Assembly (NCBI GenBank): GCA_023512345.1
Contig: JAILZT010000002.1
Span: 248,001-312,000, forward strand
Direction of reading: 5' to 3'
Source of the DNA: Paenibacillus sp.
GTDB taxonomy: Bacteria; Bacillota; Bacilli; Paenibacillales; Paenibacillaceae
Length of the DNA stretch: 64,000 nucleotides
The translations under genes were made by a program, and so were the position numbers. The notes under the pieces are model-generated. The model made no database searches. It saw only the letters and a list, made by a program, of their open reading frames with translations, and had not been told where the DNA came from. Positions 1 to 64,000 of the stretch are shown here, piece by piece; positions within the stretch are counted from its first letter, which is position 1; each line of letters opens with the position of its first letter.

Positions 1-522
1 ATATGGAACCGCCGTGATGATTGTCTCCACATCCTCTAGGAAACCCATATGCAGCATTTGATCGGCCTCATCCAGAACGAGCATTTTAACACCGTTCAAA
101 TCCAATGTGCCGCGGCGCATATGATCGAGCAGTCGTCCAGGCGTTCCAATAATCAGATGTCTGCCGCCTTCCAGCTTGCGCAGCTGCTTCTCGACATCTT
201 GTCCACCGTAAACAGCCAGGATCTTAACACCCGTATGGCGGGCTAATTTACGCGCTTCTTCTGTAATCTGAAGTGCCAGCTCACGCGTTGGAGCCATGAT
301 CAGCGCTTGTGGAAAGGCACGCTCAACCTGGATTTTGTCCATAATTGGCAGCAAAAAGGCCAGCGTTTTCCCTGTTCCTGTTTTCGCCCGGGCAATAACA
401 TCGAGCCCCTGAACCAGTGGCGGAATCGCTTCTTCCTGTACAGGCGTCGGCTTAACAATCCCTTGGCCATGCAGCAACGTATTTAATACTTCGGAAACTC
501 CTAATTCTTTAAAACTCGGCAA
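1..522 (-). CDS. DEAD-box RNA helicase, N-terminal part (runs off the window)
   Basis: The first 174 residues of an ATP-dependent RNA helicase are readable without interruption to base 1. In order they show a Q motif (KPTPVQ), Walker A (ARAKTGTGKT), motif Ia (PTRELA), TPGR and the DEAD box (LDEADQML), so the first RecA-like domain is almost complete. The second helicase domain lies outside the window. The start is TTG at 520-522, placed by a GAGGTGG ribosome site 5 bases upstream; no in-frame ATG is nearby. Proteins of this kind remodel structured RNA during ribosome assembly, mRNA decay or cold growth; which paralogue this is cannot be told from the N-terminus. Confidence 0.93.
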   Translation of the reverse strand, partial: MPSFKELGVSEVLNTLLHGQGIVKPTPVQEEAIPPLVQGLDVIARAKTGTGKTLAFLLPIMDKIQVERAFPQALIMAPTRELALQITEEARKLARHTGVKILAVYGGQDVEKQLRKLEGGRHLIIGTPGRLLDHMRRGTLDLNGVKMLVLDEADQMLHMGFLEDVETIITAVPY

Positions 523-637
523 TTTCTCCACCTCACTTTTTCCTTAAAAATTGGTTAGTCCTTCTATTCCTACACTTTCAGCCCTTAAGAAAAGGCTCGT
601 CCAAAGATCAATGGCATTCCTTATATTCAAACAAAAG

Positions 638-665
638 CGGAAGAACTCACCACCGAGTCCTTCCG
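638..665 (-). terminator. Probable terminator after the phasin-like/UbiB operon; 523-822 has no gene
   Basis: CGGAAG-n-ACTC pairs with GAGT-n-CTTCCG around a 6-base loop, and on the minus strand the stem is followed by CTTTTGTTT. It lies about 160 bases beyond the UbiB stop. The rest of the 300-bp gap (523-822) should carry the helicase promoter; I see no other feature in it. Confidence 0.6.
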
Positions 666-822
666 TCCCATTTTATCCCTGTACGGAGAATTCGCACATA
701 CAAGTGCAATTAATCAATAAGAAGTAAAGGCCGTTCCTCTGAAAGCATCACTTCCATTGTACTTTATAGAACGCCTTTTGTGTGCAACGCCTGAAAGAAT
801 ATTTCTAAAACCGCGGACTCAC

Positions 823-2493
823 TCAGAATCTACCCGATTTAAAAATGGAATAGAGCAGCCACAGGAACATTAGCAGTGCAACAACTGAGCCAATTTCCAC
901 AGTAGGAAAATCCCATAGCAGAGAGGGCTCGCCCCGCATCGATGAACCAATAATCAAGCCCACCATAATAATGCTAAAAGCAAGCAACACGATACTGAAG
1001 GATAGACGGTTGCCGATCCGGTCAAACTTCCGCTGCAAAGCTTGCAGCTCTGGCATGCCAACCTCCACCTTAAGCTTGCCTTTGCTGATCAGCGAAGTGA
1101 GCTGCCTAGCTTGACCAGGCAATTCCACCAGGCTCTCAGCCAACTCCGCTACGCCTCCCCACAGCTTACGCTGCAAGCGATGGCTGCTGAACCTCTGCTT
1201 CAAAAGCTGTCTTCCAAAAGGCTCCGCCATTTGAATAATGCTGAAGGACGGATCCAGGTTGCTGACTACACCTTCTAAGGTAAGCATGGTTTTGCCGAGC
1301 ATGGCTAGATCCGGTGGAATAACAAGATGGTGCCTCCGCGCAATTCTGAACAGATCATTCAACACTTTACCGATACTAACCCTGCTGAAGGGAACATCAT
1401 AGTACTCCTCCCGCAGCATATCCATATCATCATGAAGGGCCGCCCGATCTGCTTCCTCATCCAATATTCCAAGATGCATGATGGCTCGCACCATAGCATC
1501 CGTATTCTTGCGCATGAGTGCTATAATCAGCGCAGCCAGATGATCCTTCATCTCTTCGCTCAGTCTTCCAACCATCCCAAAGTCGATCAAGGCAAGCCTG
1601 CCGTCTTTCATCAGCATCACATTACCGGGATGAGGATCAGCATGGAAAAAACCACCTATAAAGATCTGCTTGAGCATAATTTCAACAAGCTGCTCAGCAA
1701 GTTGCTTGAGGTTAACACCTTTATCCAACATTTCCTGACGTCGGTTAAGCGTAATTCCCTCTACGTATTCCATTGTCAAAACCCGGGCAGAAGTATAATC
1801 CCAATGAATTTCCGGTATATATACGTCTTCACGGTCAGCCAGCTGCAGAGCAATCTTCTCTGCATTGCGCCCTTCATGGCTGTAGTCAAGCTCAGCGATT
1901 AACGATTTGGAGAACTCCTCCGTCATCCGGGCAAGGCCATATTGCTTAGCCCAGTCTAATCTTCTCTCAGCAAGAGCGGTTAGATCCTTAAGAATCTCCA
2001 AATCACGGGACATCATCCTGAGCACGCCGGGACGCTGGATCTTTACGGCTACTGTTTGTCCACTCAACAATACGGCACGGTGCACCTGACCGATTGATGC
2101 AGCGGCAAGAGGGACATTCTCAAAGGAATGAAAGATCTCATCCAGATGCTGATCAAGCTCCTGTTCCACAATATCACGTGCGATATCCGCTGAAAAAGGG
2201 GGCACATTATCCTGAAGTTTCACTAGTTCCTGAATGATTGAATCCGGCAGCATATCCGAGCGGGTACTGGCCAACTGGCCTAACTTTACAAAGGTTGGCC
2301 CTAAATCCTCCAGCACTCGGCGAATCCGCTCACCGAGCGTTACTCCTTCGTATACCTCCTGTGTCATCAAGCGGCGCGGAAGCGATAAAAGATGGTTTAA
2401 TCCAAGTTCCTCCACCATATAACCGAAGCCATGACGCATAAGCGCCATGGCAATGGTCCGGTAACGTCCGGCATATCTAATGCGGACCGCCAT
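823..2493 (-). CDS. UbiB/AarF/ABC1 atypical protein kinase-like ATPase
   Basis: The 556-residue protein has the hallmarks of the UbiB family: the KxGQ motif (VKLGQ, about residue 70) that replaces the usual glycine-rich loop, the Ala-rich AAASIGQVHRA, the lysine strand VAVKIQRPGV, the catalytic-loop-like FHADPHPGN and the metal-binding LIDFGMVG. Two hydrophobic helices at the C-terminus (about 500-552) should anchor it in the membrane. Family members act on or extract isoprenoid lipids such as quinone precursors; the exact reaction in Gram-positives is not settled. Its ATG directly follows the stop of the upstream phasin-like gene (TAAATG), so the two are probably translationally coupled. Confidence 0.93.
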   Translation of the reverse strand: MAVRIRYAGRYRTIAMALMRHGFGYMVEELGLNHLLSLPRRLMTQEVYEGVTLGERIRRVLEDLGPTFVKLGQLASTRSDMLPDSIIQELVKLQDNVPPFSADIARDIVEQELDQHLDEIFHSFENVPLAAASIGQVHRAVLLSGQTVAVKIQRPGVLRMMSRDLEILKDLTALAERRLDWAKQYGLARMTEEFSKSLIAELDYSHEGRNAEKIALQLADREDVYIPEIHWDYTSARVLTMEYVEGITLNRRQEMLDKGVNLKQLAEQLVEIMLKQIFIGGFFHADPHPGNVMLMKDGRLALIDFGMVGRLSEEMKDHLAALIIALMRKNTDAMVRAIMHLGILDEEADRAALHDDMDMLREEYYDVPFSRVSIGKVLNDLFRIARRHHLVIPPDLAMLGKTMLTLEGVVSNLDPSFSIIQMAEPFGRQLLKQRFSSHRLQRKLWGGVAELAESLVELPGQARQLTSLISKGKLKVEVGMPELQALQRKFDRIGNRLSFSIVLLAFSIIMVGLIIGSSMRGEPSLLWDFPTVEIGSVVALLMFLWLLYSIFKSGRF

Positions 2494-2841
2494 TTAATCG
2501 GTACGCGTTTCTGGCAGTGTTCCCTCTAGTTGGGCAATGCCCTCCAGCTCGGCCAAACGCTGCTCTAAAACAGCAATACGCAATTCAAGGCCTGCCACAT
2601 CAGTTTGTGTAGGAACCTTTAATTCCTTAAGAATACGCTGCACTTGTTCTTGAACAGCTGATTTAAACATTCCACGTTCTTCGTCACCGCGCTCAACCAA
2701 ACGGTCAACCAGCGCTTTGGATTCTGATGGAGCAAGTTCTCCACGTTTAACCAGTTCCTCAACGGCTTTCTCTACCTTTTCCTTGCTGACAATGGTGAGG
2801 CCCACTCCTAAAGAGATCGCTTTTTTAAACAAATCACTCAT
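2494..2841 (-). CDS. Phasin-like coiled-coil protein coupled to UbiB
   Basis: This 115-residue protein resembles the phasin-type 'PHA synthesis regulator' family. It has a short hydrophobic N-terminal helix (AISLGVGLTI), a Lys/Glu-rich helical middle and a C-terminal heptad-like segment (ELRIAVLEQRLAELE) typical of a coiled coil. I chose the ATG at 2839-2841 because GGGAGGAAAA lies 5 bases upstream; an in-frame ATG 36 bases earlier has a poorer context. No PHA synthase gene is nearby. The fixed pairing with UbiB suggests a role in membrane-lipid or quinone homeostasis rather than granule coating, but that is inference. Confidence 0.8.
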   Translation of the reverse strand: MSDLFKKAISLGVGLTIVSKEKVEKAVEELVKRGELAPSESKALVDRLVERGDEERGMFKSAVQEQVQRILKELKVPTQTDVAGLELRIAVLEQRLAELEGIAQLEGTLPETRTD

Positions 2842-2954
2842 GGCACTTTTCCTCCCAATGATTCCGTTAGATGACAACCGGAGTTAATGGTTAAAGTATA
2901 CCTTACTCGCTGGCGATTTCCAAAATGCTGTAATTTCACTTAACGATTTATTTC

Positions 2955-3587
2955 TTATCTAGGGATCCGGGCAGCCCATTTGGCAGAGTTATAAATGAGC
3001 TCGCGTACAGCCTCGTTATGGAACGAAGGCTCATGATGCCCAGGCATTAGATAGACAACCCTTCCAAGACCATAGCTGTGACACCATGCTGCTGGAAGCC
3101 ATTCACCATCCGCCTCATATTCAAGCAGCAGCTTCTTCTCAGTAAATGGATCAAATTCGAACCGGTAGGGTTCCTCATCCATCTGAAAGCCTTGGATTCC
3201 CTCTGTAATATCATGCTCAAGAATTCGAAAATTCAACGATGTGTAGGGTGGATGGCCTGTGAATCGACCGCCAATCAGTTGGGCCAGTTCGTAACGCTTC
3301 GCAAGCGATACTCCTGTATGAAGCACAATAAGGCCGCCGCCTCCACTTACATAGGAGAGTAAGCCCGCAGTCTGCTGTGGTGAAACCGTTTCGTTCCACA
3401 GTTCATTATATGCAATACACAAATCATATCCGCTCAAATGCTCTCCCAGCAGCAACTTTTTATTCTCCGAGCACTGTACCGTCATAAGATCGTTCAAGAT
3501 CACACTAATTTGTTTGTCTACACCCTGTAAAGGATGGAATCGGGGATGCGTATAGTCACCCAGTAATAAGCATTTTCTTTTGTCCAT
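2955..3587 (-). CDS. ThuA-domain (class I glutamine amidotransferase-like) protein
   Basis: The 210-residue protein has a ThuA-like flavodoxin fold: GDYTHPRFHPL near the N-terminus, the GGGLIVLHTG strand-loop at about 82-91, GGRFTGHPP near 107 and the C-terminal GRVVYLMPGHHEPSFHN. ThuA proteins are linked to trehalose or other sugar metabolism in rhizobia, but most family members have no tested function, and no sugar operon surrounds this one. GGAGGACCTT stands directly before the ATG. It appears to be a single-gene unit. Confidence 0.85.
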   Translation of the reverse strand: MDKRKCLLLGDYTHPRFHPLQGVDKQISVILNDLMTVQCSENKKLLLGEHLSGYDLCIAYNELWNETVSPQQTAGLLSYVSGGGGLIVLHTGVSLAKRYELAQLIGGRFTGHPPYTSLNFRILEHDITEGIQGFQMDEEPYRFEFDPFTEKKLLLEYEADGEWLPAAWCHSYGLGRVVYLMPGHHEPSFHNEAVRELIYNSAKWAARIPR

Positions 3588-3710
3588 AAGGTCCTCCTCC
3601 GTACGACTTTGTCTATTTTAGTTACATGTTGCCTATATTTTAAGGAATACAACCCCTATTGTCCATCCATGACAAGGAGCGAGTTCCACTTTCTAATATT
3701 TACGCAAAAA

Positions 3711-3740
3711 GCATTCCCGCCGAAACACGCGCGGGAATGC
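3711..3740 (-). terminator. Rho-independent terminator after the HemD-like gene
   Basis: GCATTCCCGC and GCGGGAATGC form a perfect 10-bp stem with a 10-base loop; on the minus strand it is followed by TTTTTGCG. It lies 43 bases past the stop of the HemD-like gene. It is symmetrical enough to work in both directions. Confidence 0.8.
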
Positions 3741-3782
3741 TTCTGTTTAGTCCCCTGCTATCGTTCTTGTAGCCCGTATCTT

Positions 3783-4595
3783 TTACTCTGCAGCAGCTAA
3801 ATAGCGTCCCAGCTCCACGAACATACTTCCCATCCGTTCATGCTCCGGCATAACAATTCGCTGAATTCCTTCTTCCTTCAGAGCCTCTGAAGTAATACGG
3901 CCTACAGAAACCGCAAGGACTTTATCTTCAAAGGCATCCAGCATGCCTTCTAGGTTGCCCTGAATCCGGGCATACTCAGCCAGAAAGCGGAACTGCGGTG
4001 CGCTGGTAAACGCAACAGCGTCAACTTTGCCCTCCAGAATTTCCGATAGTAATCTTTCAAGCTCCCCGGGCTGTGGAGGCGTATGTCGGTATGGCAAAAC
4101 CTGACGTGTATTCGCACCCACTTCCTCTAACCAGGAGACCAATCGGGGAGAGGGATCGCCATGCAGCTGCAGCACAACCTCTTTCCCCTTCATATCAAAA
4201 GACTGCAGACCACGGATAAGACCCGTAGTACTTCCATCATCGTCACGTACCACAGGTACTAATCCCCGTTTCTTAAGAGCATTCACGGTTTTGTAGCCGC
4301 GTGCCGCTATTTGGGAACGAGACATTACCTCTAGAAATCGGTCTTCATTACCCGCACTTTCCGCCTTCTCGAACAAGGCGTCCAACCCCATACCCGTCGT
4401 GAGAATAGCCCAATCAGGGGGATGCTGTATCCAAGAATCTAACCCCTTACGAAGCTCTTCATCATCTAGAAATACGGTACCTTGTGCCGGGCGGTGAAGT
4501 GCTGTGCCGCCCATATTGTGCACCAGCTTGGCCATCTCTTCCGCCTTGCGCGGTCCGGCTAGTGCGACGGTGATGCCTTTCAATTGCTCTGCCAT
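3783..4595 (-). CDS. Uroporphyrinogen-III synthase (HemD) family protein
   Basis: The 270-residue protein matches the HemD fold, which closes hydroxymethylbilane to uroporphyrinogen III in tetrapyrrole synthesis. Supporting segments are GITVALAGPRKAEEMAKLV at the N-terminus, the inter-domain KGKEVVLQLHGDPSPRLVSWL, VDAVAFTSAPQFRFLAEYA (the conserved 'FTS' loop) and VLAVSVGRITSEALKEEGI near the C-terminus. AGGAGTGAGG precedes the ATG. It stands alone, outside any hemACDB-type operon, so it may be a second HemD paralogue, perhaps for another tetrapyrrole branch. The family call is firm; its physiological role is not. Confidence 0.85.
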   Translation of the reverse strand: MAEQLKGITVALAGPRKAEEMAKLVHNMGGTALHRPAQGTVFLDDEELRKGLDSWIQHPPDWAILTTGMGLDALFEKAESAGNEDRFLEVMSRSQIAARGYKTVNALKKRGLVPVVRDDDGSTTGLIRGLQSFDMKGKEVVLQLHGDPSPRLVSWLEEVGANTRQVLPYRHTPPQPGELERLLSEILEGKVDAVAFTSAPQFRFLAEYARIQGNLEGMLDAFEDKVLAVSVGRITSEALKEEGIQRIVMPEHERMGSMFVELGRYLAAAE

Positions 4596-4667
4596 GATGC
4601 CCTCACTCCTTTGTATACCGTTATTGTTGTTTATCAGTATACTTGCAAAGGTAAGTAAAGGGAAAGC

Positions 4668-6731
4668 CTATTCCAAAAATTTAGGGGTTTCATCTCCCGG
4701 TTCTTCAGTCACTGAAATGGGAGAAAGTGCTGATACAGAATTCGTTCCAGTTGCTTGAAGTTTGAAGCGTCCAACAAGCTTCTGCAATTCTTCTGCCAGA
4801 TGGCTGAGATCAGCTGATGAGGAGGCAATTTCCTCCACGGAAGCCAGTTGCTCCTGGGCAGCAGCTGAGATGGTTTCTGTATTACCTGCAGCTTCCTCAG
4901 AAATCCCCTTTATATCTACAATAGCTTGCTCCATACTTCCGGCTTCTATAGAAAGCGTCCGTACCGCTTCATTCATTGCCTCAATTTTTTCTGCTGCGCC
5001 TTTAACAGCTCTACGGATTCGGGAGAAGGAGCGCCCAGTGGTATCTACAGCCGTAATACCCTCGGTTACCCGCTCTTTGGCCTGCTCCATGGTTTCTGCG
5101 GCTAACTTCATCTCACCGTAAATTGAACTGATCTGATCGGAGATCAGACGTGCCGATTTCTCGGATTCCTCTGCCAGCTTACGAACCTCCGAAGCGACAA
5201 CAGCAAAGCCACGTCCTTGCTCACCGGCTCTGGCCGCTTCAATAGAAGCATTAAGCGCCAATAGATTTGTCTGCCTTGCTATACCTGTGATTACGCCTAC
5301 AATACCGACAATTTGTCCGGTACGATCATTAAGCTTGTCAATTACACTGCCAAGCTCCTCCACTGTTGTTTGAATACTATTGATTTTATCTACAACACTG
5401 ATTACCGAATCATTGCCTTCCGCAGCGGACTGTGAGGTTTTACCCATCATGTCCGAGACCTGAACCATATATTCAGAAATATTGGCTACCTCGCTTGTTG
5501 TAGCAGCAGTACTTTCCATACCTTTTTGAACACTTTTAACCTGCTGCTCACTACCCGCCGCAACCTCTTGAATCGCTATGGTTACATGCTCGATCGCTTT
5601 GGTCGTTTGCTCGGCACCAGCCATCAACTCCTCTGCGGAGGAGGATACATTATCTGTCATTTCCTGCACACTTGTAATCATCTCACGCAGATTCGTCACC
5701 ATGATTCCGAAATTCTCGGCCAACATCCCAATCTCATCACGCCGGAAGGAACCGATGTTTTCTGACAAATCCCCTTGACTTATCACCTCTGTCGCCTTGC
5801 GAAGACGAAGAAGCGGTGCAAGGATGGAACGAACATTGAAATAAATAAGCACCAAAGCAAGCAATACAGAGATGGAAATAACAACAATAGCTGTGAAGCG
5901 AATATCCTTTGTTGCACTAGTAATTTCATCTTTACTGATTGTACCGGCAATTCTCCAGCCGGTAAGCTCATTCGTCATGTAAGTCATTTTCTTGTTAGTT
6001 TCCTTGAACGTGTAATCGAAAGATCCCGTTTCACCCTCAAACATCTTTTTGACAAAATCCAGGGCCGATTCTTGCCCGATAGTCTCGGTAGGATGAACAA
6101 CGAATTTTTTACTGCTATCAACGATAAATATATAACCCTCTTTACCAACCTTAATATTGGTCAAATCGGCCAGCTCTTTCAAATTGAGATTCAGAGCGAT
6201 GACTCCATTCCCGCCTTCCAATACTGCCGATATGGCGATAGCGATTTCATTATTAATCGTTTTAAATGCGGGCGATATCACAATCCCTTTACCATGCTTA
6301 ATGGCATTTACATAGGAATTATCTTTACGCGGGTCATATCCATCCGGAAGCTTCTCCTCTGAAGCATGAATAGACTTTCCCCTGCCAGTCCCCACATAGA
6401 TATCCAGCACATCGGGATGCAGTGCAGCATATTCCTTCAACCTCGTTGACACAACAGCCGAAGTTTCCCCGTTAACCTCACTATTAACAGAGTCGGAAGA
6501 CAGCTGGGCTGCAAAATAATTGATATCATTTATTTTGGTTGATATGTTAGCATTTATGATTTCATTTACGGCTACGACACTTTCCGTAGCACTGTTCAAC
6601 AACTGGTCTTCCATTTCTGTACTAGCCGATCGATAAGTCAAAGCACCAATAATTAGACTGGGTACAAGCAATACGAGCAGGTATGTAAGAATTAACTTTC
6701 TACGGATAGTCAAACGCACATTTTTATTCAT
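4668..6731 (-). CDS. Methyl-accepting chemotaxis protein with Cache sensor
   Basis: This 687-residue transmembrane chemoreceptor has TM1 at about 12-32, an extracellular double-Cache-like sensor at about 35-280 (including [17 protein letters not shown]), TM2 near 282-302, a HAMP linker and a long signalling coiled coil. The CheA/CheW-binding tip reads [18 protein letters not shown]...[15 protein letters not shown]. It would sense an amino acid, organic acid or other small ligand and steer flagellar motion; the ligand cannot be read from sequence. A sigma-D-like promoter lies about 65-90 bases upstream of the start. The ATG has only a weak ribosome site (AGAGTG). Confidence 0.93.
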
Positions 6732-6797
6732 AAAGGATAATCACTCTCTTTCTTTTACCTATATTCAAAGGAACATCACTGCTAAATATATAATTAT

Positions 6798-6823
6798 ATA
6801 TCGGTTTTGGGAACACAATTTTC
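6798..6823 (-). promoter_or_regulatory. Sigma-D-like (motility) promoter of the chemoreceptor gene
   Basis: On the minus strand GAAA is followed after 14 bases by ACCGATAT, close to the Bacillus sigma-D pattern TAAA-N15-GCCGATAT. The -10 core CCGATAT is exact and the -35 differs by one base. Position and gene function fit. Confidence 0.5.
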
Positions 6824-6880
6824 TACTATATTTCTTCATTAATCTCATAAAGTGCTAGATTTCTTGTGAAAATACACAAA

Positions 6881-6906
6881 AAAGACCGTTATTGAAAACG
6901 GTCTTT
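6881..6906 (-). terminator. Rho-independent terminator of the perR-like gene
   Basis: AAAGACCGTT and AACGGTCTTT form a perfect 10-bp stem with a 6-base loop. On the minus strand a T-rich run follows, and the perR-like stop codon lies 26 bases before it. Confidence 0.85.
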
Positions 6907-6931
6907 TCTTATATTCTTATAAGTTTCTAAT

Positions 6932-7324
6932 TCAGCGGCTTGTTTTTTTACAATCTTGGCAGATACCGCCAAATACGACATGAGCATGCGAAATAGTATA
7001 TCCTGTATCCTGGGACACTTTATTCACCCAATCCTCAGGAACTTGTGCCATCACCTCATCAACCTTACCACAGCTCTCACAAATAATATGCTGGTGATCA
7101 TCCATACGGGCATCATATCGGCTGGCAGATTCACCTAATTTAAGTTCCCGAATCATTTGTTTGTCCGAAAGATACCGCAAAGAGTTATAGACTGTACCAT
7201 AAGCTAAGCTATGGCCCTGTGCTACCAGGCGGTTCATTACCTCTGCAGCTGTGGGATGGTCATGTGATTGATGGACGATGTCATAAACGGCTTTACGCTG
7301 AGAAGTCAAATTCAGTGTTTTCAT
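6932..7324 (-). CDS. perR: Fur-family peroxide/metal-responsive repressor, PerR-like
   Basis: The 130-residue protein has a winged helix followed by a metal-binding dimerisation domain. Residues known as the regulatory metal site of Bacillus PerR all have counterparts: the His in DHPTAAE, the Asp in SRYD, both His of DDHQHI, and the Asp in GKVDE. The structural zinc site is formed by CESC and CQDC. I start it at the ATG at 7322-7324 (MKTLNL), with GAGGATG upstream, not at the GTG 15 bases earlier. PerR proteins sense peroxide by metal-catalysed His oxidation and repress catalase- and iron-storage-type genes. Separating PerR from Fur or Zur by residues alone is a good but not certain call. Confidence 0.75.
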   Translation of the reverse strand: MKTLNLTSQRKAVYDIVHQSHDHPTAAEVMNRLVAQGHSLAYGTVYNSLRYLSDKQMIRELKLGESASRYDARMDDHQHIICESCGKVDEVMAQVPEDWVNKVSQDTGYTISHAHVVFGGICQDCKKTSR

Positions 7325-7354
7325 GGCGATCATCCTCACTTTATTTTTAGATCA

Positions 7355-7384
7355 AGTATAAATCTTTATCCTATCTAAGGTCAA
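7355..7384 (-). promoter_or_regulatory. Promoter of the perR-like gene with overlapping palindrome
   Basis: On the minus strand TTGACC is followed after 18 bases by TATACT, a good sigma-A match. An imperfect palindrome (AGTATAAA-TC-TTTATCCT, 7355-7372) overlaps the -10. It resembles but does not match the Per box, so self-repression is possible. Confidence 0.5.
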
Positions 7385-7494
7385 TGAAAATACATGTGAT
7401 TTAATTCTCAATACATTTTTTAAATATCCAGCTAAAATGATTGTAGTCTGAATATTGATTTAAGCCAATATTTTCCAAGGAGTTTTTACTTTAA

Positions 7495-8619
7495 ATGATA
7501 ATTAATATGATTTCCAGCTTGTTCGCGAACTTCTGTATCTTATCCACTTTTGTTTTCCTATCTGGTATGCTCTCCAAAAAGCTAGGTCTAACCAATAAAC
7601 CTCCATCTACTCTTACCCGTATCAACGCAGGTCTACTATTTGGTGTATTCGGTATTGTTCTAATGAACTATTCTTTCCTAGTGTCCCCTGATATCTACAT
7701 TAATTTACGCCATCTAACTTTAGTGATTGCAGCTGCTTATATAGGTTGGCTTCCTACCTTGATCTGCGCCGCAGTTCTTGCTGTCAGCAGGATTCTCATC
7801 TATGGAATCTCACTTAACACGCTCGCTACCGCATTAACTCTGCTGCTTGGCGGTATATTCTGCATTTGGATCTCCACGTTTCCATGGTCACGTCTGCGCA
7901 AAATGACCGTCGGAAACCTTGTCTGCATGGTGCTCACCTTTGTTATTTTACTCTTTAATATGGGCGACTTAAATTCACTTTTGGAGATTTATCCCTATCA
8001 GCTGTTTATTTCACTAGCTGCAGGACACGTCGTTTATTACCTCGCTGAGTCTATCCAGCATTCCAATGAGTTGTTCACCTTGCTTGAAGTTCGGGCTACC
8101 ACTGATTATTTAACTGGACTACATAACCTCCAACAGTTCCACCGCCATCTGGACAGTGAAATCAATTGGGCGGAACGGCATCATGAAAGCTTGTCCTTGC
8201 TTGCCATTGATATCGACCACTTTAAAGTGATCAATGATACTTATGGGCATCCTGCCGGAGATGAAGTGCTGAGACAACTGGCTAGGCGGCTTAAAAATTG
8301 TTCCCAATCCCATGATATCGTATCCCGTAATGGCGGAGAAGAGTTCACAGTGTTGCTGCCTCATTGCCCCCTCACCCAAGCAGAAAGAGCCGGAGAACGG
8401 GTTAGACAAGCTGTAGAGAATGAACTCTTCCTTCTGCCTACAGGACAAACAATCCCGATTACGGTCTCTATAGGAGTTGCCTGTTACCCTGATACTGTAG
8501 CTGAAGCAGACGGTAAGCTTTTAACACACTGGGCCGATCAAGCCCTTTACCAAGCTAAAAATACCGGACGCAACAAAGTTTCAGTTAATCGTAGTTTTTT
8601 ATATAATGACATCTCTTAG
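7495..8619 (+). CDS. 5TM-type diguanylate cyclase (GGDEF)
   Basis: The N-terminal ~190 residues form five to six membrane helices of the 5TMR-LYT sensor type. A GGDEF domain follows at about 205-365, with NGGEEF at the active site and the substrate-side DIDHFKVINDTYGHPAGD. It should make c-di-GMP from two GTP. The inhibitory I-site (RxxD five residues before GGEEF) is degenerate: the Asp is present but the Arg is Gln (QSHD), so product inhibition is probably lost. AAGGAG lies 12 bases before the ATG, a long spacing. It is transcribed divergently from the perR-like gene. Confidence 0.92.
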   Translation: MIINMISSLFANFCILSTFVFLSGMLSKKLGLTNKPPSTLTRINAGLLFGVFGIVLMNYSFLVSPDIYINLRHLTLVIAAAYIGWLPTLICAAVLAVSRILIYGISLNTLATALTLLLGGIFCIWISTFPWSRLRKMTVGNLVCMVLTFVILLFNMGDLNSLLEIYPYQLFISLAAGHVVYYLAESIQHSNELFTLLEVRATTDYLTGLHNLQQFHRHLDSEINWAERHHESLSLLAIDIDHFKVINDTYGHPAGDEVLRQLARRLKNCSQSHDIVSRNGGEEFTVLLPHCPLTQAERAGERVRQAVENELFLLPTGQTIPITVSIGVACYPDTVAEADGKLLTHWADQALYQAKNTGRNKVSVNRSFLYNDIS

Positions 8620-8694
8620 CAGCCTCCATAGTTTCTTTTAGTGGATGAGTGGTAATAAATGAGAGGAGTCGTATATAAATGGAGGGAAAACGGT

Positions 8695-10248
8695 ATGAAT
8701 CCAGACAACATATTATCGCAAAATCTGCCGAGATATCCGGAATCAATGTGGCGGGATACTTCAGATTTGCCTTCTTATCCAAAGCTTACCCAAAATCACG
8801 ATACGGATGTCGCTGTAGTAGGCGGCGGAATGACAGGAATCACCGCGGCCTATCTGCTCTCCAAAGCTGGTTATAAGGTCACTTTGCTGGAAGCAGGGGT
8901 TTTGCTGAACGGCACCACCGGGTTCACGACTGCCAAAATCACAGCACAGCACGGTATGTTCTATAATGATCTAATCAAGCATTTCGGAGAAGAGAACGCC
9001 CGGCTGTACTATGAATCTAATACCCAAGCCATGGAGTGGATTATCTCAACAGCTGAAGAACTCGGCATTTCCTGCGGAATGCACCGCGAGTCAGCTTATC
9101 TTTACGCTGATGCCGAAGATGATAAGACCCTTAAGCAGCTGGAGAAAGAATTCAGGGCTTACGAGAAGTTGGGCCTGCCTGGAGAATGGTTGGATCATAT
9201 CCCTCTGCCGCTAATCGTAGGTGGGGCTATTAAGCTTCCACGACAAGCCCGGTTTCACCCCCTTCAATATTTCCAAGGAATGCTTAAGGCTTTTATGAGC
9301 AATGGCGGAGTTATTTATGAACATACCGCAATTTCCGAAAAGGTTGAGAAGAACGGCAACCTAACTCTTTTCACCGAAAAGGACGATTATCAAATTACCT
9401 GCCGCCACGCGGTCTCCGCCTCCCATTTCCCTTTCTATGACGGAGGAGCCATGTACTTTTCCCGTCTGTATCCCGAGCGTTCCTATGTTCTCGCCATTGA
9501 GCCAGAAACCAAATTTGAGGGTGGGATGTATTTAAGTGCTGGAGAAACTCCCCGATCTCTGCGGGCTGTAGAATGGGAAGGGAAAAACCTGGTGCTTGTC
9601 GGAGGCGAGAATCACAAGACAGGAAAGGGTATCTGTACCTTCGGCCACTATGAAAATCTAGAACAGTTCGCCGGTAACTTACTCGGTATCAAGACTATTC
9701 CTTATCGATGGTCTGCTCAGGATTTAACTACCCTGGACGGGGTTCCCTACATTGGCAGGTCAGCGGATAATGAGGAAATTTACATTGCCACAGGTTATAA
9801 AAAATGGGGAATGACCACCAGTACAGTTGCTGCGCTAATGATATCAGACCAAATCCAGCGTAAAGACAATCCTTATACAGACCTGTACGATCCTTCCCGT
9901 TTTAAAGCCAATCCAAGCATAAAGAACTTCATTACAATGAATGCCGAGGTTGCCAAAGATTTAGTCGGGGGCAAAGTGGAATTTGTGCATAGAGCCGCCA
10001 GCGAACTGAAGCCGGATGAAGGAGCAATCGTGCGCCATGATGGCAAACGTGCAGGGGCTTATCGAGATCCCGAAGGTACACTGCATCTGGTCGACACCAC
10101 CTGTACCCATATGGGCTGCGAAGTGGAATGGAATGATGGGGAACGCTCATGGGACTGCCCATGCCACGGCTCACGTTTCTCTTTTGACGGCAAAGTATTC
10201 GAAGGCCCAGCCATAACGCCGCTAACCAAGTTGGATCCGGAAAGCTAG
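8695..10248 (+). CDS. FAD-dependent oxidoreductase with C-terminal Rieske domain
   Basis: The 517-residue protein joins a DAO/GlpO-type FAD oxidoreductase (dinucleotide fold DVAVVGGGMTGITAAYLLSK near residue 40) to a C-terminal Rieske [2Fe-2S] domain. Both Rieske boxes are intact: CTHMGC and CPCHGS. The FAD part would oxidise an amine or similar substrate and pass electrons to the cluster; the substrate is unknown. I begin at the ATG at 8695, with GGAGGG seven bases upstream, rather than at the ATG 36 bases earlier. The architecture is known in Bacillales. An SDR gene and a haem monooxygenase gene follow on the same strand after a 136-bp gap. Confidence 0.9.
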   Translation: MNPDNILSQNLPRYPESMWRDTSDLPSYPKLTQNHDTDVAVVGGGMTGITAAYLLSKAGYKVTLLEAGVLLNGTTGFTTAKITAQHGMFYNDLIKHFGEENARLYYESNTQAMEWIISTAEELGISCGMHRESAYLYADAEDDKTLKQLEKEFRAYEKLGLPGEWLDHIPLPLIVGGAIKLPRQARFHPLQYFQGMLKAFMSNGGVIYEHTAISEKVEKNGNLTLFTEKDDYQITCRHAVSASHFPFYDGGAMYFSRLYPERSYVLAIEPETKFEGGMYLSAGETPRSLRAVEWEGKNLVLVGGENHKTGKGICTFGHYENLEQFAGNLLGIKTIPYRWSAQDLTTLDGVPYIGRSADNEEIYIATGYKKWGMTTSTVAALMISDQIQRKDNPYTDLYDPSRFKANPSIKNFITMNAEVAKDLVGGKVEFVHRAASELKPDEGAIVRHDGKRAGAYRDPEGTLHLVDTTCTHMGCEVEWNDGERSWDCPCHGSRFSFDGKVFEGPAITPLTKLDPES

Positions 10249-10265
10249 AGTTTACGATTGACCTT

Positions 10266-10323
10266 CTGAGTGGCCGAATTCCTTATCCGCCTTCACCAGA
10301 CGTGATTGTATTCTGCCACTCAG
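10266..10323. repeat. Inverted repeat before the SDR gene
   Basis: CTGAGTGGC (10266-10274) and GCCACTCAG (10315-10323) are perfect 9-bp inverted arms with a 40-base loop. No T-run follows; TATAAT at 10326 follows instead. The arms could act as a weak terminator or operator; the function is unclear. Confidence 0.4.
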
Positions 10324-10384
10324 GTATAATATAATTTGAGAAATTATGGATTATGATAAAGCCAAGGGAGAGTGACGACAAGTT

Positions 10385-11104
10385 ATGGATTTGAGAGGGA
10401 AAAGCGTTGTTATCACCGGTGCAGGAAAAGGAATTGGGAAAGCCTTGGCGCTAGCCTTAGCTAAGGAAGGCGCAAATCTTGGGCTAATCTCTAGAACATC
10501 AGCAGATTTGGAGGCTCTGAAGTCAGCCTTAACCGAAGTTTATGATGTTAAAGTCAGCACTGCTGTAGCTGATGTATCTGTACGTGAAGATGCAGAACGG
10601 GCCGTAATGTCGCTTCAAAATGACCTTGGAACGTTCGACGCACTAATTAACAATGCCGGAATCGCCCAGTTTGGCACTTTTTTAGAAATGGATCCTGCGG
10701 ATTGGGAGCGGCACATTCATATTAATCTATTCGGCACTTATTATGTGACCCGGGCTGCATTGCCTGGAATGATTGAGAAGAACAGCGGCAACATTATCAA
10801 CATTTCATCTACAGCCGGAGAACGCGGGTTTGCTACCGGCTCAGCATACTGCGCTTCTAAGTTCGCACTAATGGGTCTGACTGAATCCTTAGCCCAGGAA
10901 GTACGGAAACATAACATTCGTGTTGTCGCGTTGACACCAAGCACGGTCAATACCGGATTAGCAGAGAATGCCGGCCTTAAGATCGGTGATGAAGACCGGA
11001 TGATGCAGCCTGAGGATGTAGCTGAATTGGCTTTGGCCGCTTTAAAACTGCCTGATCGTGTCTTCATAAAGACTGCTGGCATCTGGACTACTAATCCGCA
11101 ATAA
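10385..11104 (+). CDS. Short-chain dehydrogenase/reductase, FabG-like 3-ketoacyl reductase
   Basis: This classical 239-residue SDR has the NAD(P)-binding TGAGKGIG (residues 12-19), NNAG, and the catalytic Ser with YCASK. It would reduce a keto group with NAD(P)H. It resembles the stand-alone FabG-like proteins of Bacillus (YmfI/YoxD type), and no fatty-acid genes surround it, so the substrate is open. The ATG is the first possible start because TGA is in frame 12 bases upstream; the GGGAGAG ribosome site is rather far (about 13 bases). The haem monooxygenase gene follows 51 bases later. Confidence 0.88.
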   Translation: MDLRGKSVVITGAGKGIGKALALALAKEGANLGLISRTSADLEALKSALTEVYDVKVSTAVADVSVREDAERAVMSLQNDLGTFDALINNAGIAQFGTFLEMDPADWERHIHINLFGTYYVTRAALPGMIEKNSGNIINISSTAGERGFATGSAYCASKFALMGLTESLAQEVRKHNIRVVALTPSTVNTGLAENAGLKIGDEDRMMQPEDVAELALAALKLPDRVFIKTAGIWTTNPQ

Positions 11105-11155
11105 TCTGATGTATCTGATATTTAACAAGCTTTGATTAAGATGGGAGGTCTTAGC

Positions 11156-11467
11156 ATGTTGGTAGTCACGAACACGATTAAGGTAAAAGAAGGCCATGCG
11201 GCGGCCATCGCCCAGCGTTTTGGCGTAGCGAATGGTGTGCAGGTTATGCCTGGTTTTGTCCGTATGGAGGTTTGGCACGGCAGCGCCAAAGAAGGTGTTG
11301 AGGAACTAAAAATATGTACCTTCTGGGAGAACGAAGAAGCCTTCAAAGGCTGGACCTCAAGCGACGCCTTCCGCCAATCACACCGGGGTGCAGGTGGCAA
11401 TGAAGCCATCTTAGGCGCTTCCCTCGATAAATATGAGCTTCTGATCAGTCGCAATCCAGAGAATTAA
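11156..11467 (+). CDS. IsdG/HmoA-type haem-degrading monooxygenase (ABM fold)
   Basis: The 103-residue protein has the antibiotic-biosynthesis-monooxygenase fold. Asn6, Trp66 and His76 stand at the spacing of the catalytic triad of Staphylococcus IsdG (Asn7/Trp67/His77), which opens haem and releases iron. FWENEEAFKGW and SDAFRQSH are characteristic. I start at the ATG at 11156 because GGGAGGT lies six bases upstream; an earlier in-frame TTG has no ribosome site. No haem uptake genes are adjacent, so it probably serves intracellular haem turnover. Confidence 0.88.
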   Translation: MLVVTNTIKVKEGHAAAIAQRFGVANGVQVMPGFVRMEVWHGSAKEGVEELKICTFWENEEAFKGWTSSDAFRQSHRGAGGNEAILGASLDKYELLISRNPEN

Positions 11468-11483
11468 ATAAGCTATTCAACAA

Positions 11484-11533
11484 AAAAACAGGGATGCCCC
11501 GAAGCCTTAAGCTTCTGGGACATCCCTGTTTTT
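11484..11533. terminator. Bidirectional Rho-independent terminator
   Basis: AACAGGGATG pairs with CATCCCTGTT, with an inner GAAGC/GCTTC stem; A and T runs flank both sides. It separates the convergent haem monooxygenase and MMPL genes. Confidence 0.88.
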
Positions 11534-11586
11534 GTTTATATCTTCTTGGTCTTTGCATATTCAGTCATATTCGCTTGTAGTCGTTC

Positions 11587-13803
11587 CTACTCCCCACTAG
11601 AAGGCAGCGGATTATCGATCTCTTGATGTTTGCCGGGCCAAAACGCAAGGCGGCCAAACAACACCGTGATTGCCGGGACAAGAAATGGACGGACAACGAA
11701 GGTATCGAGCAAGATACCAATCGCTGTAATAATGCCGAATTGGACAAGGACTTGAATCGGCAGGGAAGCTAACACAGCAAACGTGCCAGCTAAGATAAGG
11801 CCTGCGGAAGTAATAACAGATCCCGTTTCATTTACACCCTCAGCAATGGCTTGCTTCAGCGGCATCACTTTGCGTTTCTTCCATATATTCGAGATCATAA
11901 AAATATTATAGTCCTCGCCAAGCGCCACCAAAAATACAAAGGAATAGAGCGGAATTGAACCTTGGATCGCATCTGCACCCAGTCCATAGTGGATAATAAG
12001 CCAACCCAGTCCGAGCGCCGAGAAGAAGGACAGAATAACCGTTGCCACCAAATAAATGGTAGCTACTACAGAACGTAAATACAGAAGCAGCAGTAAGGTA
12101 ATTAATCCAATAACTACTGGAATGATCAGATTGGTATCCCGCTCTCCAACCTCTTTATTGTCATGCTGTGTTGCGGTCTGCCCACTAATCCATACAGTGC
12201 CTTCAGGATTCTCTATACCTGCATCGATTAATGCTTGCTCAACCGTTGCCTGTAGTGCAGGAATGTGGCTCATGGCCTCCAGTGAATACGGGTTGCTTTT
12301 AAACTCGATATCATAGCCAATAATATTCTTATTCACAGCACCGGCTTGCGGATCAGAAACGGTATCTACATAAGAAATACCGCCTAAAATGACTTTAAGA
12401 TCCCCTCCATTTGCCTTCCCTTGTGTATCAAGAATCAGCTTGGCCGGAGCTAACTCCCCTGGGGAGAACTGTTTGCCAATAAGATCGAAGCCTTCACGGG
12501 ACTCCATATCTTTTGGAAAAGAAGAGAGAATATCATACGTGAATTTGATTCCTGTGGAAAAGGAAGCTAGAACTCCCAACATAACCACGGTTATACCAAC
12601 AATAGCCCAAGGGCGTGCAATTACGAGTCCGCCAATTCCCTTTTTACGAGACTGTTTCGGCTGTGGGGCCGGCTTGCCTTTTGCCTTCGCTCGATCAGCT
12701 TCCATTTGTGGTGTCCGCGGAATGAACGGAAAGAACGAAGCTCTGCCAAAGATTGCAAGAAGTGCCGGAACCAGAGTCAGGCTGGCGATTCCCATAATTA
12801 AGATTGAGACACTGAACGGAACCGCAAAACGATGATACGCTCCGAATTGAGCCAGCAATAGTGCAAACAAAGCCATAACCACCGTGAACCCGCTCATTGC
12901 GATAGCCCCGGAGGAATCTGTGATAGAGCGAAGCAGCGCTTGGCTTTTACTCTCCTCTACCTTCAACAGCTGACGGAAGCGTGCAATCAGGAACAGACAA
13001 TAATCTGTGCCCGCACCGAACAGGAGCACGGTCATAATCGAAATGGCTTGTGAATCTACCGATATCCAACCGGCCTGCGCCATTTTTCCTAGTATCGGGC
13101 TAGTTACGCCATAAGCAAAACCAACCGCAATCAGCGGAATCAGAGCCAAAATTGGGGAGCGGTAGATGAGCAATAGAAAGACTAACACAAGGACTACCGT
13201 TGCAATTAACAGGGAGACGTCTGCATTCTTGAACAATCCTGTAGCATCAATGGAGATTCCAACCGGTCCAGTAACACGCAGACTAAGATCTGTGCCATCC
13301 AGCTTGGCGGCTGCAGGATCACTGCCTGTCTCCTTGGCGATCAGAGCCTTTAACTCAGTTACAGCTTCACCTAATTGTTCGCTGTCTGCACTCTTATCGA
13401 ACAACACCGGTGTCACCAATGTGCTGCGGTCTTCAGATAGTGAAGCTTGCAGTGCCTGAGGCGGAAGTTGTCCAAGAGGCGGCACGAAATTCTGATGTGG
13501 AAGCGGAGTCTTTTCCAAATTGCCGTATATCGTCTGAATATGTAAAAGATCCTCCTGGGATATTCCGCCTTGACGATGCCATACGAGTAGTGCAGGTATG
13601 CCAGTGCCGCTCGGAAATTCCCTTTCTGCGATCGCCGCTGCCTGTACCGATTGTGAATCCTCCGGAAGGTTAGGAGCATTATTGATCTCCTGCGAGTTCA
13701 CAGCTGGCCATAACATTGTAAGGGCACCTACTACTGCAATCCATATAAGAAGAGTGATCCATTTCGTTTTGTTCCCTGCTACCCATTTTCCGTAACCTGA
13801 CAT
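11587..13803 (-). CDS. MMPL/RND-type membrane transporter
   Basis: The 738-residue protein has the twofold RND layout: one N-terminal helix (about 15-34), a large extracellular loop, a helix bundle, then a second loop and bundle. Both halves carry the MMPL proton-relay Asp-Tyr motif (GTDYCLFLIARFR; GEDYNIFMISNIWKK). MMPL proteins use the proton gradient to export lipids, siderophores or drugs; the cargo is unknown here. The central cytosolic loop is rich in Lys, Pro and Gln. AGAGGGTGAAGGG precedes the ATG. It is a single-gene unit without a linked regulator. Confidence 0.92.
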   Translation of the reverse strand: MSGYGKWVAGNKTKWITLLIWIAVVGALTMLWPAVNSQEINNAPNLPEDSQSVQAAAIAEREFPSGTGIPALLVWHRQGGISQEDLLHIQTIYGNLEKTPLPHQNFVPPLGQLPPQALQASLSEDRSTLVTPVLFDKSADSEQLGEAVTELKALIAKETGSDPAAAKLDGTDLSLRVTGPVGISIDATGLFKNADVSLLIATVVLVLVFLLLIYRSPILALIPLIAVGFAYGVTSPILGKMAQAGWISVDSQAISIMTVLLFGAGTDYCLFLIARFRQLLKVEESKSQALLRSITDSSGAIAMSGFTVVMALFALLLAQFGAYHRFAVPFSVSILIMGIASLTLVPALLAIFGRASFFPFIPRTPQMEADRAKAKGKPAPQPKQSRKKGIGGLVIARPWAIVGITVVMLGVLASFSTGIKFTYDILSSFPKDMESREGFDLIGKQFSPGELAPAKLILDTQGKANGGDLKVILGGISYVDTVSDPQAGAVNKNIIGYDIEFKSNPYSLEAMSHIPALQATVEQALIDAGIENPEGTVWISGQTATQHDNKEVGERDTNLIIPVVIGLITLLLLLYLRSVVATIYLVATVILSFFSALGLGWLIIHYGLGADAIQGSIPLYSFVFLVALGEDYNIFMISNIWKKRKVMPLKQAIAEGVNETGSVITSAGLILAGTFAVLASLPIQVLVQFGIITAIGILLDTFVVRPFLVPAITVLFGRLAFWPGKHQEIDNPLPSSGE

Positions 13804-13917
13804 CCCTTCACCCTCTTTCTATACCCGATGCTTTCAAAATGAGCCGCGGGTCATTTTTATACTCTTATCATATATACCCTTTAATTTTTTATCAAATCTT
13901 TTTTATTTACAGTCAGG

Positions 13918-13999
13918 AGAAACGGCTGTCAGTCCTCATAAGGATGCGTATGCTCCCGATGTTAGCGATACTTCCTATCGCTTTCAGATATCTGTTTCT
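13918..13999. repeat. Compound palindromic intergenic element
   Basis: Outer arms AGAAAC (13918-13923) and GTTTCT (13994-13999) enclose two hairpins: TCCT-cata-AGGA (13933-13944) and AGCGATA-cttcc-TATCGCT (13964-13982). No ORF or T-run explains it. It lies in the gene-free stretch 13804-14424 upstream of the MMPL gene and looks like a dispersed intergenic repeat of a type common in Paenibacillus, but no second clear copy is in the window. Confidence 0.5.
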
Positions 14000-14069
14000 G
14001 CGAATAATATAAGGATAATATATGGCGTAAAACTGTATGAACTAGACTAATAACTGGACACGGTAAATG

Positions 14070-14273
14070 CTAAATTTGGTGTAAATGTGCAACTGAATTG
14101 TCCTCCAATGGCGAATTTAGCTAAATGTGATGTATAAGTGCAATTGAATCGTCCTCGGATGGAGGATTTGGCTAAATGTGATGTAAATGTGCAATTGAAT
14201 CGCACTTGGATGGTGAATTTGGCTAAATGTGATGTATAAGTGCAACTGAATCGCACTCGGATGGGGGATTTGG
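14070..14273. repeat. Four tandem 51-bp repeat units
   Basis: Four head-to-tail units of exactly 51 bp begin at 14070, 14121, 14172 and 14223; each starts CTAAAT and ends near GGATTTGG or GAATTTGG. Units 1 and 3 share TGTAAATGTG while 2 and 4 share TGTATAAGTG, so the array also has a 102-bp period. Because 51 is a multiple of three, a 69-codon minus-strand frame (14047-14256) stays open across it. Most differences between units would be nonsynonymous and it lacks a ribosome site, so I do not call it a gene. Confidence 0.85.
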
Positions 14274-14350
14274 CTATAGCCGCTTATAAATGAGTTACCC
14301 GCTCCCCGTACTCTCCGGCATGGATGTCTTATATCTCAAAAATATCAAAA

Positions 14351-14392
14351 AAACCCTCTCTTCACATCATCTTAACCGTGAAAAGAGGGTTT
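14351..14392 (-). terminator. Rho-independent terminator of the ABC exporter operon
   Basis: AAACCCTCT and AGAGGGTTT form the stem; on the minus strand a run of T follows. It lies about 33 bases past the stop of the second ABC exporter gene. Confidence 0.85.
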
Positions 14393-14424
14393 ATACTATT
14401 TATAGAATATTAACCTGCTCTTCC

Positions 14425-16329
14425 TTACCCAACCTGAGGCAAATCTTCTTCCGAGAATTGGCTATTGTAGAGATCGGCATAGAAACCGCCTTTTTCCAAG
14501 AGCTCCACGTGGGTCCCCTTCTCAATTACACTACCTTGATTCATAACCAAGATCAGATCTGCATCACGTATTGTGGATAGACGATGGGCAATAACGAAGC
14601 TTGTTCTGCCCTTCATGAGCGTATTCATCGCCTTCTGGATCTGTACCTCAGTCCGTGTATCCACGCTGCTCGTAGCTTCATCAAGTATTAGAATCGAAGG
14701 ATCCGCCAAAATTGCCCGGGCAATCGTAAGCAGCTGCTTCTGTCCTTGTGAGATATTGGAGGCTTCTTCATTCAACACGGTGTCATATCCCATTGGTAAT
14801 GTGCGGATGAAATGATCTGCATGAGCAGCCTTAGCTGCACGTACCACATCGCCCTCTGTTGACCCTTCGCGTCCATAAGCGATATTGTCGCGAATTGTGC
14901 CGTTGAACAGCCATGTATCTTGAAGCACCATTCCGAATTTACTACGCAGCTCGCTGCGTGGCATCTTCGTAATATCGACCCCATCAATCATAATTTCCCC
15001 ACCACTGATCTCATAGAAGCGCATCAATAGATTAATCAGCGTAGTTTTACCAGCACCAGTTGGTCCTACAATGGCTATGGTCTGCCCTGGTTGAACCTCA
15101 ATATTCATATCCTCAATAAGGATTGCATCTTCTTTGTAACCAAATTTCACATGCCGGAATTCTACAGCACCCTCTTCAACACCCGCTTGTTGGTTTACAA
15201 GCGTTGTCGCAACTTCAGGAACTTCCTCTTCTTCATCAAGCAGTTCGAATACACGTTCTGCTGAAGCGACAGTGGACTGAATAATATTGGCGATATTAGC
15301 TGTTTGCGTAATAGGCATCGTGAACTGGCGTGAATATTGGATAAAGGCCTGGATATCCCCAACTTCAATTACTTTTCTAGTAACAAAGATACCCCCAACC
15401 ACACAGACTAGCACATAACCCAAGTTACCTATAAACATCATTAGCGGCATAATCATACCCGACATAAATTGGGCGCGCCAGCCGGAGTCGTAAAGCTTGT
15501 CATTAATCCCATTGAAATCACCAAGGGACTGCTTCTCACGTCCGAATGCCTTGATAATACGGTGCCCGGTATACATTTCTTCTACATGGCCGTTCAGCTG
15601 TCCAAGGGACTTCTGCTGGCTGATGAAGTAAGATTGTGACCGTTTGCTAATGCCCAAAATAACGATAAAGCTAAGTGGTAATGTTACCACAGTAATCAGC
15701 GTTAACCATGGACTGATGGTCAGCATCATAATAATAACGCCAATAATTGTAACTATAGATGTGATCAACTGAGTCAAACTCTGCTGCAGAGTCGTACTGA
15801 TATTATCAACGTCATTGGTTGCACGGCTTAGAATTTCACCATGTGTCCGGGAGTCAAAGTACTTCAGCGGCAAACGTTCCAGCTTGACGTTGATTTCCTC
15901 GCGCATATCATATACAACCTTCTGTGCTACACCCGCCATAATGTATTGCTGAACGTAGCTGAACAGAGCACTGAACAAATACAAACCAACCAAAATAAGC
16001 AGGATATTATTAATATAGCCGAAATCAATAGTGGCCCCTTCAACGCCCGTTAGTCTGCCGTAGGCGCCTTCAAATAGCTTGGTTGTCGCCTTACCCATAA
16101 CTTTAGGACTAAAAATACTAAAAACGGTACTGGCAATAGCCATAATAAATACGAATATCAACTGAATCTGGCGCGGGCGTAAATAACGGATCAACCGGCG
16201 GAGTGTACCTTTGAAATCCTTGGCTTTCTCCGCAGGCATCATCATACCTGGGCCGCCCCCAGGTCCAGGACCTCTATGCCGCGCCGGCGCTGTGTCAGGG
16301 CGTTTGTATTCTTTGTTTGCTTCACTCAT
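14425..16329 (-). CDS. Heterodimeric ABC exporter subunit with the catalytic ATP site
   Basis: The 634-residue half-transporter has six membrane helices and a C-terminal ATPase. Walker A is GPTGAGKT, Walker B with the catalytic Glu is ILILDEATSSVD, and the switch His is present (IAHRLSTI). Its signature motif is altered (ISQGQ instead of LSGGQ). Together with the upstream partner, which has the opposite defects, this gives one competent and one degenerate ATP site, as in BmrCD-type drug exporters. Its ATG overlaps the partner's stop (ATGA) and follows AGAGGAAA. Export of a drug or lipid under MarR control is likely. Confidence 0.93.
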   Translation of the reverse strand: MSEANKEYKRPDTAPARHRGPGPGGGPGMMMPAEKAKDFKGTLRRLIRYLRPRQIQLIFVFIMAIASTVFSIFSPKVMGKATTKLFEGAYGRLTGVEGATIDFGYINNILLILVGLYLFSALFSYVQQYIMAGVAQKVVYDMREEINVKLERLPLKYFDSRTHGEILSRATNDVDNISTTLQQSLTQLITSIVTIIGVIIMMLTISPWLTLITVVTLPLSFIVILGISKRSQSYFISQQKSLGQLNGHVEEMYTGHRIIKAFGREKQSLGDFNGINDKLYDSGWRAQFMSGMIMPLMMFIGNLGYVLVCVVGGIFVTRKVIEVGDIQAFIQYSRQFTMPITQTANIANIIQSTVASAERVFELLDEEEEVPEVATTLVNQQAGVEEGAVEFRHVKFGYKEDAILIEDMNIEVQPGQTIAIVGPTGAGKTTLINLLMRFYEISGGEIMIDGVDITKMPRSELRSKFGMVLQDTWLFNGTIRDNIAYGREGSTEGDVVRAAKAAHADHFIRTLPMGYDTVLNEEASNISQGQKQLLTIARAILADPSILILDEATSSVDTRTEVQIQKAMNTLMKGRTSFVIAHRLSTIRDADLILVMNQGSVIEKGTHVELLEKGGFYADLYNSQFSEEDLPQVG

Positions 16330-18095
16330 GCTATTTCCTCCTCTGACAACTGCGAGGATACGATCTCGCGGTATACTTCACTGCTATTCAGCAGCTCGCG
16401 GTGATTCCCTATTCCGACGACTTCACCATCATCGATAACAATAATTCGGTCTGCATCCATAACTGTACTAACCCGTTGTGCTACGATCAGGACCGTAGAT
16501 TCCGTCGTTTCACTTTTCAGTGCTGCACGAAGCTTGGCATCCGTCTTGAAATCAAGCGCCGAGAAGCTGTCATCGAACAGATAGACTTCAGGTTTTCTAA
16601 TAAGAGCACGGGCTATCGACAGACGCTGCTTCTGACCTCCAGATACGTTATTACCACCTTGGGCTATTTCGGACTCGAAGCCGTCCTTCATCGCAGACAC
16701 GAAATCAAAAGCTTGAGCCACTCTCGATGCATGAAGAATTTCTTCCTCCGTTGCATCCTCTTTGCCGTAGCGGATGTTCTCATTGATCGTACCGGTGAAC
16801 AACACGGCTTTCTGCGGGATATATCCAATCTTGTTCCGCAGCTCTTCTTGTGTCATATCACGTACATCAACGCCGTCCACACGTACGGTTCCCTCATTCA
16901 CATCATAGAACCTTGGAATTAAGCTTAGCAGTGTGGATTTACCTGACCCTGTACCCCCGATAATCGCAGTAACTTCACCTGGTCGGGCATTGAAGCTAAT
17001 CCCGGAAAGAGCAGGCTGCTCCGCACCTGGATAAGAAAAGGATACGTTATCAAACTCGACAAAGCCGCGCAACCCATCCCGTCCGTCTTCATGGGTCGCA
17101 GTAGCCGTCTTTTGGAGTTCACTCTGTGTAGGATCTATAATTTCAGGCTGCATATCCAACACTTCGTTAATACGAAGGGCTGACGCAGAGGCACGCGGAA
17201 TAAGAACGAACATCATCGAAACCATAATTAGAGAGAACATAATCTGCATAGCATATTGAATGAACGCCATTAATGAACCCACCCTAAGATTGCCATCATC
17301 AATCCGTAATCCTCCAAAATATAGAATAGCTATCATGGAGAAATTCATTACCAACATCATAATTGGCATAAGGCCAGCCATAATTTTATTAACTTTAATA
17401 GCTGTATCCGTCAAATCTCGGTTTGCTTCACTAAAACGTCTATTCTCATGCTCGATACGGTTGAAGGAACGAATAACACGAATACCGGTCAAATGCTCCC
17501 GCAGCACCAAATTTAATTTATCCAACTTAACCTGAATGGCTTTGAACAGCGGAAGACCCCTCATACCTATGAATAAGATGACTCCAACGAGAACAGGAAT
17601 GACAACCACAAAGATCAAGGATAACTTGGCATCCTCCGATACCGCCATGATGATACCACCAATCATCATCATCGGAGCCCCGATCATCATTCGCAGCATC
17701 ATAGTAAGAACTGTCTGCACCTGTGTAATATCGTTCGTTGTCCGGGTAATCAGTGAGGCTGTGCCCAGCTTGTCAAATTCATGCAGTGTAAAATTCTCTA
17801 CATGGTTGAACATCCGTGAGCGTGTGTCCTTACCGAACCCTGCAGCGACTTTAGCGGATAAAAAGCTGGCTATCACTGAGCACAATGCGCCTCCACCAGC
17901 TACCAGCAGCATCAAGCCACCAATTTTCCAAATTAGGCTGCGATTACCTTGCACAATTCCTTCGTCGACAATGTCGGACATTAATGTGGGAAGATATAAG
18001 TCGCCCATAGACTGCAGGAACACAAGAACCAATACAGCCAATATAGCGAGCCTATAGGGCTTCAATGTTTTAAATAATTTAATCAAGCTTCTCAT
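16326..18095 (-). CDS. Heterodimeric ABC exporter subunit with degenerate ATP site
   Basis: The 589-residue half-transporter has six TM helices and a C-terminal ATPase with Walker A GGTGSGKS. The catalytic Glu is Asp (YLFDDSFSALD) and the switch His is Gln (VAQRVSTV), while the signature VSGGQ is normal. These changes mark the non-catalytic site of heterodimeric exporters and complement the downstream partner. The frame overlaps the end of the marR gene by 17 bases. The ATG at 18095 has GGAG touching it; a TTG nine bases further in (18086) has a better-spaced GGAGATGAG and may be the real start. Confidence 0.92.
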   Translation of the reverse strand: MRSLIKLFKTLKPYRLAILAVLVLVFLQSMGDLYLPTLMSDIVDEGIVQGNRSLIWKIGGLMLLVAGGGALCSVIASFLSAKVAAGFGKDTRSRMFNHVENFTLHEFDKLGTASLITRTTNDITQVQTVLTMMLRMMIGAPMMMIGGIIMAVSEDAKLSLIFVVVIPVLVGVILFIGMRGLPLFKAIQVKLDKLNLVLREHLTGIRVIRSFNRIEHENRRFSEANRDLTDTAIKVNKIMAGLMPIMMLVMNFSMIAILYFGGLRIDDGNLRVGSLMAFIQYAMQIMFSLIMVSMMFVLIPRASASALRINEVLDMQPEIIDPTQSELQKTATATHEDGRDGLRGFVEFDNVSFSYPGAEQPALSGISFNARPGEVTAIIGGTGSGKSTLLSLIPRFYDVNEGTVRVDGVDVRDMTQEELRNKIGYIPQKAVLFTGTINENIRYGKEDATEEEILHASRVAQAFDFVSAMKDGFESEIAQGGNNVSGGQKQRLSIARALIRKPEVYLFDDSFSALDFKTDAKLRAALKSETTESTVLIVAQRVSTVMDADRIIVIDDGEVVGIGNHRELLNSSEVYREIVSSQLSEEEIA

Positions 18096-18582
18096 CTCCG
18101 TTCAGTTGTAACCGATCCAAGTCGGGGGGTGGATTCTCTTTCACAAAGGTATGCACCTTCTGCAGCAGATCTGCCAGCTGGTTACTCTCTTCTTCACCCA
18201 GATACTCGACCAATTTTTGTAAAGTAGTGTCCATATGGGCCTTGGCTCTACGGGTAACAGCCTTCCCCTGCTCTGTCAACAGAACTCGAACGACTCTGCG
18301 GTCCGTAGGCTCAGCCTGTCTTTCCACCAAGCCTTTAGCCTCAAGACTGTTGATCAGCTGAGTTACGGTTGGAGGTGTAAGACCGAGATAGCGGCTGACT
18401 TCCGACACTTTCGGCCCCTCATTTTTAAATCTCATATGCCTGCCAATACTTAACATCAAAGTCATCTCACTGGGCTTATTCCCCTCCGTAGATTGCTGCC
18501 ATTGTGCTTTATGCAGCTGGCGAAGGGCGATCATCAGCTTATGGGTGACTGTATTTTCATCATTTATTCCAATGTCTCTCAC
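18079..18582 (-). CDS. MarR-family repressor of the ABC exporter operon
   Basis: The 167-residue winged-helix regulator has the recognition region VSRYLGLTPPTVTQLINSLEAKGLVERQAEPTDRR and wing LTEQGKAV. It is first in the operon with the two exporter genes, overlapping the next by 17 bases. It probably represses the operon and is released by a compound the exporter removes. The start is uncertain: a GTG at 18580-18582 keeps the full N-terminal helix but has GAG directly adjacent, and the nearest in-frame ATG is 16 codons inside. Two TAATTAGG-type sites lie just upstream. Confidence 0.88.
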   Translation of the reverse strand: MRDIGINDENTVTHKLMIALRQLHKAQWQQSTEGNKPSEMTLMLSIGRHMRFKNEGPKVSEVSRYLGLTPPTVTQLINSLEAKGLVERQAEPTDRRVVRVLLTEQGKAVTRRAKAHMDTTLQKLVEYLGEEESNQLADLLQKVHTFVKENPPPDLDRLQLNGDEKLD

Positions 18583-18589
18583 CTCTAAC

Positions 18590-18641
18590 TTAATTAGGTT
18601 TACAAATTATTAAATACTATATTAATTAGGCTACCTAATTA
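18590..18641 (-). promoter_or_regulatory. Likely MarR operator
   Basis: TAATTAGG-cta-CCTAATTA (18623-18641) is a perfect 19-bp palindrome of MarR-site size, and a further half site TTAATTAGG is at 18590-18598, eight bases before the marR start. It fits autoregulation of marR and the exporter. Confidence 0.65.
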
Positions 18642-18687
18642 TATTTTCGCAGACGTCCTTTGTCAAACGAATAAATTATTTTATATT

Positions 18688-18722
18688 TCAAAAAAAAGCC
18701 CCCCCTTCAAGCACGGGAGAAC
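18688..18722 (-). terminator. Possible terminator overlapping the end of the XRE-TPR gene
   Basis: On the minus strand CTCCC in the last codons can pair with a GGGGG run just after the stop, followed by C and eight T. The stem is short; the T-run is the better part of the evidence. Confidence 0.4.
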
Positions 18723-20059
18723 TCAGTAGCAATGAGAATATGAAAGTCACTTAACTGCTCCGAAGAGGCATGAATTCTATTCATTTCCAATAAGGTTATA
18801 CACTGTAGTAACCCTTTTCCATTATTCATAGTAATGCTGAGTTCCATACACTGTAAAATAGAATCGATACCCTTTTCATAAAGCTCTTGTCCTATAAAAT
18901 AAATGGCCAACTGGTAATTCAGCCTGAGCCGTCGGTCCATGTTAATCGGATCCTCAAAACGCTCGAAGCTGAGTATTTCTTGTGAGAATCGGACCAATAT
19001 ATCCTGCACAGCATACCCAAAGCGATTGGCCGATTCCAATATCGTAATCAATCCAGGTAAAATTTCATCCGGATTCATACTTAGAAATTCAACATAAAGT
19101 GGTAAAATCTCCGTATTCCCCAACAGCAATTCTAACGTAAAGCTATTAGCCTTGGCGAAAAGTCTGAAACTTTCCACCTCAACCCAATCCTGCTCCTCAA
19201 GCAATTCGAAACCGCTTAAATCAGCGTAACCCGCTGTGTATTTCTTGGCATCTTCATAATTGCCCTGTTTTGCAAGCGCTACTGCCTTAAGCAGATGACC
19301 ATGTCCATAATAAAACACCAATGGTTTCATTAAATCCAGAGGTTCACTTCTTTTACCGTTTCTAAGCTTGTTCAAGACTTCGTTATATATTCCATTTGTA
19401 AGCGCTCTTAGTTCATCCGCAAATTTCTCTACGTCTTTCCATTTGTGCAGGGTAAAGCTGATATTTGCTAGTTTGAGAAGACCATCCAGCGCCAATTTTT
19501 CCGCGAGACGGAACCGATACGGTTCAAAAGTTATGACCGCCCGCAGCTTTTCTTCCATATCTACAACGCTTTGAAGAGATTTGAAAATACGATAATGGCT
19601 AATAGCTAACCGTTCGGAGAAGTTGTCCGATTCATTCTCTGTTACGACGGTATAAAAGGCCAAAGATTCCTTAACCCTGTCTTGTTCGAACAATTTCTCA
19701 GCCACACTAAATACTAGATCAAGCTGCTTGGGATATTCCAGTATTCTATTTAAAGTTTCATCAATACAATCTATTTTGCCCATTATGGCACACCGTATCA
19801 GGAAAGGCTCCACTCTTCGGCGGGAGACCTTGCTGTCCCTGAAACATTCCTCTATGTACAGAGTGTAAAACCAACCCTCCGGAAAACCAAATGCTTCAGT
19901 AAGTGCATCCAACTGCCCCAAGGAAATAGGCTTAGGTGGATTGCCATGTAAAATAGCGCTAAGACTCCCCCGATTGAGTCCTGACAACTTCGCGAACGAA
20001 GCGAGACTATGACCAAAATGGTGCAGATGCTTCTCAATTTCTGAGCGTATAGTCGTCAT
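18707..20059 (-). CDS. XRE-family regulator with C-terminal TPR-like helical domain
   Basis: The 450-residue protein has an N-terminal helix-turn-helix (LASFAKLSGLNRGSLSAIL) and a long all-helical C-terminus with repeats resembling TPR units. This is the layout of Rgg/PlcR/Rap-like regulators that bind short peptides, and of related families common in Paenibacillus. The target is unknown. No clear pheromone-precursor ORF is adjacent. I start at 20059 (MTTIRS, with GGAGAG upstream); an ATG 12 bases earlier with GGGGGA is also possible. It lies downstream of a Spo0E-like gene on the same strand, 190 bp apart. Confidence 0.82.
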   Translation of the reverse strand: MTTIRSEIEKHLHHFGHSLASFAKLSGLNRGSLSAILHGNPPKPISLGQLDALTEAFGFPEGWFYTLYIEECFRDSKVSRRRVEPFLIRCAIMGKIDCIDETLNRILEYPKQLDLVFSVAEKLFEQDRVKESLAFYTVVTENESDNFSERLAISHYRIFKSLQSVVDMEEKLRAVITFEPYRFRLAEKLALDGLLKLANISFTLHKWKDVEKFADELRALTNGIYNEVLNKLRNGKRSEPLDLMKPLVFYYGHGHLLKAVALAKQGNYEDAKKYTAGYADLSGFELLEEQDWVEVESFRLFAKANSFTLELLLGNTEILPLYVEFLSMNPDEILPGLITILESANRFGYAVQDILVRFSQEILSFERFEDPINMDRRLRLNYQLAIYFIGQELYEKGIDSILQCMELSITMNNGKGLLQCITLLEMNRIHASSEQLSDFHILIATEFSRA

Positions 20060-20248
20060 GTTACTCTCCATCCGGTCTGATCCCCCAGTTTATCATAGAT
20101 GACTTAAATATTTACATAATTATAGGGGAACCTTTATGAAAGCACAATAAAAAGAGGAACGGCTATAGCGCTCCCCTACCTAATCTATTTTATATGAGAA
20201 TGCGTTATTGCAGAACTATATGTTCCCACAAGACTATCTCATTCGTAG

Positions 20249-20494
20249 TTATACCGTGAGTGAGGTTCCTGACTTCCGGGAGCGCAAACCTTCCATCATC
20301 TTGTTCTGTGCCAACACAATATATCGATCTAGACGTTCACTTAGTGCCACTACAGTACTGTCACTGAGACTGCGCTGCTGCGCCACCTCAAGCAACTCAC
20401 ATCTAAGTGTTTCAATCGTCATAAACAGCTCATCATCTCTAAAATCTTTTGCATATTCTTCTGGGGAAGAACCTTGGATGAGCACCACGTTCAC
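20249..20494 (-). CDS. Spo0E-family aspartyl-phosphate phosphatase
   Basis: The roughly 81-residue protein has the two-helix Spo0E pattern: a first helix MTIETLRCELLEVAQQ and a second LSERLDRYIVLAQNKM in which SERLD corresponds to the catalytic SQELD. Such proteins remove phosphate from Spo0A and delay sporulation. Gln to Glu and Glu to Arg changes in the motif may alter activity; the catalytic Asp is kept. The start is uncertain: I chose GTG at 20492-20494, with AGAGAGAAG just before it. An ATG at 20584 would add 30 hydrophobic residues but would put the 0A box inside the gene. Confidence 0.72.
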   Translation of the reverse strand: MNVVLIQGSSPEEYAKDFRDDELFMTIETLRCELLEVAQQRSLSDSTVVALSERLDRYIVLAQNKMMEGLRSRKSGTSLTV

Positions 20495-20570
20495 CTTCTC
20501 TCTATCACCTTCTATTCTACTATCATAATGGATGATGCCAAAAAACATAATTTGCAAAAAAAGAAAATTT

Positions 20571-20577
20571 TGTCGAA
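20571..20577 (-). promoter_or_regulatory. Spo0A box (0A box) match upstream of the Spo0E-like gene
   Basis: TGTCGAA is an exact match to the 0A-box consensus, about 77 bases upstream of the chosen Spo0E-like start. A 7-mer occurs by chance every few kilobases, so the support comes from the gene's function and the intergenic position. Confidence 0.4.
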
Positions 20578-20607
20578 CTTTCAATAAAAACGAATGTATT
20601 CAAGAAA

Positions 20608-21492
20608 CTACTCTTCCAGAAGTTCCCGGGCAAAATCAACCCATTCACGGGCCGCAAAAGATAGATAACGTTCCCTACGCCAAATCATACCAAGCTGCCA
20701 TGGAATAGCCGGTTCGGTCAAAGGAATGACAGCAATCCGCGAACGGTCCATATCTCGACAGATCGTCTCTGGAAGAAGGGCAATTCCAAGACCAGCAGCA
20801 ACCATTCGGCTGATTAGATCCCATTGGGAGCTTTCATAGACTACCTTTGGTTGGAAGCCTGCTTTTACACACTCCGTAATAATCCGGTCATGCAGTGTGA
20901 AATCCTCACGGAACAAAACGAACTCCTCCCCCGAAAGGTCACTTATGGGAACAGACTCTACTCCCGCCAACCTATGGGCTATAGGCACAAGCAGCTGCAG
21001 CTTTTCTTCGTTAAAGGAGAAATAATGAAACCGGGCACTATTCACCGGAAGTACGACTACACCTACATCCAGCAATCCGGTCTCCACATCATTCTCTACT
21101 TTCTTAGCGCCGTCTTCGTGCAGCCGAATCGTAACCTCAGGGTACTTTTTATGAAATTGTCCGATTACAGCAGGAAAAAAACTTGCCCCCACCATAGGCG
21201 GCAGCCCAATTCGAATATGACCCTGCTTCAGGCTCCTTAGACTATCCAGTTCTGAAGACAGGCTATTGAAGGAATCTACAATATTTTGCGCCTTCGTTAA
21301 AAGAATCTCCCCGGCATCGGTCAGCCGAATGCTTTTCCCTTCACGGTAGAATAAATCTGCCCCAAGCTCTATCTCCATATTTCGAATCATTTTGCTAATG
21401 GTAGGCTGAGTTATAAATAAAGACTCTGCTGCTTTGGAAAAGCTCTTCAGCCTGGCCACTTGCACAAAGTACTCTAGTTGGCGAATATCCAT
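20608..21492 (-). CDS. LysR-family regulator, CidR-like
   Basis: The 294-residue LysR protein has an N-terminal helix-turn-helix (KSFSKAAESLFITQPTISKMI) and a periplasmic-binding-protein-like effector domain (HIRIGLPPMVGASFFPAVIGQF). It is divergent from cidA-cidB with a 115-bp shared gap, the classic layout of CidR, which activates cid in response to overflow metabolites such as acetate. The ATG at 21492 has AGAGG upstream; a GTG one codon earlier is less likely. That it regulates the neighbouring operon is inferred from position. Confidence 0.87.
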   Translation of the reverse strand: MDIRQLEYFVQVARLKSFSKAAESLFITQPTISKMIRNMEIELGADLFYREGKSIRLTDAGEILLTKAQNIVDSFNSLSSELDSLRSLKQGHIRIGLPPMVGASFFPAVIGQFHKKYPEVTIRLHEDGAKKVENDVETGLLDVGVVVLPVNSARFHYFSFNEEKLQLLVPIAHRLAGVESVPISDLSGEEFVLFREDFTLHDRIITECVKAGFQPKVVYESSQWDLISRMVAAGLGIALLPETICRDMDRSRIAVIPLTEPAIPWQLGMIWRRERYLSFAAREWVDFARELLEE

Positions 21493-21577
21493 CACTAAAC
21501 CTCTTTTCGATGTATAGACAAAAGGAATGTTATTTATTCTTTCTATTCATTTTACCTATGAAAATAATTGATGTAAA

Positions 21578-21595
21578 CTTTCATTATCATGAAAG
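21578..21595 (+). promoter_or_regulatory. Palindrome overlapping the cidA ribosome site
   Basis: CTTTCAT-tatc-ATGAAAG is a perfect 7-bp inverted repeat; its right arm runs into the GAAAGGGG ribosome site of cidA. It may be a regulator site or an mRNA hairpin that hides the ribosome site. Confidence 0.4.
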
Positions 21596-21607
21596 GGGCG
21601 GAGCCTT

Positions 21608-21979
21608 ATGAAGAAAATAGCTAAAGGATTATTGCAGATAGCAGGGCTGACCGTATTCTCTCTTCTGATAAATGCACTTACACCCCTATTGCACATACCT
21701 ATACCTGGAAGCATTTTGGGGATGGTACTGTTGTTTATCCTGCTGGAGCTTAAAGTCGTACGGCTCAACTGGGTAGATATCGGAGCCTCTTGGCTGCTTG
21801 CAGAGCTGCTCCTCTTCTTCGTCCCTTCAGCAATCGGAGTCATGAAATATACTGCACTGTTAGAAACGGACGGCCTGCGTTTACTAGCGGTAGTCCTGCT
21901 AGGAACCTTTGCTGTAATGTCCAGCTCAGGACTGCTTACAGGTGCGATTTACAAGGCAAAGGAGCGGAGAGCATCATGA
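21608..21979 (+). CDS. cidA: CidA/LrgA holin-like protein
   Basis: The 123-residue protein has four hydrophobic helices and the LrgA/CidA motif (ALTPLLHIPIPGSILGMVLLF). Family members form small oligomers in the membrane and affect murein hydrolase activity, cell lysis and pyruvate or overflow metabolism. GAAAGGGGCGGAG precedes the ATG. Its stop overlaps the start of cidB, so the two are made together. Confidence 0.9.
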   Translation: MKKIAKGLLQIAGLTVFSLLINALTPLLHIPIPGSILGMVLLFILLELKVVRLNWVDIGASWLLAELLLFFVPSAIGVMKYTALLETDGLRLLAVVLLGTFAVMSSSGLLTGAIYKAKERRAS

Positions 21980-22659
21980 TGATCGGCCTATTATTGCTCG
22001 GTCTCACTGTCGGCATCTACCTGCTCTCCAAACGTGTATATGTGCTGAGCTCCAAAATGTATGTATCTCCACTTATCATTACACCACTGCTGATTATAAG
22101 TGTCCTTCTGATAACTGGAATCTCTTATGACTCTTACAATGCGGGAGGCAAATGGCTGACCCAATTGCTGCAACCAGCAACTGTGGCCTTTGCAATCCCT
22201 TTGCATAAAAACTTCAAGGTACTCAAAAAACACGCCGCCGAAATTGCGGCAGGCGTGCTCTCGGGTTCGGTCATTGCAGTAGTTTCCTCAGTGTTCTTGG
22301 CCAAAATGCTGCATCTAAGCAGCGATTTGACCACTAGTCTGGTCCCCCGTTCTGTAACCACACCGATTGCCATGAGTATTTCACAAAGTATTGGTGGTGT
22401 GCCGAATATTACGGCAGTCTTCGTTATTCTGACTGGGATTTTGGGCACACTGATGGGGCCTTCCGTTCTGTGCCTCTTCCGCATTGACAATGAAATTGCC
22501 CGCGGTGTTTCGCTGGGAACCGCTGCGCATGGTACGGGCACCTCCAAAGCTTTCGAGCTAAGTTCGTTGACCGGGACCATCTCCAGTATCGCGATGATCT
22601 TGACGGCACTGTTTACGCTTGGCGTAACACCGGCTTTACTCGCGGTTTTCCTCCACTAA
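21976..22659 (+). CDS. cidB: CidB/LrgB-family membrane protein
   Basis: The 227-residue membrane protein matches LrgB/CidB: LVPRSVTTPIAMSISQSIGG and the C-terminal GTAAHGTGTSKAFELS are diagnostic. It works with CidA in control of lysis or in export of small metabolites such as pyruvate. The start is one of two consecutive ATGs at 21976 and 21979; the first overlaps the cidA stop. An upstream in-frame extension has no ribosome site and overlaps cidA, so I left it out. Confidence 0.92.
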   Translation: MMIGLLLLGLTVGIYLLSKRVYVLSSKMYVSPLIITPLLIISVLLITGISYDSYNAGGKWLTQLLQPATVAFAIPLHKNFKVLKKHAAEIAAGVLSGSVIAVVSSVFLAKMLHLSSDLTTSLVPRSVTTPIAMSISQSIGGVPNITAVFVILTGILGTLMGPSVLCLFRIDNEIARGVSLGTAAHGTGTSKAFELSSLTGTISSIAMILTALFTLGVTPALLAVFLH

Positions 22660-22683
22660 TCGGTCGCCCCAGCTTGGACCACA

Positions 22684-22724
22684 GACACGCCTTTCAATGA
22701 ATTGAGGGAGCGTGTCTTTTTTTT
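22684..22724 (+). terminator. Rho-independent terminator of cidAB
   Basis: GACACGC (22684-22690) and GCGTGTC (22710-22716) form a perfect stem followed by eight T. Confidence 0.88.
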
Positions 22725-23691
22725 ATAATTTCACCGGCAGCCCTGATTGAGCGGATTCATAAGCAGCACAAGTCACTTTCAAGGTCTTATAACCGTCCTC
22801 GTAGTCACTAAGGATTCTCGAACGGTCACCCGTACGAACCGCGTGCAGGAAAGCTTCACTCTCTCTAAGATAAGGATTACCCGTGTTAACACGCTCCGTA
22901 CTGTCTCCACTGCGTACCTCCAGCAGCCTCTCTGGATTCCAATCCAGCAGACCGCGGTCATTATAGAAACTCAGTCCCACACGGCTTACTTCTCCCGGAA
23001 GTACACATGTATTAGAGATATTAGCTACAATCCCGCTTTCCAGCTTAAGTGAAACGGTGCCGACATCTGAAACACTTACATCTTCATGCTGCTCATGGAC
23101 TACCCGGTTGCCAAACATTCCGTACACCTCAGTAACCTCTCCAGCTAGATAGCGAAGCAAGTCCACAATATGTGTAGTCTGCTCCGTGAACTGGCCTCCC
23201 GATTGCTCCTGATTCCGCCACCAGGCTACACCCGGCATACTGCCCATCCATTGTCCAACAATCATGCCTACTTTATCGCCGCGCAGCAGTTCCTTCAAAT
23301 GGTCAATATTCTCCTGATAACGGAAATGGTAACCCACTGAAGTTAATAATTGACGTTCTTTGATATCCTGAAGCAAGCTGGCTGGGATCATAGTACTTGA
23401 GCCTATAGGTTTTTCTATAAAAAAGGGAATGTCCCGTTGAATAATAGTTCGTTCGATAGCTCCATGAGAATGTGGGGGAATACAAATGTACACCGCATCC
23501 AGATTCTGATCATCCAGCATTTCGTTCGTGCTCCCATACCCTGCTGCACCGTATTGGCGGGCCATCTCCTCGCCTTTTTCCTTACTGGTGCCGCATACAG
23601 CCTGCAATTTTACATCATTCATAGCAGCGAGCAGATCTGCGTGTACTTTTGAAAACCAACCCGTACCGATGATTCCAATCTTAAGTGTCAT
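22723..23691 (-). CDS. Gfo/Idh/MocA-family oxidoreductase
   Basis: The 322-residue protein has an N-terminal Rossmann fold (KIGIIGTGWFSKVHADLL), the EKP motif whose Lys sits at the active site (PFFIEKPIG) and a C-terminal alpha/beta domain with the substrate segment EQSGGQFTEQTTHIVDLLRY. It would oxidise or reduce a sugar or cyclitol with NAD(P). No transport or sugar genes are adjacent, so the substrate cannot be narrowed. GAGGTTAATCT precedes the ATG. Confidence 0.9.
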   Translation of the reverse strand: MTLKIGIIGTGWFSKVHADLLAAMNDVKLQAVCGTSKEKGEEMARQYGAAGYGSTNEMLDDQNLDAVYICIPPHSHGAIERTIIQRDIPFFIEKPIGSSTMIPASLLQDIKERQLLTSVGYHFRYQENIDHLKELLRGDKVGMIVGQWMGSMPGVAWWRNQEQSGGQFTEQTTHIVDLLRYLAGEVTEVYGMFGNRVVHEQHEDVSVSDVGTVSLKLESGIVANISNTCVLPGEVSRVGLSFYNDRGLLDWNPERLLEVRSGDSTERVNTGNPYLRESEAFLHAVRTGDRSRILSDYEDGYKTLKVTCAAYESAQSGLPVKL

Positions 23692-23744
23692 AGATTAACC
23701 TCCCGTAGTTCTGTGATGAATGCCTTTTCATGAATTATACGTTG

Positions 23745-26054
23745 TTATCTCAAGACGTGGTAGTGTCTCCATTCTTCAGGCAGCAGCATGTGGTAAGGAC
23801 TTTGCAAGAAACGATCATCTGCCAGCACAATGACTCCCGTATCCTGCTCAGTACGAATCAGCCTGCCCCCAGCCTGCAATACCTTACACATACCCGGGTA
23901 CACATAAGCATAATCAAACCCATTCTTGCCTTGCTTATTAAAATACTGCCGAAGCAGATTGCGTTCCAGCCCAAGCTGGGGTAACCCAACACCGACCACC
24001 ATTACCCCATTCAATCGATCACCAGGCAGATCCACTCCCTCTGAAAAAATACCGCCCAGTACGGCAAAGCCAAGCAGGGTTTCCCCATTATCCGGGCGGA
24101 AGGCTGCCAGAAAGCCCTCTCTTTCCCCTTCACTCATCCCCGTGTCCTGTACAATTGTTGATACATCAGGATATCTTTCCTTAAAAATGTCATACACATC
24201 CCGCAAGTACAGATAGGAGGGGAAAAATACGAGATAGTTCCCCTTAATGGAGACCATACCTTTCAACGCTTCTGCCAAAGGAATTAGAGACTTCTCCCGG
24301 TCATGATACCGTGTGGAGAGAGGAACTACCGATACGTCCCATTGCTCCCTTTGAAAAGGGGAAGGCACGACCAGGCTATAATCCTCCTCTTTGGCTCCAA
24401 TCATTTCCCTGTAATACGATAAAGGCGACAGCGTAGCTGAAAATAGAATTTGGCTGCGGAACCCCTTGCCTGTTTGTTGGAGAAGATAAGACGGATCTAA
24501 ATTGAAAAGCTTCAGGTATACATCGTTACGCTGGACCTCAGCATAAGTAAGGTAACGCTCATCATAGGTTTTGAAGGTGCGCAGCATGGCTTGTACAGCA
24601 AAATACGTATCTAGAAGGCCATCCTCGCTGTCTTCATCTGTCGGAGAGACCATCACGGAGGACGGTACGAGCAGCTCATGCTCAGCCTCTGCCACAAAAG
24701 CTTCCAGCAGGGGTGGCAACGCTTCCGGGGAATCCGCCCACTGCCCCTGACCTTCATCATCGCAGCTTTTACGGAGTGATATAAAAAAGCTGTTAATATC
24801 CTTGGAGGCGATGCTCAGCCTCTGATTCACCCCTTTAAATTGTCGCTGCAATCCTAGAAATGGAGCTTTGCGGAGCGAGGCTGAGAACATCTCCCGTCCC
24901 CGGTCTACGAGATTATGTGCCTCATCAATGAGCAGCACGGTTTCCTTCTTATTCTCTTCCACCAGCCGCTTCAGACTGATCCGTGGGTCGTAAATATAGT
25001 TGTAGTCACAGATGATAGCATCGCACGCATAAGCAGCATCCAATGACAACTCAAAGGGACAGACACTATGCTTACGTGCATATCGGGCGATAATATCCCG
25101 TGTCATAAGGGTCTCATGCTCCAGCAGATCTATTAAAGTATCATTAATCCGATCATAGTACCCATCGGCAAAGGGACAGTATTCCTTCGTGCAGAGACCT
25201 TCTTCACGGAAGCACGCCTTCTCTTTGGCGGTAATGGAAACCGCATGCAGATGCAGCCCTTGGGATACCAATAGGGCTATAGCCTCTTCTGCTGCTAGTC
25301 GGGTAACCGTTTTGGCCGTTAAATAAAACAATACCCGGGCACGCCCCTCCCCCATCGCCTTGATAACTGGAAACAAGGTAGACATGGTCTTCCCAATGCC
25401 TGTTGGTGCCTGAGCGAACAGACTCACGCTTTCCGAAACGGATTTATATACGGCTCCTGCAAAATGCCGCTGTCCCAGCCTATAGTTCGGGAACGGAAAG
25501 CCTAGTACCCGGATGCTATCCACCTTCCGTTGATTATGCTGATGTAATAGCTCCGCATACCGCGCGTACTTCGCTACTGTATCCTGTGCAAAAGCAGATA
25601 ATTCCTCCAGTGTCATTATCCGATTTAGGCTTATTTGCGCTTCAGTTCCACTATGTACATAAGTTAACCTTACCTCTATAGAGGGGAGGTCTTGTTCCAT
25701 GGATATCATATAAGCATACATAAGTGCTTGAGCCCAATGAACGGGATGGCCTTCATGTAATCCTTCCAGAGGTTCGGATGTCGACTTAATCTCCTCGACG
25801 ATCAGATGGCCCTTCTCCGAAACCAACAGTCCATCACATCGTCCATCCACTACAAATAACAACGCACCATACGGAATTTCCGCCTTCAGGTATACTTCTT
25901 TTTGGTCGCCCTCTTTGTACTGTTTCTGTATTTTTTGGTGAATCCGGGTCCCTTCCGCCATGGAGGATGCACTGCGAAACCCGGATAAGATACTGCCGCT
26001 GCGGAACGAATACTCTACAAGCGCTCTTACCGAGATCATAACTGGTTGAGTCAT
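23745..26054 (-). CDS. XPD/DinG-type Fe-S helicase with N-terminal PD-(D/E)XK nuclease domain
   Basis: The 769-residue protein starts with a RecB/Cas4-like nuclease region (about 1-180): GTRIHQKIQ, the Asp in VDGRCDG, the E-x-K in IVEEIKST and the QALMYAY helix. A superfamily 2 XPD-type helicase follows: Walker A as APTGIGKT, four Cys of an iron-sulfur cluster (CFREEGLC, EYC, VCPFE), the DEAH box LLIDEAHN and C-terminal GGRLIRTEQD. It should unwind DNA and may cut one strand, fitting a role in repair. I start at ATG 26054 with GGGGGGAG upstream. It is divergent from the LTA synthase gene. Confidence 0.9.
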   Translation of the reverse strand: MTQPVMISVRALVEYSFRSGSILSGFRSASSMAEGTRIHQKIQKQYKEGDQKEVYLKAEIPYGALLFVVDGRCDGLLVSEKGHLIVEEIKSTSEPLEGLHEGHPVHWAQALMYAYMISMEQDLPSIEVRLTYVHSGTEAQISLNRIMTLEELSAFAQDTVAKYARYAELLHQHNQRKVDSIRVLGFPFPNYRLGQRHFAGAVYKSVSESVSLFAQAPTGIGKTMSTLFPVIKAMGEGRARVLFYLTAKTVTRLAAEEAIALLVSQGLHLHAVSITAKEKACFREEGLCTKEYCPFADGYYDRINDTLIDLLEHETLMTRDIIARYARKHSVCPFELSLDAAYACDAIICDYNYIYDPRISLKRLVEENKKETVLLIDEAHNLVDRGREMFSASLRKAPFLGLQRQFKGVNQRLSIASKDINSFFISLRKSCDDEGQGQWADSPEALPPLLEAFVAEAEHELLVPSSVMVSPTDEDSEDGLLDTYFAVQAMLRTFKTYDERYLTYAEVQRNDVYLKLFNLDPSYLLQQTGKGFRSQILFSATLSPLSYYREMIGAKEEDYSLVVPSPFQREQWDVSVVPLSTRYHDREKSLIPLAEALKGMVSIKGNYLVFFPSYLYLRDVYDIFKERYPDVSTIVQDTGMSEGEREGFLAAFRPDNGETLLGFAVLGGIFSEGVDLPGDRLNGVMVVGVGLPQLGLERNLLRQYFNKQGKNGFDYAYVYPGMCKVLQAGGRLIRTEQDTGVIVLADDRFLQSPYHMLLPEEWRHYHVLR

Positions 26055-26218
26055 ACCAAAATCTCCCCCCAATACTCACAGAATGAACTACATTATTCCA
26101 CGTGCTATATAAGCTCTCCTAACCCTATAAAACCCCGTATAGTGGCATAAACACCAGCTTCTATCGTGTTTATATTCATTTTCACGATCCGTATAAGAGT
26201 TACGTGTGTTCACTAATT

Positions 26219-26247
26219 TTGACAATCAGGGGATAGCGCTTCATAAT
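26219..26247 (+). promoter_or_regulatory. Sigma-A promoter of the LTA synthase gene
   Basis: TTGACA is followed after 17 bases by CATAAT. The -35 is perfect, the spacing ideal, and the gene starts about 88 bases downstream. Confidence 0.75.
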
Positions 26248-26259
26248 AAATTTTATTAC

Positions 26260-26274
26260 CATGGAATTTCCATG
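26260..26274 (+). promoter_or_regulatory. Palindrome in the LTA synthase leader
   Basis: CATGGAA-T-TTCCATG is a perfect 15-bp palindrome beginning 13 bases after the -10 hexamer, near or just after the transcript start. It could be an operator. Confidence 0.4.
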
Positions 26275-26334
26275 TATTGCGCTGCTTAAGGGGTCAATAA
26301 CCAGCGTTTCATCATGTAGAAAGAAGGCGAGGCC

Positions 26335-28203
26335 GTGTCATTCATTAACGGTAAACGTTGGATTGTGAAACCATTTATATTTTTTACTTTAATTTTTGTT
26401 TTAAAAAGCTTTTTAGCTTGGGGTGTTATCTTCGGAGACATGCTCCCCTGGAAATCATTACTAACTGAGATCCCCTTCGTATGGGCCCTCTTCTGCATCA
26501 TTGAGCGTTTCGCATCTAAACGCAAACTCGGATATTACATGACCGTTAATTTGCTGGTAACTGCGATATTCTTCGCCGCCATTATGTATTTCAAATATTA
26601 TGGAGTCATTGTCACCTATCATGCCCTTGAGCAGGTGAATCAGGTAACCGCCGTTCGTAACAGTGTATTTTCGTTGATGGATCCTTATTATTTACTTATC
26701 TTTTTGGATATCCTCGTCCTTGGTTATTATTTCTTACGGAATAAGAAGGGCCGTGACCTGAAGAAGCAGATTAATCGTAAAGGCAGTAGAGGTGTAGGCA
26801 TAGTTACTGTAATCTTCATTATCTCACTGGGACTGTGTCTCTTCAACATCCTTCCTAATCAAGCCAGCATGAATGAAATTAAAAAGGCGCAGGAAATGGG
26901 TATTCTGAGTTATGAGGCTTACACTATCTTCGCTTCAGAGAAGAAGGAAATTGTAAACACACGTGACATTACGCAAGAATCCATTAATAAGCTTAAAGGA
27001 ATAAGCCCCACGGTGAACCCGCAATCCCCTAATGCGGCTGCTAAGGGTAAAAACCTTATCATCATTCAACTGGAATCCTTCCAAAGTTTCCTGCTCGGGT
27101 TGAAACTCGACGGTCAGGAAGTAACACCGAACCTTAACCGACTTATGGAGGATAGTATTTATTTCTCTAATTTCTATCAAATGGTCGGTCAGGGAAATAC
27201 CTCGGATGCTGAATTTGTAGTGAACACTTCTTACTACATTCCTCCACGAGGTGCGGCTACCATGTCTTATGTAGATAAGGTGCTGCCAAGTCTCCCTCGT
27301 CTGCTGAAGGAGAACGGGTATCAAACAGCAACATTCCATACCAATGACGTAGAGTTCTGGAATCGGGGAGAATTGTACAGCTCACTCGGCTGGGACCATT
27401 ATTACGACCATCAATTCTTTGGAGACGAGGATGTCTTTTTCTTCGGAGCTTCTGATGACGTTCTCTATCACAAAACATCCGATAAGCTCAAGGAAATGAG
27501 TGCGGAAGGCAAGCCCTTTTATGCTCAAGTGCTATCCATGTCCGCACACCATCCATTTACCATTCCGGAAGAGAAATACCGGATGAAGCTGCCGGAACGT
27601 TATGAAGGAACCTTTGTAGGCGATTATATTCGCTCCCAGAATTACGCAGATGAAGCGTTCGGCAAGTTCGTCGAGGAACTGAAAGCAGATGGGATCTGGG
27701 ATAACAGTGTATTCATGATTTATGGAGATCACATGGGCTTGCCTATTTACTCGCTGGATCATGATGACAAAGAGCTAATGTCTGAGATCTATGGCTATGA
27801 GTACAGTTACGCCCACATGACCAACATCCCGCTCATTATCCATGGAAGCAGCAATCCTGAGCCGCAAGTTTTGGAACAGGTCGGCGGGGAGATCGACATC
27901 CTGCCAACTGCCGCCGGGCTGCTAGGTATTTCTCTGGAGAACCATTTACATTTCGGTCAAAACCTGTTGACCGAGACTTATAATATTTTGCCACAGCGTT
28001 ATTATCTGCCGTCCGGTTCCTTTATTGGCACCTCGGGGTTGCTAATCCCCGGCAACAGCTTCGAGGATAATACCCAATATCCCATTGCGGTTGGAGGCAA
28101 GACACCTGCTGCAACGGAGGATGAATATAATCGTGCGTTAAGGCTGCTGCAGTTATCAGATAGCTATGTTACACAGCTCCCCGATAAACCGCAGAGTAAC
28201 TAA
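26335..28203 (+). CDS. ltaS: Lipoteichoic acid synthase family phosphoglycerol transferase
   Basis: The 622-residue protein has five N-terminal membrane helices (to about residue 180) and an extracellular sulfatase-fold domain. It would transfer glycerol-phosphate from phosphatidylglycerol to a growing lipoteichoic acid chain. The catalytic Thr is Thr289 in GQGNTSDAEF, the metal ligand Glu247 is in IIQLESFQSF, and YGDHMG holds the paired Asp-His. The start is GTG at 26335 with AAGGCGAGG upstream. Bacillales often have several such enzymes (LtaS, YfnI, YqgS, YvgJ); which role this one has is not clear. Confidence 0.9.
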   Translation: MSFINGKRWIVKPFIFFTLIFVLKSFLAWGVIFGDMLPWKSLLTEIPFVWALFCIIERFASKRKLGYYMTVNLLVTAIFFAAIMYFKYYGVIVTYHALEQVNQVTAVRNSVFSLMDPYYLLIFLDILVLGYYFLRNKKGRDLKKQINRKGSRGVGIVTVIFIISLGLCLFNILPNQASMNEIKKAQEMGILSYEAYTIFASEKKEIVNTRDITQESINKLKGISPTVNPQSPNAAAKGKNLIIIQLESFQSFLLGLKLDGQEVTPNLNRLMEDSIYFSNFYQMVGQGNTSDAEFVVNTSYYIPPRGAATMSYVDKVLPSLPRLLKENGYQTATFHTNDVEFWNRGELYSSLGWDHYYDHQFFGDEDVFFFGASDDVLYHKTSDKLKEMSAEGKPFYAQVLSMSAHHPFTIPEEKYRMKLPERYEGTFVGDYIRSQNYADEAFGKFVEELKADGIWDNSVFMIYGDHMGLPIYSLDHDDKELMSEIYGYEYSYAHMTNIPLIIHGSSNPEPQVLEQVGGEIDILPTAAGLLGISLENHLHFGQNLLTETYNILPQRYYLPSGSFIGTSGLLIPGNSFEDNTQYPIAVGGKTPAATEDEYNRALRLLQLSDSYVTQLPDKPQSN

Positions 28204-28209
28204 TACAGC

Positions 28210-28250
28210 AAGACGGCCATGCTCCCAACTCGGGGCATGGCCGTCTTTTA
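28210..28250. terminator. Bidirectional Rho-independent terminator
   Basis: AAGACGGCCATGC and GCATGGCCGTCTT form a perfect 13-bp stem, T-rich on the plus side. It serves the LTA synthase gene and possibly the convergent marR gene. Confidence 0.88.
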
Positions 28251-28274
28251 TTATGAGAAGACATTGGTTAAGTT

Positions 28275-28706
28275 CTAGCGTTCTTGCCTCTCGATCTTAT
28301 CGAAATACTCAGCAAATCTTTGCAGCTCATCGGGTTTCAGTATAGATAACTGCTCACTCAGCAGCATTTCGGAGCGACGCTTACCCTCAGCCTGTATACT
28401 TTGGCCTTTTTCCGTAATTGAAACCACAACGGCTCTGCGGTCATTCTCATCTGTTTCGCGGCTGATCAGACCCAGAATTTCCATCCGGTCCAGCATAACC
28501 GTGACCGCACTCGATTTGACCTCCATCTTCTCCGCCAGATGTACTACTCTCGATTTCTTTTCTTTGGCTATCATACTAAGAAGCGAATACTGAGGAAAGG
28601 TAAGACCCAGCTCTTTCTGCGTGGCCATTCCAGATATAATTTTTCGTTGAACCCTCCACATGGATAACCCTATGCTTTCGACAAGCGGGTCCTTTTGTTG
28701 CGCCAT
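28275..28706 (-). CDS. MarR-family transcriptional regulator
   Basis: The 143-residue protein has a MarR winged helix: VVHLAEKMEVKSSAVTVMLDRMEILGLISRE, then the wing DENDRRAVVVSITEKG. Effector and targets are unknown; neither neighbour is an obvious drug exporter. I start at the ATG at 28706 (MAQQKD) with GGGAG upstream; an ATG nine codons earlier remains possible. It is divergent from the chemoreceptor gene, which it may or may not control. Confidence 0.85.
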   Translation of the reverse strand: MAQQKDPLVESIGLSMWRVQRKIISGMATQKELGLTFPQYSLLSMIAKEKKSRVVHLAEKMEVKSSAVTVMLDRMEILGLISRETDENDRRAVVVSITEKGQSIQAEGKRRSEMLLSEQLSILKPDELQRFAEYFDKIERQER

Positions 28707-28925
28707 TCTGTTCAGCTCCCGGTTACAAGTCATACTTTAAGCCTACCATTTTATAGGGTTTGTATTCAATGTTTTGGTGTGATGTCAGCTTTCTTACAAA
28801 AAGGAACATATTCCGACACAAAAATACAACAATCATGCTAATGCTCTCTTAACACTGTTAAGCTATAATCATAGCAGTGATATAAGACTCACTGAAAACA
28901 AATATCAAGGTTGGTGGAAAACGGA

Positions 28926-30620
28926 ATGAAATTGGCAACTAAATTAACGTGGATGATGCTTAGTGTTTTGCTGCTTGTAGGATCATCCATAGGATTTTTC
29001 GGTTATCGGACGGCTCATAATCAAGTCGATGAGGCTGCCGGAATTGAGCTGGTAGGATGCGCTAATATTACTACCGGCCTTATTGATCCAGCAGATATCT
29101 CAGCTCTAGTTGCCGGTGATAACAGCAAGCTGAGTGCCATTGAAGACCGGATCAGCTGGATTATTGGCCACAAGCCCATATTTAAGGAAGCCTTCATCCT
29201 CTCTCTGGACGGTAAGGTTCTAGCTGCAGATAATAGTTTCAAGGAGAGGGGCTATAAAGCTGGAGATTCCTTTTATTTTAATGACAAAGACAAGAAAATG
29301 ATTACCACCATGAAGCACTCTACATACTCCGAAATATATACATATGAGGGCATCTCTCTTAAAACAGGATACGGTCCCATTTATCAGGATCATGACCCTA
29401 CTAAACCCATTGTTGCATTAATGGCTATCAATTTTGACGGCCCCTTAATTCAAGATCGGACCATGGAAATTATTATTCAGCCCTTTATTATTGGATCAAC
29501 TATCTTAATTATTGCTATCCTGATTGCCTATCTGTTGATTCGACGTATGGTTAGCCCATTGTCGAAGCTGTCCACATCCGTTAATCTCGTAGCCAAGGGC
29601 GATCTTACTCATGATCCAATTCTATTTAACAGCAAGGACGAAATCGGTACGCTGGCCCGTGACTTCAATGACATGACATTAAGTCTCCGGAAGCTCATCA
29701 CGGAAGTTAACGATACCTCCTTACAGGTAGCCTCATCCTCGGAGGAGTTATCCGCTAGTGCTCAGGAAACAAATCGAGCAGGTGAGCATAGCGTCAATAT
29801 TACCATTGAACTAGCCGAAGGTTCACAAACTCAATTGCAAAACTTAGAGGGCAGCTATCAGGCGGTACAAGATATGTCCAGATTCATTGTCGAGATTGCA
29901 GGCAATGCTGACAAAGCCATGAATAACGCTGTTAGTAATGCCGAAAAAGCACGTGAGGGCAGGGAATCGATGGATTCCACTACAGACCAAATGAGTGTAG
30001 TAAGTGGCAGTATTACGGATCTTTCCGGCATTATAGAATCACTATCCAGCCATTCCAAGGAAATTGAGAGCATCGTGGGTACAATTGCAAGTATCGCAGA
30101 AGAAACGAACCTGCTCTCCTTGAACGCCGCAATTGAAGCTGCACGTGCCGGTGAAGAAGGTCGGGGCTTCGCAGTCGTGGCTAACTCCGTAAGAAAGCTT
30201 GCTGAAAGATCTGCCAAGTCCGCTGGACAAATCGGCGATTTGGTCAGCTTGATCGTGAATCAGATGGATAAAGCTGGAGATACCATGAAGCGCTCTACAG
30301 ATGAGATGGATCAGGGCAAAGACATGATCATGTCTGCCGGCCATTCCTTCTCCGAAATCGAGAAGTCCGTATCCGAGATGGCTGCTCAAAGCCAGCAGAT
30401 CTCAACAACCGTTCGCGAGCTGGCTGCGATATCTGATGGGCTTGTTCAATCTATTCAAAGCATTGTGAATGTCTCCAATCTAACCGCTTCAGGAGCGGAG
30501 AGCCTTTCTGCTTCTTCGCAAGAACAGCTAGCTGCAATGGAAGAAGTTGAGGCATCCGCCGCATTCCTCTCCTCCATGGCGGATAAGCTTCAGGTTTTGG
30601 TAGACCAGTTCAAAGTATAA
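28926..30620 (+). CDS. Methyl-accepting chemotaxis protein
   Basis: The 564-residue chemoreceptor has TM1 at about 8-30, an extracellular single-Cache-like sensor (about 35-195), TM2 at about 197-217, HAMP, and a signalling coiled coil with the tip [15 protein letters not shown] and [30 protein letters not shown] start with GGTGG eight bases upstream sets the ATG at 28926. The ligand is unknown. It differs from the first chemoreceptor in the window in its shorter sensor domain. Confidence 0.93.
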
Positions 30621-30640
30621 GAAACTGTCCTAACATAGAG

Positions 30641-30683
30641 AAAAGACTGCCTCATATGCCATTACGGCTGGGGCAGTCTTTTT
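30641..30683 (+). terminator. Rho-independent terminator of the chemoreceptor gene
   Basis: AAAAGACTGCC and GGCAGTCTTTTT form an 11-bp stem that ends in the T-run. Confidence 0.85.
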
Positions 30684-30751
30684 AAATACAGAGAACACCT
30701 TCACAACTATCCAAACGAATTCACTACGTTAAGTTATGTATTATTTCTATT

Positions 30752-32764
30752 CTAGACAGCCTTTTTGTCCATAAACCATTGTCCTAATTCATGCACCGGC
30801 ATAGGTTTGCCATAGTAGTATCCCTGCATGACCCTGCAACCCAAGGATTGCAGCAGTTCAATCTGCTCGGTCGTTTCTACACCTTCAGCGATAACCTCCA
30901 TATTGAGATTAGCAGCAATCGCTATAATGTTGCTGATAATGGCTTTTTTGGAGTGCATTTTGCTTTTGCGAATAAATACCTGATCAATCTTGAGCGTATT
31001 AATCGGTATTTCATCTAAGCTGCCTAAGGATGAGAACCCCGTTCCAAAATCGTCCAATGACACTCTTACACCGAGCTTCCTTAGCTTGGACAACAAAACT
31101 ACGGTCTCTTCTATATTGTTCATGGCAATGGATTCAGTGATCTCAAGCTCCAAAAAATGGGGAGCAAGACCCGAGCGGGACAAGGCTTCTTCAACAATAT
31201 CATACAAGCTGTCACCCTCGAACATACGAGCTGACATATTAATGGAGACAGCAACGGCCGCAATATCTTCTTTGTGCCAAAGAACATTTTGACTGCAGAC
31301 CTCATGCAGCATCCAATACGTAATAGGGACAATAAGACCCGTCTCTTCCGCAATTGGAATAAATTCAACCGGGGATATAATTCCGTGTTCCGGATGTCTC
31401 CAGCGTAAGAGTGATTCGAGGCCAACCGTTACATTCGTTACGGAGTCCCATTTGGGTTGATACACAACCATGAACTCCGATCGAGCCAATGCCTTGCGTA
31501 AGTCCTTTTCTAGAGACATGCGGCGCAACTGATAGCGATTCATTTCTTGGTCAAACACACTGAATTTATTCTTTCCGGAATCCTTAGAGGTATAAAGTGC
31601 AGTATCCGCGGCCTTCATCAGTGCAGAACGATCAATCCCATGCGTAGGTGTTAAGCTAATCCCAACACTTGCGGTAACGTAGAGTTCGTTATCTTGGATC
31701 GTGTACGGTTTCTTAACCTCTTGTAATATGGAATGTGCATTCTCCCCTGCCTCTTCCAATGTACAGTGAGGAAGTGCGATCAGAAATTCATCACCGCCGA
31801 GGCGGAACACCTTCCCATTGTCACCAATACAGCGCTGCAGCCTTCCAGCAACCTCCTGTAACAGCATATCGCCAATGTCATGACCCAATGTGTCATTTAT
31901 AGATTTAAATCGATCCAAATCAATAAAGAACACTGCACCGGAAGTCCCTCTGAAAAAATCACTTTCAAAGTATTTCTCCAATCCATGACGGTTCGGCAGC
32001 TCTGTTAGTGGATCATGGTAGGCCATACGTTCAAGCACATGTCGATCTAGAAATACCGCTCCACCAGAAATAGCGAACATAAATAACGTCACCAGAGAAA
32101 CTCCCGTCAGCAATACGACATCCGTCTGCATGAGAAGCGGATTTGGGCCCAGCCAAGTAGTAGGCTCATATCGGCTAGCCCCAATACTTGTGTAGTGCAT
32201 ACTTGTCATCGCAACGCCAATGCATAGTGCAGAGTAGAGCTTCCATCTACTGAACCCTGGAATTTCCTTGAACCTTCGGAACAAATAAATCCCCACGTAA
32301 GAAGACAACACTGCCATCATGAACGCAAGTGCCTGTGTCAGAAAATTATAATGAATGGTTGCCTCAATTTCCATCGAGGACATACCTATAAAATGCATTC
32401 CGGAAATGCCGCCCCCGAGCAAAAAGGAACTGACTATAAGTTGCCAGGTATCAAGATTAGGTGTAAACCCAAGACTGAGCGCAAAATAACAGGCAGTCAT
32501 ACCCACAAGTAAGGACAAAATAGCCATACCTGGATGATACCCAACTTCAAACGGTAAACGACTCGCTAAAATACCGACAAAATGCATCGCCCAAATCCCG
32601 CTGCCCAGTATACATGCTCCTGATAAAAGCCACAAACTGCGGATTTTACCAGTAGCATGCGATACTTTGGAAATCAGGTTAATAGACGAATATGCCGCTG
32701 TTACCGCTAATACGAATGATAATAGAACAATCCATTGATTATAGTGGATTTCCATTTGATCCAT
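30752..32764 (-). CDS. MHYT-GGDEF-EAL c-di-GMP signalling protein
   Basis: The 670-residue protein has an N-terminal MHYT membrane sensor with the repeated Met-His pattern (MHFVG, MHFIGMSS, MHYTSIG), thought to bind a metal and sense a diatomic gas. A GGDEF domain (FRLGGDEF) and an EAL domain follow. The EAL signature reads ESL, but the other catalytic residues stand (SINMSAR, ELEITES, DDFGTGFSS, LKIDQVFI). No RxxD inhibitory site precedes GGDEF. It may act mostly as a phosphodiesterase; the balance of the two activities cannot be read from sequence. AGAGG precedes the ATG. Confidence 0.92.
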   Translation of the reverse strand: MDQMEIHYNQWIVLLSFVLAVTAAYSSINLISKVSHATGKIRSLWLLSGACILGSGIWAMHFVGILASRLPFEVGYHPGMAILSLLVGMTACYFALSLGFTPNLDTWQLIVSSFLLGGGISGMHFIGMSSMEIEATIHYNFLTQALAFMMAVLSSYVGIYLFRRFKEIPGFSRWKLYSALCIGVAMTSMHYTSIGASRYEPTTWLGPNPLLMQTDVVLLTGVSLVTLFMFAISGGAVFLDRHVLERMAYHDPLTELPNRHGLEKYFESDFFRGTSGAVFFIDLDRFKSINDTLGHDIGDMLLQEVAGRLQRCIGDNGKVFRLGGDEFLIALPHCTLEEAGENAHSILQEVKKPYTIQDNELYVTASVGISLTPTHGIDRSALMKAADTALYTSKDSGKNKFSVFDQEMNRYQLRRMSLEKDLRKALARSEFMVVYQPKWDSVTNVTVGLESLLRWRHPEHGIISPVEFIPIAEETGLIVPITYWMLHEVCSQNVLWHKEDIAAVAVSINMSARMFEGDSLYDIVEEALSRSGLAPHFLELEITESIAMNNIEETVVLLSKLRKLGVRVSLDDFGTGFSSLGSLDEIPINTLKIDQVFIRKSKMHSKKAIISNIIAIAANLNMEVIAEGVETTEQIELLQSLGCRVMQGYYYGKPMPVHELGQWFMDKKAV

Positions 32765-32994
32765 CTGTCAACCTCTTCACCCATTAAAGTAATTATCACA
32801 ATCGCTGTAGTTCATTTCTTAGAAGGATTAGTACACGAATATGGGATAAATGGAAGAGTGCGTAATGATTATAGGTACCCCAAAAAGATACGATTAGCAA
32901 TATTTTACTCTTAATTTGGCAGACTGTCTAAGAAAATACTGGATTTTATGCCCTTTTTTTCAGTCTTGCAACAAATGTCCATATTTGACGCCAC

Positions 32995-33987
32995 TCATGG
33001 GAGAGTGAGTCTTACACGTTCTCGGGCTGATCGAAGGCAGGTTTCCAGCAGATTCATATTGTGTATTGCGTCATCAGGTTTAATAAGCGGCTTGCTTCCA
33101 TGGACAGCAGCTGCGAAGTTATCCACTTGTCTAACATAGGGATTAGCCCCTGTAGCCTGTACTAGACGTGTGCCGCTCTCTGTACTCACATAAAAGTCAG
33201 CATCGTCTCTGGCATTGAACGGCATGGGCACTTCTATTCTGCCTTCCGTACCCGTAATTTCCAGCAGTTGACGGTGATACGCCCACATTCCGCAGTCAAA
33301 AATCAAGCTTAGTCCTCCCGGAAACTCCACCAGACCAGAGGCCATCATATCTACATTGTCATGGTCTGGGGAGAAAATCGCATGTACGGTCACTGCTTCC
33401 GGCTCCATACCATACAGTAATCGTGCAGCGCTTAACGGATAACAGCCAATATCATACAGGGAACCACCGCCCCAAGCGGACCGAAAGCGAATATTACTCG
33501 TATCTGTCGCATCGTTATAGGTGAAAGTACCCCTAATGGACCGAAGGTCGCCGATTTCACCACTCGCAATCAGTTCCTGCAGCTCAGCCATCCGCGGATG
33601 ATGTCGATACATGTAGGCTTCTGCCAGATGCACCCCCGCCTTATTACAGGCTTCTACCATTTCTGCAGCTTCTCTGCTGTTCAGTGCAATCGGCTTTTCG
33701 CACAGCACATGCTTGCCGGCTTCAGCAGCCCGTATAACCCACTCCCGGTGAAGATGATTTGGCAAAGGAATATAAATGGCGTCTATCTCTTGATCGGTAA
33801 GCAGTTCTTCATAACTTCCATAGGCCTTCCCGATTCCGAACTCAGCGGCTACAGCACTGCTTTTCTCGAGTCCTCGGCTAGCTACTCCTTGGATGATTCC
33901 ACTTTCGGATTCAACAATAGCAGGCATAACCGATCCCGTAGCAATTTGTGCACAACCCATGATTCCCCAGCGAAGTTTCTGCTTCAT
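32995..33987 (-). CDS. Gfo/Idh/MocA-family oxidoreductase
   Basis: The 330-residue protein begins with a Rossmann fold (LRWGIMGCAQIATGSVMPAI) and has the EKP motif (VLCEKPIALNSREAAEM) and the region MYRHHPRMAELQELI. It resembles dimeric dihydrodiol or xylose dehydrogenase-like members. It would oxidise or reduce a sugar with NAD(P); the substrate is unknown. I start at the ATG at 33987 with AGAGGGG upstream; a TTG two codons earlier is less likely. It ends 10 bases from the stop side of the MenA-like gene's upstream neighbour region on the same strand, so both may share a transcript. Confidence 0.9.
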   Translation of the reverse strand: MKQKLRWGIMGCAQIATGSVMPAIVESESGIIQGVASRGLEKSSAVAAEFGIGKAYGSYEELLTDQEIDAIYIPLPNHLHREWVIRAAEAGKHVLCEKPIALNSREAAEMVEACNKAGVHLAEAYMYRHHPRMAELQELIASGEIGDLRSIRGTFTYNDATDTSNIRFRSAWGGGSLYDIGCYPLSAARLLYGMEPEAVTVHAIFSPDHDNVDMMASGLVEFPGGLSLIFDCGMWAYHRQLLEITGTEGRIEVPMPFNARDDADFYVSTESGTRLVQATGANPYVRQVDNFAAAVHGSKPLIKPDDAIHNMNLLETCLRSARERVRLTLP

Positions 33988-34003
33988 CGCCAACCCCTCT
34001 TTC

Positions 34004-34963
34004 TTAAATCAACTCTAATGATTTTAGTAATATTGCTATACCTAGAACTAAGATCCGAGCGACATTCATTAGAACGAAGTTTTTGACAGACAGGATGAAA
34101 GTGGTCGCTTTGTCCTGGTTTTTAGCAAAAACAGCCATATTTTTCCGAAGTGGTATAAGTGTTAGCAATAATAATAGCACCAGCAGAACATTCACTCCTA
34201 AAAGGAGTAATACAATTAAATCTATAAAAGAGATGTAATACAGTAAATTGAACAGCAAAATCGCATTTTTTTTGCCAATGTAGACTGGAAGGGTGTATCT
34301 GCGGTTTTCAACATCATCTTCAATATCGCAAATATTATTGGCCAGCATGATTCCCGCAATCCCCAGAATCGCCGGCACGGAGAACCAAAAAAGGTAAAGA
34401 ACCTCCACAATATTAATATGCAATTGGACCCAGCCCTGTTGGATTAGAAGCGTCACAACACTGTCATCGGTATGGATATAAGCCGAAATGAAAATGATCA
34501 CGAAGCCCATGAAGAGGCCGGAGAAAAGCTCACCCAGCGGCATCCGCGAAATAGGTATCGGCCCGAAAGAATACAAGATCCCTATAAGAAACGATAACCC
34601 TCCAAGCAAGAAGACAAGAAGCCCGGTCTGCGTGACCAACGCAATCCCGCCGCCAGCTGCCAATAACAGCAAGGTCACTATGGTTGCGACTACAACACTC
34701 TCTTTCAGCTTGTGATGAACAATGGCGTTATGTGTTTCGTAACCGTAGCCATGCTTTTTGGAAGCTTTTTTAAAATCATAATAGTTATTAATAGCCGTCG
34801 TTGCCATATCAAAGCTCAACAGAGACAAAAACATTAACAGAGCACGCAGCACATAAAAGTCATCAAACCGGTAGAGCGCATAAAGTGTTCCCATAAAAAA
34901 AGGGATCATACTGGCAACCTTCGTCTGAATCTCAACAAATTTCAAAAAACTTCTCACATTCAC
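34004..34963 (-). CDS. menA: UbiA-family prenyltransferase, MenA-like
   Basis: The 319-residue protein has eight or nine membrane helices and both Asp-rich motifs of UbiA enzymes: NNYYDF near residue 60 and NNICDIEDDVENRRYT near 210. The second resembles MenA, which attaches the polyprenyl chain to 1,4-dihydroxy-2-naphthoate on the way to menaquinone. The start is GTG with GGGAGA upstream. A perfect Fur box is centred about 32 bases before the start, so iron may control it. A related prenyl acceptor cannot be excluded. Confidence 0.82.
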   Translation of the reverse strand: MNVRSFLKFVEIQTKVASMIPFFMGTLYALYRFDDFYVLRALLMFLSLLSFDMATTAINNYYDFKKASKKHGYGYETHNAIVHHKLKESVVVATIVTLLLLAAGGGIALVTQTGLLVFLLGGLSFLIGILYSFGPIPISRMPLGELFSGLFMGFVIIFISAYIHTDDSVVTLLIQQGWVQLHINIVEVLYLFWFSVPAILGIAGIMLANNICDIEDDVENRRYTLPVYIGKKNAILLFNLLYYISFIDLIVLLLLGVNVLLVLLLLLTLIPLRKNMAVFAKNQDKATTFILSVKNFVLMNVARILVLGIAILLKSLELI

Positions 34964-34986
34964 CGGTCAATCTCCCTTTTCATTTT

Positions 34987-35003
34987 GTGATAATAATTAT
35001 CAC
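34987..35003. promoter_or_regulatory. Fur box between the menA-like and CHASE4-GGDEF-EAL genes
   Basis: GTGATAATAATTATCAC is a perfect 17-bp palindrome containing the 7-1-7 Fur box TGATAAT-A-ATTATCA. It lies 24 bases from the menA-like start and about 120 from the divergent gene. Confidence 0.75.
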
Positions 35004-35125
35004 TGATATTATACAACAAATTCTGCATATATTGTGGAGGTTTTAACGATGCTTTTTGGGTCCTAATCATGCTACACTTACAATAGAACCACGTCCTTAC
35101 ATCTAAGCACCTTAAGGGGATTCCT

Positions 35126-37483
35126 ATGAAATTACGTAGAAAAATAGCCCTGTTTATCGCATGCATTGCTTTATTCGGACTGAGTATTACTTATTTATTC
35201 ATCCATCTTATCTTGCTTCATCGTTTTGACAGGCTGGATGAGGCCGATCTTCAGAAAACCTTGAAGCAAATTGTTGCTTCCTACAACGATGAATTGCAGA
35301 TGATGAATACGAGCCTTGTTAATTATTCAATGTGGGATGAGACCTTTGAATTTGCAGCTACAGCTTCTCCGGAGGAGGATCACTCCAACCATCCCTATAT
35401 TATAAGCAATTATGACCAATCCACTTATGAAACTAACGATTTCCATATGATGGCACTCTTGAATACCCGCGGAGAAGCTGTCTATGGGGGTACTTACTTT
35501 TCGGGGGACGAGGAAGTTTCTCCGTTATCTGCTGAACTATATAGGTTATTATCACAAGTCGTAAACAATCTTCCTGCTCTCACAAGCCCTTCGGACAGCA
35601 AATCAGGAATCGTTCTCCTGGATGATGGCCCTATGATGATTACCCTCTTGCCTATAGTCAGAAGTAATAATAGTGGAGTCATTCAAGGAACTGCCATCGC
35701 TGGCAGAATGATTAATCAAAAGGAAATTGAGCGCATCGGGCGGTTGAGCCCACTCGGCATTACCCTTGTACCAGTATCACCCTTACTTCTTAAAGAGAGC
35801 GAGGGGCAGAAGATCTGGACCTCCTCCCGAACGGAACATCTATTAACCATACACACCGTTATCGATGACTTATTCGGAAGCCCGGGAGTTGTATTGACGG
35901 TAGAGCACCCCCGCGAAATTTACCATAGCGGCCTTGAATCTATCCGCAGCTTCCGGCTGATCTATTTCTCTATAACCTTCCTAACAAGTATCGCAATCGC
36001 TCTCTATGTAAATCGCTCTATTCTACAGCGGATGGCTTCTTTAAACGGAAAAATTCGAGCGATTAGCAGCAGCCAAGATCTGTCGATCCGCATTAGCAGC
36101 ACCGTTAAGGATGAATTCAACGATGTGGAGAACGAATTTAATACCATGATATCATCTCTTCAATCCGCTCAAGAGAAGCTGCAAATACAAGCGAAGCTTG
36201 ACCCACTTACACAGCTGCCTAATCGCTCTTTATTTTTTGCGAAGTTAAATGAAGCGATAGAGAAAGCCAAACAGAATCACTCGCAAATTGCGCTGCTGTT
36301 CATTGATATTGACAACTTCAAGACCGTTAATGACAGCTGGGGACATGATTTCGGCGATGCTATTCTGAAGGAAATTTCGAGACGCATAACAGCTGCTGTA
36401 GGTGATAATAACCTGACCTCTCGTTTGGGAGGCGATGAGTTTACTATTCTTTTGGCGGATATTCATAAGAAAGAGGATATTACGTACCATTTGCACAACA
36501 TTCAAGAGGCATTGTCGGCACCTCATATCATTCAAGGACAACTCCTATACAGTACAGCCAGTATAGGTGTGAGCGTGTATCCTGAGAATGGGAAGGATGC
36601 TGAATTTCTAGTCAAACAGGCCGATCTGGCCATGTTCCATGTCAAGGAGTCCGGCAGGAATAACTTCTTTCAGTACTCAGACACACTTGAAGAAAGCATC
36701 CGCCGTAAGAAAGTGCTGAGACAGCAGCTCCTTTCCGCCATAGCCAATCAAGAATTAGAGGTTCATTACCAGCCTATACTTTCTTCAGATACACTTGAAA
36801 TCATTAAGGTGGAAGCATTACTGCGCTGGAACAGCTCCACTTATGGAGCGATTCCCCCTTCTGAATTTATCCCGCTCGCTGAATCAAATGGGTCAATTGT
36901 TAGCATCGGTAAATGGGTGTTTCAACAGGTTTGCGCTGATTTACGCATCTTCCATACTCAGGGCCTGTCCCTAAAAGCGGCTGTTAACATTTCTGCTATG
37001 CAGTTAATGCAACCGAACCTGCTTAATGATCTATTAGAAGCAGTACAAGATAGCGGCCTCACTCCGTCCTATCTAGAGCTTGAGATCACCGAAAGTGTTC
37101 TCATGTCAGGCGACAGCTTTTTCAACTCCCTACAACAGCTTAGAGAGCATGGCTTTCGGATTTCACTGGATGATTTCGGCACGGGATTCTCTTCATTAAG
37201 TTATCTGCGGCGCTTCCCTGTAGATGTAATCAAGATTGATCGTTCCTTCATCTCTGAGATCACGCATTTGGATTCGGATGACACACTGGTAAAAGCAATA
37301 ATAGAGTTAAGCCATAACCTGGGTCTATTGGTCGTTGCTGAAGGGATTGAGCTTAAATTACAATTTGATGTGCTGCGTAATTTAGGCAGTGATGAACTAC
37401 AGGGATATTATATTAGCAAGCCGCTAAGGGCATCAGGTATTATTTCCTTTTTGTCACAAAACACTCCATTTCACGACAAATAA
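35126..37483 (+). CDS. CHASE4-HAMP-GGDEF-EAL c-di-GMP signalling protein
   Basis: The 785-residue protein has TM1 at about 8-28, an extracellular CHASE4-type sensor (about 35-265; NYSMWDETFEF is typical), TM2, HAMP, then GGDEF (SRLGGDEF) and EAL (KVEALLRW). EAL residues DDFGTGFSS, ELEITES and VIKIDRSFI are kept, so phosphodiesterase activity is likely; GGDEF is intact but has no I-site. AAGGGGA precedes the ATG. The ligand of CHASE4 domains is unknown. The gene shares a Fur-box region with the menA-like gene. Confidence 0.92.
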   Translation: MKLRRKIALFIACIALFGLSITYLFIHLILLHRFDRLDEADLQKTLKQIVASYNDELQMMNTSLVNYSMWDETFEFAATASPEEDHSNHPYIISNYDQSTYETNDFHMMALLNTRGEAVYGGTYFSGDEEVSPLSAELYRLLSQVVNNLPALTSPSDSKSGIVLLDDGPMMITLLPIVRSNNSGVIQGTAIAGRMINQKEIERIGRLSPLGITLVPVSPLLLKESEGQKIWTSSRTEHLLTIHTVIDDLFGSPGVVLTVEHPREIYHSGLESIRSFRLIYFSITFLTSIAIALYVNRSILQRMASLNGKIRAISSSQDLSIRISSTVKDEFNDVENEFNTMISSLQSAQEKLQIQAKLDPLTQLPNRSLFFAKLNEAIEKAKQNHSQIALLFIDIDNFKTVNDSWGHDFGDAILKEISRRITAAVGDNNLTSRLGGDEFTILLADIHKKEDITYHLHNIQEALSAPHIIQGQLLYSTASIGVSVYPENGKDAEFLVKQADLAMFHVKESGRNNFFQYSDTLEESIRRKKVLRQQLLSAIANQELEVHYQPILSSDTLEIIKVEALLRWNSSTYGAIPPSEFIPLAESNGSIVSIGKWVFQQVCADLRIFHTQGLSLKAAVNISAMQLMQPNLLNDLLEAVQDSGLTPSYLELEITESVLMSGDSFFNSLQQLREHGFRISLDDFGTGFSSLSYLRRFPVDVIKIDRSFISEITHLDSDDTLVKAIIELSHNLGLLVVAEGIELKLQFDVLRNLGSDELQGYYISKPLRASGIISFLSQNTPFHDK

Positions 37484-37536
37484 TAGCAGTAGGTTATAGG
37501 CATTTTATTAGCGATATGGTATGATAGGCAAGCTTA

Positions 37537-37566
37537 TAACAGCGCCCTTTCGGGTGCTGTTATTTT
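37537..37566 (+). terminator. Rho-independent terminator of the CHASE4 gene
   Basis: TAACAGCGCCC and GGGTGCTGTTA pair over 11 bp (one G-T) with loop TTTC, followed by TTTT. Confidence 0.8.
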
Positions 37567-37605
37567 GAGCGAACACTTTTAATCATATTGGAGGCTTTTA
37601 CTTTT

Positions 37606-38229
37606 ATGTCAGCGCAATCCCCAACCACCCAATCTGTCAAAATTGTCAGTGCCGACCCTAGTGCTATCGGCTTATTCGGATTGGCTATCGTTACTCTCGT
37701 CGCTTCATCCCAGAAACTCGATATTACAACAGGTCTTAGTTTTGTTATTCCTTGGGCAGTCTTCCTTGGAGCATGTGCTCAGCTATTCGCCTGCATCCAG
37801 GATGCAAAGCACAATAACACATTTGGTATGACGGCTTTCGGAGCCTACGCATTTTTCTGGTTCAGTATGGCTGGAAGCTGGCTGATTAAGCTGGGCGTAT
37901 TCGGAACTGCATTGGCTGAATCCGTAGACCCTAAGCAACTCGGTTTTGCCTTCCTTGGTTATTTAGTCTTTACGCTGTTTATGACTATCGGTGCAGTAGA
38001 AACCAACAAAGTACTGCTCACCATCTTCATATTGATTGACTTTCTATTCCTTGGGCTTACCTTTGATTCTTTCGGAATCGCTGCTGAAGCTTTCCACAAG
38101 CTTGCTGCCTACTCGGAGCTTGCCATTGGTATAGTTTCGCTCTATGGCTGTGGTGCCTCTGTACTAAACGCTCATTTCGGACGCACTTTCCTTCCTATAG
38201 GAGCTCCGCTTCGTATCTTCAAGAAATAG
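37606..38229 (+). CDS. satP: GPR1/FUN34/YaaH (SatP) family acetate-type transporter
   Basis: The 207-residue protein has six membrane helices and the family pattern SADPSAIGLFGLAIVTLV near the N-terminus, where yeast and E. coli members have NPxPLGL. Such proteins move acetate or succinate with protons. GGAGG precedes the ATG at 37606 by about 10 bases; an upstream in-frame TTG is part of that ribosome site and not a start. It stands alone with a strong terminator. Confidence 0.88.
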   Translation: MSAQSPTTQSVKIVSADPSAIGLFGLAIVTLVASSQKLDITTGLSFVIPWAVFLGACAQLFACIQDAKHNNTFGMTAFGAYAFFWFSMAGSWLIKLGVFGTALAESVDPKQLGFAFLGYLVFTLFMTIGAVETNKVLLTIFILIDFLFLGLTFDSFGIAAEAFHKLAAYSELAIGIVSLYGCGASVLNAHFGRTFLPIGAPLRIFKK

Positions 38230-38257
38230 GCTGAGAATTTTTAAATTTCAAAAGAAT

Positions 38258-38305
38258 GGATAAGCAAGCAGTCACCGCAAGGTGCTGCCCGTTTATCCTT
38301 TTTTT
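38258..38305 (+). terminator. Rho-independent terminator of the SatP-like gene
   Basis: GGATAA and TTATCC close a hairpin with an inner CACC-gcaa-GGTG stem, followed by seven T. Confidence 0.85.
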
Positions 38306-38468
38306 ATTTTTATTCGGTTTTAAAACATGATTTTTCTTGCGCAATGGCTATAAAAATGACATGCTATAGAAACACCTACGACATTTCTCGACATTTTTCT
38401 CGTATGCCGGAATTATTCCTTTAAGTGACAATAAATAATGTTGATATTACGTATATCGGAGGCAATTT

Positions 38469-40613
38469 ATGGATTTCATTAATAAAAAGCCTTTGACGAT
38501 CATCCTCGGCTTCCTAGTCGTCCTTCAAATCTCTCTATTCTACTTCTATACTCTATCGGTGAACCGGGAATACCATGCTCTGGAGTCCGATTTATCCTCA
38601 CAGGCTATTATGCTAACATCCAACATTGAAGAGAGAGTGTCGATTGTAAAAGGTGTCAATTCCTTCATCCAAACGGTTGGCTTTGATGCTGACCCTAACG
38701 TTATTAACCGCTATTTGGCTATGGCCTTCAACAATTCCAAGCACGTGATGAACATAATAATCGCACCCAATGGCATTATTAAATACCTTTATCCACTCGA
38801 GGGTAATGAAGCGATTCTCAATAAGAGCTTGCTGCTGGACTCTGTATTATCATCGCCGGGTCTTATCCAAGAAACCATACGATCACGAAGAATAACCGTA
38901 GATGGTCCAAGAACCCTTGCTCAAGGCAACAAAGGCATGGTGATCAGGCAGGCCTTATATCAAGGCGACACCTTTAACGGTATTGTCTCAGTCACTTTAC
39001 GTATAGATGATATCGTGAATCAATTCCTATTGGAGGACTCTGAAGTTTTTGTTGCCAAGGATAACGGAGCTTTCCTATTTGGCAATCAACAGCCCAATAA
39101 CAACGGCAAGCTCATAACAGTTCCTATTAAGCTTTATAACCAGGAATGGATAATGGGGCTTACTCTTGATCCACATAAAAAATGGGCAGTACTAAGAGAA
39201 ATCCTGACAATCGACTTTGCCTTCCTTCTAATTATCGCCTTTATACTCTACATATTATGGAATCAAAGTCGTTTCAACCAAGAACTTGAGCGTATTGTTA
39301 GTATCCGCACACGTGATTTACGGATATCCGAGCGACTATATGAGAAGCTTGCCAACTACGACAGTCTGACTGAGATTCCAAACCGACGATTTTTCATGGA
39401 CGAATTTGATCGACTGCTGCAAACTGCAGAACTTACCCAGACCTACACTCTATTCTTTCTGGATTTGAATAAGTTCAAGGAAATTAATGATACGCTGGGG
39501 CATTCGGCAGGTGATCAGGTCATTAAGACTATAGCGAAAAGAATCGTAGAGGGTAATCTGCCGTTCCGAATATTCGCACGTACTGGCGGGGATGAATTCG
39601 TCATGCTATTCGAGGATTTACCACGAGAGCAAATCCCTATTATCGTTGATCGAATTCGTACACTCATCTCTGAAACTATATATATGGCCGGTACCCAACT
39701 TAACTTGTCAACAAGTATTGGTGTTTCCCTGTATCCGGAGCATTCCTTAGATAAAGAGGATCTGTTGAAATTTGCCGACATGTCGATGTATCAGGCTAAA
39801 CTGATGGATGGTCCAGACTATTACCTGTTCAACAAGGAATTAAAAGAAAAGCTTGTGCAAAAAACAATGATTGGTAAAAACCTGAAATCTGCTCTAGAGA
39901 ACAATGAATTCGTGCTCTATTATCAACCCCAAGTCAATGCAATCACCGGAGAAATTACCGGGATAGAAGCACTTATCCGCTGGAACCACCCTGAAAAGGG
40001 CTTAATCGGGCCTGGTCATTTCATTGGTGCTGTAGAAGAAGCCGGACTCATGATTCAGCTTACGGACTGGGTTATTCGTGAAGTATGCAGACAGCTTTGT
40101 GAATGGCGAGCAGACGGGATGAAGTTGCTGCGTACCTCCATTAACATCTCAAATAGCTGGTTCTACAACCGAAATTTAATCGAGAATCTATTCTCCATTC
40201 TGGAGCAATATCAATTGGAGACCGATGTACTGGAGTTTGAAATTACAGAGAGCACCGCTCTTCTTGAGGAGCACTATCCACTCTTGCAGCAAATGCGTGA
40301 CCGAGGCATAATAGTATCCATTGATGATTTTGGTACGAAATATTCTTCGCTTAATTATCTGAAACATTTCCCGGTCAATAAAATCAAAATTGACCGCACA
40401 TTCATTAGCGGGATTGGTGTGAGCTCTATTGATGAAACGATTATTAAATCCATAGCTCTTGTTGCTTCCCAGCTCGGATATGAATTGATAGCTGAAGGTG
40501 TGGAAACTCAAGAGCAGGCTGATTTTCTGATCAAGCATGAATGCCACCATATCCAAGGATTCTTCTATTACATTCCGCTGCCCGCCAATGAAATTCGCAA
40601 GCTATTCCGATAA
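38469..40613 (+). CDS. CHASE-GGDEF-EAL c-di-GMP signalling protein
   Basis: The 714-residue protein has TM1 at about 10-30, an extracellular CHASE-type sensor (about 45-225; KYLYPLEGNEAILNKSLL fits), TM2 near 240-260, then GGDEF (ARTGGDEF) and EAL (GIEALIRW). EAL catalytic residues DDFGTKYSS, EFEITES and KIKIDRTFI remain. No I-site Arg/Asp pair precedes GGDEF. CHASE domains bind small ligands such as cytokinin-like molecules or peptides; the ligand is open here. CGGAGG precedes the ATG. A small membrane-protein gene follows 54 bases later. Confidence 0.91.
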   Translation: MDFINKKPLTIILGFLVVLQISLFYFYTLSVNREYHALESDLSSQAIMLTSNIEERVSIVKGVNSFIQTVGFDADPNVINRYLAMAFNNSKHVMNIIIAPNGIIKYLYPLEGNEAILNKSLLLDSVLSSPGLIQETIRSRRITVDGPRTLAQGNKGMVIRQALYQGDTFNGIVSVTLRIDDIVNQFLLEDSEVFVAKDNGAFLFGNQQPNNNGKLITVPIKLYNQEWIMGLTLDPHKKWAVLREILTIDFAFLLIIAFILYILWNQSRFNQELERIVSIRTRDLRISERLYEKLANYDSLTEIPNRRFFMDEFDRLLQTAELTQTYTLFFLDLNKFKEINDTLGHSAGDQVIKTIAKRIVEGNLPFRIFARTGGDEFVMLFEDLPREQIPIIVDRIRTLISETIYMAGTQLNLSTSIGVSLYPEHSLDKEDLLKFADMSMYQAKLMDGPDYYLFNKELKEKLVQKTMIGKNLKSALENNEFVLYYQPQVNAITGEITGIEALIRWNHPEKGLIGPGHFIGAVEEAGLMIQLTDWVIREVCRQLCEWRADGMKLLRTSINISNSWFYNRNLIENLFSILEQYQLETDVLEFEITESTALLEEHYPLLQQMRDRGIIVSIDDFGTKYSSLNYLKHFPVNKIKIDRTFISGIGVSSIDETIIKSIALVASQLGYELIAEGVETQEQADFLIKHECHHIQGFFYYIPLPANEIRKLFR

Positions 40614-40667
40614 TGGGCTATACTATTATTTATAATCCTATGGAACAAAAGAAAGGACTTTGACAAG

Positions 40668-40985
40668 ATGAATGCTTTTACGAATTCCGAACTGATAGGT
40701 ACGGCCATTTTCGCTCTGATTTTGGTAATTCTCGCTTACCGTATCATTCGCGGCATGCCCACAATGACTGGAGACATTTCAGCGCTCCGCAAGAGAACGC
40801 TCGTCTGGACTCAAGTAGCCTTAGTGCTAACAGTCCTACAGTTGAACTTCAAAGCCGGCGATTGGCGGTTTGCTATTATACTGGGGCTCATTGTCCTGTT
40901 TACTGGCAGTGTATGGCTTGCAGCCCGCCACTATGACCTCCTTCGTCCGACAGAACCTGAATCTGCTGATGAAGATAAAGAATAA
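40668..40985 (+). CDS. Small membrane protein of unknown function
   Basis: I do not recognise this 105-residue protein. It has three likely membrane helices (about 8-27, 46-64 and 68-86) with a basic loop GDISALRKRT between the first two and an acidic, Glu/Asp-rich tail (PTEPESADEDKE). AAAGGA precedes the ATG. It lies 54 bases after the CHASE-GGDEF-EAL gene on the same strand and ahead of a strong terminator, so the two probably share a transcript. Confidence 0.72.
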   Translation: MNAFTNSELIGTAIFALILVILAYRIIRGMPTMTGDISALRKRTLVWTQVALVLTVLQLNFKAGDWRFAIILGLIVLFTGSVWLAARHYDLLRPTEPESADEDKE

Positions 40986-40997
40986 CAATAGTGAAAA

Positions 40998-41044
40998 GGG
41001 CTGTCCCATAAGTAGAATTTTCTACGAATGGGGCAGTTCTTTTG
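40998..41044 (+). terminator. Rho-independent terminator
   Basis: GGGCTGTCCCAT pairs with ATGGGGCAGTTC (12 bp with G-T pairs), with an inner GTAGA/TCTAC stem, followed by TTTTG. It ends the unit that contains the small membrane-protein gene. Confidence 0.85.
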
Positions 41045-41086
41045 TTTATATGAATTGTACAAATTATTACTTGTTGGGATTTGGTA

Positions 41087-41186
41087 GTAACTACGGTGAA
41101 TGTTGGACTTCCAGCCGCTGTTGTCTCCGGATTTTTACCGCTAAGGAAAATAAATAAAATCTGGAGAGCACAGCGATTGGAGCAAC
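41087..41186. repeat. Palindromic dispersed repeat, copy A (diverged)
   Basis: The copy begins GTAACTACGGTGAATGTTGG and shares the GCCGCTGTTGTCTCC block with copies at 49.2 and 55.7 kb. Left arm 41116-41135 (CGCTGT, CTCC, GATTTT) pairs with right arm 41156-41175 (AAAATC, GGAG, ACAGCG). Beyond 41186 the sequence differs from the other copies. It fills most of the 354-bp gap 40986-41339; I see no gene there. Confidence 0.72.
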
Positions 41187-41339
41187 GGTCCGTTCGCGGA
41201 GCGTCCGCTGACCACAACAACTTAAGTCTTACTCATTTGCACGGCTTTTGGGATAGCCCCTTGTTCTATCTTATCAGCCTGAATACTTTTACATCGCAGA
41301 CCCATACTAAGGGCATTCCAGATTTAACGGAGGCGACCG

Positions 41340-41816
41340 ATGGGTAAAAAACTGAATTTACTTATGTTTAGTGGTGAATACGATAAGGCCATGGCAGGCT
41401 TAATTTTGGCGAATGCAGCCAAGGATATCGATGTGGAGGTTACAATGTTCTTTTCCTTCTGGGGGCTTTTTTTGGTGCGTGATCCAGAGACCATGACACT
41501 AGAGGATAAAAGTATTTACGAAAAGATCATGGATGTAGTTACCCCTAAAGGACCGGAGCATTTGCCGCTGTCGCGTATGAATTTCAGCGGCCTTGGACGA
41601 ATGATGCTGGAAGAGATGATTGAGGATCAGGGAGCGCCTAAACTGATTCACTTCCTGAAAGGTGCCCGCAAAAAAAATATTAAGTTTTACGCCTGCAAGC
41701 TCTCCGTAGAAATCATGGGCTTCAAGCCAGAGGAACTGCTTCCGGAGGTTGAGATCATTGAAGCCTCCGCCTATCTGAAGGATGCTCTTGAAAGCGATAT
41801 GCAGCTGTTTATTTAG
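41340..41816 (+). CDS. DsrE/DsrF-like sulfur-relay family protein
   Basis: The 158-residue protein matches the DsrE2-like family: KLNLLMFSGEYDKAMAGLILANAA at the N-terminus, VEVTMFFSFWGLFLVRD, and the Cys segment KFYACKLSVEIMGF near residue 120. That Cys is at the place where sulfur-relay proteins carry a persulfide. GGAGG precedes the ATG. The next gene, 85 bases on, encodes a Cys-desulfurase-like aminotransferase, so sulfur transfer between the two is a reasonable inference. Confidence 0.85.
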   Translation: MGKKLNLLMFSGEYDKAMAGLILANAAKDIDVEVTMFFSFWGLFLVRDPETMTLEDKSIYEKIMDVVTPKGPEHLPLSRMNFSGLGRMMLEEMIEDQGAPKLIHFLKGARKKNIKFYACKLSVEIMGFKPEELLPEVEIIEASAYLKDALESDMQLFI

Positions 41817-41901
41817 CTTTTTATAGGCATTAACCTAATTCCTTCAGCAGGCATATACTAAGCCTATATTTCATAGAAACTGCTGGCTGGAGGGATTGTC
41901 C

Positions 41902-43407
41902 ATGCTAAGTATCATCCCCGCCGCTTCTACAGAGACACCAACCTCTCTGCAAGAGCATTTCAGACCCTATCGTGAACATACGATTGGCATGCGGCACTGC
42001 ATTACCACTCCATATGGAACCTTGCCGATGCTGTATACCGACTGGACCGCAAGCGGTCGTCTGTACGAGCCTATTGAACGCAGGCTGCAGGAGACCTTTG
42101 GCCCGTTTATCGCCAATCCGCATACCGAATCCAATACAACCGGACTGACTATGACAATGGCCTACAATGAAGCCCGGAGTATAATAAAAAAACATGTCCA
42201 TGCCTCCCAACAGGATGCGCTGCTCTTCTGTGGATACGGCACGACCGGAGCTATCAATAAATTGCAGCGGATCCTTGGCCTTAAGAAGCCCGAATGGCTT
42301 CAGGAGCGGGGGATGCTGCCGCAGGAGGATCGTCCGATTATTTTCATCAGCCACATGGAGCATCATTCGAATATTCTGCCTTGGCAGGAGAGTATCGGAG
42401 AGTTGGTGGTAGTTCCTCCGGGAAAGGATGGAAATGTAGACCCCGAGCAGCTTGATGCGGTTTTGAATAGGTACCGCAACCGCCGTTATAAGATTGGCAG
42501 CTTCACGGCCTGCTCTAATGTAACGGGTATAGAGACACCCTATCACAAACTAGCTGCGGTCATGCACAAGCATGGGGGTTATTGCTTTATAGATTACGCA
42601 GCCAGCGCTCCCTATACAGATATAGACATGCACCCTCCATCTCCAGCGGAGAAGCTGGATGCCATTTTTTTCTCCCCTCACAAATTTCTAGGAGGTCCCG
42701 GTTCAGGGGGAATCCTTGTCTTCGATACTGGACTTTACAACAGCCGTTTTCCAGATGAGCCAGGTGGAGGAACGGTTGTATGGGTTAATCCGTGGGGCGG
42801 AAGATGTTATACCAACGACATTGAAATTCGCGAGGACGGGGGAACCCCTGGGTTCATGGGTGCTTTTCGGACAGCACTCTGCCTGAATCTTAAAGATACA
42901 ATGAAGGTTGAATATATGAGACTGCGGGAGAAGGAGCTGTGTCATATATTGCTGCAAGGTCTGGACACCATACCCGGCGTGAATATATTAGCAGGTGACC
43001 ACTCCCAGCGCCTCGGTATCGTTTCTTTTACCCTTCAGAACATTCATTACAACCTTGTGGTCCAACTGCTCAACGACCGTTTCGGGATTCAAGCTCGCGG
43101 AGGCTGCGCCTGTGCTGGTCCCTATGGCCATTTTCTACTCGGCATCGGCCCTAAGCTGTCCTCTCAAATCTCGGAGACACTGAATACAGGCGATCAATCG
43201 GAAAGGCCTGGGTGGGTCCGCGTTTCTTTACACCCCATAATGACAGACCTGGAAATCCACAAGATTGTAGAAGCCGTAAGATCAATTGCTCATCATATCA
43301 GAGAGTGGCAAAGAGACTACCGCTATAATGCGATAACGAATAGCTGGGAGCACAGGAGCGCCGTGAAGCAGGGCGAGGCCGAAATCTGCAACCTTTTTAC
43401 AATATAA
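41902..43407 (+). CDS. Class V aminotransferase, cysteine desulfurase-like
   Basis: The 501-residue PLP enzyme shows the fold-type I class V motifs: GYGTTGAINKL, SHMEHHSNILPW, the Asp in CFIDYAASAPYTDID and the PLP Lys in SPHKFLGGPGSGG. The C-terminal loop RGGCACAGPYGHFLLGI has two Cys at the place of the SufS/NifS sulfur-accepting Cys, though the loop differs from both. It is about 90 residues longer than a typical SufS. I start at ATG 41902 with GGAGGG eight bases upstream; TTG 41896 is too close to it. Substrate could be cysteine, selenocysteine or kynurenine-like. Confidence 0.85.
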   Translation: MLSIIPAASTETPTSLQEHFRPYREHTIGMRHCITTPYGTLPMLYTDWTASGRLYEPIERRLQETFGPFIANPHTESNTTGLTMTMAYNEARSIIKKHVHASQQDALLFCGYGTTGAINKLQRILGLKKPEWLQERGMLPQEDRPIIFISHMEHHSNILPWQESIGELVVVPPGKDGNVDPEQLDAVLNRYRNRRYKIGSFTACSNVTGIETPYHKLAAVMHKHGGYCFIDYAASAPYTDIDMHPPSPAEKLDAIFFSPHKFLGGPGSGGILVFDTGLYNSRFPDEPGGGTVVWVNPWGGRCYTNDIEIREDGGTPGFMGAFRTALCLNLKDTMKVEYMRLREKELCHILLQGLDTIPGVNILAGDHSQRLGIVSFTLQNIHYNLVVQLLNDRFGIQARGGCACAGPYGHFLLGIGPKLSSQISETLNTGDQSERPGWVRVSLHPIMTDLEIHKIVEAVRSIAHHIREWQRDYRYNAITNSWEHRSAVKQGEAEICNLFTI

Positions 43408-43413
43408 ATAGCA

Positions 43414-43457
43414 AAAGGTGCCCCATCAGCCATCTTCCGGCCATTTGGGACACCTTT
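43414..43457. terminator. Bidirectional Rho-independent terminator
   Basis: AAAGGTG-n-CCC pairs with GGG-n-CACCTTT. It separates the convergent aminotransferase and aldo/keto reductase genes. Confidence 0.8.
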
Positions 43458-43464
43458 ATACATC

Positions 43465-44391
43465 TTAGGCCATTGCTTGAGGATGATCAGCCTTCACCAT
43501 ATCCAATTCAGCAGCCTCGGCATTAGAAACGACCTGCTCTACATTTTTACAACCCGGAATTACACTAGTTACAGCGGGGTTCTGAAGACACCATGCGAGC
43601 GCCCATTGCGCCATAGGTATATCACGCGGCACTTCATTTGCCGCAATGTCTTGAACTTCCTTCAACTTCCTATTCCTTACATCCTCGTTATGATTAGCCC
43701 GCACATCACCCTGCTGGAACACCGCATCCGGCTTATATTTACCGCTTAAATACCCGCTGGACAAAGGAACCCGTGCCAATACCCCAAGATTATGCTCCAT
43801 ACAAAGCGGGAAGATTTGTTCCTCCGGAGTACGATCCAACCTATTATAGACAACCTGTATAACCTCTGCTTGTACACCCGGTGCTGATGAGGTCTGATAC
43901 TCCCCTTGGTTGGAGGCACTAATGGAAACTCCCAGATGACGGATCTTCCCTGCCTGCACCTGTCTATCGAGCATACTCCATAATTTATCATTATTGAATT
44001 CGTTATCCGTTCCGGAGTGGAATTGGTACAGGTCTACATACTCACTCTGAAGCGCCCGCAGGGAATCGTCCAACTGCTTCAATACATCCTCTGCACTCCA
44101 TAACTGTTCCCGTTCCAAATGACCTTTGAAATGATGACCGAACTTCGTGGCCACAATCCAGTCCTCGCGTTTGCGGCGGGCTAGATAACTCCCGATAAAT
44201 TTCTCTGACAAGTGATCTCCATAGCATTCTGCCGTATCTAACAGATTAATACCAAGCTCCCCAGCCTTATCAAGCATGGCATCCACTTCAACCTGAGTAA
44301 AATCCTTCCCCCACTCTCCGCCAAACTGCCATGTTCCCAGTCCAATAACAGATACTTTCATTCCCGTACTTCCAAGCTTACGAAACTTCAT
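43465..44391 (-). CDS. Aldo/keto reductase
   Basis: The 308-residue TIM-barrel enzyme has the catalytic tetrad in place: Asp and Tyr in LLDTAECYG, Lys in IVATKFGHH and His in LYQFHSG. The NAD(P) region near the C-terminus reads AWCLQNPAVTSVIPGCKN. It would reduce aldehydes or ketones and resembles general stress-type YhdN/IolS enzymes. TAGGAGG precedes the ATG. It is a single-gene unit. Confidence 0.92.
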   Translation of the reverse strand: MKFRKLGSTGMKVSVIGLGTWQFGGEWGKDFTQVEVDAMLDKAGELGINLLDTAECYGDHLSEKFIGSYLARRKREDWIVATKFGHHFKGHLEREQLWSAEDVLKQLDDSLRALQSEYVDLYQFHSGTDNEFNNDKLWSMLDRQVQAGKIRHLGVSISASNQGEYQTSSAPGVQAEVIQVVYNRLDRTPEEQIFPLCMEHNLGVLARVPLSSGYLSGKYKPDAVFQQGDVRANHNEDVRNRKLKEVQDIAANEVPRDIPMAQWALAWCLQNPAVTSVIPGCKNVEQVVSNAEAAELDMVKADHPQAMA

Positions 44392-44437
44392 ACGGTACCT
44401 CCTAAGATTGATTTGCTATAACAACACGCCACAACTA

Positions 44438-45058
44438 CTATTTATTACCCTTTTCACTGACCCGTGCTGCTTTAGCAAATTGCGCCTCTATTGCTTTTAC
44501 ACCCCATAAGGAAAGACCGATGAACAACAGTACATAGATGACTTCCCATGGACGGTTAATGAACCGATCCAGATCATTCCCAATATACGATACAGCAAAT
44601 ACCATAATAGCCTTACCCGTGCAGAGTGCAATCAGATAAGTACGCAGCCTCATCCCTGCCAGCCCCGCAGCCATATTAATAACCACGAAGGGTCCCACCG
44701 GAAAAAGACTGAGTAAAAAAACATAACTGAAACCGCTCTGCCGCACCCAGACCATACCTTTCGCCACCTTGGGCCGCATCGCCCATTTACGCACATATCG
44801 GTGAGAGGCTACTTTGCGAATAATCACAAATGTAGTCAGACAGCCCGCTACAAGACCTATCCACGAATACAAAAATCCAAGCCATAATCCATATACTGCC
44901 GCATTCAACCCTACGATGGCGATTGTTGGGAGTGGCGGTACAAACGACTTCATAAAAGTCAATCCGATACCAGGAAGCGGTCCCAACGACCGATATTTTT
45001 CCAGCATGTACCGCAGATTATCCTCTGTCAGCCATGACATTATATCAACAGTGTACAT
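44438..45058 (-). CDS. TVP38/TMEM64 (DedA-superfamily) membrane protein
   Basis: The 206-residue protein has five or six membrane helices and the family's re-entrant motifs: FVPPLPTIAIVGLNAAVYG and SLFPVGPFVVINMAAGLAGM. DedA-superfamily proteins move polyprenyl-phosphate or phospholipids across the membrane; TVP38-type members are less studied. The ATG has GAGGGG 11 bases upstream. An imperfect Fur-like sequence (GTGATTATCAT) is about 55 bases upstream of the start. Confidence 0.87.
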   Translation of the reverse strand: MYTVDIMSWLTEDNLRYMLEKYRSLGPLPGIGLTFMKSFVPPLPTIAIVGLNAAVYGLWLGFLYSWIGLVAGCLTTFVIIRKVASHRYVRKWAMRPKVAKGMVWVRQSGFSYVFLLSLFPVGPFVVINMAAGLAGMRLRTYLIALCTGKAIMVFAVSYIGNDLDRFINRPWEVIYVLLFIGLSLWGVKAIEAQFAKAARVSEKGNK

Positions 45059-45335
45059 CTATCAGTGTTCCCCTCATCTTCTGCATTATCACTTTATTAT
45101 ACATGAAAATTAGTGATTATCATGTGCTCCGACACACGGAAGAGGGACATGCAGGACTTAAATTTCAGGCAGGAGGTTACGTCTATTTCTACATGTTTTT
45201 TCTATCAATCATGTTACTATAAAGAATATACTCTGGTCCGGCGGAGTTTTGGACTGGGGTTTGCAAGTACGCTGTCCCCTCATCCCGAGGGTGTGAAGCT
45301 CAGCTTTTATCTCATCGATTAGAGGAGGATTTACT
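45059..45335. other. Divergent gap with several small inverted repeats
   Basis: The 277-bp gap between the divergent TVP38 and esterase genes contains possible short hairpins ahead of the esterase start (GGTCC/GGACT at about 45236-45258, GGGG/CCCC at 45255-45284, CCTC/GAGG near 45283-45295). They could be a structured leader; no known riboswitch pattern fits. Confidence 0.3.
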
Positions 45336-46217
45336 TTGGTTGAGGATTTGTTGTTAAAGGAACTACGTGACAATGATGAAAATAACAGGATTGTGATAAC
45401 GGATATCCATTCCCCGCTAGTGGATTGTTCGGAGCTTTATATCCCCACACTTGATACTTCAACTCGTGTACTCTTGTATAGACCTGTTCAACACACAGAT
45501 GGTCGTCTGCCTGTATTTATTAATCTCCATGGCGGCGGTTTTGCGCTTGGCTACCCGGAAGCAGATGATCCCTATTGCCGACAAATTTCAGAGAAAACAG
45601 CTTGTCTGGTTGTGAATGTGGATTATCCCCTAGCCCCGGAGACCAAGTTCCCTGGCGCACTCGAAAGTGTATACGATGTAGTGAAATGGGTCATTGCCCA
45701 TTCCAATGAGTTAGGAATTGATTCCGAACGGATAGCTATCGGGGGACATAGTGCAGGGGGCAATCTGGCCGCAGCCACAAGCTTATTGAGCACTATACGT
45801 CAGGAATTCCGTTTCGTACTCCAAATATTAGACTACCCGCCACTTGATCTGGTAACGGATGCCGATCAGAAAAGTATAGATCCGGATGCCGATCAGGACT
45901 TTATTCTGATCTCCAGGAAATTCAACGCCTGGTATCTAACCCATAAGAACGATGCGGAAAACCCGTTAGCATCCCCTATATACGCAGAGGATGTATCGTC
46001 ATTGCCGCCAGCACTTATTATCACAGCGGAAAAGGACCTCTTATGCGAAGAGGCCCGTTTGTACGCAGATAAACTGCAGCAAGCTGGGGTACCAATAACC
46101 TATCGGATGTTCGAGGGGTGTCACCACGGTTTTACTCATGATCCCTCTTGTCCTTCGGGAGAAGAAGCCTGGGATCTGATGTGTACAGAATTAACTAGAG
46201 CATTTAACCCTTCATAG
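45336..46217 (+). CDS. Alpha/beta hydrolase, HSL-family esterase
   Basis: The 293-residue esterase has the oxyanion-hole HGGGFALGYPE, the nucleophile Ser in GGHSAGGNLAAA, the acid Asp in TAEKDLLC and the base His in GCHHGFTH. It would cleave short-chain esters. The start is TTG at 45336, set by AGAGGAGGAT five to six bases upstream; there is no better in-frame start. Its 3' end overlaps the convergent 70-residue protein gene by 14 bases. Confidence 0.9.
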   Translation: MVEDLLLKELRDNDENNRIVITDIHSPLVDCSELYIPTLDTSTRVLLYRPVQHTDGRLPVFINLHGGGFALGYPEADDPYCRQISEKTACLVVNVDYPLAPETKFPGALESVYDVVKWVIAHSNELGIDSERIAIGGHSAGGNLAAATSLLSTIRQEFRFVLQILDYPPLDLVTDADQKSIDPDADQDFILISRKFNAWYLTHKNDAENPLASPIYAEDVSSLPPALIITAEKDLLCEEARLYADKLQQAGVPITYRMFEGCHHGFTHDPSCPSGEEAWDLMCTELTRAFNPS

Positions 46218-46416
46218 AGAAGAGAAGGGTCGTCACGTATTTGCGGGCATCTGCTGTTAGCAGCTGTAAATTCACGACACCCTTCGCCGGCTCTCCCATT
46301 TCGAATTTCACAGTGGCACCATCCAAGTCTTCATGAATACCGGAAATGGCGTAACCTTTAAAAAGAAGCTCGTCAATGGCCTGCTGCTCCTTCACATACT
46401 CTTCAAATGCAGCCAT
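46204..46416 (-). CDS. Small protein downstream of dihydropyrimidinase, unknown function
   Basis: I do not recognise this 70-residue soluble protein. Its sequence suggests a small alpha/beta fold: helix EEYVKEQQAIDELLFKGYAI, then strands such as GATVKFEMG and GVVNLQLLT, and a last helix ADARKYVTTLLFS. Its ATG overlaps the stop of the dihydropyrimidinase gene (TGATG), a sign of translational coupling, so it is very probably made and used with the pyrimidine pathway. The last 14 bases overlap the esterase gene on the other strand. Confidence 0.78.
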   Translation of the reverse strand: MAAFEEYVKEQQAIDELLFKGYAISGIHEDLDGATVKFEMGEPAKGVVNLQLLTADARKYVTTLLFSMKG

Positions 46417-47843
46417 CAGACCACCCCTTCACTAACTTTAGTCATTAGAGGGCGGGGAGCCGCTGCTTCGAACCGTTTGCGGTGCAGATATTTTCCCGAT
46501 CCAACTTTCCCCTCGAATTTCTTGTCCCGAATGACAAACTCACCCCTGCTAAGGACTGACACCGGTTCTCCCGTAATCTTCATCCCTTCAAAGGCGTTGT
46601 AATCCACATTCATGTGATGTGTGTCCGCAGAGATGATTCTTTCCACATTTGGATCAAAAATAACGAGATCAGCATCACTGCCTACGGCAATAGTTCCTTT
46701 TTGCGGGAATAACCCAAACAGTTTGGCACTTGAGGTAGAGATAATATCGACGAATTTATTCAGTGAGATCCGATCCTTCAACACACCCTCCGAATATAAA
46801 ATACTGAACCGATCCTCAATGGTCGGTCCACCGTTAGGGATTTTGGAAAAATTGCCTAAGCCCAAATCCTTCTGGCCTTTAAAATTAAATGAGCATTGGT
46901 CAGAGCCAATCGTCTGTAAGCTGCCATTCCACAGGGCATCCCATAACACAGCCTGATTCCATTGTTCACGCAGAGGTGGAGACCATACATATTTCGCGCC
47001 CTCGAAGTCCGGCTTTTCCAGCGCAGTCTGGTCCAGCACTAAATATTGCGGACAGGTCTCACCGTAGATGCGCAGCCCTTTTTTGCGAGCCTCGGCAATT
47101 TTCCATACCGCTTCGGCGCAGGTAACATGCACAACATAGAGCTGAGAATCTGTTAATCCAGTCAAATAGGCGGCTCTGCCTGTAGCCTCACCTTCCAGCT
47201 CCGGCGGACGCGTCAACGCATGGTAGATAGGATCTGTATTGCCAGCGGCTAAAGCTTGCTCCACTAGATGGTCAATGACATCACCATTCTCAGCATGGAC
47301 CATCACAAGTGCGCCCTCTTTTTTGGCAGTCTGCAGGGTCTTGAACAATGTACCGTCATCTACTTGAAGAACATTTTTATAAGCCATGAACACCTTCAGC
47401 GAGGTAATGCCTTCGTTCTCAATAATTTGCGGCAGCTCGCCTAATACCGTGTCGTTCAATTCGGACACCATAAGGTGGAAGCTGTAATCGATAACGGCTT
47501 TATCCTCCGATTTACGATGCCACGTATCCACCGCCTGCTGCAAGGGCTCACCTTTGGTGGTTAGGCAGAAATCAATAACGGTTGTTGTACCGCCAAAGGC
47601 GGCAGCTATCGTACCTGTCTCGAAATCGTCTGCCGTAACTGTTCCGCCAAAAGGCATCTCCAGATGGGTATGCGGATCAATCCCACCGGGAAATACGTAA
47701 CAGCCTGCTGCATCGATAATTTCAGCACCCTCTGCTTCCAGATTCAAGCCAATTGCTGTAATGATTCCATCCTCCAGGGCAACATCTCCTGTATACGTAT
47801 CTGCAGCGGTAACAATAATCCCGTTTTTAATGATTTTTTTCAT
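46416..47843 (-). CDS. hydA: Dihydropyrimidinase (D-hydantoinase)
   Basis: The 475-residue amidohydrolase opens dihydrouracil or dihydrothymine to the N-carbamoyl-beta-amino acid. The binuclear metal site is readable: HxH in GIDPHTHLEMPFGG, the carboxylated Lys in TSLKVFMAYKN, VHAENGD, YVVHVTCAEA and the Asp in GSDQCSFNF. GGAGGTGG overlaps the preA stop and the ATG follows 3 bases after it, so it is coupled to preA. The gene lies third in preT-preA-hydA order, which fits the pathway sequence. Confidence 0.94.
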   Translation of the reverse strand: MKKIIKNGIIVTAADTYTGDVALEDGIITAIGLNLEAEGAEIIDAAGCYVFPGGIDPHTHLEMPFGGTVTADDFETGTIAAAFGGTTTVIDFCLTTKGEPLQQAVDTWHRKSEDKAVIDYSFHLMVSELNDTVLGELPQIIENEGITSLKVFMAYKNVLQVDDGTLFKTLQTAKKEGALVMVHAENGDVIDHLVEQALAAGNTDPIYHALTRPPELEGEATGRAAYLTGLTDSQLYVVHVTCAEAVWKIAEARKKGLRIYGETCPQYLVLDQTALEKPDFEGAKYVWSPPLREQWNQAVLWDALWNGSLQTIGSDQCSFNFKGQKDLGLGNFSKIPNGGPTIEDRFSILYSEGVLKDRISLNKFVDIISTSSAKLFGLFPQKGTIAVGSDADLVIFDPNVERIISADTHHMNVDYNAFEGMKITGEPVSVLSRGEFVIRDKKFEGKVGSGKYLHRKRFEAAAPRPLMTKVSEGVV

Positions 47844-47846
47844 CGG

Positions 47847-49136
47847 TTACACCACCTCCGCTTCTGAGTAGGAGCCATTCAACGTACGGATCACCTTCTG
47901 CCGCTCATTCCAGGTCATAGGCGCCAATCCGCTTTCCAGAGGAACCATATCAATGGCTCCATCCGCCGGACACACGATAGAACAAAGATTACAACCGACA
48001 CAATCTTCTTCCCGTACCTGCAAAATCGCTTTGCCCTCTGCATTGGTCAGCATATCAATACATTGATGCGAAGCGTCCTCGCAGGCAATATGGCATTTAT
48101 TACAGTTGATGCAATTCTCCTCATTAATGCGTGCGACCACTTTATAGTTGAGATCCAGATCACCCCAATTAGAGTATCTGGAGACGGATTTACCAATCAG
48201 CTCCGTGACGGAGGCCAAACCCTTTTCATCCAAATAGTTATTCAGCCCGTCGATCATTTCCTCGACGATTCGGAAGCCGTGATGCATCACGGCCGTACAT
48301 ACTTGGATGCCGGTAGCTCCCATGAGCATAAATTCAACGACATCCTGCCAGGTGGAGATCCCGCCAATACCAGAAATCGGTACACCCACGTTAAGGTCAC
48401 GGGCGCACTCCGCTACCATGCTAAGCGCAATCGGCTTCACTGCCGGTCCGCAGTAGCCTCCATGCGCACCTTGTCCGCCGACATGGGGGATCGTATTCCA
48501 GCTATGAATATCCACACCCGCTAGACTGTTGATAGTATTGATCATACTAATCGCATCCGCGCCACCCTTAACGGCATGCCGGGCAACGACGGTTATATCT
48601 GTAATGTTCGGTGTAAGTTTTACAATAACAGGTGTGGTGGCCACTTCCTTCACCCATGAAGTCTGTGCCAACACGAGATCGGGCTGCTGACCGGAAGCCG
48701 CCCCCATCCCACGCTCTGCCATGCCGTGCGGACAACCAAAGTTAAGCTCCAAGCCATCAACACCTATGGCTTCCACTCTTTTGACAATCTCATGCCATGC
48801 TTTCTGTGTAGGTTCTACCATCAGGGAGGCAATTATCGCGTGATTCGGGAATCTTTTTTTGGTCTCATAGATTTCCTTCAAATTCACTTCCAGCGGCCGA
48901 TCCGTGATTAACTCGATATTGTTGAACCCGGCTACCCGCTGACCATTGAAATGCACAGCGGCGAATCGGGAGGAGGTATTAATGATTGGTTCGCCAAGCG
49001 TCTTCCACACTGCGCCCCCCCAACCAGCCTCGAACGCCCGCTGCACCTGGTAGCCTGTATTTGTTGGCGGTGCCGACGCCAACCAGAACGGATTCGGTGA
49101 CTTGATTCCTGCGAGATTTATACTCAAATCTGCCAT
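47847..49136 (-). CDS. preA: NAD-dependent dihydropyrimidine dehydrogenase subunit PreA
   Basis: The 429-residue catalytic subunit has a DHOD-like FMN barrel (LNFGCPHGMAERGMG; VKLTPNITDI; GIGGISTWQDVVEFMLMGA) and two C-terminal [4Fe-4S] motifs, CINCNKCHIAC and CVGCNLCSIVC. With PreT it reduces uracil and thymine with NADH. GGGAGG precedes the ATG. It is separated from preT by 234 bp that hold a palindromic repeat (copy B). Confidence 0.95.
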   Translation of the reverse strand: MADLSINLAGIKSPNPFWLASAPPTNTGYQVQRAFEAGWGGAVWKTLGEPIINTSSRFAAVHFNGQRVAGFNNIELITDRPLEVNLKEIYETKKRFPNHAIIASLMVEPTQKAWHEIVKRVEAIGVDGLELNFGCPHGMAERGMGAASGQQPDLVLAQTSWVKEVATTPVIVKLTPNITDITVVARHAVKGGADAISMINTINSLAGVDIHSWNTIPHVGGQGAHGGYCGPAVKPIALSMVAECARDLNVGVPISGIGGISTWQDVVEFMLMGATGIQVCTAVMHHGFRIVEEMIDGLNNYLDEKGLASVTELIGKSVSRYSNWGDLDLNYKVVARINEENCINCNKCHIACEDASHQCIDMLTNAEGKAILQVREEDCVGCNLCSIVCPADGAIDMVPLESGLAPMTWNERQKVIRTLNGSYSEAEVV

Positions 49137-49206
49137 GATGGTTCCTCCCTTTGATTAATCGCCATTATATAAAACTGAACATGAAAAGCTACATTGAGAA
49201 TCTGCC

Positions 49207-49341
49207 GTAACTGCGGTGAATGTTGGACCTCCGGCCGCTGTTGTCTCCAGATTTCTTGGATTATACCGCTGTTCGCGGATGAAATCCGGAGACAAAGGCG
49301 ATCGCATTCGCTCCTACAGTTCCAAAATTCCCCTTCGTTAC
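49207..49341. repeat. Palindromic dispersed repeat, copy B
   Basis: The element has matching ends (GTAACTGCGG... and ...TTCGTTAC) and imperfect inverted termini of about 25 bp. The central stem pairs TTGTCTCC-n-GATTTC (49241-49255) with GAAATC-n-GGAGACAA (49281-49295), extended outward by CGCT/GGCG, with an inner CCGC-tgttc-GCGG hairpin. It lies between preT and preA. It fully accounts for the gap; a short open frame inside it is a by-product of the repeat. Confidence 0.82.
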
Positions 49342-49370
49342 TCTCACTCTAATGTTAATTACCAGTCCAC

Positions 49371-50762
49371 TTACACAGCCGAGCCAATCACGCTCGTCTG
49401 TTGGGGTAGGAACTGTTGGATGATGGCGTAGGCTGCATCCTTACCTTGTTGGGCGGCGGATACGACCATCGCTTCGCCTTTACCGGAACCGAAGACGATA
49501 TCTCCGGCTGCATAGACTTGCGGGTCGGAAGTGCGGTAGGTTGTCTCATCAATTTCGACAACCCCCCAATCATGGCGCAGGCCGAAGGCATCAATCAGGT
49601 CGGTTCGACGCTTTTGACCGATAGCGACTACCACTGCATCTACCGGCATGATGAATTCGGAGCCTTCGATAGGCATCGGGACAAGTCGTCCGTCCTTGCC
49701 TAATTCACCTGTCAGCTTCATCTGTACACATTCGAGGCCGGTGACATTCCCAAGCTCATCGCCAACGATTCGCTTGGGAAGGGTTAACCAGCTGAATTCT
49801 ACGCCTTCTTGCTTGGCGAATTCATATTCGAAATCATAGGCCGTCATTTCCTCGCGGGTCCGGCGGTAGACCATCTTTACATTTGATGCTCCCAGCCGTA
49901 CGGAACATGTTGCTCCATCAATGGCTGTATTGCCTGCGCCGATGACAGCCACACGTTGGCCCATCAGTTCCAGCGTTGGAATACCCGACTTGGTGCTCTC
50001 CACCAATTGGATAGCGTCATATACACCTGACAGTCGCTCACCTTCAATGCCGATAGGTGGCACGTAACCCATCCCTGCTGCCAGTACGATAGCATCGTAT
50101 CCGGATTTAAGCTCTTCTACCGAAACATCTACGCCAACCTTTACACCGGTGCGTATTTCCACGCCCAACTTCTCTACCTGCTCTACTTCCCAAAGGGATA
50201 CGGACTGGGGCAGCCTGAAGGATACGATTCCGTGTGTATCCAGACCTCCAGCTAACGGCTTTGCTTCATAGATCACAACGGAAAATCCCTTACGGGCTAG
50301 CTCTCGGGCTGCGGATAATCCGGCCGGTCCGCCGCCCACAACCGCGACTTTTTTACCAATGGATTTAGCGGCTGTAAATAATTGAACACCGCTTTGGATC
50401 GCCCAATCTGTTGCATAACGCTGGAGCAAGCCGATTTTGATCGGTTCGGAGGTATCGTTCAGCACACAAGCACCTTCACATAACTCCTCTGTTGGACACA
50501 CGCGGGCGCAGCTGGCCCCTACCGGATTGGAGTCCATAATGGTGTGAGCCGAGCCTTTTAGATTATCCGTAGCAATTCTTTTAATAAATGAAGGAATATT
50601 AATGCTGGTCGGACAGGCTTTAATGCAGGGAGCATCATAACAATAGAGACAACGATTAGATTCATCTATGGCACCTTTACGGGTCAGTCCCGACTGGGCC
50701 TCAGCAAAATTACGCATAAACATATCCGGTGTAAATGTAGTTAACGGACCCTCATGTCCCAT
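49371..50762 (-). CDS. preT: NAD-dependent dihydropyrimidine dehydrogenase subunit PreT
   Basis: The 463-residue flavoprotein takes electrons from NADH and passes them to PreA. N-terminal Fe-S Cys are CLYCYDAPCIKACP and CARVCPTEELCEGAC, followed by an FAD-binding GGGPAGLSAARELA, an NAD-binding GAGNTAIDGA, and the C-terminal AAGDIVFGSGKGEAMVVSAAQQG. GGAGGG lies before the ATG. It is first on the minus strand facing the PucR-family gene, so regulation through the shared palindromic region is likely. Confidence 0.94.
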   Translation of the reverse strand: MGHEGPLTTFTPDMFMRNFAEAQSGLTRKGAIDESNRCLYCYDAPCIKACPTSINIPSFIKRIATDNLKGSAHTIMDSNPVGASCARVCPTEELCEGACVLNDTSEPIKIGLLQRYATDWAIQSGVQLFTAAKSIGKKVAVVGGGPAGLSAARELARKGFSVVIYEAKPLAGGLDTHGIVSFRLPQSVSLWEVEQVEKLGVEIRTGVKVGVDVSVEELKSGYDAIVLAAGMGYVPPIGIEGERLSGVYDAIQLVESTKSGIPTLELMGQRVAVIGAGNTAIDGATCSVRLGASNVKMVYRRTREEMTAYDFEYEFAKQEGVEFSWLTLPKRIVGDELGNVTGLECVQMKLTGELGKDGRLVPMPIEGSEFIMPVDAVVVAIGQKRRTDLIDAFGLRHDWGVVEIDETTYRTSDPQVYAAGDIVFGSGKGEAMVVSAAQQGKDAAYAIIQQFLPQQTSVIGSAV

Positions 50763-50803
50763 CAGCTATCCCTCCATTTGGTTGTAGGTTATTTCTTTGC
50801 CGC

Positions 50804-50831
50804 AACATATATATGTTATATAATATAACAT
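50804..50831. promoter_or_regulatory. Operator-like palindromes near preT
   Basis: ATGTTATATAATATAACAT (50813-50831) is a perfect 19-bp palindrome, ATGTTA-N7-TAACAT. It overlaps a second one, AACATATATATGTT (50804-50817). It lies about 50 bases upstream of the preT start. Confidence 0.6.
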
Positions 50832-50869
50832 AATTACGATAGACGCCTTAATTTTGTGCATACAATTAG

Positions 50870-50890
50870 TCTATTTTATAATAAAATAGA
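50870..50890. promoter_or_regulatory. Perfect AT-rich palindrome in the preT-pucR gap
   Basis: The 10-bp arms TCTATTTTAT and ATAAAATAGA are separated by a single A. It may be a regulator site or a promoter-region DNA bend. Confidence 0.4.
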
Positions 50891-50938
50891 GAGGAATCCT
50901 CACTCATACCTTTAGACACTCCTATTGTATGTTATATA

Positions 50939-50957
50939 TAGTAACATTTTATATACA
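50939..50957. promoter_or_regulatory. Second operator-like palindrome, ATGTTA-N7-TAACAT
   Basis: ATGTTATATATAGTAACAT has the same half sites and spacing as the palindrome at 50813; the two centres are 126 bp apart, about twelve helical turns. Confidence 0.55.
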
Positions 50958-50985
50958 AACTATAGTCATTTCATATTTCCGTTAC

Positions 50986-51004
50986 ATTAGACACATTGTC
51001 TAAT
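50986..51004. promoter_or_regulatory. Palindrome just upstream of the pucR-family gene
   Basis: ATTAGAC-acatt-GTCTAAT is a perfect palindrome with 7-bp arms, 49 bases before the ATG. It could be an autoregulation site. Confidence 0.45.
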
Positions 51005-51053
51005 ATCAAAAGTGTATTTTTTACGATTTTCGATTAGGCGAGGGGGAACAACT

Positions 51054-52742
51054 ATGGATTGGGAGCTTGTATTTACAATTCGAGATGCATTGAAAAGACC
51101 ATTATTCGAAGAGGCCGAAGTCATCGGAGGAAAAAGCGGCCTCAATCGATCAATACGCTGGGTACATGTACTGGAAAGCGCCAGCTTCGAAAGTCTTATT
51201 CATGGCGAGGAGATGATCTTAAATACAGGTATCGGCATAGGTGTTGATGTGCCTTCATCTTTAGCTTTCATGGAGAATCTAATTCACAAAAATGCCGCTT
51301 GCCTATGCATAGAAATCGGCACCTATTTCAGCTCTGTCCCACGAGAGTTAGTTGAATTGGCTAATAAACATGACTTTCCATTGATTATCTTCAACCGCAC
51401 AGTCCGCTTTGTAGATATCACACTTGACCTGCATTCTCTTATCATTAACCGCCATCACCGCATGCTTCAGGAACTGGAGAGTATTTCACGCGAATTCCAT
51501 CGTTTAACCTTAACCTCACAAGGGGCCATCAAAGTGTTGCAACTCCTATCCAAAAGCACTCGCACACAAATCGTCTATATGCAGCTGCAAGGCAAACCAT
51601 TATTCTTCCCCGCACTCTCACCTGAGGATCAAGCGCCTTTGCTTCGTTTCTTCACAGATTTCAGCGAAGAGATGGAAGGAAGCCCGCCCGATGCATCTTC
51701 TTACACTCGTGAATACAGGAATAAAACTATGATGATTAAGCCAGTAGGAGCGCTAGATCAAACGTGGGCGTATATTATGATGATCTGTAACCACAAACCA
51801 CAGGAGTTTGATTGCCTGCTTTTGGATTCCGCTTCGCTGTCTATCGCCCAGGAACTGCTTCGCACACGTTACATGGAGGAACGGAAGCTTTTTTCTGAAA
51901 ATCTGTGGGTCGATGAACTTATTAATGGACGCATAGAAGATGATAATCGACTAAAAGGGCTGATCGGACCCGACTTCAATCTCGTGAATGAGCTCCCTTA
52001 CCGTGTATGCCTAATTGAGATTGAGAACCCGCGGGATGTGAAGTGGAATAGCTCTGAGAATGATTGGGAATCCATTACCTTTCACTTATCACTCATCCTG
52101 CGTTCTATCTTCGAGAAGTACTCCCTGCGACCACTTATCACCCTCAAAAACAACCGACTCACCGTCATCGCACTAGATATTCAGTCCAAAATGCCCGGCA
52201 AACCGAGACTCCAACAAGCTCTCGATTCCTTGCAGCACATCCGTTCCGACGAGAAGCTCAAGGACCTGCAGCTCATTATTGGTGTCAGCAAATCCCATAC
52301 AGGATTCAAGCATGCGTGCGCCGGCTATCAAGAAGCAGTTCAAGCATTGTCACTGTATCCTTGTTATCAAAAATCACTGCTGTTCTACGAAGAACTCGGG
52401 GTGTTCCAACTGCTGCTCAGCTTGAATGACGGCAAAACACTACAAGCTTTTATCCGCAGCTACCTCGGCCCCCTAATCGACCACGACCAAACCAAGGGAA
52501 GTGAGTTAATGCTGACACTGCGAGTCTTTCTGGATCATGATGGTTCCAAGCAAATCGCCGCCCGAAACTTATTCATCGTCAGACAATCACTCTACTATCG
52601 GCTAGATAAAATCACAGAGCTGCTGGGCGAGGACTTCATGTCCCCCGAGAACCGAATTTCGATTCAAGTAGCACTGCGGGCCTACCAATTTCTCTATCCG
52701 GAGAAGTTCGCTTTGCCTAGCTCTCGTTCATTACAGATTTGA
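51054..52742 (+). CDS. PucR-family transcriptional regulator
   Basis: The 562-residue regulator has the N-terminal PucR domain (FTIRDALKRPLFEEAEVIGGKSGLNR), a GGDEF-like central region and the C-terminal HTH (LTLRVFLDHDGSKQIAARNLF; VRQSLYYRLDKITELL). PucR proteins usually activate purine or related catabolic genes. The gene is divergent from preT, so it probably controls pyrimidine catabolism. ATG 51054 has GAGGGGG seven bases upstream; an in-frame start 42 bases earlier has none. Its end overlaps the class III aminotransferase gene by 26 bases, tail to tail. Confidence 0.88.
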   Translation: MDWELVFTIRDALKRPLFEEAEVIGGKSGLNRSIRWVHVLESASFESLIHGEEMILNTGIGIGVDVPSSLAFMENLIHKNAACLCIEIGTYFSSVPRELVELANKHDFPLIIFNRTVRFVDITLDLHSLIINRHHRMLQELESISREFHRLTLTSQGAIKVLQLLSKSTRTQIVYMQLQGKPLFFPALSPEDQAPLLRFFTDFSEEMEGSPPDASSYTREYRNKTMMIKPVGALDQTWAYIMMICNHKPQEFDCLLLDSASLSIAQELLRTRYMEERKLFSENLWVDELINGRIEDDNRLKGLIGPDFNLVNELPYRVCLIEIENPRDVKWNSSENDWESITFHLSLILRSIFEKYSLRPLITLKNNRLTVIALDIQSKMPGKPRLQQALDSLQHIRSDEKLKDLQLIIGVSKSHTGFKHACAGYQEAVQALSLYPCYQKSLLFYEELGVFQLLLSLNDGKTLQAFIRSYLGPLIDHDQTKGSELMLTLRVFLDHDGSKQIAARNLFIVRQSLYYRLDKITELLGEDFMSPENRISIQVALRAYQFLYPEKFALPSSRSLQI

Positions 52743-54075
52743 ATGTATCCACAATAAATTGCATATCTTCATCAGTGGAAGATAAGGGCGGTGCAAAAGT
52801 CAGCACATTATTGTAACCCGCTACGGTATCGCCGTTTTTGCCAATGATAAGTCCCTTGGCTTTACACTTTGCAATAATTCCTTTTACCGTGTCCAGATCA
52901 ATAGGCTTTTTACTAACCTTGTCTTCAACAAGTTCAATCCCTGTAACTAATCCAAAGCTGCGGATGTCTCCTACTAGTTTATGATCCAGCAGTTCCGAGA
53001 GCTCTCGATTCAATCTAGCACCCAAAACATCAGCACGTTCGATAAGCTTCTCCTGTTCAAGGATCTCAAGATTGCGAAGCGCTAACGCACAAGCCGCAGG
53101 ATTGCCTCCAAAGGTATTAACGTGGCGGAAATATCCGTAATCATCACTATTATCCTTGAATACTTCATAGATATCTTTGCGAACGGCTGTAGCTGATAGC
53201 GGGAGGTAGGCACTCGTCAACCCTTTTGCCATCGTCACGATATCCGGTTTAATATTGAAGTTGTGGTGGCCAAATTTGCGCCCAGAGCGCCCAAACCCAC
53301 AGATTACCTCATCAATAATGAGCAGCACACCATGCTTACGGCAAATCTCCTGCACGCGGTCCATGTACACTTGATGCGGCACAATGACTCCGCCTCCTGT
53401 AATCACCGGTTCCATGATCACGGCAGCTACAGTCTCCGCACCTTCCCATACAATCGTGTCCTCAATGGACTGTGCACACTGGAGATTGAATTCCTCTACC
53501 GTTTGTCCGGCAGGACGACGGTAGCTATCCGGTGGAGCGACATGGAGAAATCCCCCGCCGAGCGGCTCGTATTTGTATTTCCGTTGCGCCTGACCCGTTG
53601 CAGCCAAGGCCCCCATTGAATTTCCGTGATAACCACGGTAGCGGGCAATAAATTTATGGCGATAATGCTGGCCTATCTGCTGCTGGTATTGACGGGCCAT
53701 TTTGAAAGCAGCCTCATTCGCTTCCGATCCACTGTTCGAGAAGAAGATTACATAATCATCTCCCAACCATTCATTCAGCTTCTCCGCTAGGGTAATAGCA
53801 GGCAAATGGCTTTGTGTCAGCGGGAAATACGGAAGGCTCAGCAGTTGATTATAGGCAGCCTCCGCCAGTTCCTTACGGCCATAACCCACATTCACGCACC
53901 ATAAACCAGACATCCCATCCAAGTATTTATTCCCATGAATATCGGTAACCCATGAACCACTGGCTGATGTGGCAATCATCGGTGGATTCGTCTCACTGTA
54001 AGGGGTAATGTTATGCCATAAATACTTCTGGTCCTTCTTAATTGCTAGTTCACTTTCCGTCCCCAAGCTTCGCAT
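52717..54075 (-). CDS. Class III aminotransferase, beta-alanine/omega-amino acid type
   Basis: The 452-residue PLP enzyme has the class III pattern: FSNSGSEANEAAFKMARQYQ, the PLP-stacking YRGYHGNSMGALA, LLIIDEVICGFGRSG and the PLP Lys in VTMAKGLTSAYLPLSA. In this locus it most likely passes the amino group of beta-alanine or beta-aminoisobutyrate to pyruvate or 2-oxoglutarate, making malonate or methylmalonate semialdehyde. I start at 54075 because GAGAGGAG lies just upstream. The 30-bp gap to the upstream mmsA-like gene suggests an operon. Confidence 0.9.
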   Translation of the reverse strand: MRSLGTESELAIKKDQKYLWHNITPYSETNPPMIATSASGSWVTDIHGNKYLDGMSGLWCVNVGYGRKELAEAAYNQLLSLPYFPLTQSHLPAITLAEKLNEWLGDDYVIFFSNSGSEANEAAFKMARQYQQQIGQHYRHKFIARYRGYHGNSMGALAATGQAQRKYKYEPLGGGFLHVAPPDSYRRPAGQTVEEFNLQCAQSIEDTIVWEGAETVAAVIMEPVITGGGVIVPHQVYMDRVQEICRKHGVLLIIDEVICGFGRSGRKFGHHNFNIKPDIVTMAKGLTSAYLPLSATAVRKDIYEVFKDNSDDYGYFRHVNTFGGNPAACALALRNLEILEQEKLIERADVLGARLNRELSELLDHKLVGDIRSFGLVTGIELVEDKVSKKPIDLDTVKGIIAKCKAKGLIIGKNGDTVAGYNNVLTFAPPLSSTDEDMQFIVDTFKSVMNES

Positions 54076-54105
54076 AACACGTTCTCCTCTCAAACTCCGC
54101 ATTGG

Positions 54106-55569
54106 TTAATAACGTGCAGTAATCATTTTTTTACGAGTATAAAATTCAACACCGTCCCGGCCATTCGCATGCAAATCCCCATAAAATGATTTCTTGTAGC
54201 CTGAGAACGGGAAAAATGCCATTGGCGCTGGAACACCCAGATTTACACCGAGCATACCTGCATCAATCTCTTCACGGAACTCACGAATGGCTTTGGCACT
54301 GTCCGTATAAATGCAAGCCCCATTGGCAAAAGGCGATTGATTCGTCACCGCGATGGCCTCACTCAGATCTTTGACACGAATTACAGCCAGTACCGGCGCA
54401 AAAATCTCTTCCTTCCAAATCACCATGCCTGGCTTCACATGATCAAAGATCGTCGGCCCGATAAAATACCCGGCACCGCTTACAGCAGCATCCGTCCTGC
54501 CGTCCCGCACCAATGTGGCGTTCTCACGTTCGCCCGCTTCAATATACGATACCGCCCTATCCTTATTGGATTGCCGGATTACCGGACCAAGGAACACACC
54601 CTCCTCCACGCCGTTTCCAATTTTGAGCGCATCAGCAGCTGAGATTAGGCGGTTCACCAATTCATCAGCAATGGCCTCATGGACCACTACCACCGAGCAA
54701 GCCATACAACGTTCACCCGCTGAACCGAAGGCCGCCGAAATAATATTTTTCACAGCATTATCAAGATCCGCATCCGGTAGAACGATGGAATGATTCTTCG
54801 CTCCAGCCAACGCTTGAACCCGTTTGCCATAGGAGGTTCCCGTCTTGTACACATATTCCGCTACAGGCTGAGAGCCCACAAAGGAGATCGCCTTAACCCC
54901 CTCATGCTCCAACAAACCATTCACAACCTCATGCGCCCCATGCACAATATTGAGCACACCCGGTGGGAACCCCGCTTGGGAGAACAATTCTCCTAAGCGA
55001 TTCACTAGCAGCGGAGTACGCTCAGAAGGCTTCAACACAAAGGTGTTGCCACAGGCAATCGCCAACGGAAACATCCAACAAGGCACCATCATCGGGAAGT
55101 TGAACGGAGCAATGCCCCCAACAACACCCAAAGGATAGCGGTACATACCCGACTCTACACCGGTAGCGATATCCGGCAGCTGACTCCCCATCATAAGACT
55201 CGGAATCCCTGCCGCGAATTCCACACACTCGATTCCGCGCTGCACCTCACCGTAGGCTTCCTCAAGGCTTTTACCATTCTCCAGTGTGATCAACTCCGCC
55301 AGCTCATTCCAATATTGAACCAACAGTTGCTGGTATTGAAAGAAATAACGAGCTCTCCGGGGCACGGCAACCTTTTTCCAGGATTTAAAAGCTTCTGCAG
55401 CCGCCTCAACAGCCGCATCCAGCTCATCCCGCCCAGAGATTGGTACATACGCTATGACTTCTCCCGTTGCCGGATTGACCACCTCTTCATCCCGTCCGGA
55501 GGACGAGTCAACCCAAGCACCGTTCACATAATTCTTGACCCTTATCGCATTTGTAATCAGTAGAGACAT
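54106..55569 (-). CDS. mmsA: CoA-acylating (methyl)malonate-semialdehyde dehydrogenase
   Basis: The 487-residue aldehyde dehydrogenase carries the MmsA/IolA signature: [40 protein letters not shown] and the catalytic Cys in [16 protein letters not shown]. It would convert methylmalonate or malonate semialdehyde to propionyl- or acetyl-CoA with NAD. That is the last step after the aminotransferase encoded 30 bp downstream. ATG 55569 has AGAGGTG upstream; an ATG three codons earlier is less well placed. An inositol-pathway role (IolA) is possible but no iol gene is nearby. Confidence 0.92.
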
Positions 55570-55721
55570 TCCTGGCACCTCTTTTCTCTATCTGTTGTTT
55601 ACCAATCACCGATTATAAGGAGATGACCGCCAAAATGACGGCCATCCATTGATAAATATGCTGGGGTTACATAAATTGAACTTGAACTAAAGTTTCTACA
55701 AAAGAGATTTGGTGTTTGGTC

Positions 55722-55858
55722 GTAACTGCGGAGAATGTTTGGACTTCCGGCCGCTGTTGTCCCCAGATTTCTTGGATTATATCGCTTATTCGCGGTTGAA
55801 ATCCGGGGACAAAGGCGGTCGCTATCGCTCCTACAGTTCCAAACTTCCCCTACGTCAC
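55722..55858. repeat. Palindromic dispersed repeat, copy C
   Basis: Ends GTAACTGCGG... and ...TACGTCAC and most of the interior match copy B. The stem pairs TTGTCCCC-n-GATTTC (55757-55771) with GAAATC-n-GGGGACAA (55798-55812). Relative to copy B both sides changed together (T-A to C-G), so the stem is conserved. It fills much of the 343-bp gap between the binding-protein gene and mmsA; no gene is seen there. Confidence 0.82.
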
Positions 55859-55912
55859 TTTTCCACCCTTACCTTCTATGTTTAATACTTCAGTTCATCA
55901 CATATAACCTAC

Positions 55913-57019
55913 TTACTTGCTTGCCATCTCCACAATCTCATTGGTGTAGGCTTCGTCTACTTTGGAGGCTGTTTTGATAACACCGAATTTAAGCGCGATA
56001 TCCGCAGTTTGTTGGAAGGCCGCCGCATCGGTATAGCCCATCTTAGCAGGATCAAACCCTTCCGGCAGAATCAGCTTGGCAACTTCGTTCATCATGGTCA
56101 ACTGATGCTCCTTAGTTGTACTGCCAGCCTCCGCCAGCTTCATCACACTATCCACAGCCGCAGCCGGGTCAGCAATAGCATCTTTCCAGCCTTTTAAGGA
56201 AGCACGGACGAATTTAGCAGCCGTCTCTTTATTCTCAGCCAGCCATTCTTTATTGGCAAACAGGTTATCTTCAAGCATCGCTACACCTTCGTCATTCATG
56301 TCAATAACACTTAAATCCGCAGCAGCAATCCCTGATTCCAGCGCAACCTGATACTCGTTATACGTCATGGCCGAGGCAGCATCAATTTCTCCACCCAAGA
56401 ATTGGTCCATCGTAAAGCCCTGTTTTGTGAAATTAAGATCCTTATTGGGATCCAGCTTATACTTATCAAAAAGAGCTAGAATTTCGAATTCATTTCCACC
56501 CATCCAGTTGCCCACTTTCTTACCTTTCAGATCAGCAGGAGTAGAGATGCCCACATCCTTTTTGGAGACCAGTACAAGTCCGCTCCGTTGAAAGATCTGA
56601 GCAATTTGCACCAAAGGCATTTCCTGCTCCTGGCTGGTCAGCAAGCTCGCCACCCAATCGACTCCAATATCCGCAGAACCACCAGCCACCTGTTGTTCCG
56701 GCACAATATCAGGGCCTCCCGGCAGAATCTCTACTTTCAGTCCTTCTTCGGCGTAGTAACCCTTGTCTTGAGCCACAAAGTATCCAGCAAACTGCGCTTG
56801 CGGCACCCATTTCAGCTGCAGTTTTACCGTAACCGGATCAACAGCCGGCTCAGCAGTTGCTTCAGCAGCCGGCTCCGTCGTAGCATCTGCAGCAACACTC
56901 GGTTCAGCCGATGGAGCAGCATTATTATTTCCTCCACAACCCGCCATGACAGTCATCACCAGCATCATAACCACCAACAACCACACACCACGGAACTTCC
57001 GATCTCTCACGTTCATCAT
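55913..57019 (-). CDS. ABC transporter substrate-binding lipoprotein, NMT1/ThiY type
   Basis: The 368-residue lipoprotein has a signal with a lipobox (VMAGC), then a low-complexity Ala/Glu/Thr/Pro linker, and an NMT1/ThiY-like domain (VKLQLKWVPQAQFAGYFVAQ; ILPGGPDIVPEQQVAGGSADIGVDWV). Family members bind pyrimidine precursors, riboflavin, nitrate or sulfonates. Beside preTA and hydA the most likely cargo is a pyrimidine or hydantoin-like compound, but this is inference. AGGGGGAG precedes the paired ATGs at 57019 and 57016; either may be used. Confidence 0.87.
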   Translation of the reverse strand: MMNVRDRKFRGVWLLVVMMLVMTVMAGCGGNNNAAPSAEPSVAADATTEPAAEATAEPAVDPVTVKLQLKWVPQAQFAGYFVAQDKGYYAEEGLKVEILPGGPDIVPEQQVAGGSADIGVDWVASLLTSQEQEMPLVQIAQIFQRSGLVLVSKKDVGISTPADLKGKKVGNWMGGNEFEILALFDKYKLDPNKDLNFTKQGFTMDQFLGGEIDAASAMTYNEYQVALESGIAAADLSVIDMNDEGVAMLEDNLFANKEWLAENKETAAKFVRASLKGWKDAIADPAAAVDSVMKLAEAGSTTKEHQLTMMNEVAKLILPEGFDPAKMGYTDAAAFQQTADIALKFGVIKTASKVDEAYTNEIVEMASK

Positions 57020-57161
57020 TTGAACTCCCCCTACCGTAAATTTTTAGTCTTTAAAAAGAATGCACAGTATGGTCACTAACGTGGTGCTCTGTATGCAAAC
57101 GACCGAGGGAGATCTCTTTGTCCTTTCCACTGCGGTCGGATGTAATGAATTGATCTCGCGG

Positions 57162-58016
57162 TCATGATCTTGCAGAAGAATGCCATTTGATGAAAATTTT
57201 CTCCATCCTCTCAACAATCAGGTAAAATACAACACCAGCAATCGCCGCCAGCACGATACAGGACCAGCCTAGGGGCATTTTGGCTACCTTGATCGAATTG
57301 GAGAGCAGATACCCAAGCCCTCGAGAGGAGAAGAAAAACTCTCCAACAATCGCCCCAATCATACTGGCTGTAGCATTGATCTTAAGTGCGGTGAATACAT
57401 ACGGCAGGCTATTTTGAATTCTTAAATATCGGAATACCGCAGGTTTGCTCGCCGCATAGGAATGCATAAGATCGAGCGCCAGCGGATCAATTGCAGCCAT
57501 ACCCTTGTATGCATTAATGGCCATAGCCGCCATGGTAGTCGCTGTCACAATCGCTATTCGCGAACCAATGCCATCCCCGAACCATAGATTCATAATCGGG
57601 GCAAGCGCTACAATCGGAACAGCATTGAGGGCAGCCACCATCATCAGACTGCCACCTCCCCAGCGAGGCCAAGCCGTTGCCGTCAAGGCGATCAAGAATC
57701 CGATGGCAGAACCCGCCAACATCCCGAGCACCGCTTCTGTCAGCGTATATCCTGTATAAGATAGCAACAGACTAAAGTTCTCTCTCATAGACAGTACAAT
57801 GGCCGATGGCAGTGGCAGCTGGTATTTTTTCAGATCGAATATCGAATGAAAGAACTGCAACTCCCATAAAGCGAGAAATAGAATTCCAGCTAACAACGGT
57901 AAGGCTACACTGGCATTAATCCATTTCTTCATTCCTCCAAGCTTCCCATTTTTTCTAGGTTTCACTTCCGAGTTAGACAGGATATAAGCCGTTTCACTCA
58001 CAGAGTTACTTTCCAT
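57162..58016 (-). CDS. ABC transporter permease, second subunit
   Basis: The 284-residue permease of the SsuC/TauC type has six TM helices and the EAA-like loop KGMAAIDPLALDLMHSYAASK. It pairs with the permease encoded upstream, whose stop overlaps its ATG (TGATG). GGAGGC lies eight bases before the ATG. Together with the ATPase and the lipoprotein it makes one importer. An extension in the same frame upstream of 58016 would overlap the previous gene and has no ribosome site. Confidence 0.88.
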   Translation of the reverse strand: MESNSVSETAYILSNSEVKPRKNGKLGGMKKWINASVALPLLAGILFLALWELQFFHSIFDLKKYQLPLPSAIVLSMRENFSLLLSYTGYTLTEAVLGMLAGSAIGFLIALTATAWPRWGGGSLMMVAALNAVPIVALAPIMNLWFGDGIGSRIAIVTATTMAAMAINAYKGMAAIDPLALDLMHSYAASKPAVFRYLRIQNSLPYVFTALKINATASMIGAIVGEFFFSSRGLGYLLSNSIKVAKMPLGWSCIVLAAIAGVVFYLIVERMEKIFIKWHSSARS

Positions 58017-58828
58017 CAGCGGCCGCCTCCTTTCTGGCGGAATTCCGGCTGCCAAGGTGCAACTGCACGCTCGAGCAATCCCATTAACCAATAACTAGCG
58101 ATTCCCAGCAACGCCCCAACGATTACTGTCGACCAGAACATATAGGTATGAGAAGGACCGTAATAAAGATTGCGCAGCATGATAACCCCAATCCCATGTT
58201 GGGCTCCCATAAGTTCAACCAGAATGGCACCTGTTACTGCAAGGGGGGCGGCTATTTTAAGGCCACTGAACAGCCCGGGGAGAGCAGCCGGCAAGCGCAG
58301 CTTCCAGTAGACCGCCCACGGTTTAGCCGCATAAGAGCGCATCAATTCGAGCGCCGAGAGATCCACACTGCGCAAACCGCGCAGCATATTAAGTGAAACG
58401 GGGAAGAAGGTAATATAGCCCGAAATTATGATGCGTGAAATTTGCTCATCCCGTACAATTCCGTAAATAATGGGTGCGAGGCCTAGAATCGGAATCATTT
58501 GCGAGGCGATGGCGTAAGGAAACGTCAGCTTTTCAATTATTTTCGAAACACTCATTAATATCGCTAACAAGGTCCCGGCAGCCGCACCTAGCAGGAACCC
58601 AACAGCTGCACTGCTAAACGTTGCCCCACCCTCTTTGAAAAGAGTGCCTTTATACTGCCAGAAGGTCGCTATCACTTCATGTACATAAGGCAGTTTGGAC
58701 TGAGCCAGCGGTGTCTTCGCCACATTCAGCAGCAGCCAGGAGGCAGTTTCCCAGATTAGAAGAAATCCGAATATCCATACGAACAGCGGGAGCAGACGGC
58801 TCCGCATAAACAGACTGTTCCCTTTCAT
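58016..58828 (-). CDS. ABC transporter permease, first subunit
   Basis: The 270-residue permease of the SsuC/TauC type has six TM helices and the cytosolic EAA-like loop RGLRSVDLSALELMRSYAAK, which contacts the ATPase. It starts 2 bases after the ATPase gene, with GAAGGGG upstream, and overlaps the second permease gene. A heterodimeric permease is typical for pyrimidine-precursor and riboflavin-like importers of this family. Confidence 0.88.
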   Translation of the reverse strand: MKGNSLFMRSRLLPLFVWIFGFLLIWETASWLLLNVAKTPLAQSKLPYVHEVIATFWQYKGTLFKEGGATFSSAAVGFLLGAAAGTLLAILMSVSKIIEKLTFPYAIASQMIPILGLAPIIYGIVRDEQISRIIISGYITFFPVSLNMLRGLRSVDLSALELMRSYAAKPWAVYWKLRLPAALPGLFSGLKIAAPLAVTGAILVELMGAQHGIGVIMLRNLYYGPSHTYMFWSTVIVGALLGIASYWLMGLLERAVAPWQPEFRQKGGGR

Positions 58829-58830
58829 AG

Positions 58831-59613
58831 CTACACCCCTTCGAAACTATTGCGTATACGGGCGATCAGTTCAAAAAATTCCGGGCTATTTCTCATTTCA
58901 GCGGTACGAGGGCGAGGCAAAGGAATATCAACAACAGAGGATAACCGTCCGGGGTGCGGGGATAACACAAACACCCGATCTGACAGAAAAATGGATTCAG
59001 GGATACTGTGAGTGACGAATACAATGGTGTTTTGCACCTTACTCCACACGGACAACAACTCTTCATTAAGGCGCTCACGTGTAAATTCATCCAGTGCTGA
59101 AAAGGGTTCATCCATCAGTAAAATCTCCGGTTCCATGGATAACGCTCTTGCGATCGCAACACGCTGCTGCATACCTCCACTGAGCTGCCAAGGGTATTTA
59201 TCCGCAAAGCCCTGCAACCCAACCAGTTCCAGCAGCTCCAGCGCCTTTTCCTCACGCACAGACTTCTTCGTTCCCATCAGTTCCAGAGGCAGTGTGATGT
59301 TGTCTTTCACCTTCCTCCAGTCATACAGCACAGGGCTTTGAAAGACGATGCCATATTTCTGCGCCAACCTCGCTTCTCTAGCAGTCTTGCCGGCAACGGT
59401 AATGTTGCCTCTTGTTGGCTCAATGAGATCCGCCATCAGCCGCAGCAGTGTAGTTTTTCCACACCCAGAAGGCCCTAATAACGACACGAACTCCCCCTTA
59501 GCAATATCAAGGCTCACCTGGTGAAGCGCCAATACATCTGCCGTTTCCGTCTGATATCTCATCTCTACGTCTTCTAATTTAATTTCAGAAATTTCCGTCA
59601 TTATTGTTGACAT
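58831..59613 (-). CDS. ABC transporter ATP-binding protein
   Basis: The 260-residue ATPase is of the SsuB/TauB/ThiZ type. It has Walker A GPSGCGKT, signature LSGGMQQRVAIARAL, Walker B ILLMDEPFSALDEFTRE and the switch His VTHSIPES. It is the first gene of the four-gene importer operon, with AGGGGGAG upstream of the ATG. The 292-bp region in front is shared with the divergent diguanylate cyclase gene. Confidence 0.92.
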   Translation of the reverse strand: MSTIMTEISEIKLEDVEMRYQTETADVLALHQVSLDIAKGEFVSLLGPSGCGKTTLLRLMADLIEPTRGNITVAGKTAREARLAQKYGIVFQSPVLYDWRKVKDNITLPLELMGTKKSVREEKALELLELVGLQGFADKYPWQLSGGMQQRVAIARALSMEPEILLMDEPFSALDEFTRERLNEELLSVWSKVQNTIVFVTHSIPESIFLSDRVFVLSPHPGRLSSVVDIPLPRPRTAEMRNSPEFFELIARIRNSFEGV

Positions 59614-59710
59614 GCCTACTCCCCCTGTTCCTGATTTTAAAATTAGCGTTACTATTCATGACATAATATTTATAATTCTAGAGTAATTTGATTATCCATG
59701 TAGCTTTAAC

Positions 59711-59720
59711 TAACATGTTA
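59711..59720. promoter_or_regulatory. TAACATGTTA palindrome upstream of the importer operon
   Basis: The 10-bp palindrome contains the half sites TAACAT and ATGTTA found in the preT-pucR gap, here overlapping rather than spaced. It lies about 100 bases from the ATPase gene start and may mark shared regulation; the evidence is thin. Confidence 0.3.
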
Positions 59721-59808
59721 CACGTTGCACCTCATAGCCACACTAGACAAATAGTAAAAGACCTCTGGCTAATTTTCGTCATATTGTCCATAGCCGCATT
59801 TTTAATAT

Positions 59809-59834
59809 TAAAAAATTGTTGTTTATACCGATAA
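59809..59834 (+). promoter_or_regulatory. Sigma-D-like promoter of the 7TM-GGDEF gene
   Basis: TAAA is followed after 14 bases by ACCGATAA, close to the sigma-D pattern. It is on the right strand about 70 bases before the gene. Confidence 0.4.
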
Positions 59835-59840
59835 AGAAGA

Positions 59841-59871
59841 GGTTAACTTTATTAAGGGTTCCGCCTTAACC
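59841..59871 (+). promoter_or_regulatory. Leader hairpin with two alternative pairings
   Basis: TTAAGG (59852-59857) can pair with CCTTAA (59864-59869), or GGTTAA (59841-59846) can pair with TTAACC (59866-59871). The two are mutually exclusive in the leader of the 7TM-GGDEF gene. No known riboswitch fits. Confidence 0.35.
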
Positions 59872-59905
59872 ACTAATTCCTCTTTCAAAAACGTGAGGTA
59901 GAGAC

Positions 59906-61498
59906 ATGAATACTTTAATCTCCAATTACATTGTTATCGTAGCTATCTCCGGAGTGCTGAATGCACTGCTTGCCATACTTGCCTACTACAAGGAGACCGA
60001 TTTTGCTGGAGTAAAATCCTTCATCGTCATTTCTTGCACTTCCGCTATATACACCTTTGGTTTTGCGCTTGAGCTATCCAGCAATTCACTTGAGGAAATC
60101 AGTCTATGGCTAAAAATAGAGTATTTGGGGATGCCATTCATAGCCCCTTCAAGCTTGATCATGGTTTTACATTTTGTAGGATTGGAAAGGTTGATCACTC
60201 GGGGAAAAGTGGCAGCGCTTTATACCATACCTTTTATTACAGCACTGCTGGTATGGACTAATGAGTATCATCATCTGTTCTATCGTTCGGTATACTTGCG
60301 TACAAATACGCCTACTCCACTTGTAGATATCGTGATGGGACCCTGGTACATCGTTAACGGAAGCTTCACCTTCGGCTGTATGCTGGCCTCCACTCTCTTA
60401 ATGCTGTTGCAGTGGAACCGAATGAAGCGGGTATACCGAAGACAAATGTTTACGATACTAATCGGCCTTTTTCTTCCGATGACGGGTGCCCTGCTGTACT
60501 TGCTAGGCAAAACACCTTATGGAATGGACCCTGTACCCATCATCATGAGCCTAACTTCAGCTTTGTATATTTGGGCTATTCAATCTAGAGGAATGCTCAC
60601 TGCAGCTCCAATCGCCCGTGAGAATATTTTTGAGAGCATGCGAGACGGCGTTCTGGTTGCGGATCGGTTCGATATGCTCATTGATTACAATGGAGCTGCA
60701 GCCCAGATGTTGCAGGGGCTTGATGCTGCCGCTATCGGCAAACCGTTGGCCCAACTGTTTCTACCGGCTGGAAAAGATGCTGTCTCTTATGTTATGAGTT
60801 CAGACCCCCTGGTTCAGGAAGAACGGGAAATGGAATGGATCACAGCGTACGGGACGTATTATTATCAAATTCGGTCCTCACCAGTGCTGAAGCGCAATGG
60901 ACATTGGGCGGGCAGATTGATCATGCTTATCGATGTGACAGAGCGTACCCTTTTACAAGAAAAACTTACGCAGCTGGCTACTATTGATAGCCTTACAGGT
61001 ATTTATAACCGCACTCGCTTCATGGAGTTGAGTAAAGAACGGCTTGCTGAGTGCGTCCTTAACAAGACTCCGCTTTCTCTCATATTGCTGGATATTGACC
61101 ATTTCAAGAGTATCAACGATCGCTATGGGCATGAACATGGAGATATTGCTCTTCAGCATGTGGTTGAGGTGTGCAGCAGGCATACCCGAGAGCGTGACTT
61201 GTTCGGGCGTTACGGAGGAGAGGAGTTCGTACTGTGTCTGCCGGAGACTTCTCTGGAACAGGCCGGACAGCTGGCCAATACCATCCGGAAGGATATCGAA
61301 GACAGCCTATTATTCACGGTTTCCGAAACCATTCAAGTGACGGCTAGCTTCGGTGTAGTTGAGGCAGCTCATGCGGAGTTAACTCTTGAGGAAATGCTCG
61401 GAGCAGCAGATAAGGCGCTATATACCTCTAAAAGAAATGGACGAAATGCTGTGTATTTATCTCAGGATGCAGGAATCCGCGAATTTACACACATATAG
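59906..61498 (+). CDS. 7TM-PAS-GGDEF diguanylate cyclase
   Basis: The 530-residue protein has a seven-helix N-terminus of the histidine-kinase 7TM type (about 1-230), a PAS domain (about 235-345; ENIFESMRDGVLVADRFDMLIDY) and a GGDEF domain with RYGGEEF. The I-site is intact: RERD lies five residues before GGEEF, so the enzyme should be inhibited by its product. It lacks EAL and is the only one of the five c-di-GMP genes in this window with a complete I-site. GAGGTAGAGAC precedes the ATG. Confidence 0.92.
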   Translation: MNTLISNYIVIVAISGVLNALLAILAYYKETDFAGVKSFIVISCTSAIYTFGFALELSSNSLEEISLWLKIEYLGMPFIAPSSLIMVLHFVGLERLITRGKVAALYTIPFITALLVWTNEYHHLFYRSVYLRTNTPTPLVDIVMGPWYIVNGSFTFGCMLASTLLMLLQWNRMKRVYRRQMFTILIGLFLPMTGALLYLLGKTPYGMDPVPIIMSLTSALYIWAIQSRGMLTAAPIARENIFESMRDGVLVADRFDMLIDYNGAAAQMLQGLDAAAIGKPLAQLFLPAGKDAVSYVMSSDPLVQEEREMEWITAYGTYYYQIRSSPVLKRNGHWAGRLIMLIDVTERTLLQEKLTQLATIDSLTGIYNRTRFMELSKERLAECVLNKTPLSLILLDIDHFKSINDRYGHEHGDIALQHVVEVCSRHTRERDLFGRYGGEEFVLCLPETSLEQAGQLANTIRKDIEDSLLFTVSETIQVTASFGVVEAAHAELTLEEMLGAADKALYTSKRNGRNAVYLSQDAGIREFTHI

Positions 61499-61598
61499 TT
61501 GTACTTTATGCACCTATTTTTATTCAATAGAGCTTATTCAAGAGTTACTTCCGGCGGAATATGGGACTTTAATTGTACAAAGTTCATAATCCGCATAG

Positions 61599-61644
61599 AG
61601 AACACCCCGTTTCCCGGCTAAGCCGCTCGGAAACGGGGTGTTCT
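61599..61644. terminator. Strong bidirectional terminator
   Basis: AGAACACCCCGTTTCC and GGAAACGGGGTGTTCT form a perfect 16-bp stem. It lies between the convergent GGDEF gene and the GNAT unit. Confidence 0.88.
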
Positions 61645-61661
61645 AAAAGGTATTTAAAGTC

Positions 61662-61799
61662 TCAATGCTGCGTACGCAAGGTTTCACTAGGTTCATTCAC
61701 GAGGGGAGGCTCCAACGCAATGTTGATATCCCCCGTATTAAACTCAGCGTAGGGTGTCTCTTCATTTCCATGAAGGACTGTAAGTCCCAAGCTGCTGCA
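61662..61799 (-). pseudogene. Remnant of a VOC-family (glyoxalase/bleomycin-resistance) gene
   Basis: A 45-codon open stretch directly after the GNAT stop reads SLGLTVLHGNEE, PYAEFNTGDINIALEPP and then a stop. This resembles the core strands of VOC-fold proteins (usually LGL followed by YAEF and a Gly-Asp turn). The first ~25 residues with the N-terminal metal ligand and the whole C-terminal half are absent, the frame is closed on both sides by stops, and there is no start codon. I take it as the decayed rest of a ~125-residue gene. Confidence 0.5.
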
Positions 61800-61804
61800 C
61801 TATT

Positions 61805-62359
61805 TTATAGCGATCCACCCATAAATCTTCCCATAAGAATGGTGTTATAGTAATTCCCGTCCGAGAGAATCTTGTCTTTTTTTAAGAGTCCCTCTACCTC
61901 AAAACCAAGATTTTTATAGAGTTTAATGGCCTTTTCATTTGCCTCTAACACAGCTAAAGTAATTTTCTTAATTCCACTCGAGTCCGCCCAACCCATCGAT
62001 TCTCGCAAAAGATTTTTCCCTATACCGTATCCCCAAAAATCCTGTAATACACAAACTCCAAATTCTACTTTATGAGACAATCTATTCAAATGACTTCCTT
62101 CGCATCTTGAAAAACCGACGATCCGCTCCCCCACGGTTGCCACTAAAAATAAGTTCCTCGTTTGTTCCGTATCTGCTCTGATCATCTGTTCAAAGCCGGG
62201 GACATCTATGAAGCCCTCACCTTGTTCCCTGTCTAAATATTCTGTTTCTCCGTCGATATGTAATCTTAATTCAGACAGAGCTGTGGCATCGGCTTCGATT
62301 GCAGATCTGATTGTATAGTTCAGTCCATTCACATTGAACTCTTGTTTGATGATAATCAT
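61805..62359 (-). CDS. GNAT-family N-acetyltransferase
   Basis: The 184-residue protein has the GNAT fold: RSAIEADATALSELR at the N-terminus, the acetyl-CoA loop in place of Q/RxxGxG/A as FWGYGIGKNLLRESMGWA, then ITLAVLEANEKAIKLYKNLGFEVEG. The acceptor could be a small amine, an amino acid or a protein N-terminus. GGATGGAG precedes the ATG. Upstream on the same strand lies the MBL-fold gene, 38 bp away. Confidence 0.88.
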   Translation of the reverse strand: MIIIKQEFNVNGLNYTIRSAIEADATALSELRLHIDGETEYLDREQGEGFIDVPGFEQMIRADTEQTRNLFLVATVGERIVGFSRCEGSHLNRLSHKVEFGVCVLQDFWGYGIGKNLLRESMGWADSSGIKKITLAVLEANEKAIKLYKNLGFEVEGLLKKDKILSDGNYYNTILMGRFMGGSL

Positions 62360-62397
62360 GAATTACTCCATCCTTACCGTAATTGAGTCTAGGCGGT

Positions 62398-63252
62398 TCA
62401 TTTTGTCCCAGCCATAAAATACTCAAGCCCCTGAAGCAAATCCTCAGGCAGCTCCTCTACCTTCAGATAGGCCTTCATTTCCAGCACTACCCGTTCGCGG
62501 TCTTGCCCAAAAACATCAACTACCCGCGCCAACCGTTCCCAAGAGGATAAATCCTTGCGAAATTCCTCCTCATTCATAGGTGTTCCATGGGATTCCACAT
62601 ACCAATCGGCCTTATAGCTATACGCCAATCCAAGCAGCCGCAAGAATCCGGTACTGCTATATTTCTGCGGCCCTCCGTATACAGACGGTCCCAGAGCATC
62701 TCCAAGAAATAAGACTCGATCTTCGTTAACGTATAAAAAGCATGAATCTTCCGCATGATCTCCACCTACATGAACCAACTCACAAGTGATTCCACCGAGA
62801 TCAAGGGTGATTCTCTCTTTGAAGATAATATCAGGTTCCACCAGAGCGAGAGTCCGATCCTCCCCGTATTCCTTACGAATATCATTTGCGCTTCTATGAC
62901 TAAGGGTCCCTTCATTCACAAGCTGGTCCAAAGTATCATCAGACCAGTCCAAATGCACTAAGGTGGCAAGAGATTTGGCGGTCTCTTCATGGGCTACTGC
63001 CGGTATATTCCAAGCTGACATCCCGAAGGTATGATCCCAGTGCCAATGGGTTAGAGCCAGAAGTTCAGGTTGCTTATATCCCCTTCTGGACAATTCCTCT
63101 CGGAACAACTCCGCGTGTGCCGGTGAATTACCGGCATCCATCAGAAGGGTTCGTCTATCACCTGTTATCGCTGCCAAAATAGGGCGATCCGTGTCATGCT
63201 CTGCATGCATAATGATTACATGCTTGCTCAATTGCTGAAACTTATGCTCCAT
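62398..63252 (-). CDS. MBL-fold metallo-hydrolase
   Basis: The 284-residue metallo-beta-lactamase-fold protein has the HxHxDH metal motif in LTHWHWDHTFGM, a His in HVGGDHAEDS and an Asp in LFLGDALGPS. This is enough for a two-metal site. It resembles thiolesterase or glyoxalase II-like hydrolases more than true beta-lactamases. GAAGGAGAG precedes the ATG. The GNAT gene follows 38 bp downstream, probably on the same transcript. Confidence 0.88.
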   Translation of the reverse strand: MEHKFQQLSKHVIIMHAEHDTDRPILAAITGDRRTLLMDAGNSPAHAELFREELSRRGYKQPELLALTHWHWDHTFGMSAWNIPAVAHEETAKSLATLVHLDWSDDTLDQLVNEGTLSHRSANDIRKEYGEDRTLALVEPDIIFKERITLDLGGITCELVHVGGDHAEDSCFLYVNEDRVLFLGDALGPSVYGGPQKYSSTGFLRLLGLAYSYKADWYVESHGTPMNEEEFRKDLSSWERLARVVDVFGQDRERVVLEMKAYLKVEELPEDLLQGLEYFMAGTK

Positions 63253-63408
63253 AGTTAGCTCTCCTTCAACCGAGGGTGATGTAGCTGATTTTCATTCATG
63301 TTGTATGAATTCGAGATGTAAATCCATACTCCCTGTTTTCCCAACCGTGTTTTTCGTTTAATAAGGAATAGCTAAGGCTAAAGTCGCATGCAAAAAGGAG
63401 GCGGGGGT

Positions 63409-64000
63409 ATGATTAGGATCGGTCTGACAGGGTTCGGTGACCACGATGAGCTGTACGGTAAAATAAAACCAGCCCTTCGCCTGCCCACCTACAGCGGCCA
63501 TTTCTCCATTGTAGAAATCGACAGCTCTTTTTATGCGGTGCAGCCCGTTAAAAATTATACCAAATGGGTCGAACAGACTCCGGACGGCTTCAGCTTTATT
63601 GTTAAGGCCTATCAGGGAATGACAGGACATCTGCGGGGCAAAAAAAACTATTATGATACCAAAGAAGAAATGTTCCAAGCCTTTCATCATTCCATTGGGC
63701 CGGTGATTAGCAGCGGGAAGATGGCAATGACTTTATTCCAGTTCCCACCGTGGTTTGATTGCACCCGGGATAACATTGAAATTTTGCAGGAGACCAAAGA
63801 ACTGATGCTGGATGTTCCTTGCGCACTTGAATTCCGAAATAGCAGCTGGTACAGCCCCGAATTTCACGATAAGACACTTCAACTTATGGAACGGGAAGGC
63901 TGGATACATACTGTTGTTGATGAACCTCAGGCGGGTACAGGCTCAGTGCCCATAGTCTCTGTTGCGACTTCTTCGGAGATGACCTTGGTCCGTATGCATG
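63409..64000 (+). CDS. DUF72 (YecE-like) protein, 5' part (runs off the window)
   Basis: The first 197 residues are open to the right edge. MIRIGLTGFGDHDELYG, FSIVEIDSSFYAVQPVKNYTKWV, FSFIVKAYQGMTGH and LMLDVPCALEFRNSSWY are the conserved blocks of the DUF72/YecE TIM-barrel family, whose function is unknown. AAGGAGG stands before the ATG at 63409. The C-terminus, about 80-100 residues in the family, lies outside. Confidence 0.9.
   Translation, partial: MIRIGLTGFGDHDELYGKIKPALRLPTYSGHFSIVEIDSSFYAVQPVKNYTKWVEQTPDGFSFIVKAYQGMTGHLRGKKNYYDTKEEMFQAFHHSIGPVISSGKMAMTLFQFPPWFDCTRDNIEILQETKELMLDVPCALEFRNSSWYSPEFHDKTLQLMEREGWIHTVVDEPQAGTGSVPIVSVATSSEMTLVRMH

Follow-up and report, generated by a model that had tools for sequence, protein, structure and literature searches.

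The window analysed here, a stretch of 64,000 nucleotides from a Paenibacillus sp. contig, holds two copies of a palindromic intergenic repeat, which raises the question of what kind of element this is and whether its folded form is what selection keeps. The first-pass annotation had described a ~135-bp element that is MITE-like, REP-like or a mobile RNA structure. Both copies lie where it had placed them: GTAACTGCGG begins at 49207 and 55722, and the closing GTTAC and GTCAC blocks end at 49341 and 55858. However, 135 bp is the length of the core only, and the full unit is longer (Table 1). For both copies the folding strand, called the R strand below, is the minus strand, which folds better (z -3.84 for copy 1 and -6.62 for copy 2) than the plus strand (-2.63 and -3.85). 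The outer limits of copy 1 are a guess because its ends match no better than chance, random 70-nt stretches most often giving 8-10 mismatches in 19 to an intact end. The third relative consists of a left terminal remnant and the left part of the core, followed by an arm resembling the other core half, and it gives a weak match to the R2 covariance model at 41116-41175 (21.4 bits, E 0.003).

Table 1. Parts of the repeat within the window (strand is given where the fold assigns one)
Feature	Position	Strand	Basis or remark
Core of copy 1, folded module	49205-49343	-	R2 covariance model, 137.9 bits
Core of copy 2	55720-55860	-	R2 covariance model, 141.4 bits
Copy 1, MITE unit, guessed outer limits (TATATAAAACTGAAC ... 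AGTCCACTTACACA)	49166-49377	.	9 + 10 mismatches/19
Copy 2, MITE unit, probable full extent (TTACATAAATTGAAC ... CATCACATATAA)	55667-55907	.	ends partly decayed, 4 + 6 mismatches/19
P2 stem arm, copy 1	49241-49255	-	pairs with 49281-49295
P2 stem arm, copy 1	49281-49295	-	pairs with 49241-49255
P2 stem arm, copy 2	55757-55771	-	pairs with 55798-55812
P2 stem arm, copy 2	55798-55812	-	pairs with 55757-55771
Mini-hairpin, copy 1	49304-49311	-	R strand GC-GAAT-GC; among the few non-GNNA loops
Mini-hairpin, copy 2	55821-55828	-	R strand GC-GATA-GC, GNNA loop
Third relative, rearranged	41046-41240	.	sequence comparison; right boundary uncertain

The MITE-like reading is borne out by terminal inverted repeats, by TA duplicated inside CTAG and by presence or absence of units between sister species. 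Units are bounded by the terminal inverted repeats (TA)TATAGATTGAAC and mostly measure 212-220 bp, or 254-259 bp in a long form that carries an extra hairpin-like stretch of ~40 nt. With the exceptions of L052 (45 bp) and L044 (568 bp), 21 of the 23 units with well-kept ends span 204-259 bp; they stay within the size expected of a MITE (<~300 bp) and carry no transposase gene. The target duplication was read from empty sites in two sister species, at 6 of 11 sites (L009, L036, L014, L049 and L005, with broken or no matches, were left out). The two sister genomes both show a clear empty CTAG at L010, and one of them does at L035; the empty site of L021 reads TCAG, and L038, L017 and L032 are empty with a diverged junction.

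Insertion at CTAG with duplication of TA is the pattern of IS630, whose preference for this target is stated in the title of a reference listed in PMC2170065. IS630-type elements with ends nearly identical to those of the MITE, and hence candidate autonomous partners, occur in relatives. TATATA-type inverted ends bound 16 of 30 transposase loci of relatives, 10 of them with outer C and G, as in CTAG, and the IS630-type element at L218 has 19 of 20 end bases in common with the MITE, its left neighbour base being T, not C. As carriers of the core such elements found no support, the core being present in 0 of the 30 transposase loci. A search of the Paenibacillus genome itself for an IS630-type transposase (PF13358, E 0.001) gave 0 matches, and the MITE is therefore non-autonomous here. 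Within its own genus, the element is a non-autonomous MITE: its ends are of IS630 type, and it inserts at CTAG with duplication of TA. A transposase of that type is its putative mobiliser.

On the R strand the core forms a module in which three helices meet at a three-way junction: P1 on the outside, the 15-bp stem P2, and a mini-hairpin of two pairs capped by a GNNA or GNA loop. The sequences of P1 and P2 vary freely from genus to genus, the junction sequence is well conserved (about CTGGAG-AGCG-NN-AGCG-TTCGCCTTTG ... CAACAGCG-TCGGAAG), and the asymmetric junction and internal loops are retained across the order. Between the two window copies, the annotation had noticed a paired T-A to C-G change, which is real (TTGTCTCC/GGAGACAA to TTGTCCCC/GGGGACAA); columns 54-100 of alignment A1, with 32 copies from the genome under study, hold U-A in 25 and C-G in 4. 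The joint variation it had seen in the terminal GTTGGA/GTTTGGA blocks dissolves, as aligned, into an indel at a bulged column and a one-sided change facing a constant C.

Covariation was tested by column shuffles and slid controls, which model phylogeny incompletely. In the 32 own copies 98.7% of cells are paired, and covariation is 0.171, compared with 0.091 after shuffling and at most 0.053 in slid controls. In 43 diverse copies from 27 genera 95.7% of cells are paired versus 75.3% in shuffled columns, 37 of 41 pairs have changed on both sides, and covariation reaches 0.577, whereas shuffling gives 0.191 and the slid controls do not exceed 0.157. Alignments A2 and A4 were fitted to the structure, many copies are related by descent, and the similarity search that yielded the copies favours conserved cores. 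Model matches on the opposite strand are mostly echoes of the palindrome; the stricter cut of A4 leaves them out, and A2 and A3 include them. At orthologous sites (10 pairs, 9 own sites), core identity is 88.5% versus 71.0% in the 45-nt arms, and paired positions differ at 51 of 802, unpaired ones at 127 of 562. A non-standard pair is involved in 15 of 27 one-sided changes, which counts against the reading favoured below.

The two strands are not equivalent. The R strand folds lower than the opposite strand in 32 of 32 own copies, and an alignment-free count of P2 stem mismatches found G.U 130 times versus A.C 12 times in 180 copies (34 of 214 distinct copies were skipped), or 40:12 without the commonest G.U position. 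Over all pairs, the 32 own copies give G.U 53 versus A.C 7; the asymmetry is weaker in the diverse alignment, with G.U 70 versus A.C 25 (48:25 once the most frequent G.U pair is excluded), and 7 pairs lean toward A.C. Covariation above both kinds of control, together with this excess of G.U over A.C on one strand, supports selection on the folded form, as the annotation had proposed. A fold could also arise neutrally, through hairpin (quasipalindrome) template switching that copies arm onto arm, with the likeness of copies due to recent amplification. The near-palindromic nature of the whole unit, a core orientation that is opposite relative to the flanks in 2 of the 10 orthologous pairs, and the existence of near-identical copies and tandem arrays are consistent with this. 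Yet arm copying has no strand preference that would yield the G.U excess (130:12 in P2, 70:25 over all pairs), and the asymmetric junction and internal loops, which it would wipe out, are retained order-wide. At orthologous sites the core has also changed less than the outer arms, though the arms of old copies have already decayed. We consider the neutral account improbable.

The repeat is by no means confined to a few places, and the annotation's refuting condition, a scarcity of further copies, does not hold. At least 40 places in the genome carry it (scoring covered 40 of the 74 first-look candidates), and the covariance model detects the core in 312 of the order's 392 genomes and in 34 of 49 genera. 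Copy numbers per genome range from 1 to 84. When 398 genomes were drawn class-wide, a single match lay outside the order. A genus-restricted element, as BLAST alone had indicated (37 of 37 own-genus genomes, this one included, and one marginal match among 23 others), was rejected; the restriction is a limit of sensitivity, because the covariance model finds the core order-wide. Phage records gave no match and plasmid records one weak Paenibacillus match, and in IMG/VR the motif occurs in five stretches, two of them with a good model match. Rfam searches found nothing in the window at gathering scores, nor in the 7.2 kb surrounding the two copies with the cut-off at E 5; with the cut-off at E 1, 20 distant loci yielded two matches, neither on the element.

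The IS630-type ends are not common to all lineages that carry the core, which in other families stands between unrelated ends. Units of genome G164 have GAGGCCACTG ends and 8-bp duplications, and those of G179 have TTGAGAAAGTGG ends, 3 of 7 being flanked by exact 17-bp terminator-like direct repeats. Read by eye, the G164 units lie within terminator hairpins whose T-run is mostly 3' on the R strand; at L396 the terminator is in reverse orientation. As for an autonomous partner of the G164 ends, no insertion-sequence-size unit with both ends recognised was found among the 30 of 73 pattern places inspected. Something about the fold is apparently preserved, since the same core occurs between quite different transposon-like ends. 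A broader, more tentative reading, to which we give clearly less than an even chance, is that a folded module with a conserved junction has been passed between unrelated transposon types across one order. A host or mobility factor would read it in folded single-stranded form, as RNA or ssDNA, and MITEs of different origin would for this reason converge on carrying it. If so, the module and not the transposon ends would be the persisting unit.

We next compared the orientation of the R strand with that of the neighbouring genes. It runs with both neighbours rather than against both in 18:2 cases in the genome under study and in 13:3 and 16:5 in its sisters. The ratio is 13:5 at 23 loci of other own-genus genomes, 6:0 in G123 and 6:1 in G164; no bias is seen in G385 (9:13), G179 (2:4), G393 (4:3) and G145 (3:2), and the total outside the own genome and two sisters is 45:28. 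Apart from those for the 23 own-genus loci, these counts come from 218 copies, 8 of them lying at the edge of a contig and another 8 remote from any gene; they leave out 8 second copies, several further second copies and L131, the own copies in L032-L055, and also L266 and L270. The many copies might instead yield small RNAs or decoys that act in trans by titrating a conserved RNA-binding protein, in which case position would be irrelevant. The conservation of the junction in the 43 diverse copies, the range of 1 to 84 copies per genome and the genomes that lack an orientation bias are compatible with such titration, but the strong bias seen in the genome under study and in its two sisters argues against it, and we regard it as having little chance of being correct.

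Orientation was also compared with replication, coordinate 1 being assumed to be the origin. Among the best matches listed, 68 of 100 copies from 18 genomes have the R strand codirectional with replication (G103 and G110 were entered with rounded lengths; five own-genus genomes, each with a single listed row, were left out, 3 of the 5 agreeing), and G108 goes against the trend with 1 of 8 among the matches listed. Cases informative on transcription versus replication split 2:2. The active form could be R-strand ssDNA, folded during replication or transposition and read by a DNA-binding or mobility protein, so that the differing outer ends would represent different partners of one ssDNA-folded element. 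The recurrence of the core between unrelated ends agrees with this, and G.T is the better tolerated mismatch in DNA too. The mini-hairpin points the same way: its two G-C pairs enclose GNNA in 150 of 164 tetraloops, with a pyrimidine as third base in 102 and a purine in 48, and GNA in 20 of 20 triloops (the loop was unreadable in 30 copies). These loops follow the stable-DNA-hairpin rule rather than the GNRA rule of RNA; according to PMC4686876, unusually stable DNA mini-hairpins arise where two or more G-C pairs close a GNA or GNNA loop. Loop freedom by itself, however, is no proof of DNA. Moreover, own-genus units enter CTAG and duplicate TA, the IS630-type double-strand route, which needs no ssDNA hairpin, and orientation in the own genome tracks genes (18:2) more strongly than it tracks replication in related genomes (68 of 100 among the best listed). 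An ssDNA form is therefore rather unlikely in our judgement, though it fares better than the neutral or the trans-acting account.

We favour, at a probability of roughly 0.55, a CTAG/TA MITE with IS630-type ends carrying a folded module that would act in the transcript and make insertions tolerable. Sequence comparison supplies its footing: presence or absence with TA/CTAG junctions, the predicted fold, its order-wide maintenance by paired changes, the strand asymmetry and the module between unrelated ends. Taken across lineages, the core is most likely a folded, strand-specific module that several types of MITE carry and that probably works at the transcript level. Within its own genus the R strand usually lies codirectional with the neighbouring genes after insertion, and in one distant genome many units appear to sit inside intrinsic-terminator hairpins. 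Once in RNA, the module may form a compact, self-contained hairpin, leaving the surrounding RNA or terminator in working order, and it might serve as a binding site for a conserved host factor or a nuclease. We propose that MITEs with the module persist and spread because it would make their insertions tolerable.

Several known systems resemble this element in part. REP/BIME, with their RAYT transposases, and integron attC sites are folded intergenic repeats, attC working as folded ssDNA; the element here differs from both in having transposon-like ends and target duplications, and none of the observations favours the REP-like alternative of the annotation. By description it resembles RUP with IS630-Spn1, a small, structured, intergenic repeat with IS630-like ends, TA targets and ~110 copies (as given in the consulted parts of PMC2229807 and PMC3049150). 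RUP is described mainly from pneumococcus and close relatives, whereas the core here is order-wide, stands elsewhere between unrelated ends and has a conserved three-way junction. Correia/NEMIS of Neisseria, likewise compared through partial descriptions, is a MITE with TA ends and short and long forms, whose RNA stem-loop was proposed as an RNase III substrate; its internal insert is ~50 bp, and that of the long form here is hairpin-like and ~40 nt. BOX and SPRITE of pneumococcus, which by their descriptions are other repeats, are also small and have predicted folds, BOX being modular and in places co-transcribed with genes and SPRITE terminator-like, but the excerpts describing them report no order-wide core such as the one found here. 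Titles and abstract beginnings of the open-licence literature on repeats or structured RNAs in Paenibacillus contained no description of this repeat, and a review of prokaryotic MITEs (PMC10969869) mentions neither Paenibacillus nor IS630. In the parts of the cited literature consulted, structured MITEs are treated for a single species or group, with at most one transposase each. Here, a single fold is retained throughout an order although its flanking ends differ, which makes it testable, as an old question, whether small repeats keep a structure for their own spread or because hosts use the fold; a new RNA-family entry could start from the two covariance models.

Both copies of the palindromic element reported by the first-pass annotation were found in the window, with its minus strand (R) as the better folding strand, and a search of the own genome for further copies located the element at at least 40 places, a count for which 40 of the 74 first-look candidates were scored. 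The copies are real, but the limits originally drawn for them are too short: in an alignment of 41 copies, conservation extends past GTAAC/GTTAC, and in many copies another inverted repeat, CTATATAGATTGAACTTAA, lies farther out. Scanning for this outer repeat returned 49 places vs 1 control match. Units with well-kept ends are mostly 212-220 bp long, and longer ones of 254-259 bp contain an inserted hairpin-like stretch of ~40 nt. The ends of window copy 2 are still recognisable; those of copy 1 are at chance level. By eye, a third relative in the window looks chimeric, the arm facing its intact half resembling a second copy of that half rather than the usual 5' half. Own-genome loci L044, L045, L050, L052 and L054 contain a different and apparently unrelated repeat module, ATACGGAC ... 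GTCCGCATA, within or beside the same IS630-type ends, and L052 has a pair of ends, 45 bp, without the core.

Coordinates of the copies and of features observed in the window and at other loci
Feature	Sequence	Position	Strand
Copy 1, core	window	49205-49343	minus
Copy 2, core	window	55720-55860	minus
Third relative	window	41046-41240	
Tandem repeat, period 51 nt, overlapping 102-nt copies 82-85% alike	window	14069-14272	
Second repeat module	L044 (own genome)	1001-1566	
Tandem core array	L286	1192-1698	
Tandem core array	L287	1277-1935	
BsrG-like match	L273 (distant genome)	1872-1998	

The joined flanks of 11 young copies were sought in the nearest relatives, sister genomes G121 and G122, where six sites were readable. 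At locus L010, the empty TTTTTG-CTAG-ATTAGC stands against the occupied TTTTTG-CTA[element]TAG-ATTAGC; the empty site is again CTAG at L035 and TCAG at L021, and at L038, L017 and L032 the element is absent and the junction has diverged. On the simplest reading of these six sites, the target duplication looked for in the flanks is a TA duplicated inside CTAG; a title in the reference list of PMC2170065 concerns IS630-linked transposition into TA within 5'-CTAG-3'. G121 has no copy at the L032 site, G122 has one (L135), and the two flanks of L035 stand either side of copy L155 in G121. Window copy 1 is old. Its intergenic site is occupied in both sisters and gave no model match in 27 other genomes examined (L089-L115); the extra hairpin is present in the G121 copy and absent from the own and G122 copies. 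Over ten orthologous pairs at nine own sites, core identity is 88.5% (1226/1385) vs 71.0% (590/831) for the 45-nt arms, the core figure being favoured because the pairs were drawn from copies found by similarity. Core orientation relative to the flanks is opposite in two of the ten pairs (L002/L175 and L028/L150), which suggests inversion or independent insertion.

A PF13358 search detected IS630-type transposase genes in 49 of 100 genomes of the genus and found none in the own genome. Among 30 transposase loci returned, 16 have TATATA-type inverted ends at a spacing of 1.13-1.18 kb, bordered by C and G at 10 of them, and of the ends at these loci those at L218 come closest to the MITE (TATATAGATTGAACTAAAGA vs TATATAGATTGAACTTAAGA in the MITE); the core was found at none of the 30.

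Some other genomes carry the core within different ends. In G164, from another family, it is flanked by GAGGCCACTGAAAAA and its complement; across 22 units, 8-mers flanking the searched repeat at a distance of one base agree at 62% of bases vs 26% for mismatched copies, and exact 8-bp duplications occur at L314, L323, L386, L402, L412 and L414. By eye, many of these units sit in intrinsic-terminator hairpins whose T-run is 3' when read on the R strand, and at least one (L396) has the terminator in the reverse sense. The ends in G179 are TTGAGAAAGTGG; a terminator-like hairpin flanks three of its seven units (L338, L342, L343) as exact 17-bp direct repeats, and short target duplications sought there showed no clear excess over control. 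G123 has IS630-like ends, and G385 another outer repeat, GGTGAAAAA, plus tandem arrays. As the ends differ among these four genomes, one folded core has been joined to several transposon-like end types. The tandem arrays of G385 and G393 (L286, L287, L374, L375) hold three or four cores, ~170-490 nt start to start.

The paired stem changes first noticed between the two window copies recur as covariation beyond controls in 32 own copies (0.171 vs 0.091 shuffled and <=0.053 slid). RNAalifold gave 41 pairs for these copies, 13 of them changed on both sides; columns 55-99, for instance, read CG 17, AU 9, UA 3 and GC 1. In distant copies the stem sequences differ yet pairing is kept, and the junction is well conserved: in an alignment of 43 copies representing 27 genera, 95.7% of cells are paired vs 75.3% shuffled, 37 of 41 pairs have both-side changes, and covariation reaches 0.577 vs 0.191 shuffled and <=0.157 slid. 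As this diverse alignment was fitted to the model, the P2 stem was also counted alignment-free on the R strand, giving 130 G.U and 12 A.C (180 copies; 34 skipped), or 40 and 12 once the commonest G.U position is dropped; restricting the filter to Watson-Crick pairs left the figures identical. Counted over the whole structure, the 43 copies have 70 G.U and 25 A.C, and leaving out the pair with the most G.U makes this 48 and 25; of the individual pairs, 22 favour G.U and 7 favour A.C. A strand-symmetric cause would predict equal counts.

Covariance model R1 of the core, run on 392 genomes of the order Paenibacillales, matched 312 of them, in 34 of 49 genera, and the core was present in all 38 distant genomes picked because they already matched, at 1 to 84 copies each. 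A class-wide draw with a second model, R2, matched 39 of 398 genomes. Of these, 38 belong to Paenibacillales and the remaining one, from outside the order, has a single match; the filters applied to large draws are stricter and lose weak matches. A pattern scan of named genomes returned at least 119 stretches; by title, the 80 matches listed comprise 73 Paenibacillus, 5 Saccharibacillus, 1 Gorillibacterium and 1 Fontibacillus. Two IMG/VR viral contigs (L553, L555), possibly prophages, each have a good core copy (~100 bits). Near the core at L273 lies a weak BsrG-like match (34.6 bits, under the gathering score of 55).

Among 218 copies from 33 genomes (16 set aside), both neighbouring genes point the same way as the R strand at 92 and the opposite way at 38; 27 copies lie between divergent genes and 45 between convergent ones. 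A strong with:against bias is seen in the own genome (18:2), its sisters (13:3 and 16:5), G123 (6:0) and G164 (6:1), and none in G385 (9:13) and G179 (2:4); the count is 45:28 in total outside the own genome and sisters, and 13:5 in other genomes of the own genus (23 loci). As CTAG reads the same on both strands, no orientation preference is expected from insertion itself, and the bias, if insertion is unbiased, would reflect later selection. In 18 genomes, 68 of 100 copies also have the R strand running with replication, whose direction is assumed, a figure entangled with transcription direction. The mini-hairpin loops read GNNA in 150 of 164 cases and GNA in 20 of 20. RNA GNRA loops favour a purine at the third place; here the third position of GNNA is a pyrimidine in 102 of 150. 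It is therefore possible that the active form is folded single-stranded DNA, the loops matching a rule stated in a passage of PMC4686876, by which loops of the form GNA or GNNA, combined with two or more G-C pairs, make unusually stable DNA mini-hairpins. With modest confidence, we rank a folded transcript above single-stranded DNA on the strength of gene orientation and of the placement of units in terminators.

None of the Rfam families searched fits the element, and our literature search found no description of the repeat. RUP (PMC2229807, PMC3049150) is a known example of a small, structured mobile repeat with an IS630 partner. RUP and the element here have these features in common; what differs here is an order-wide fold carried on changing ends.
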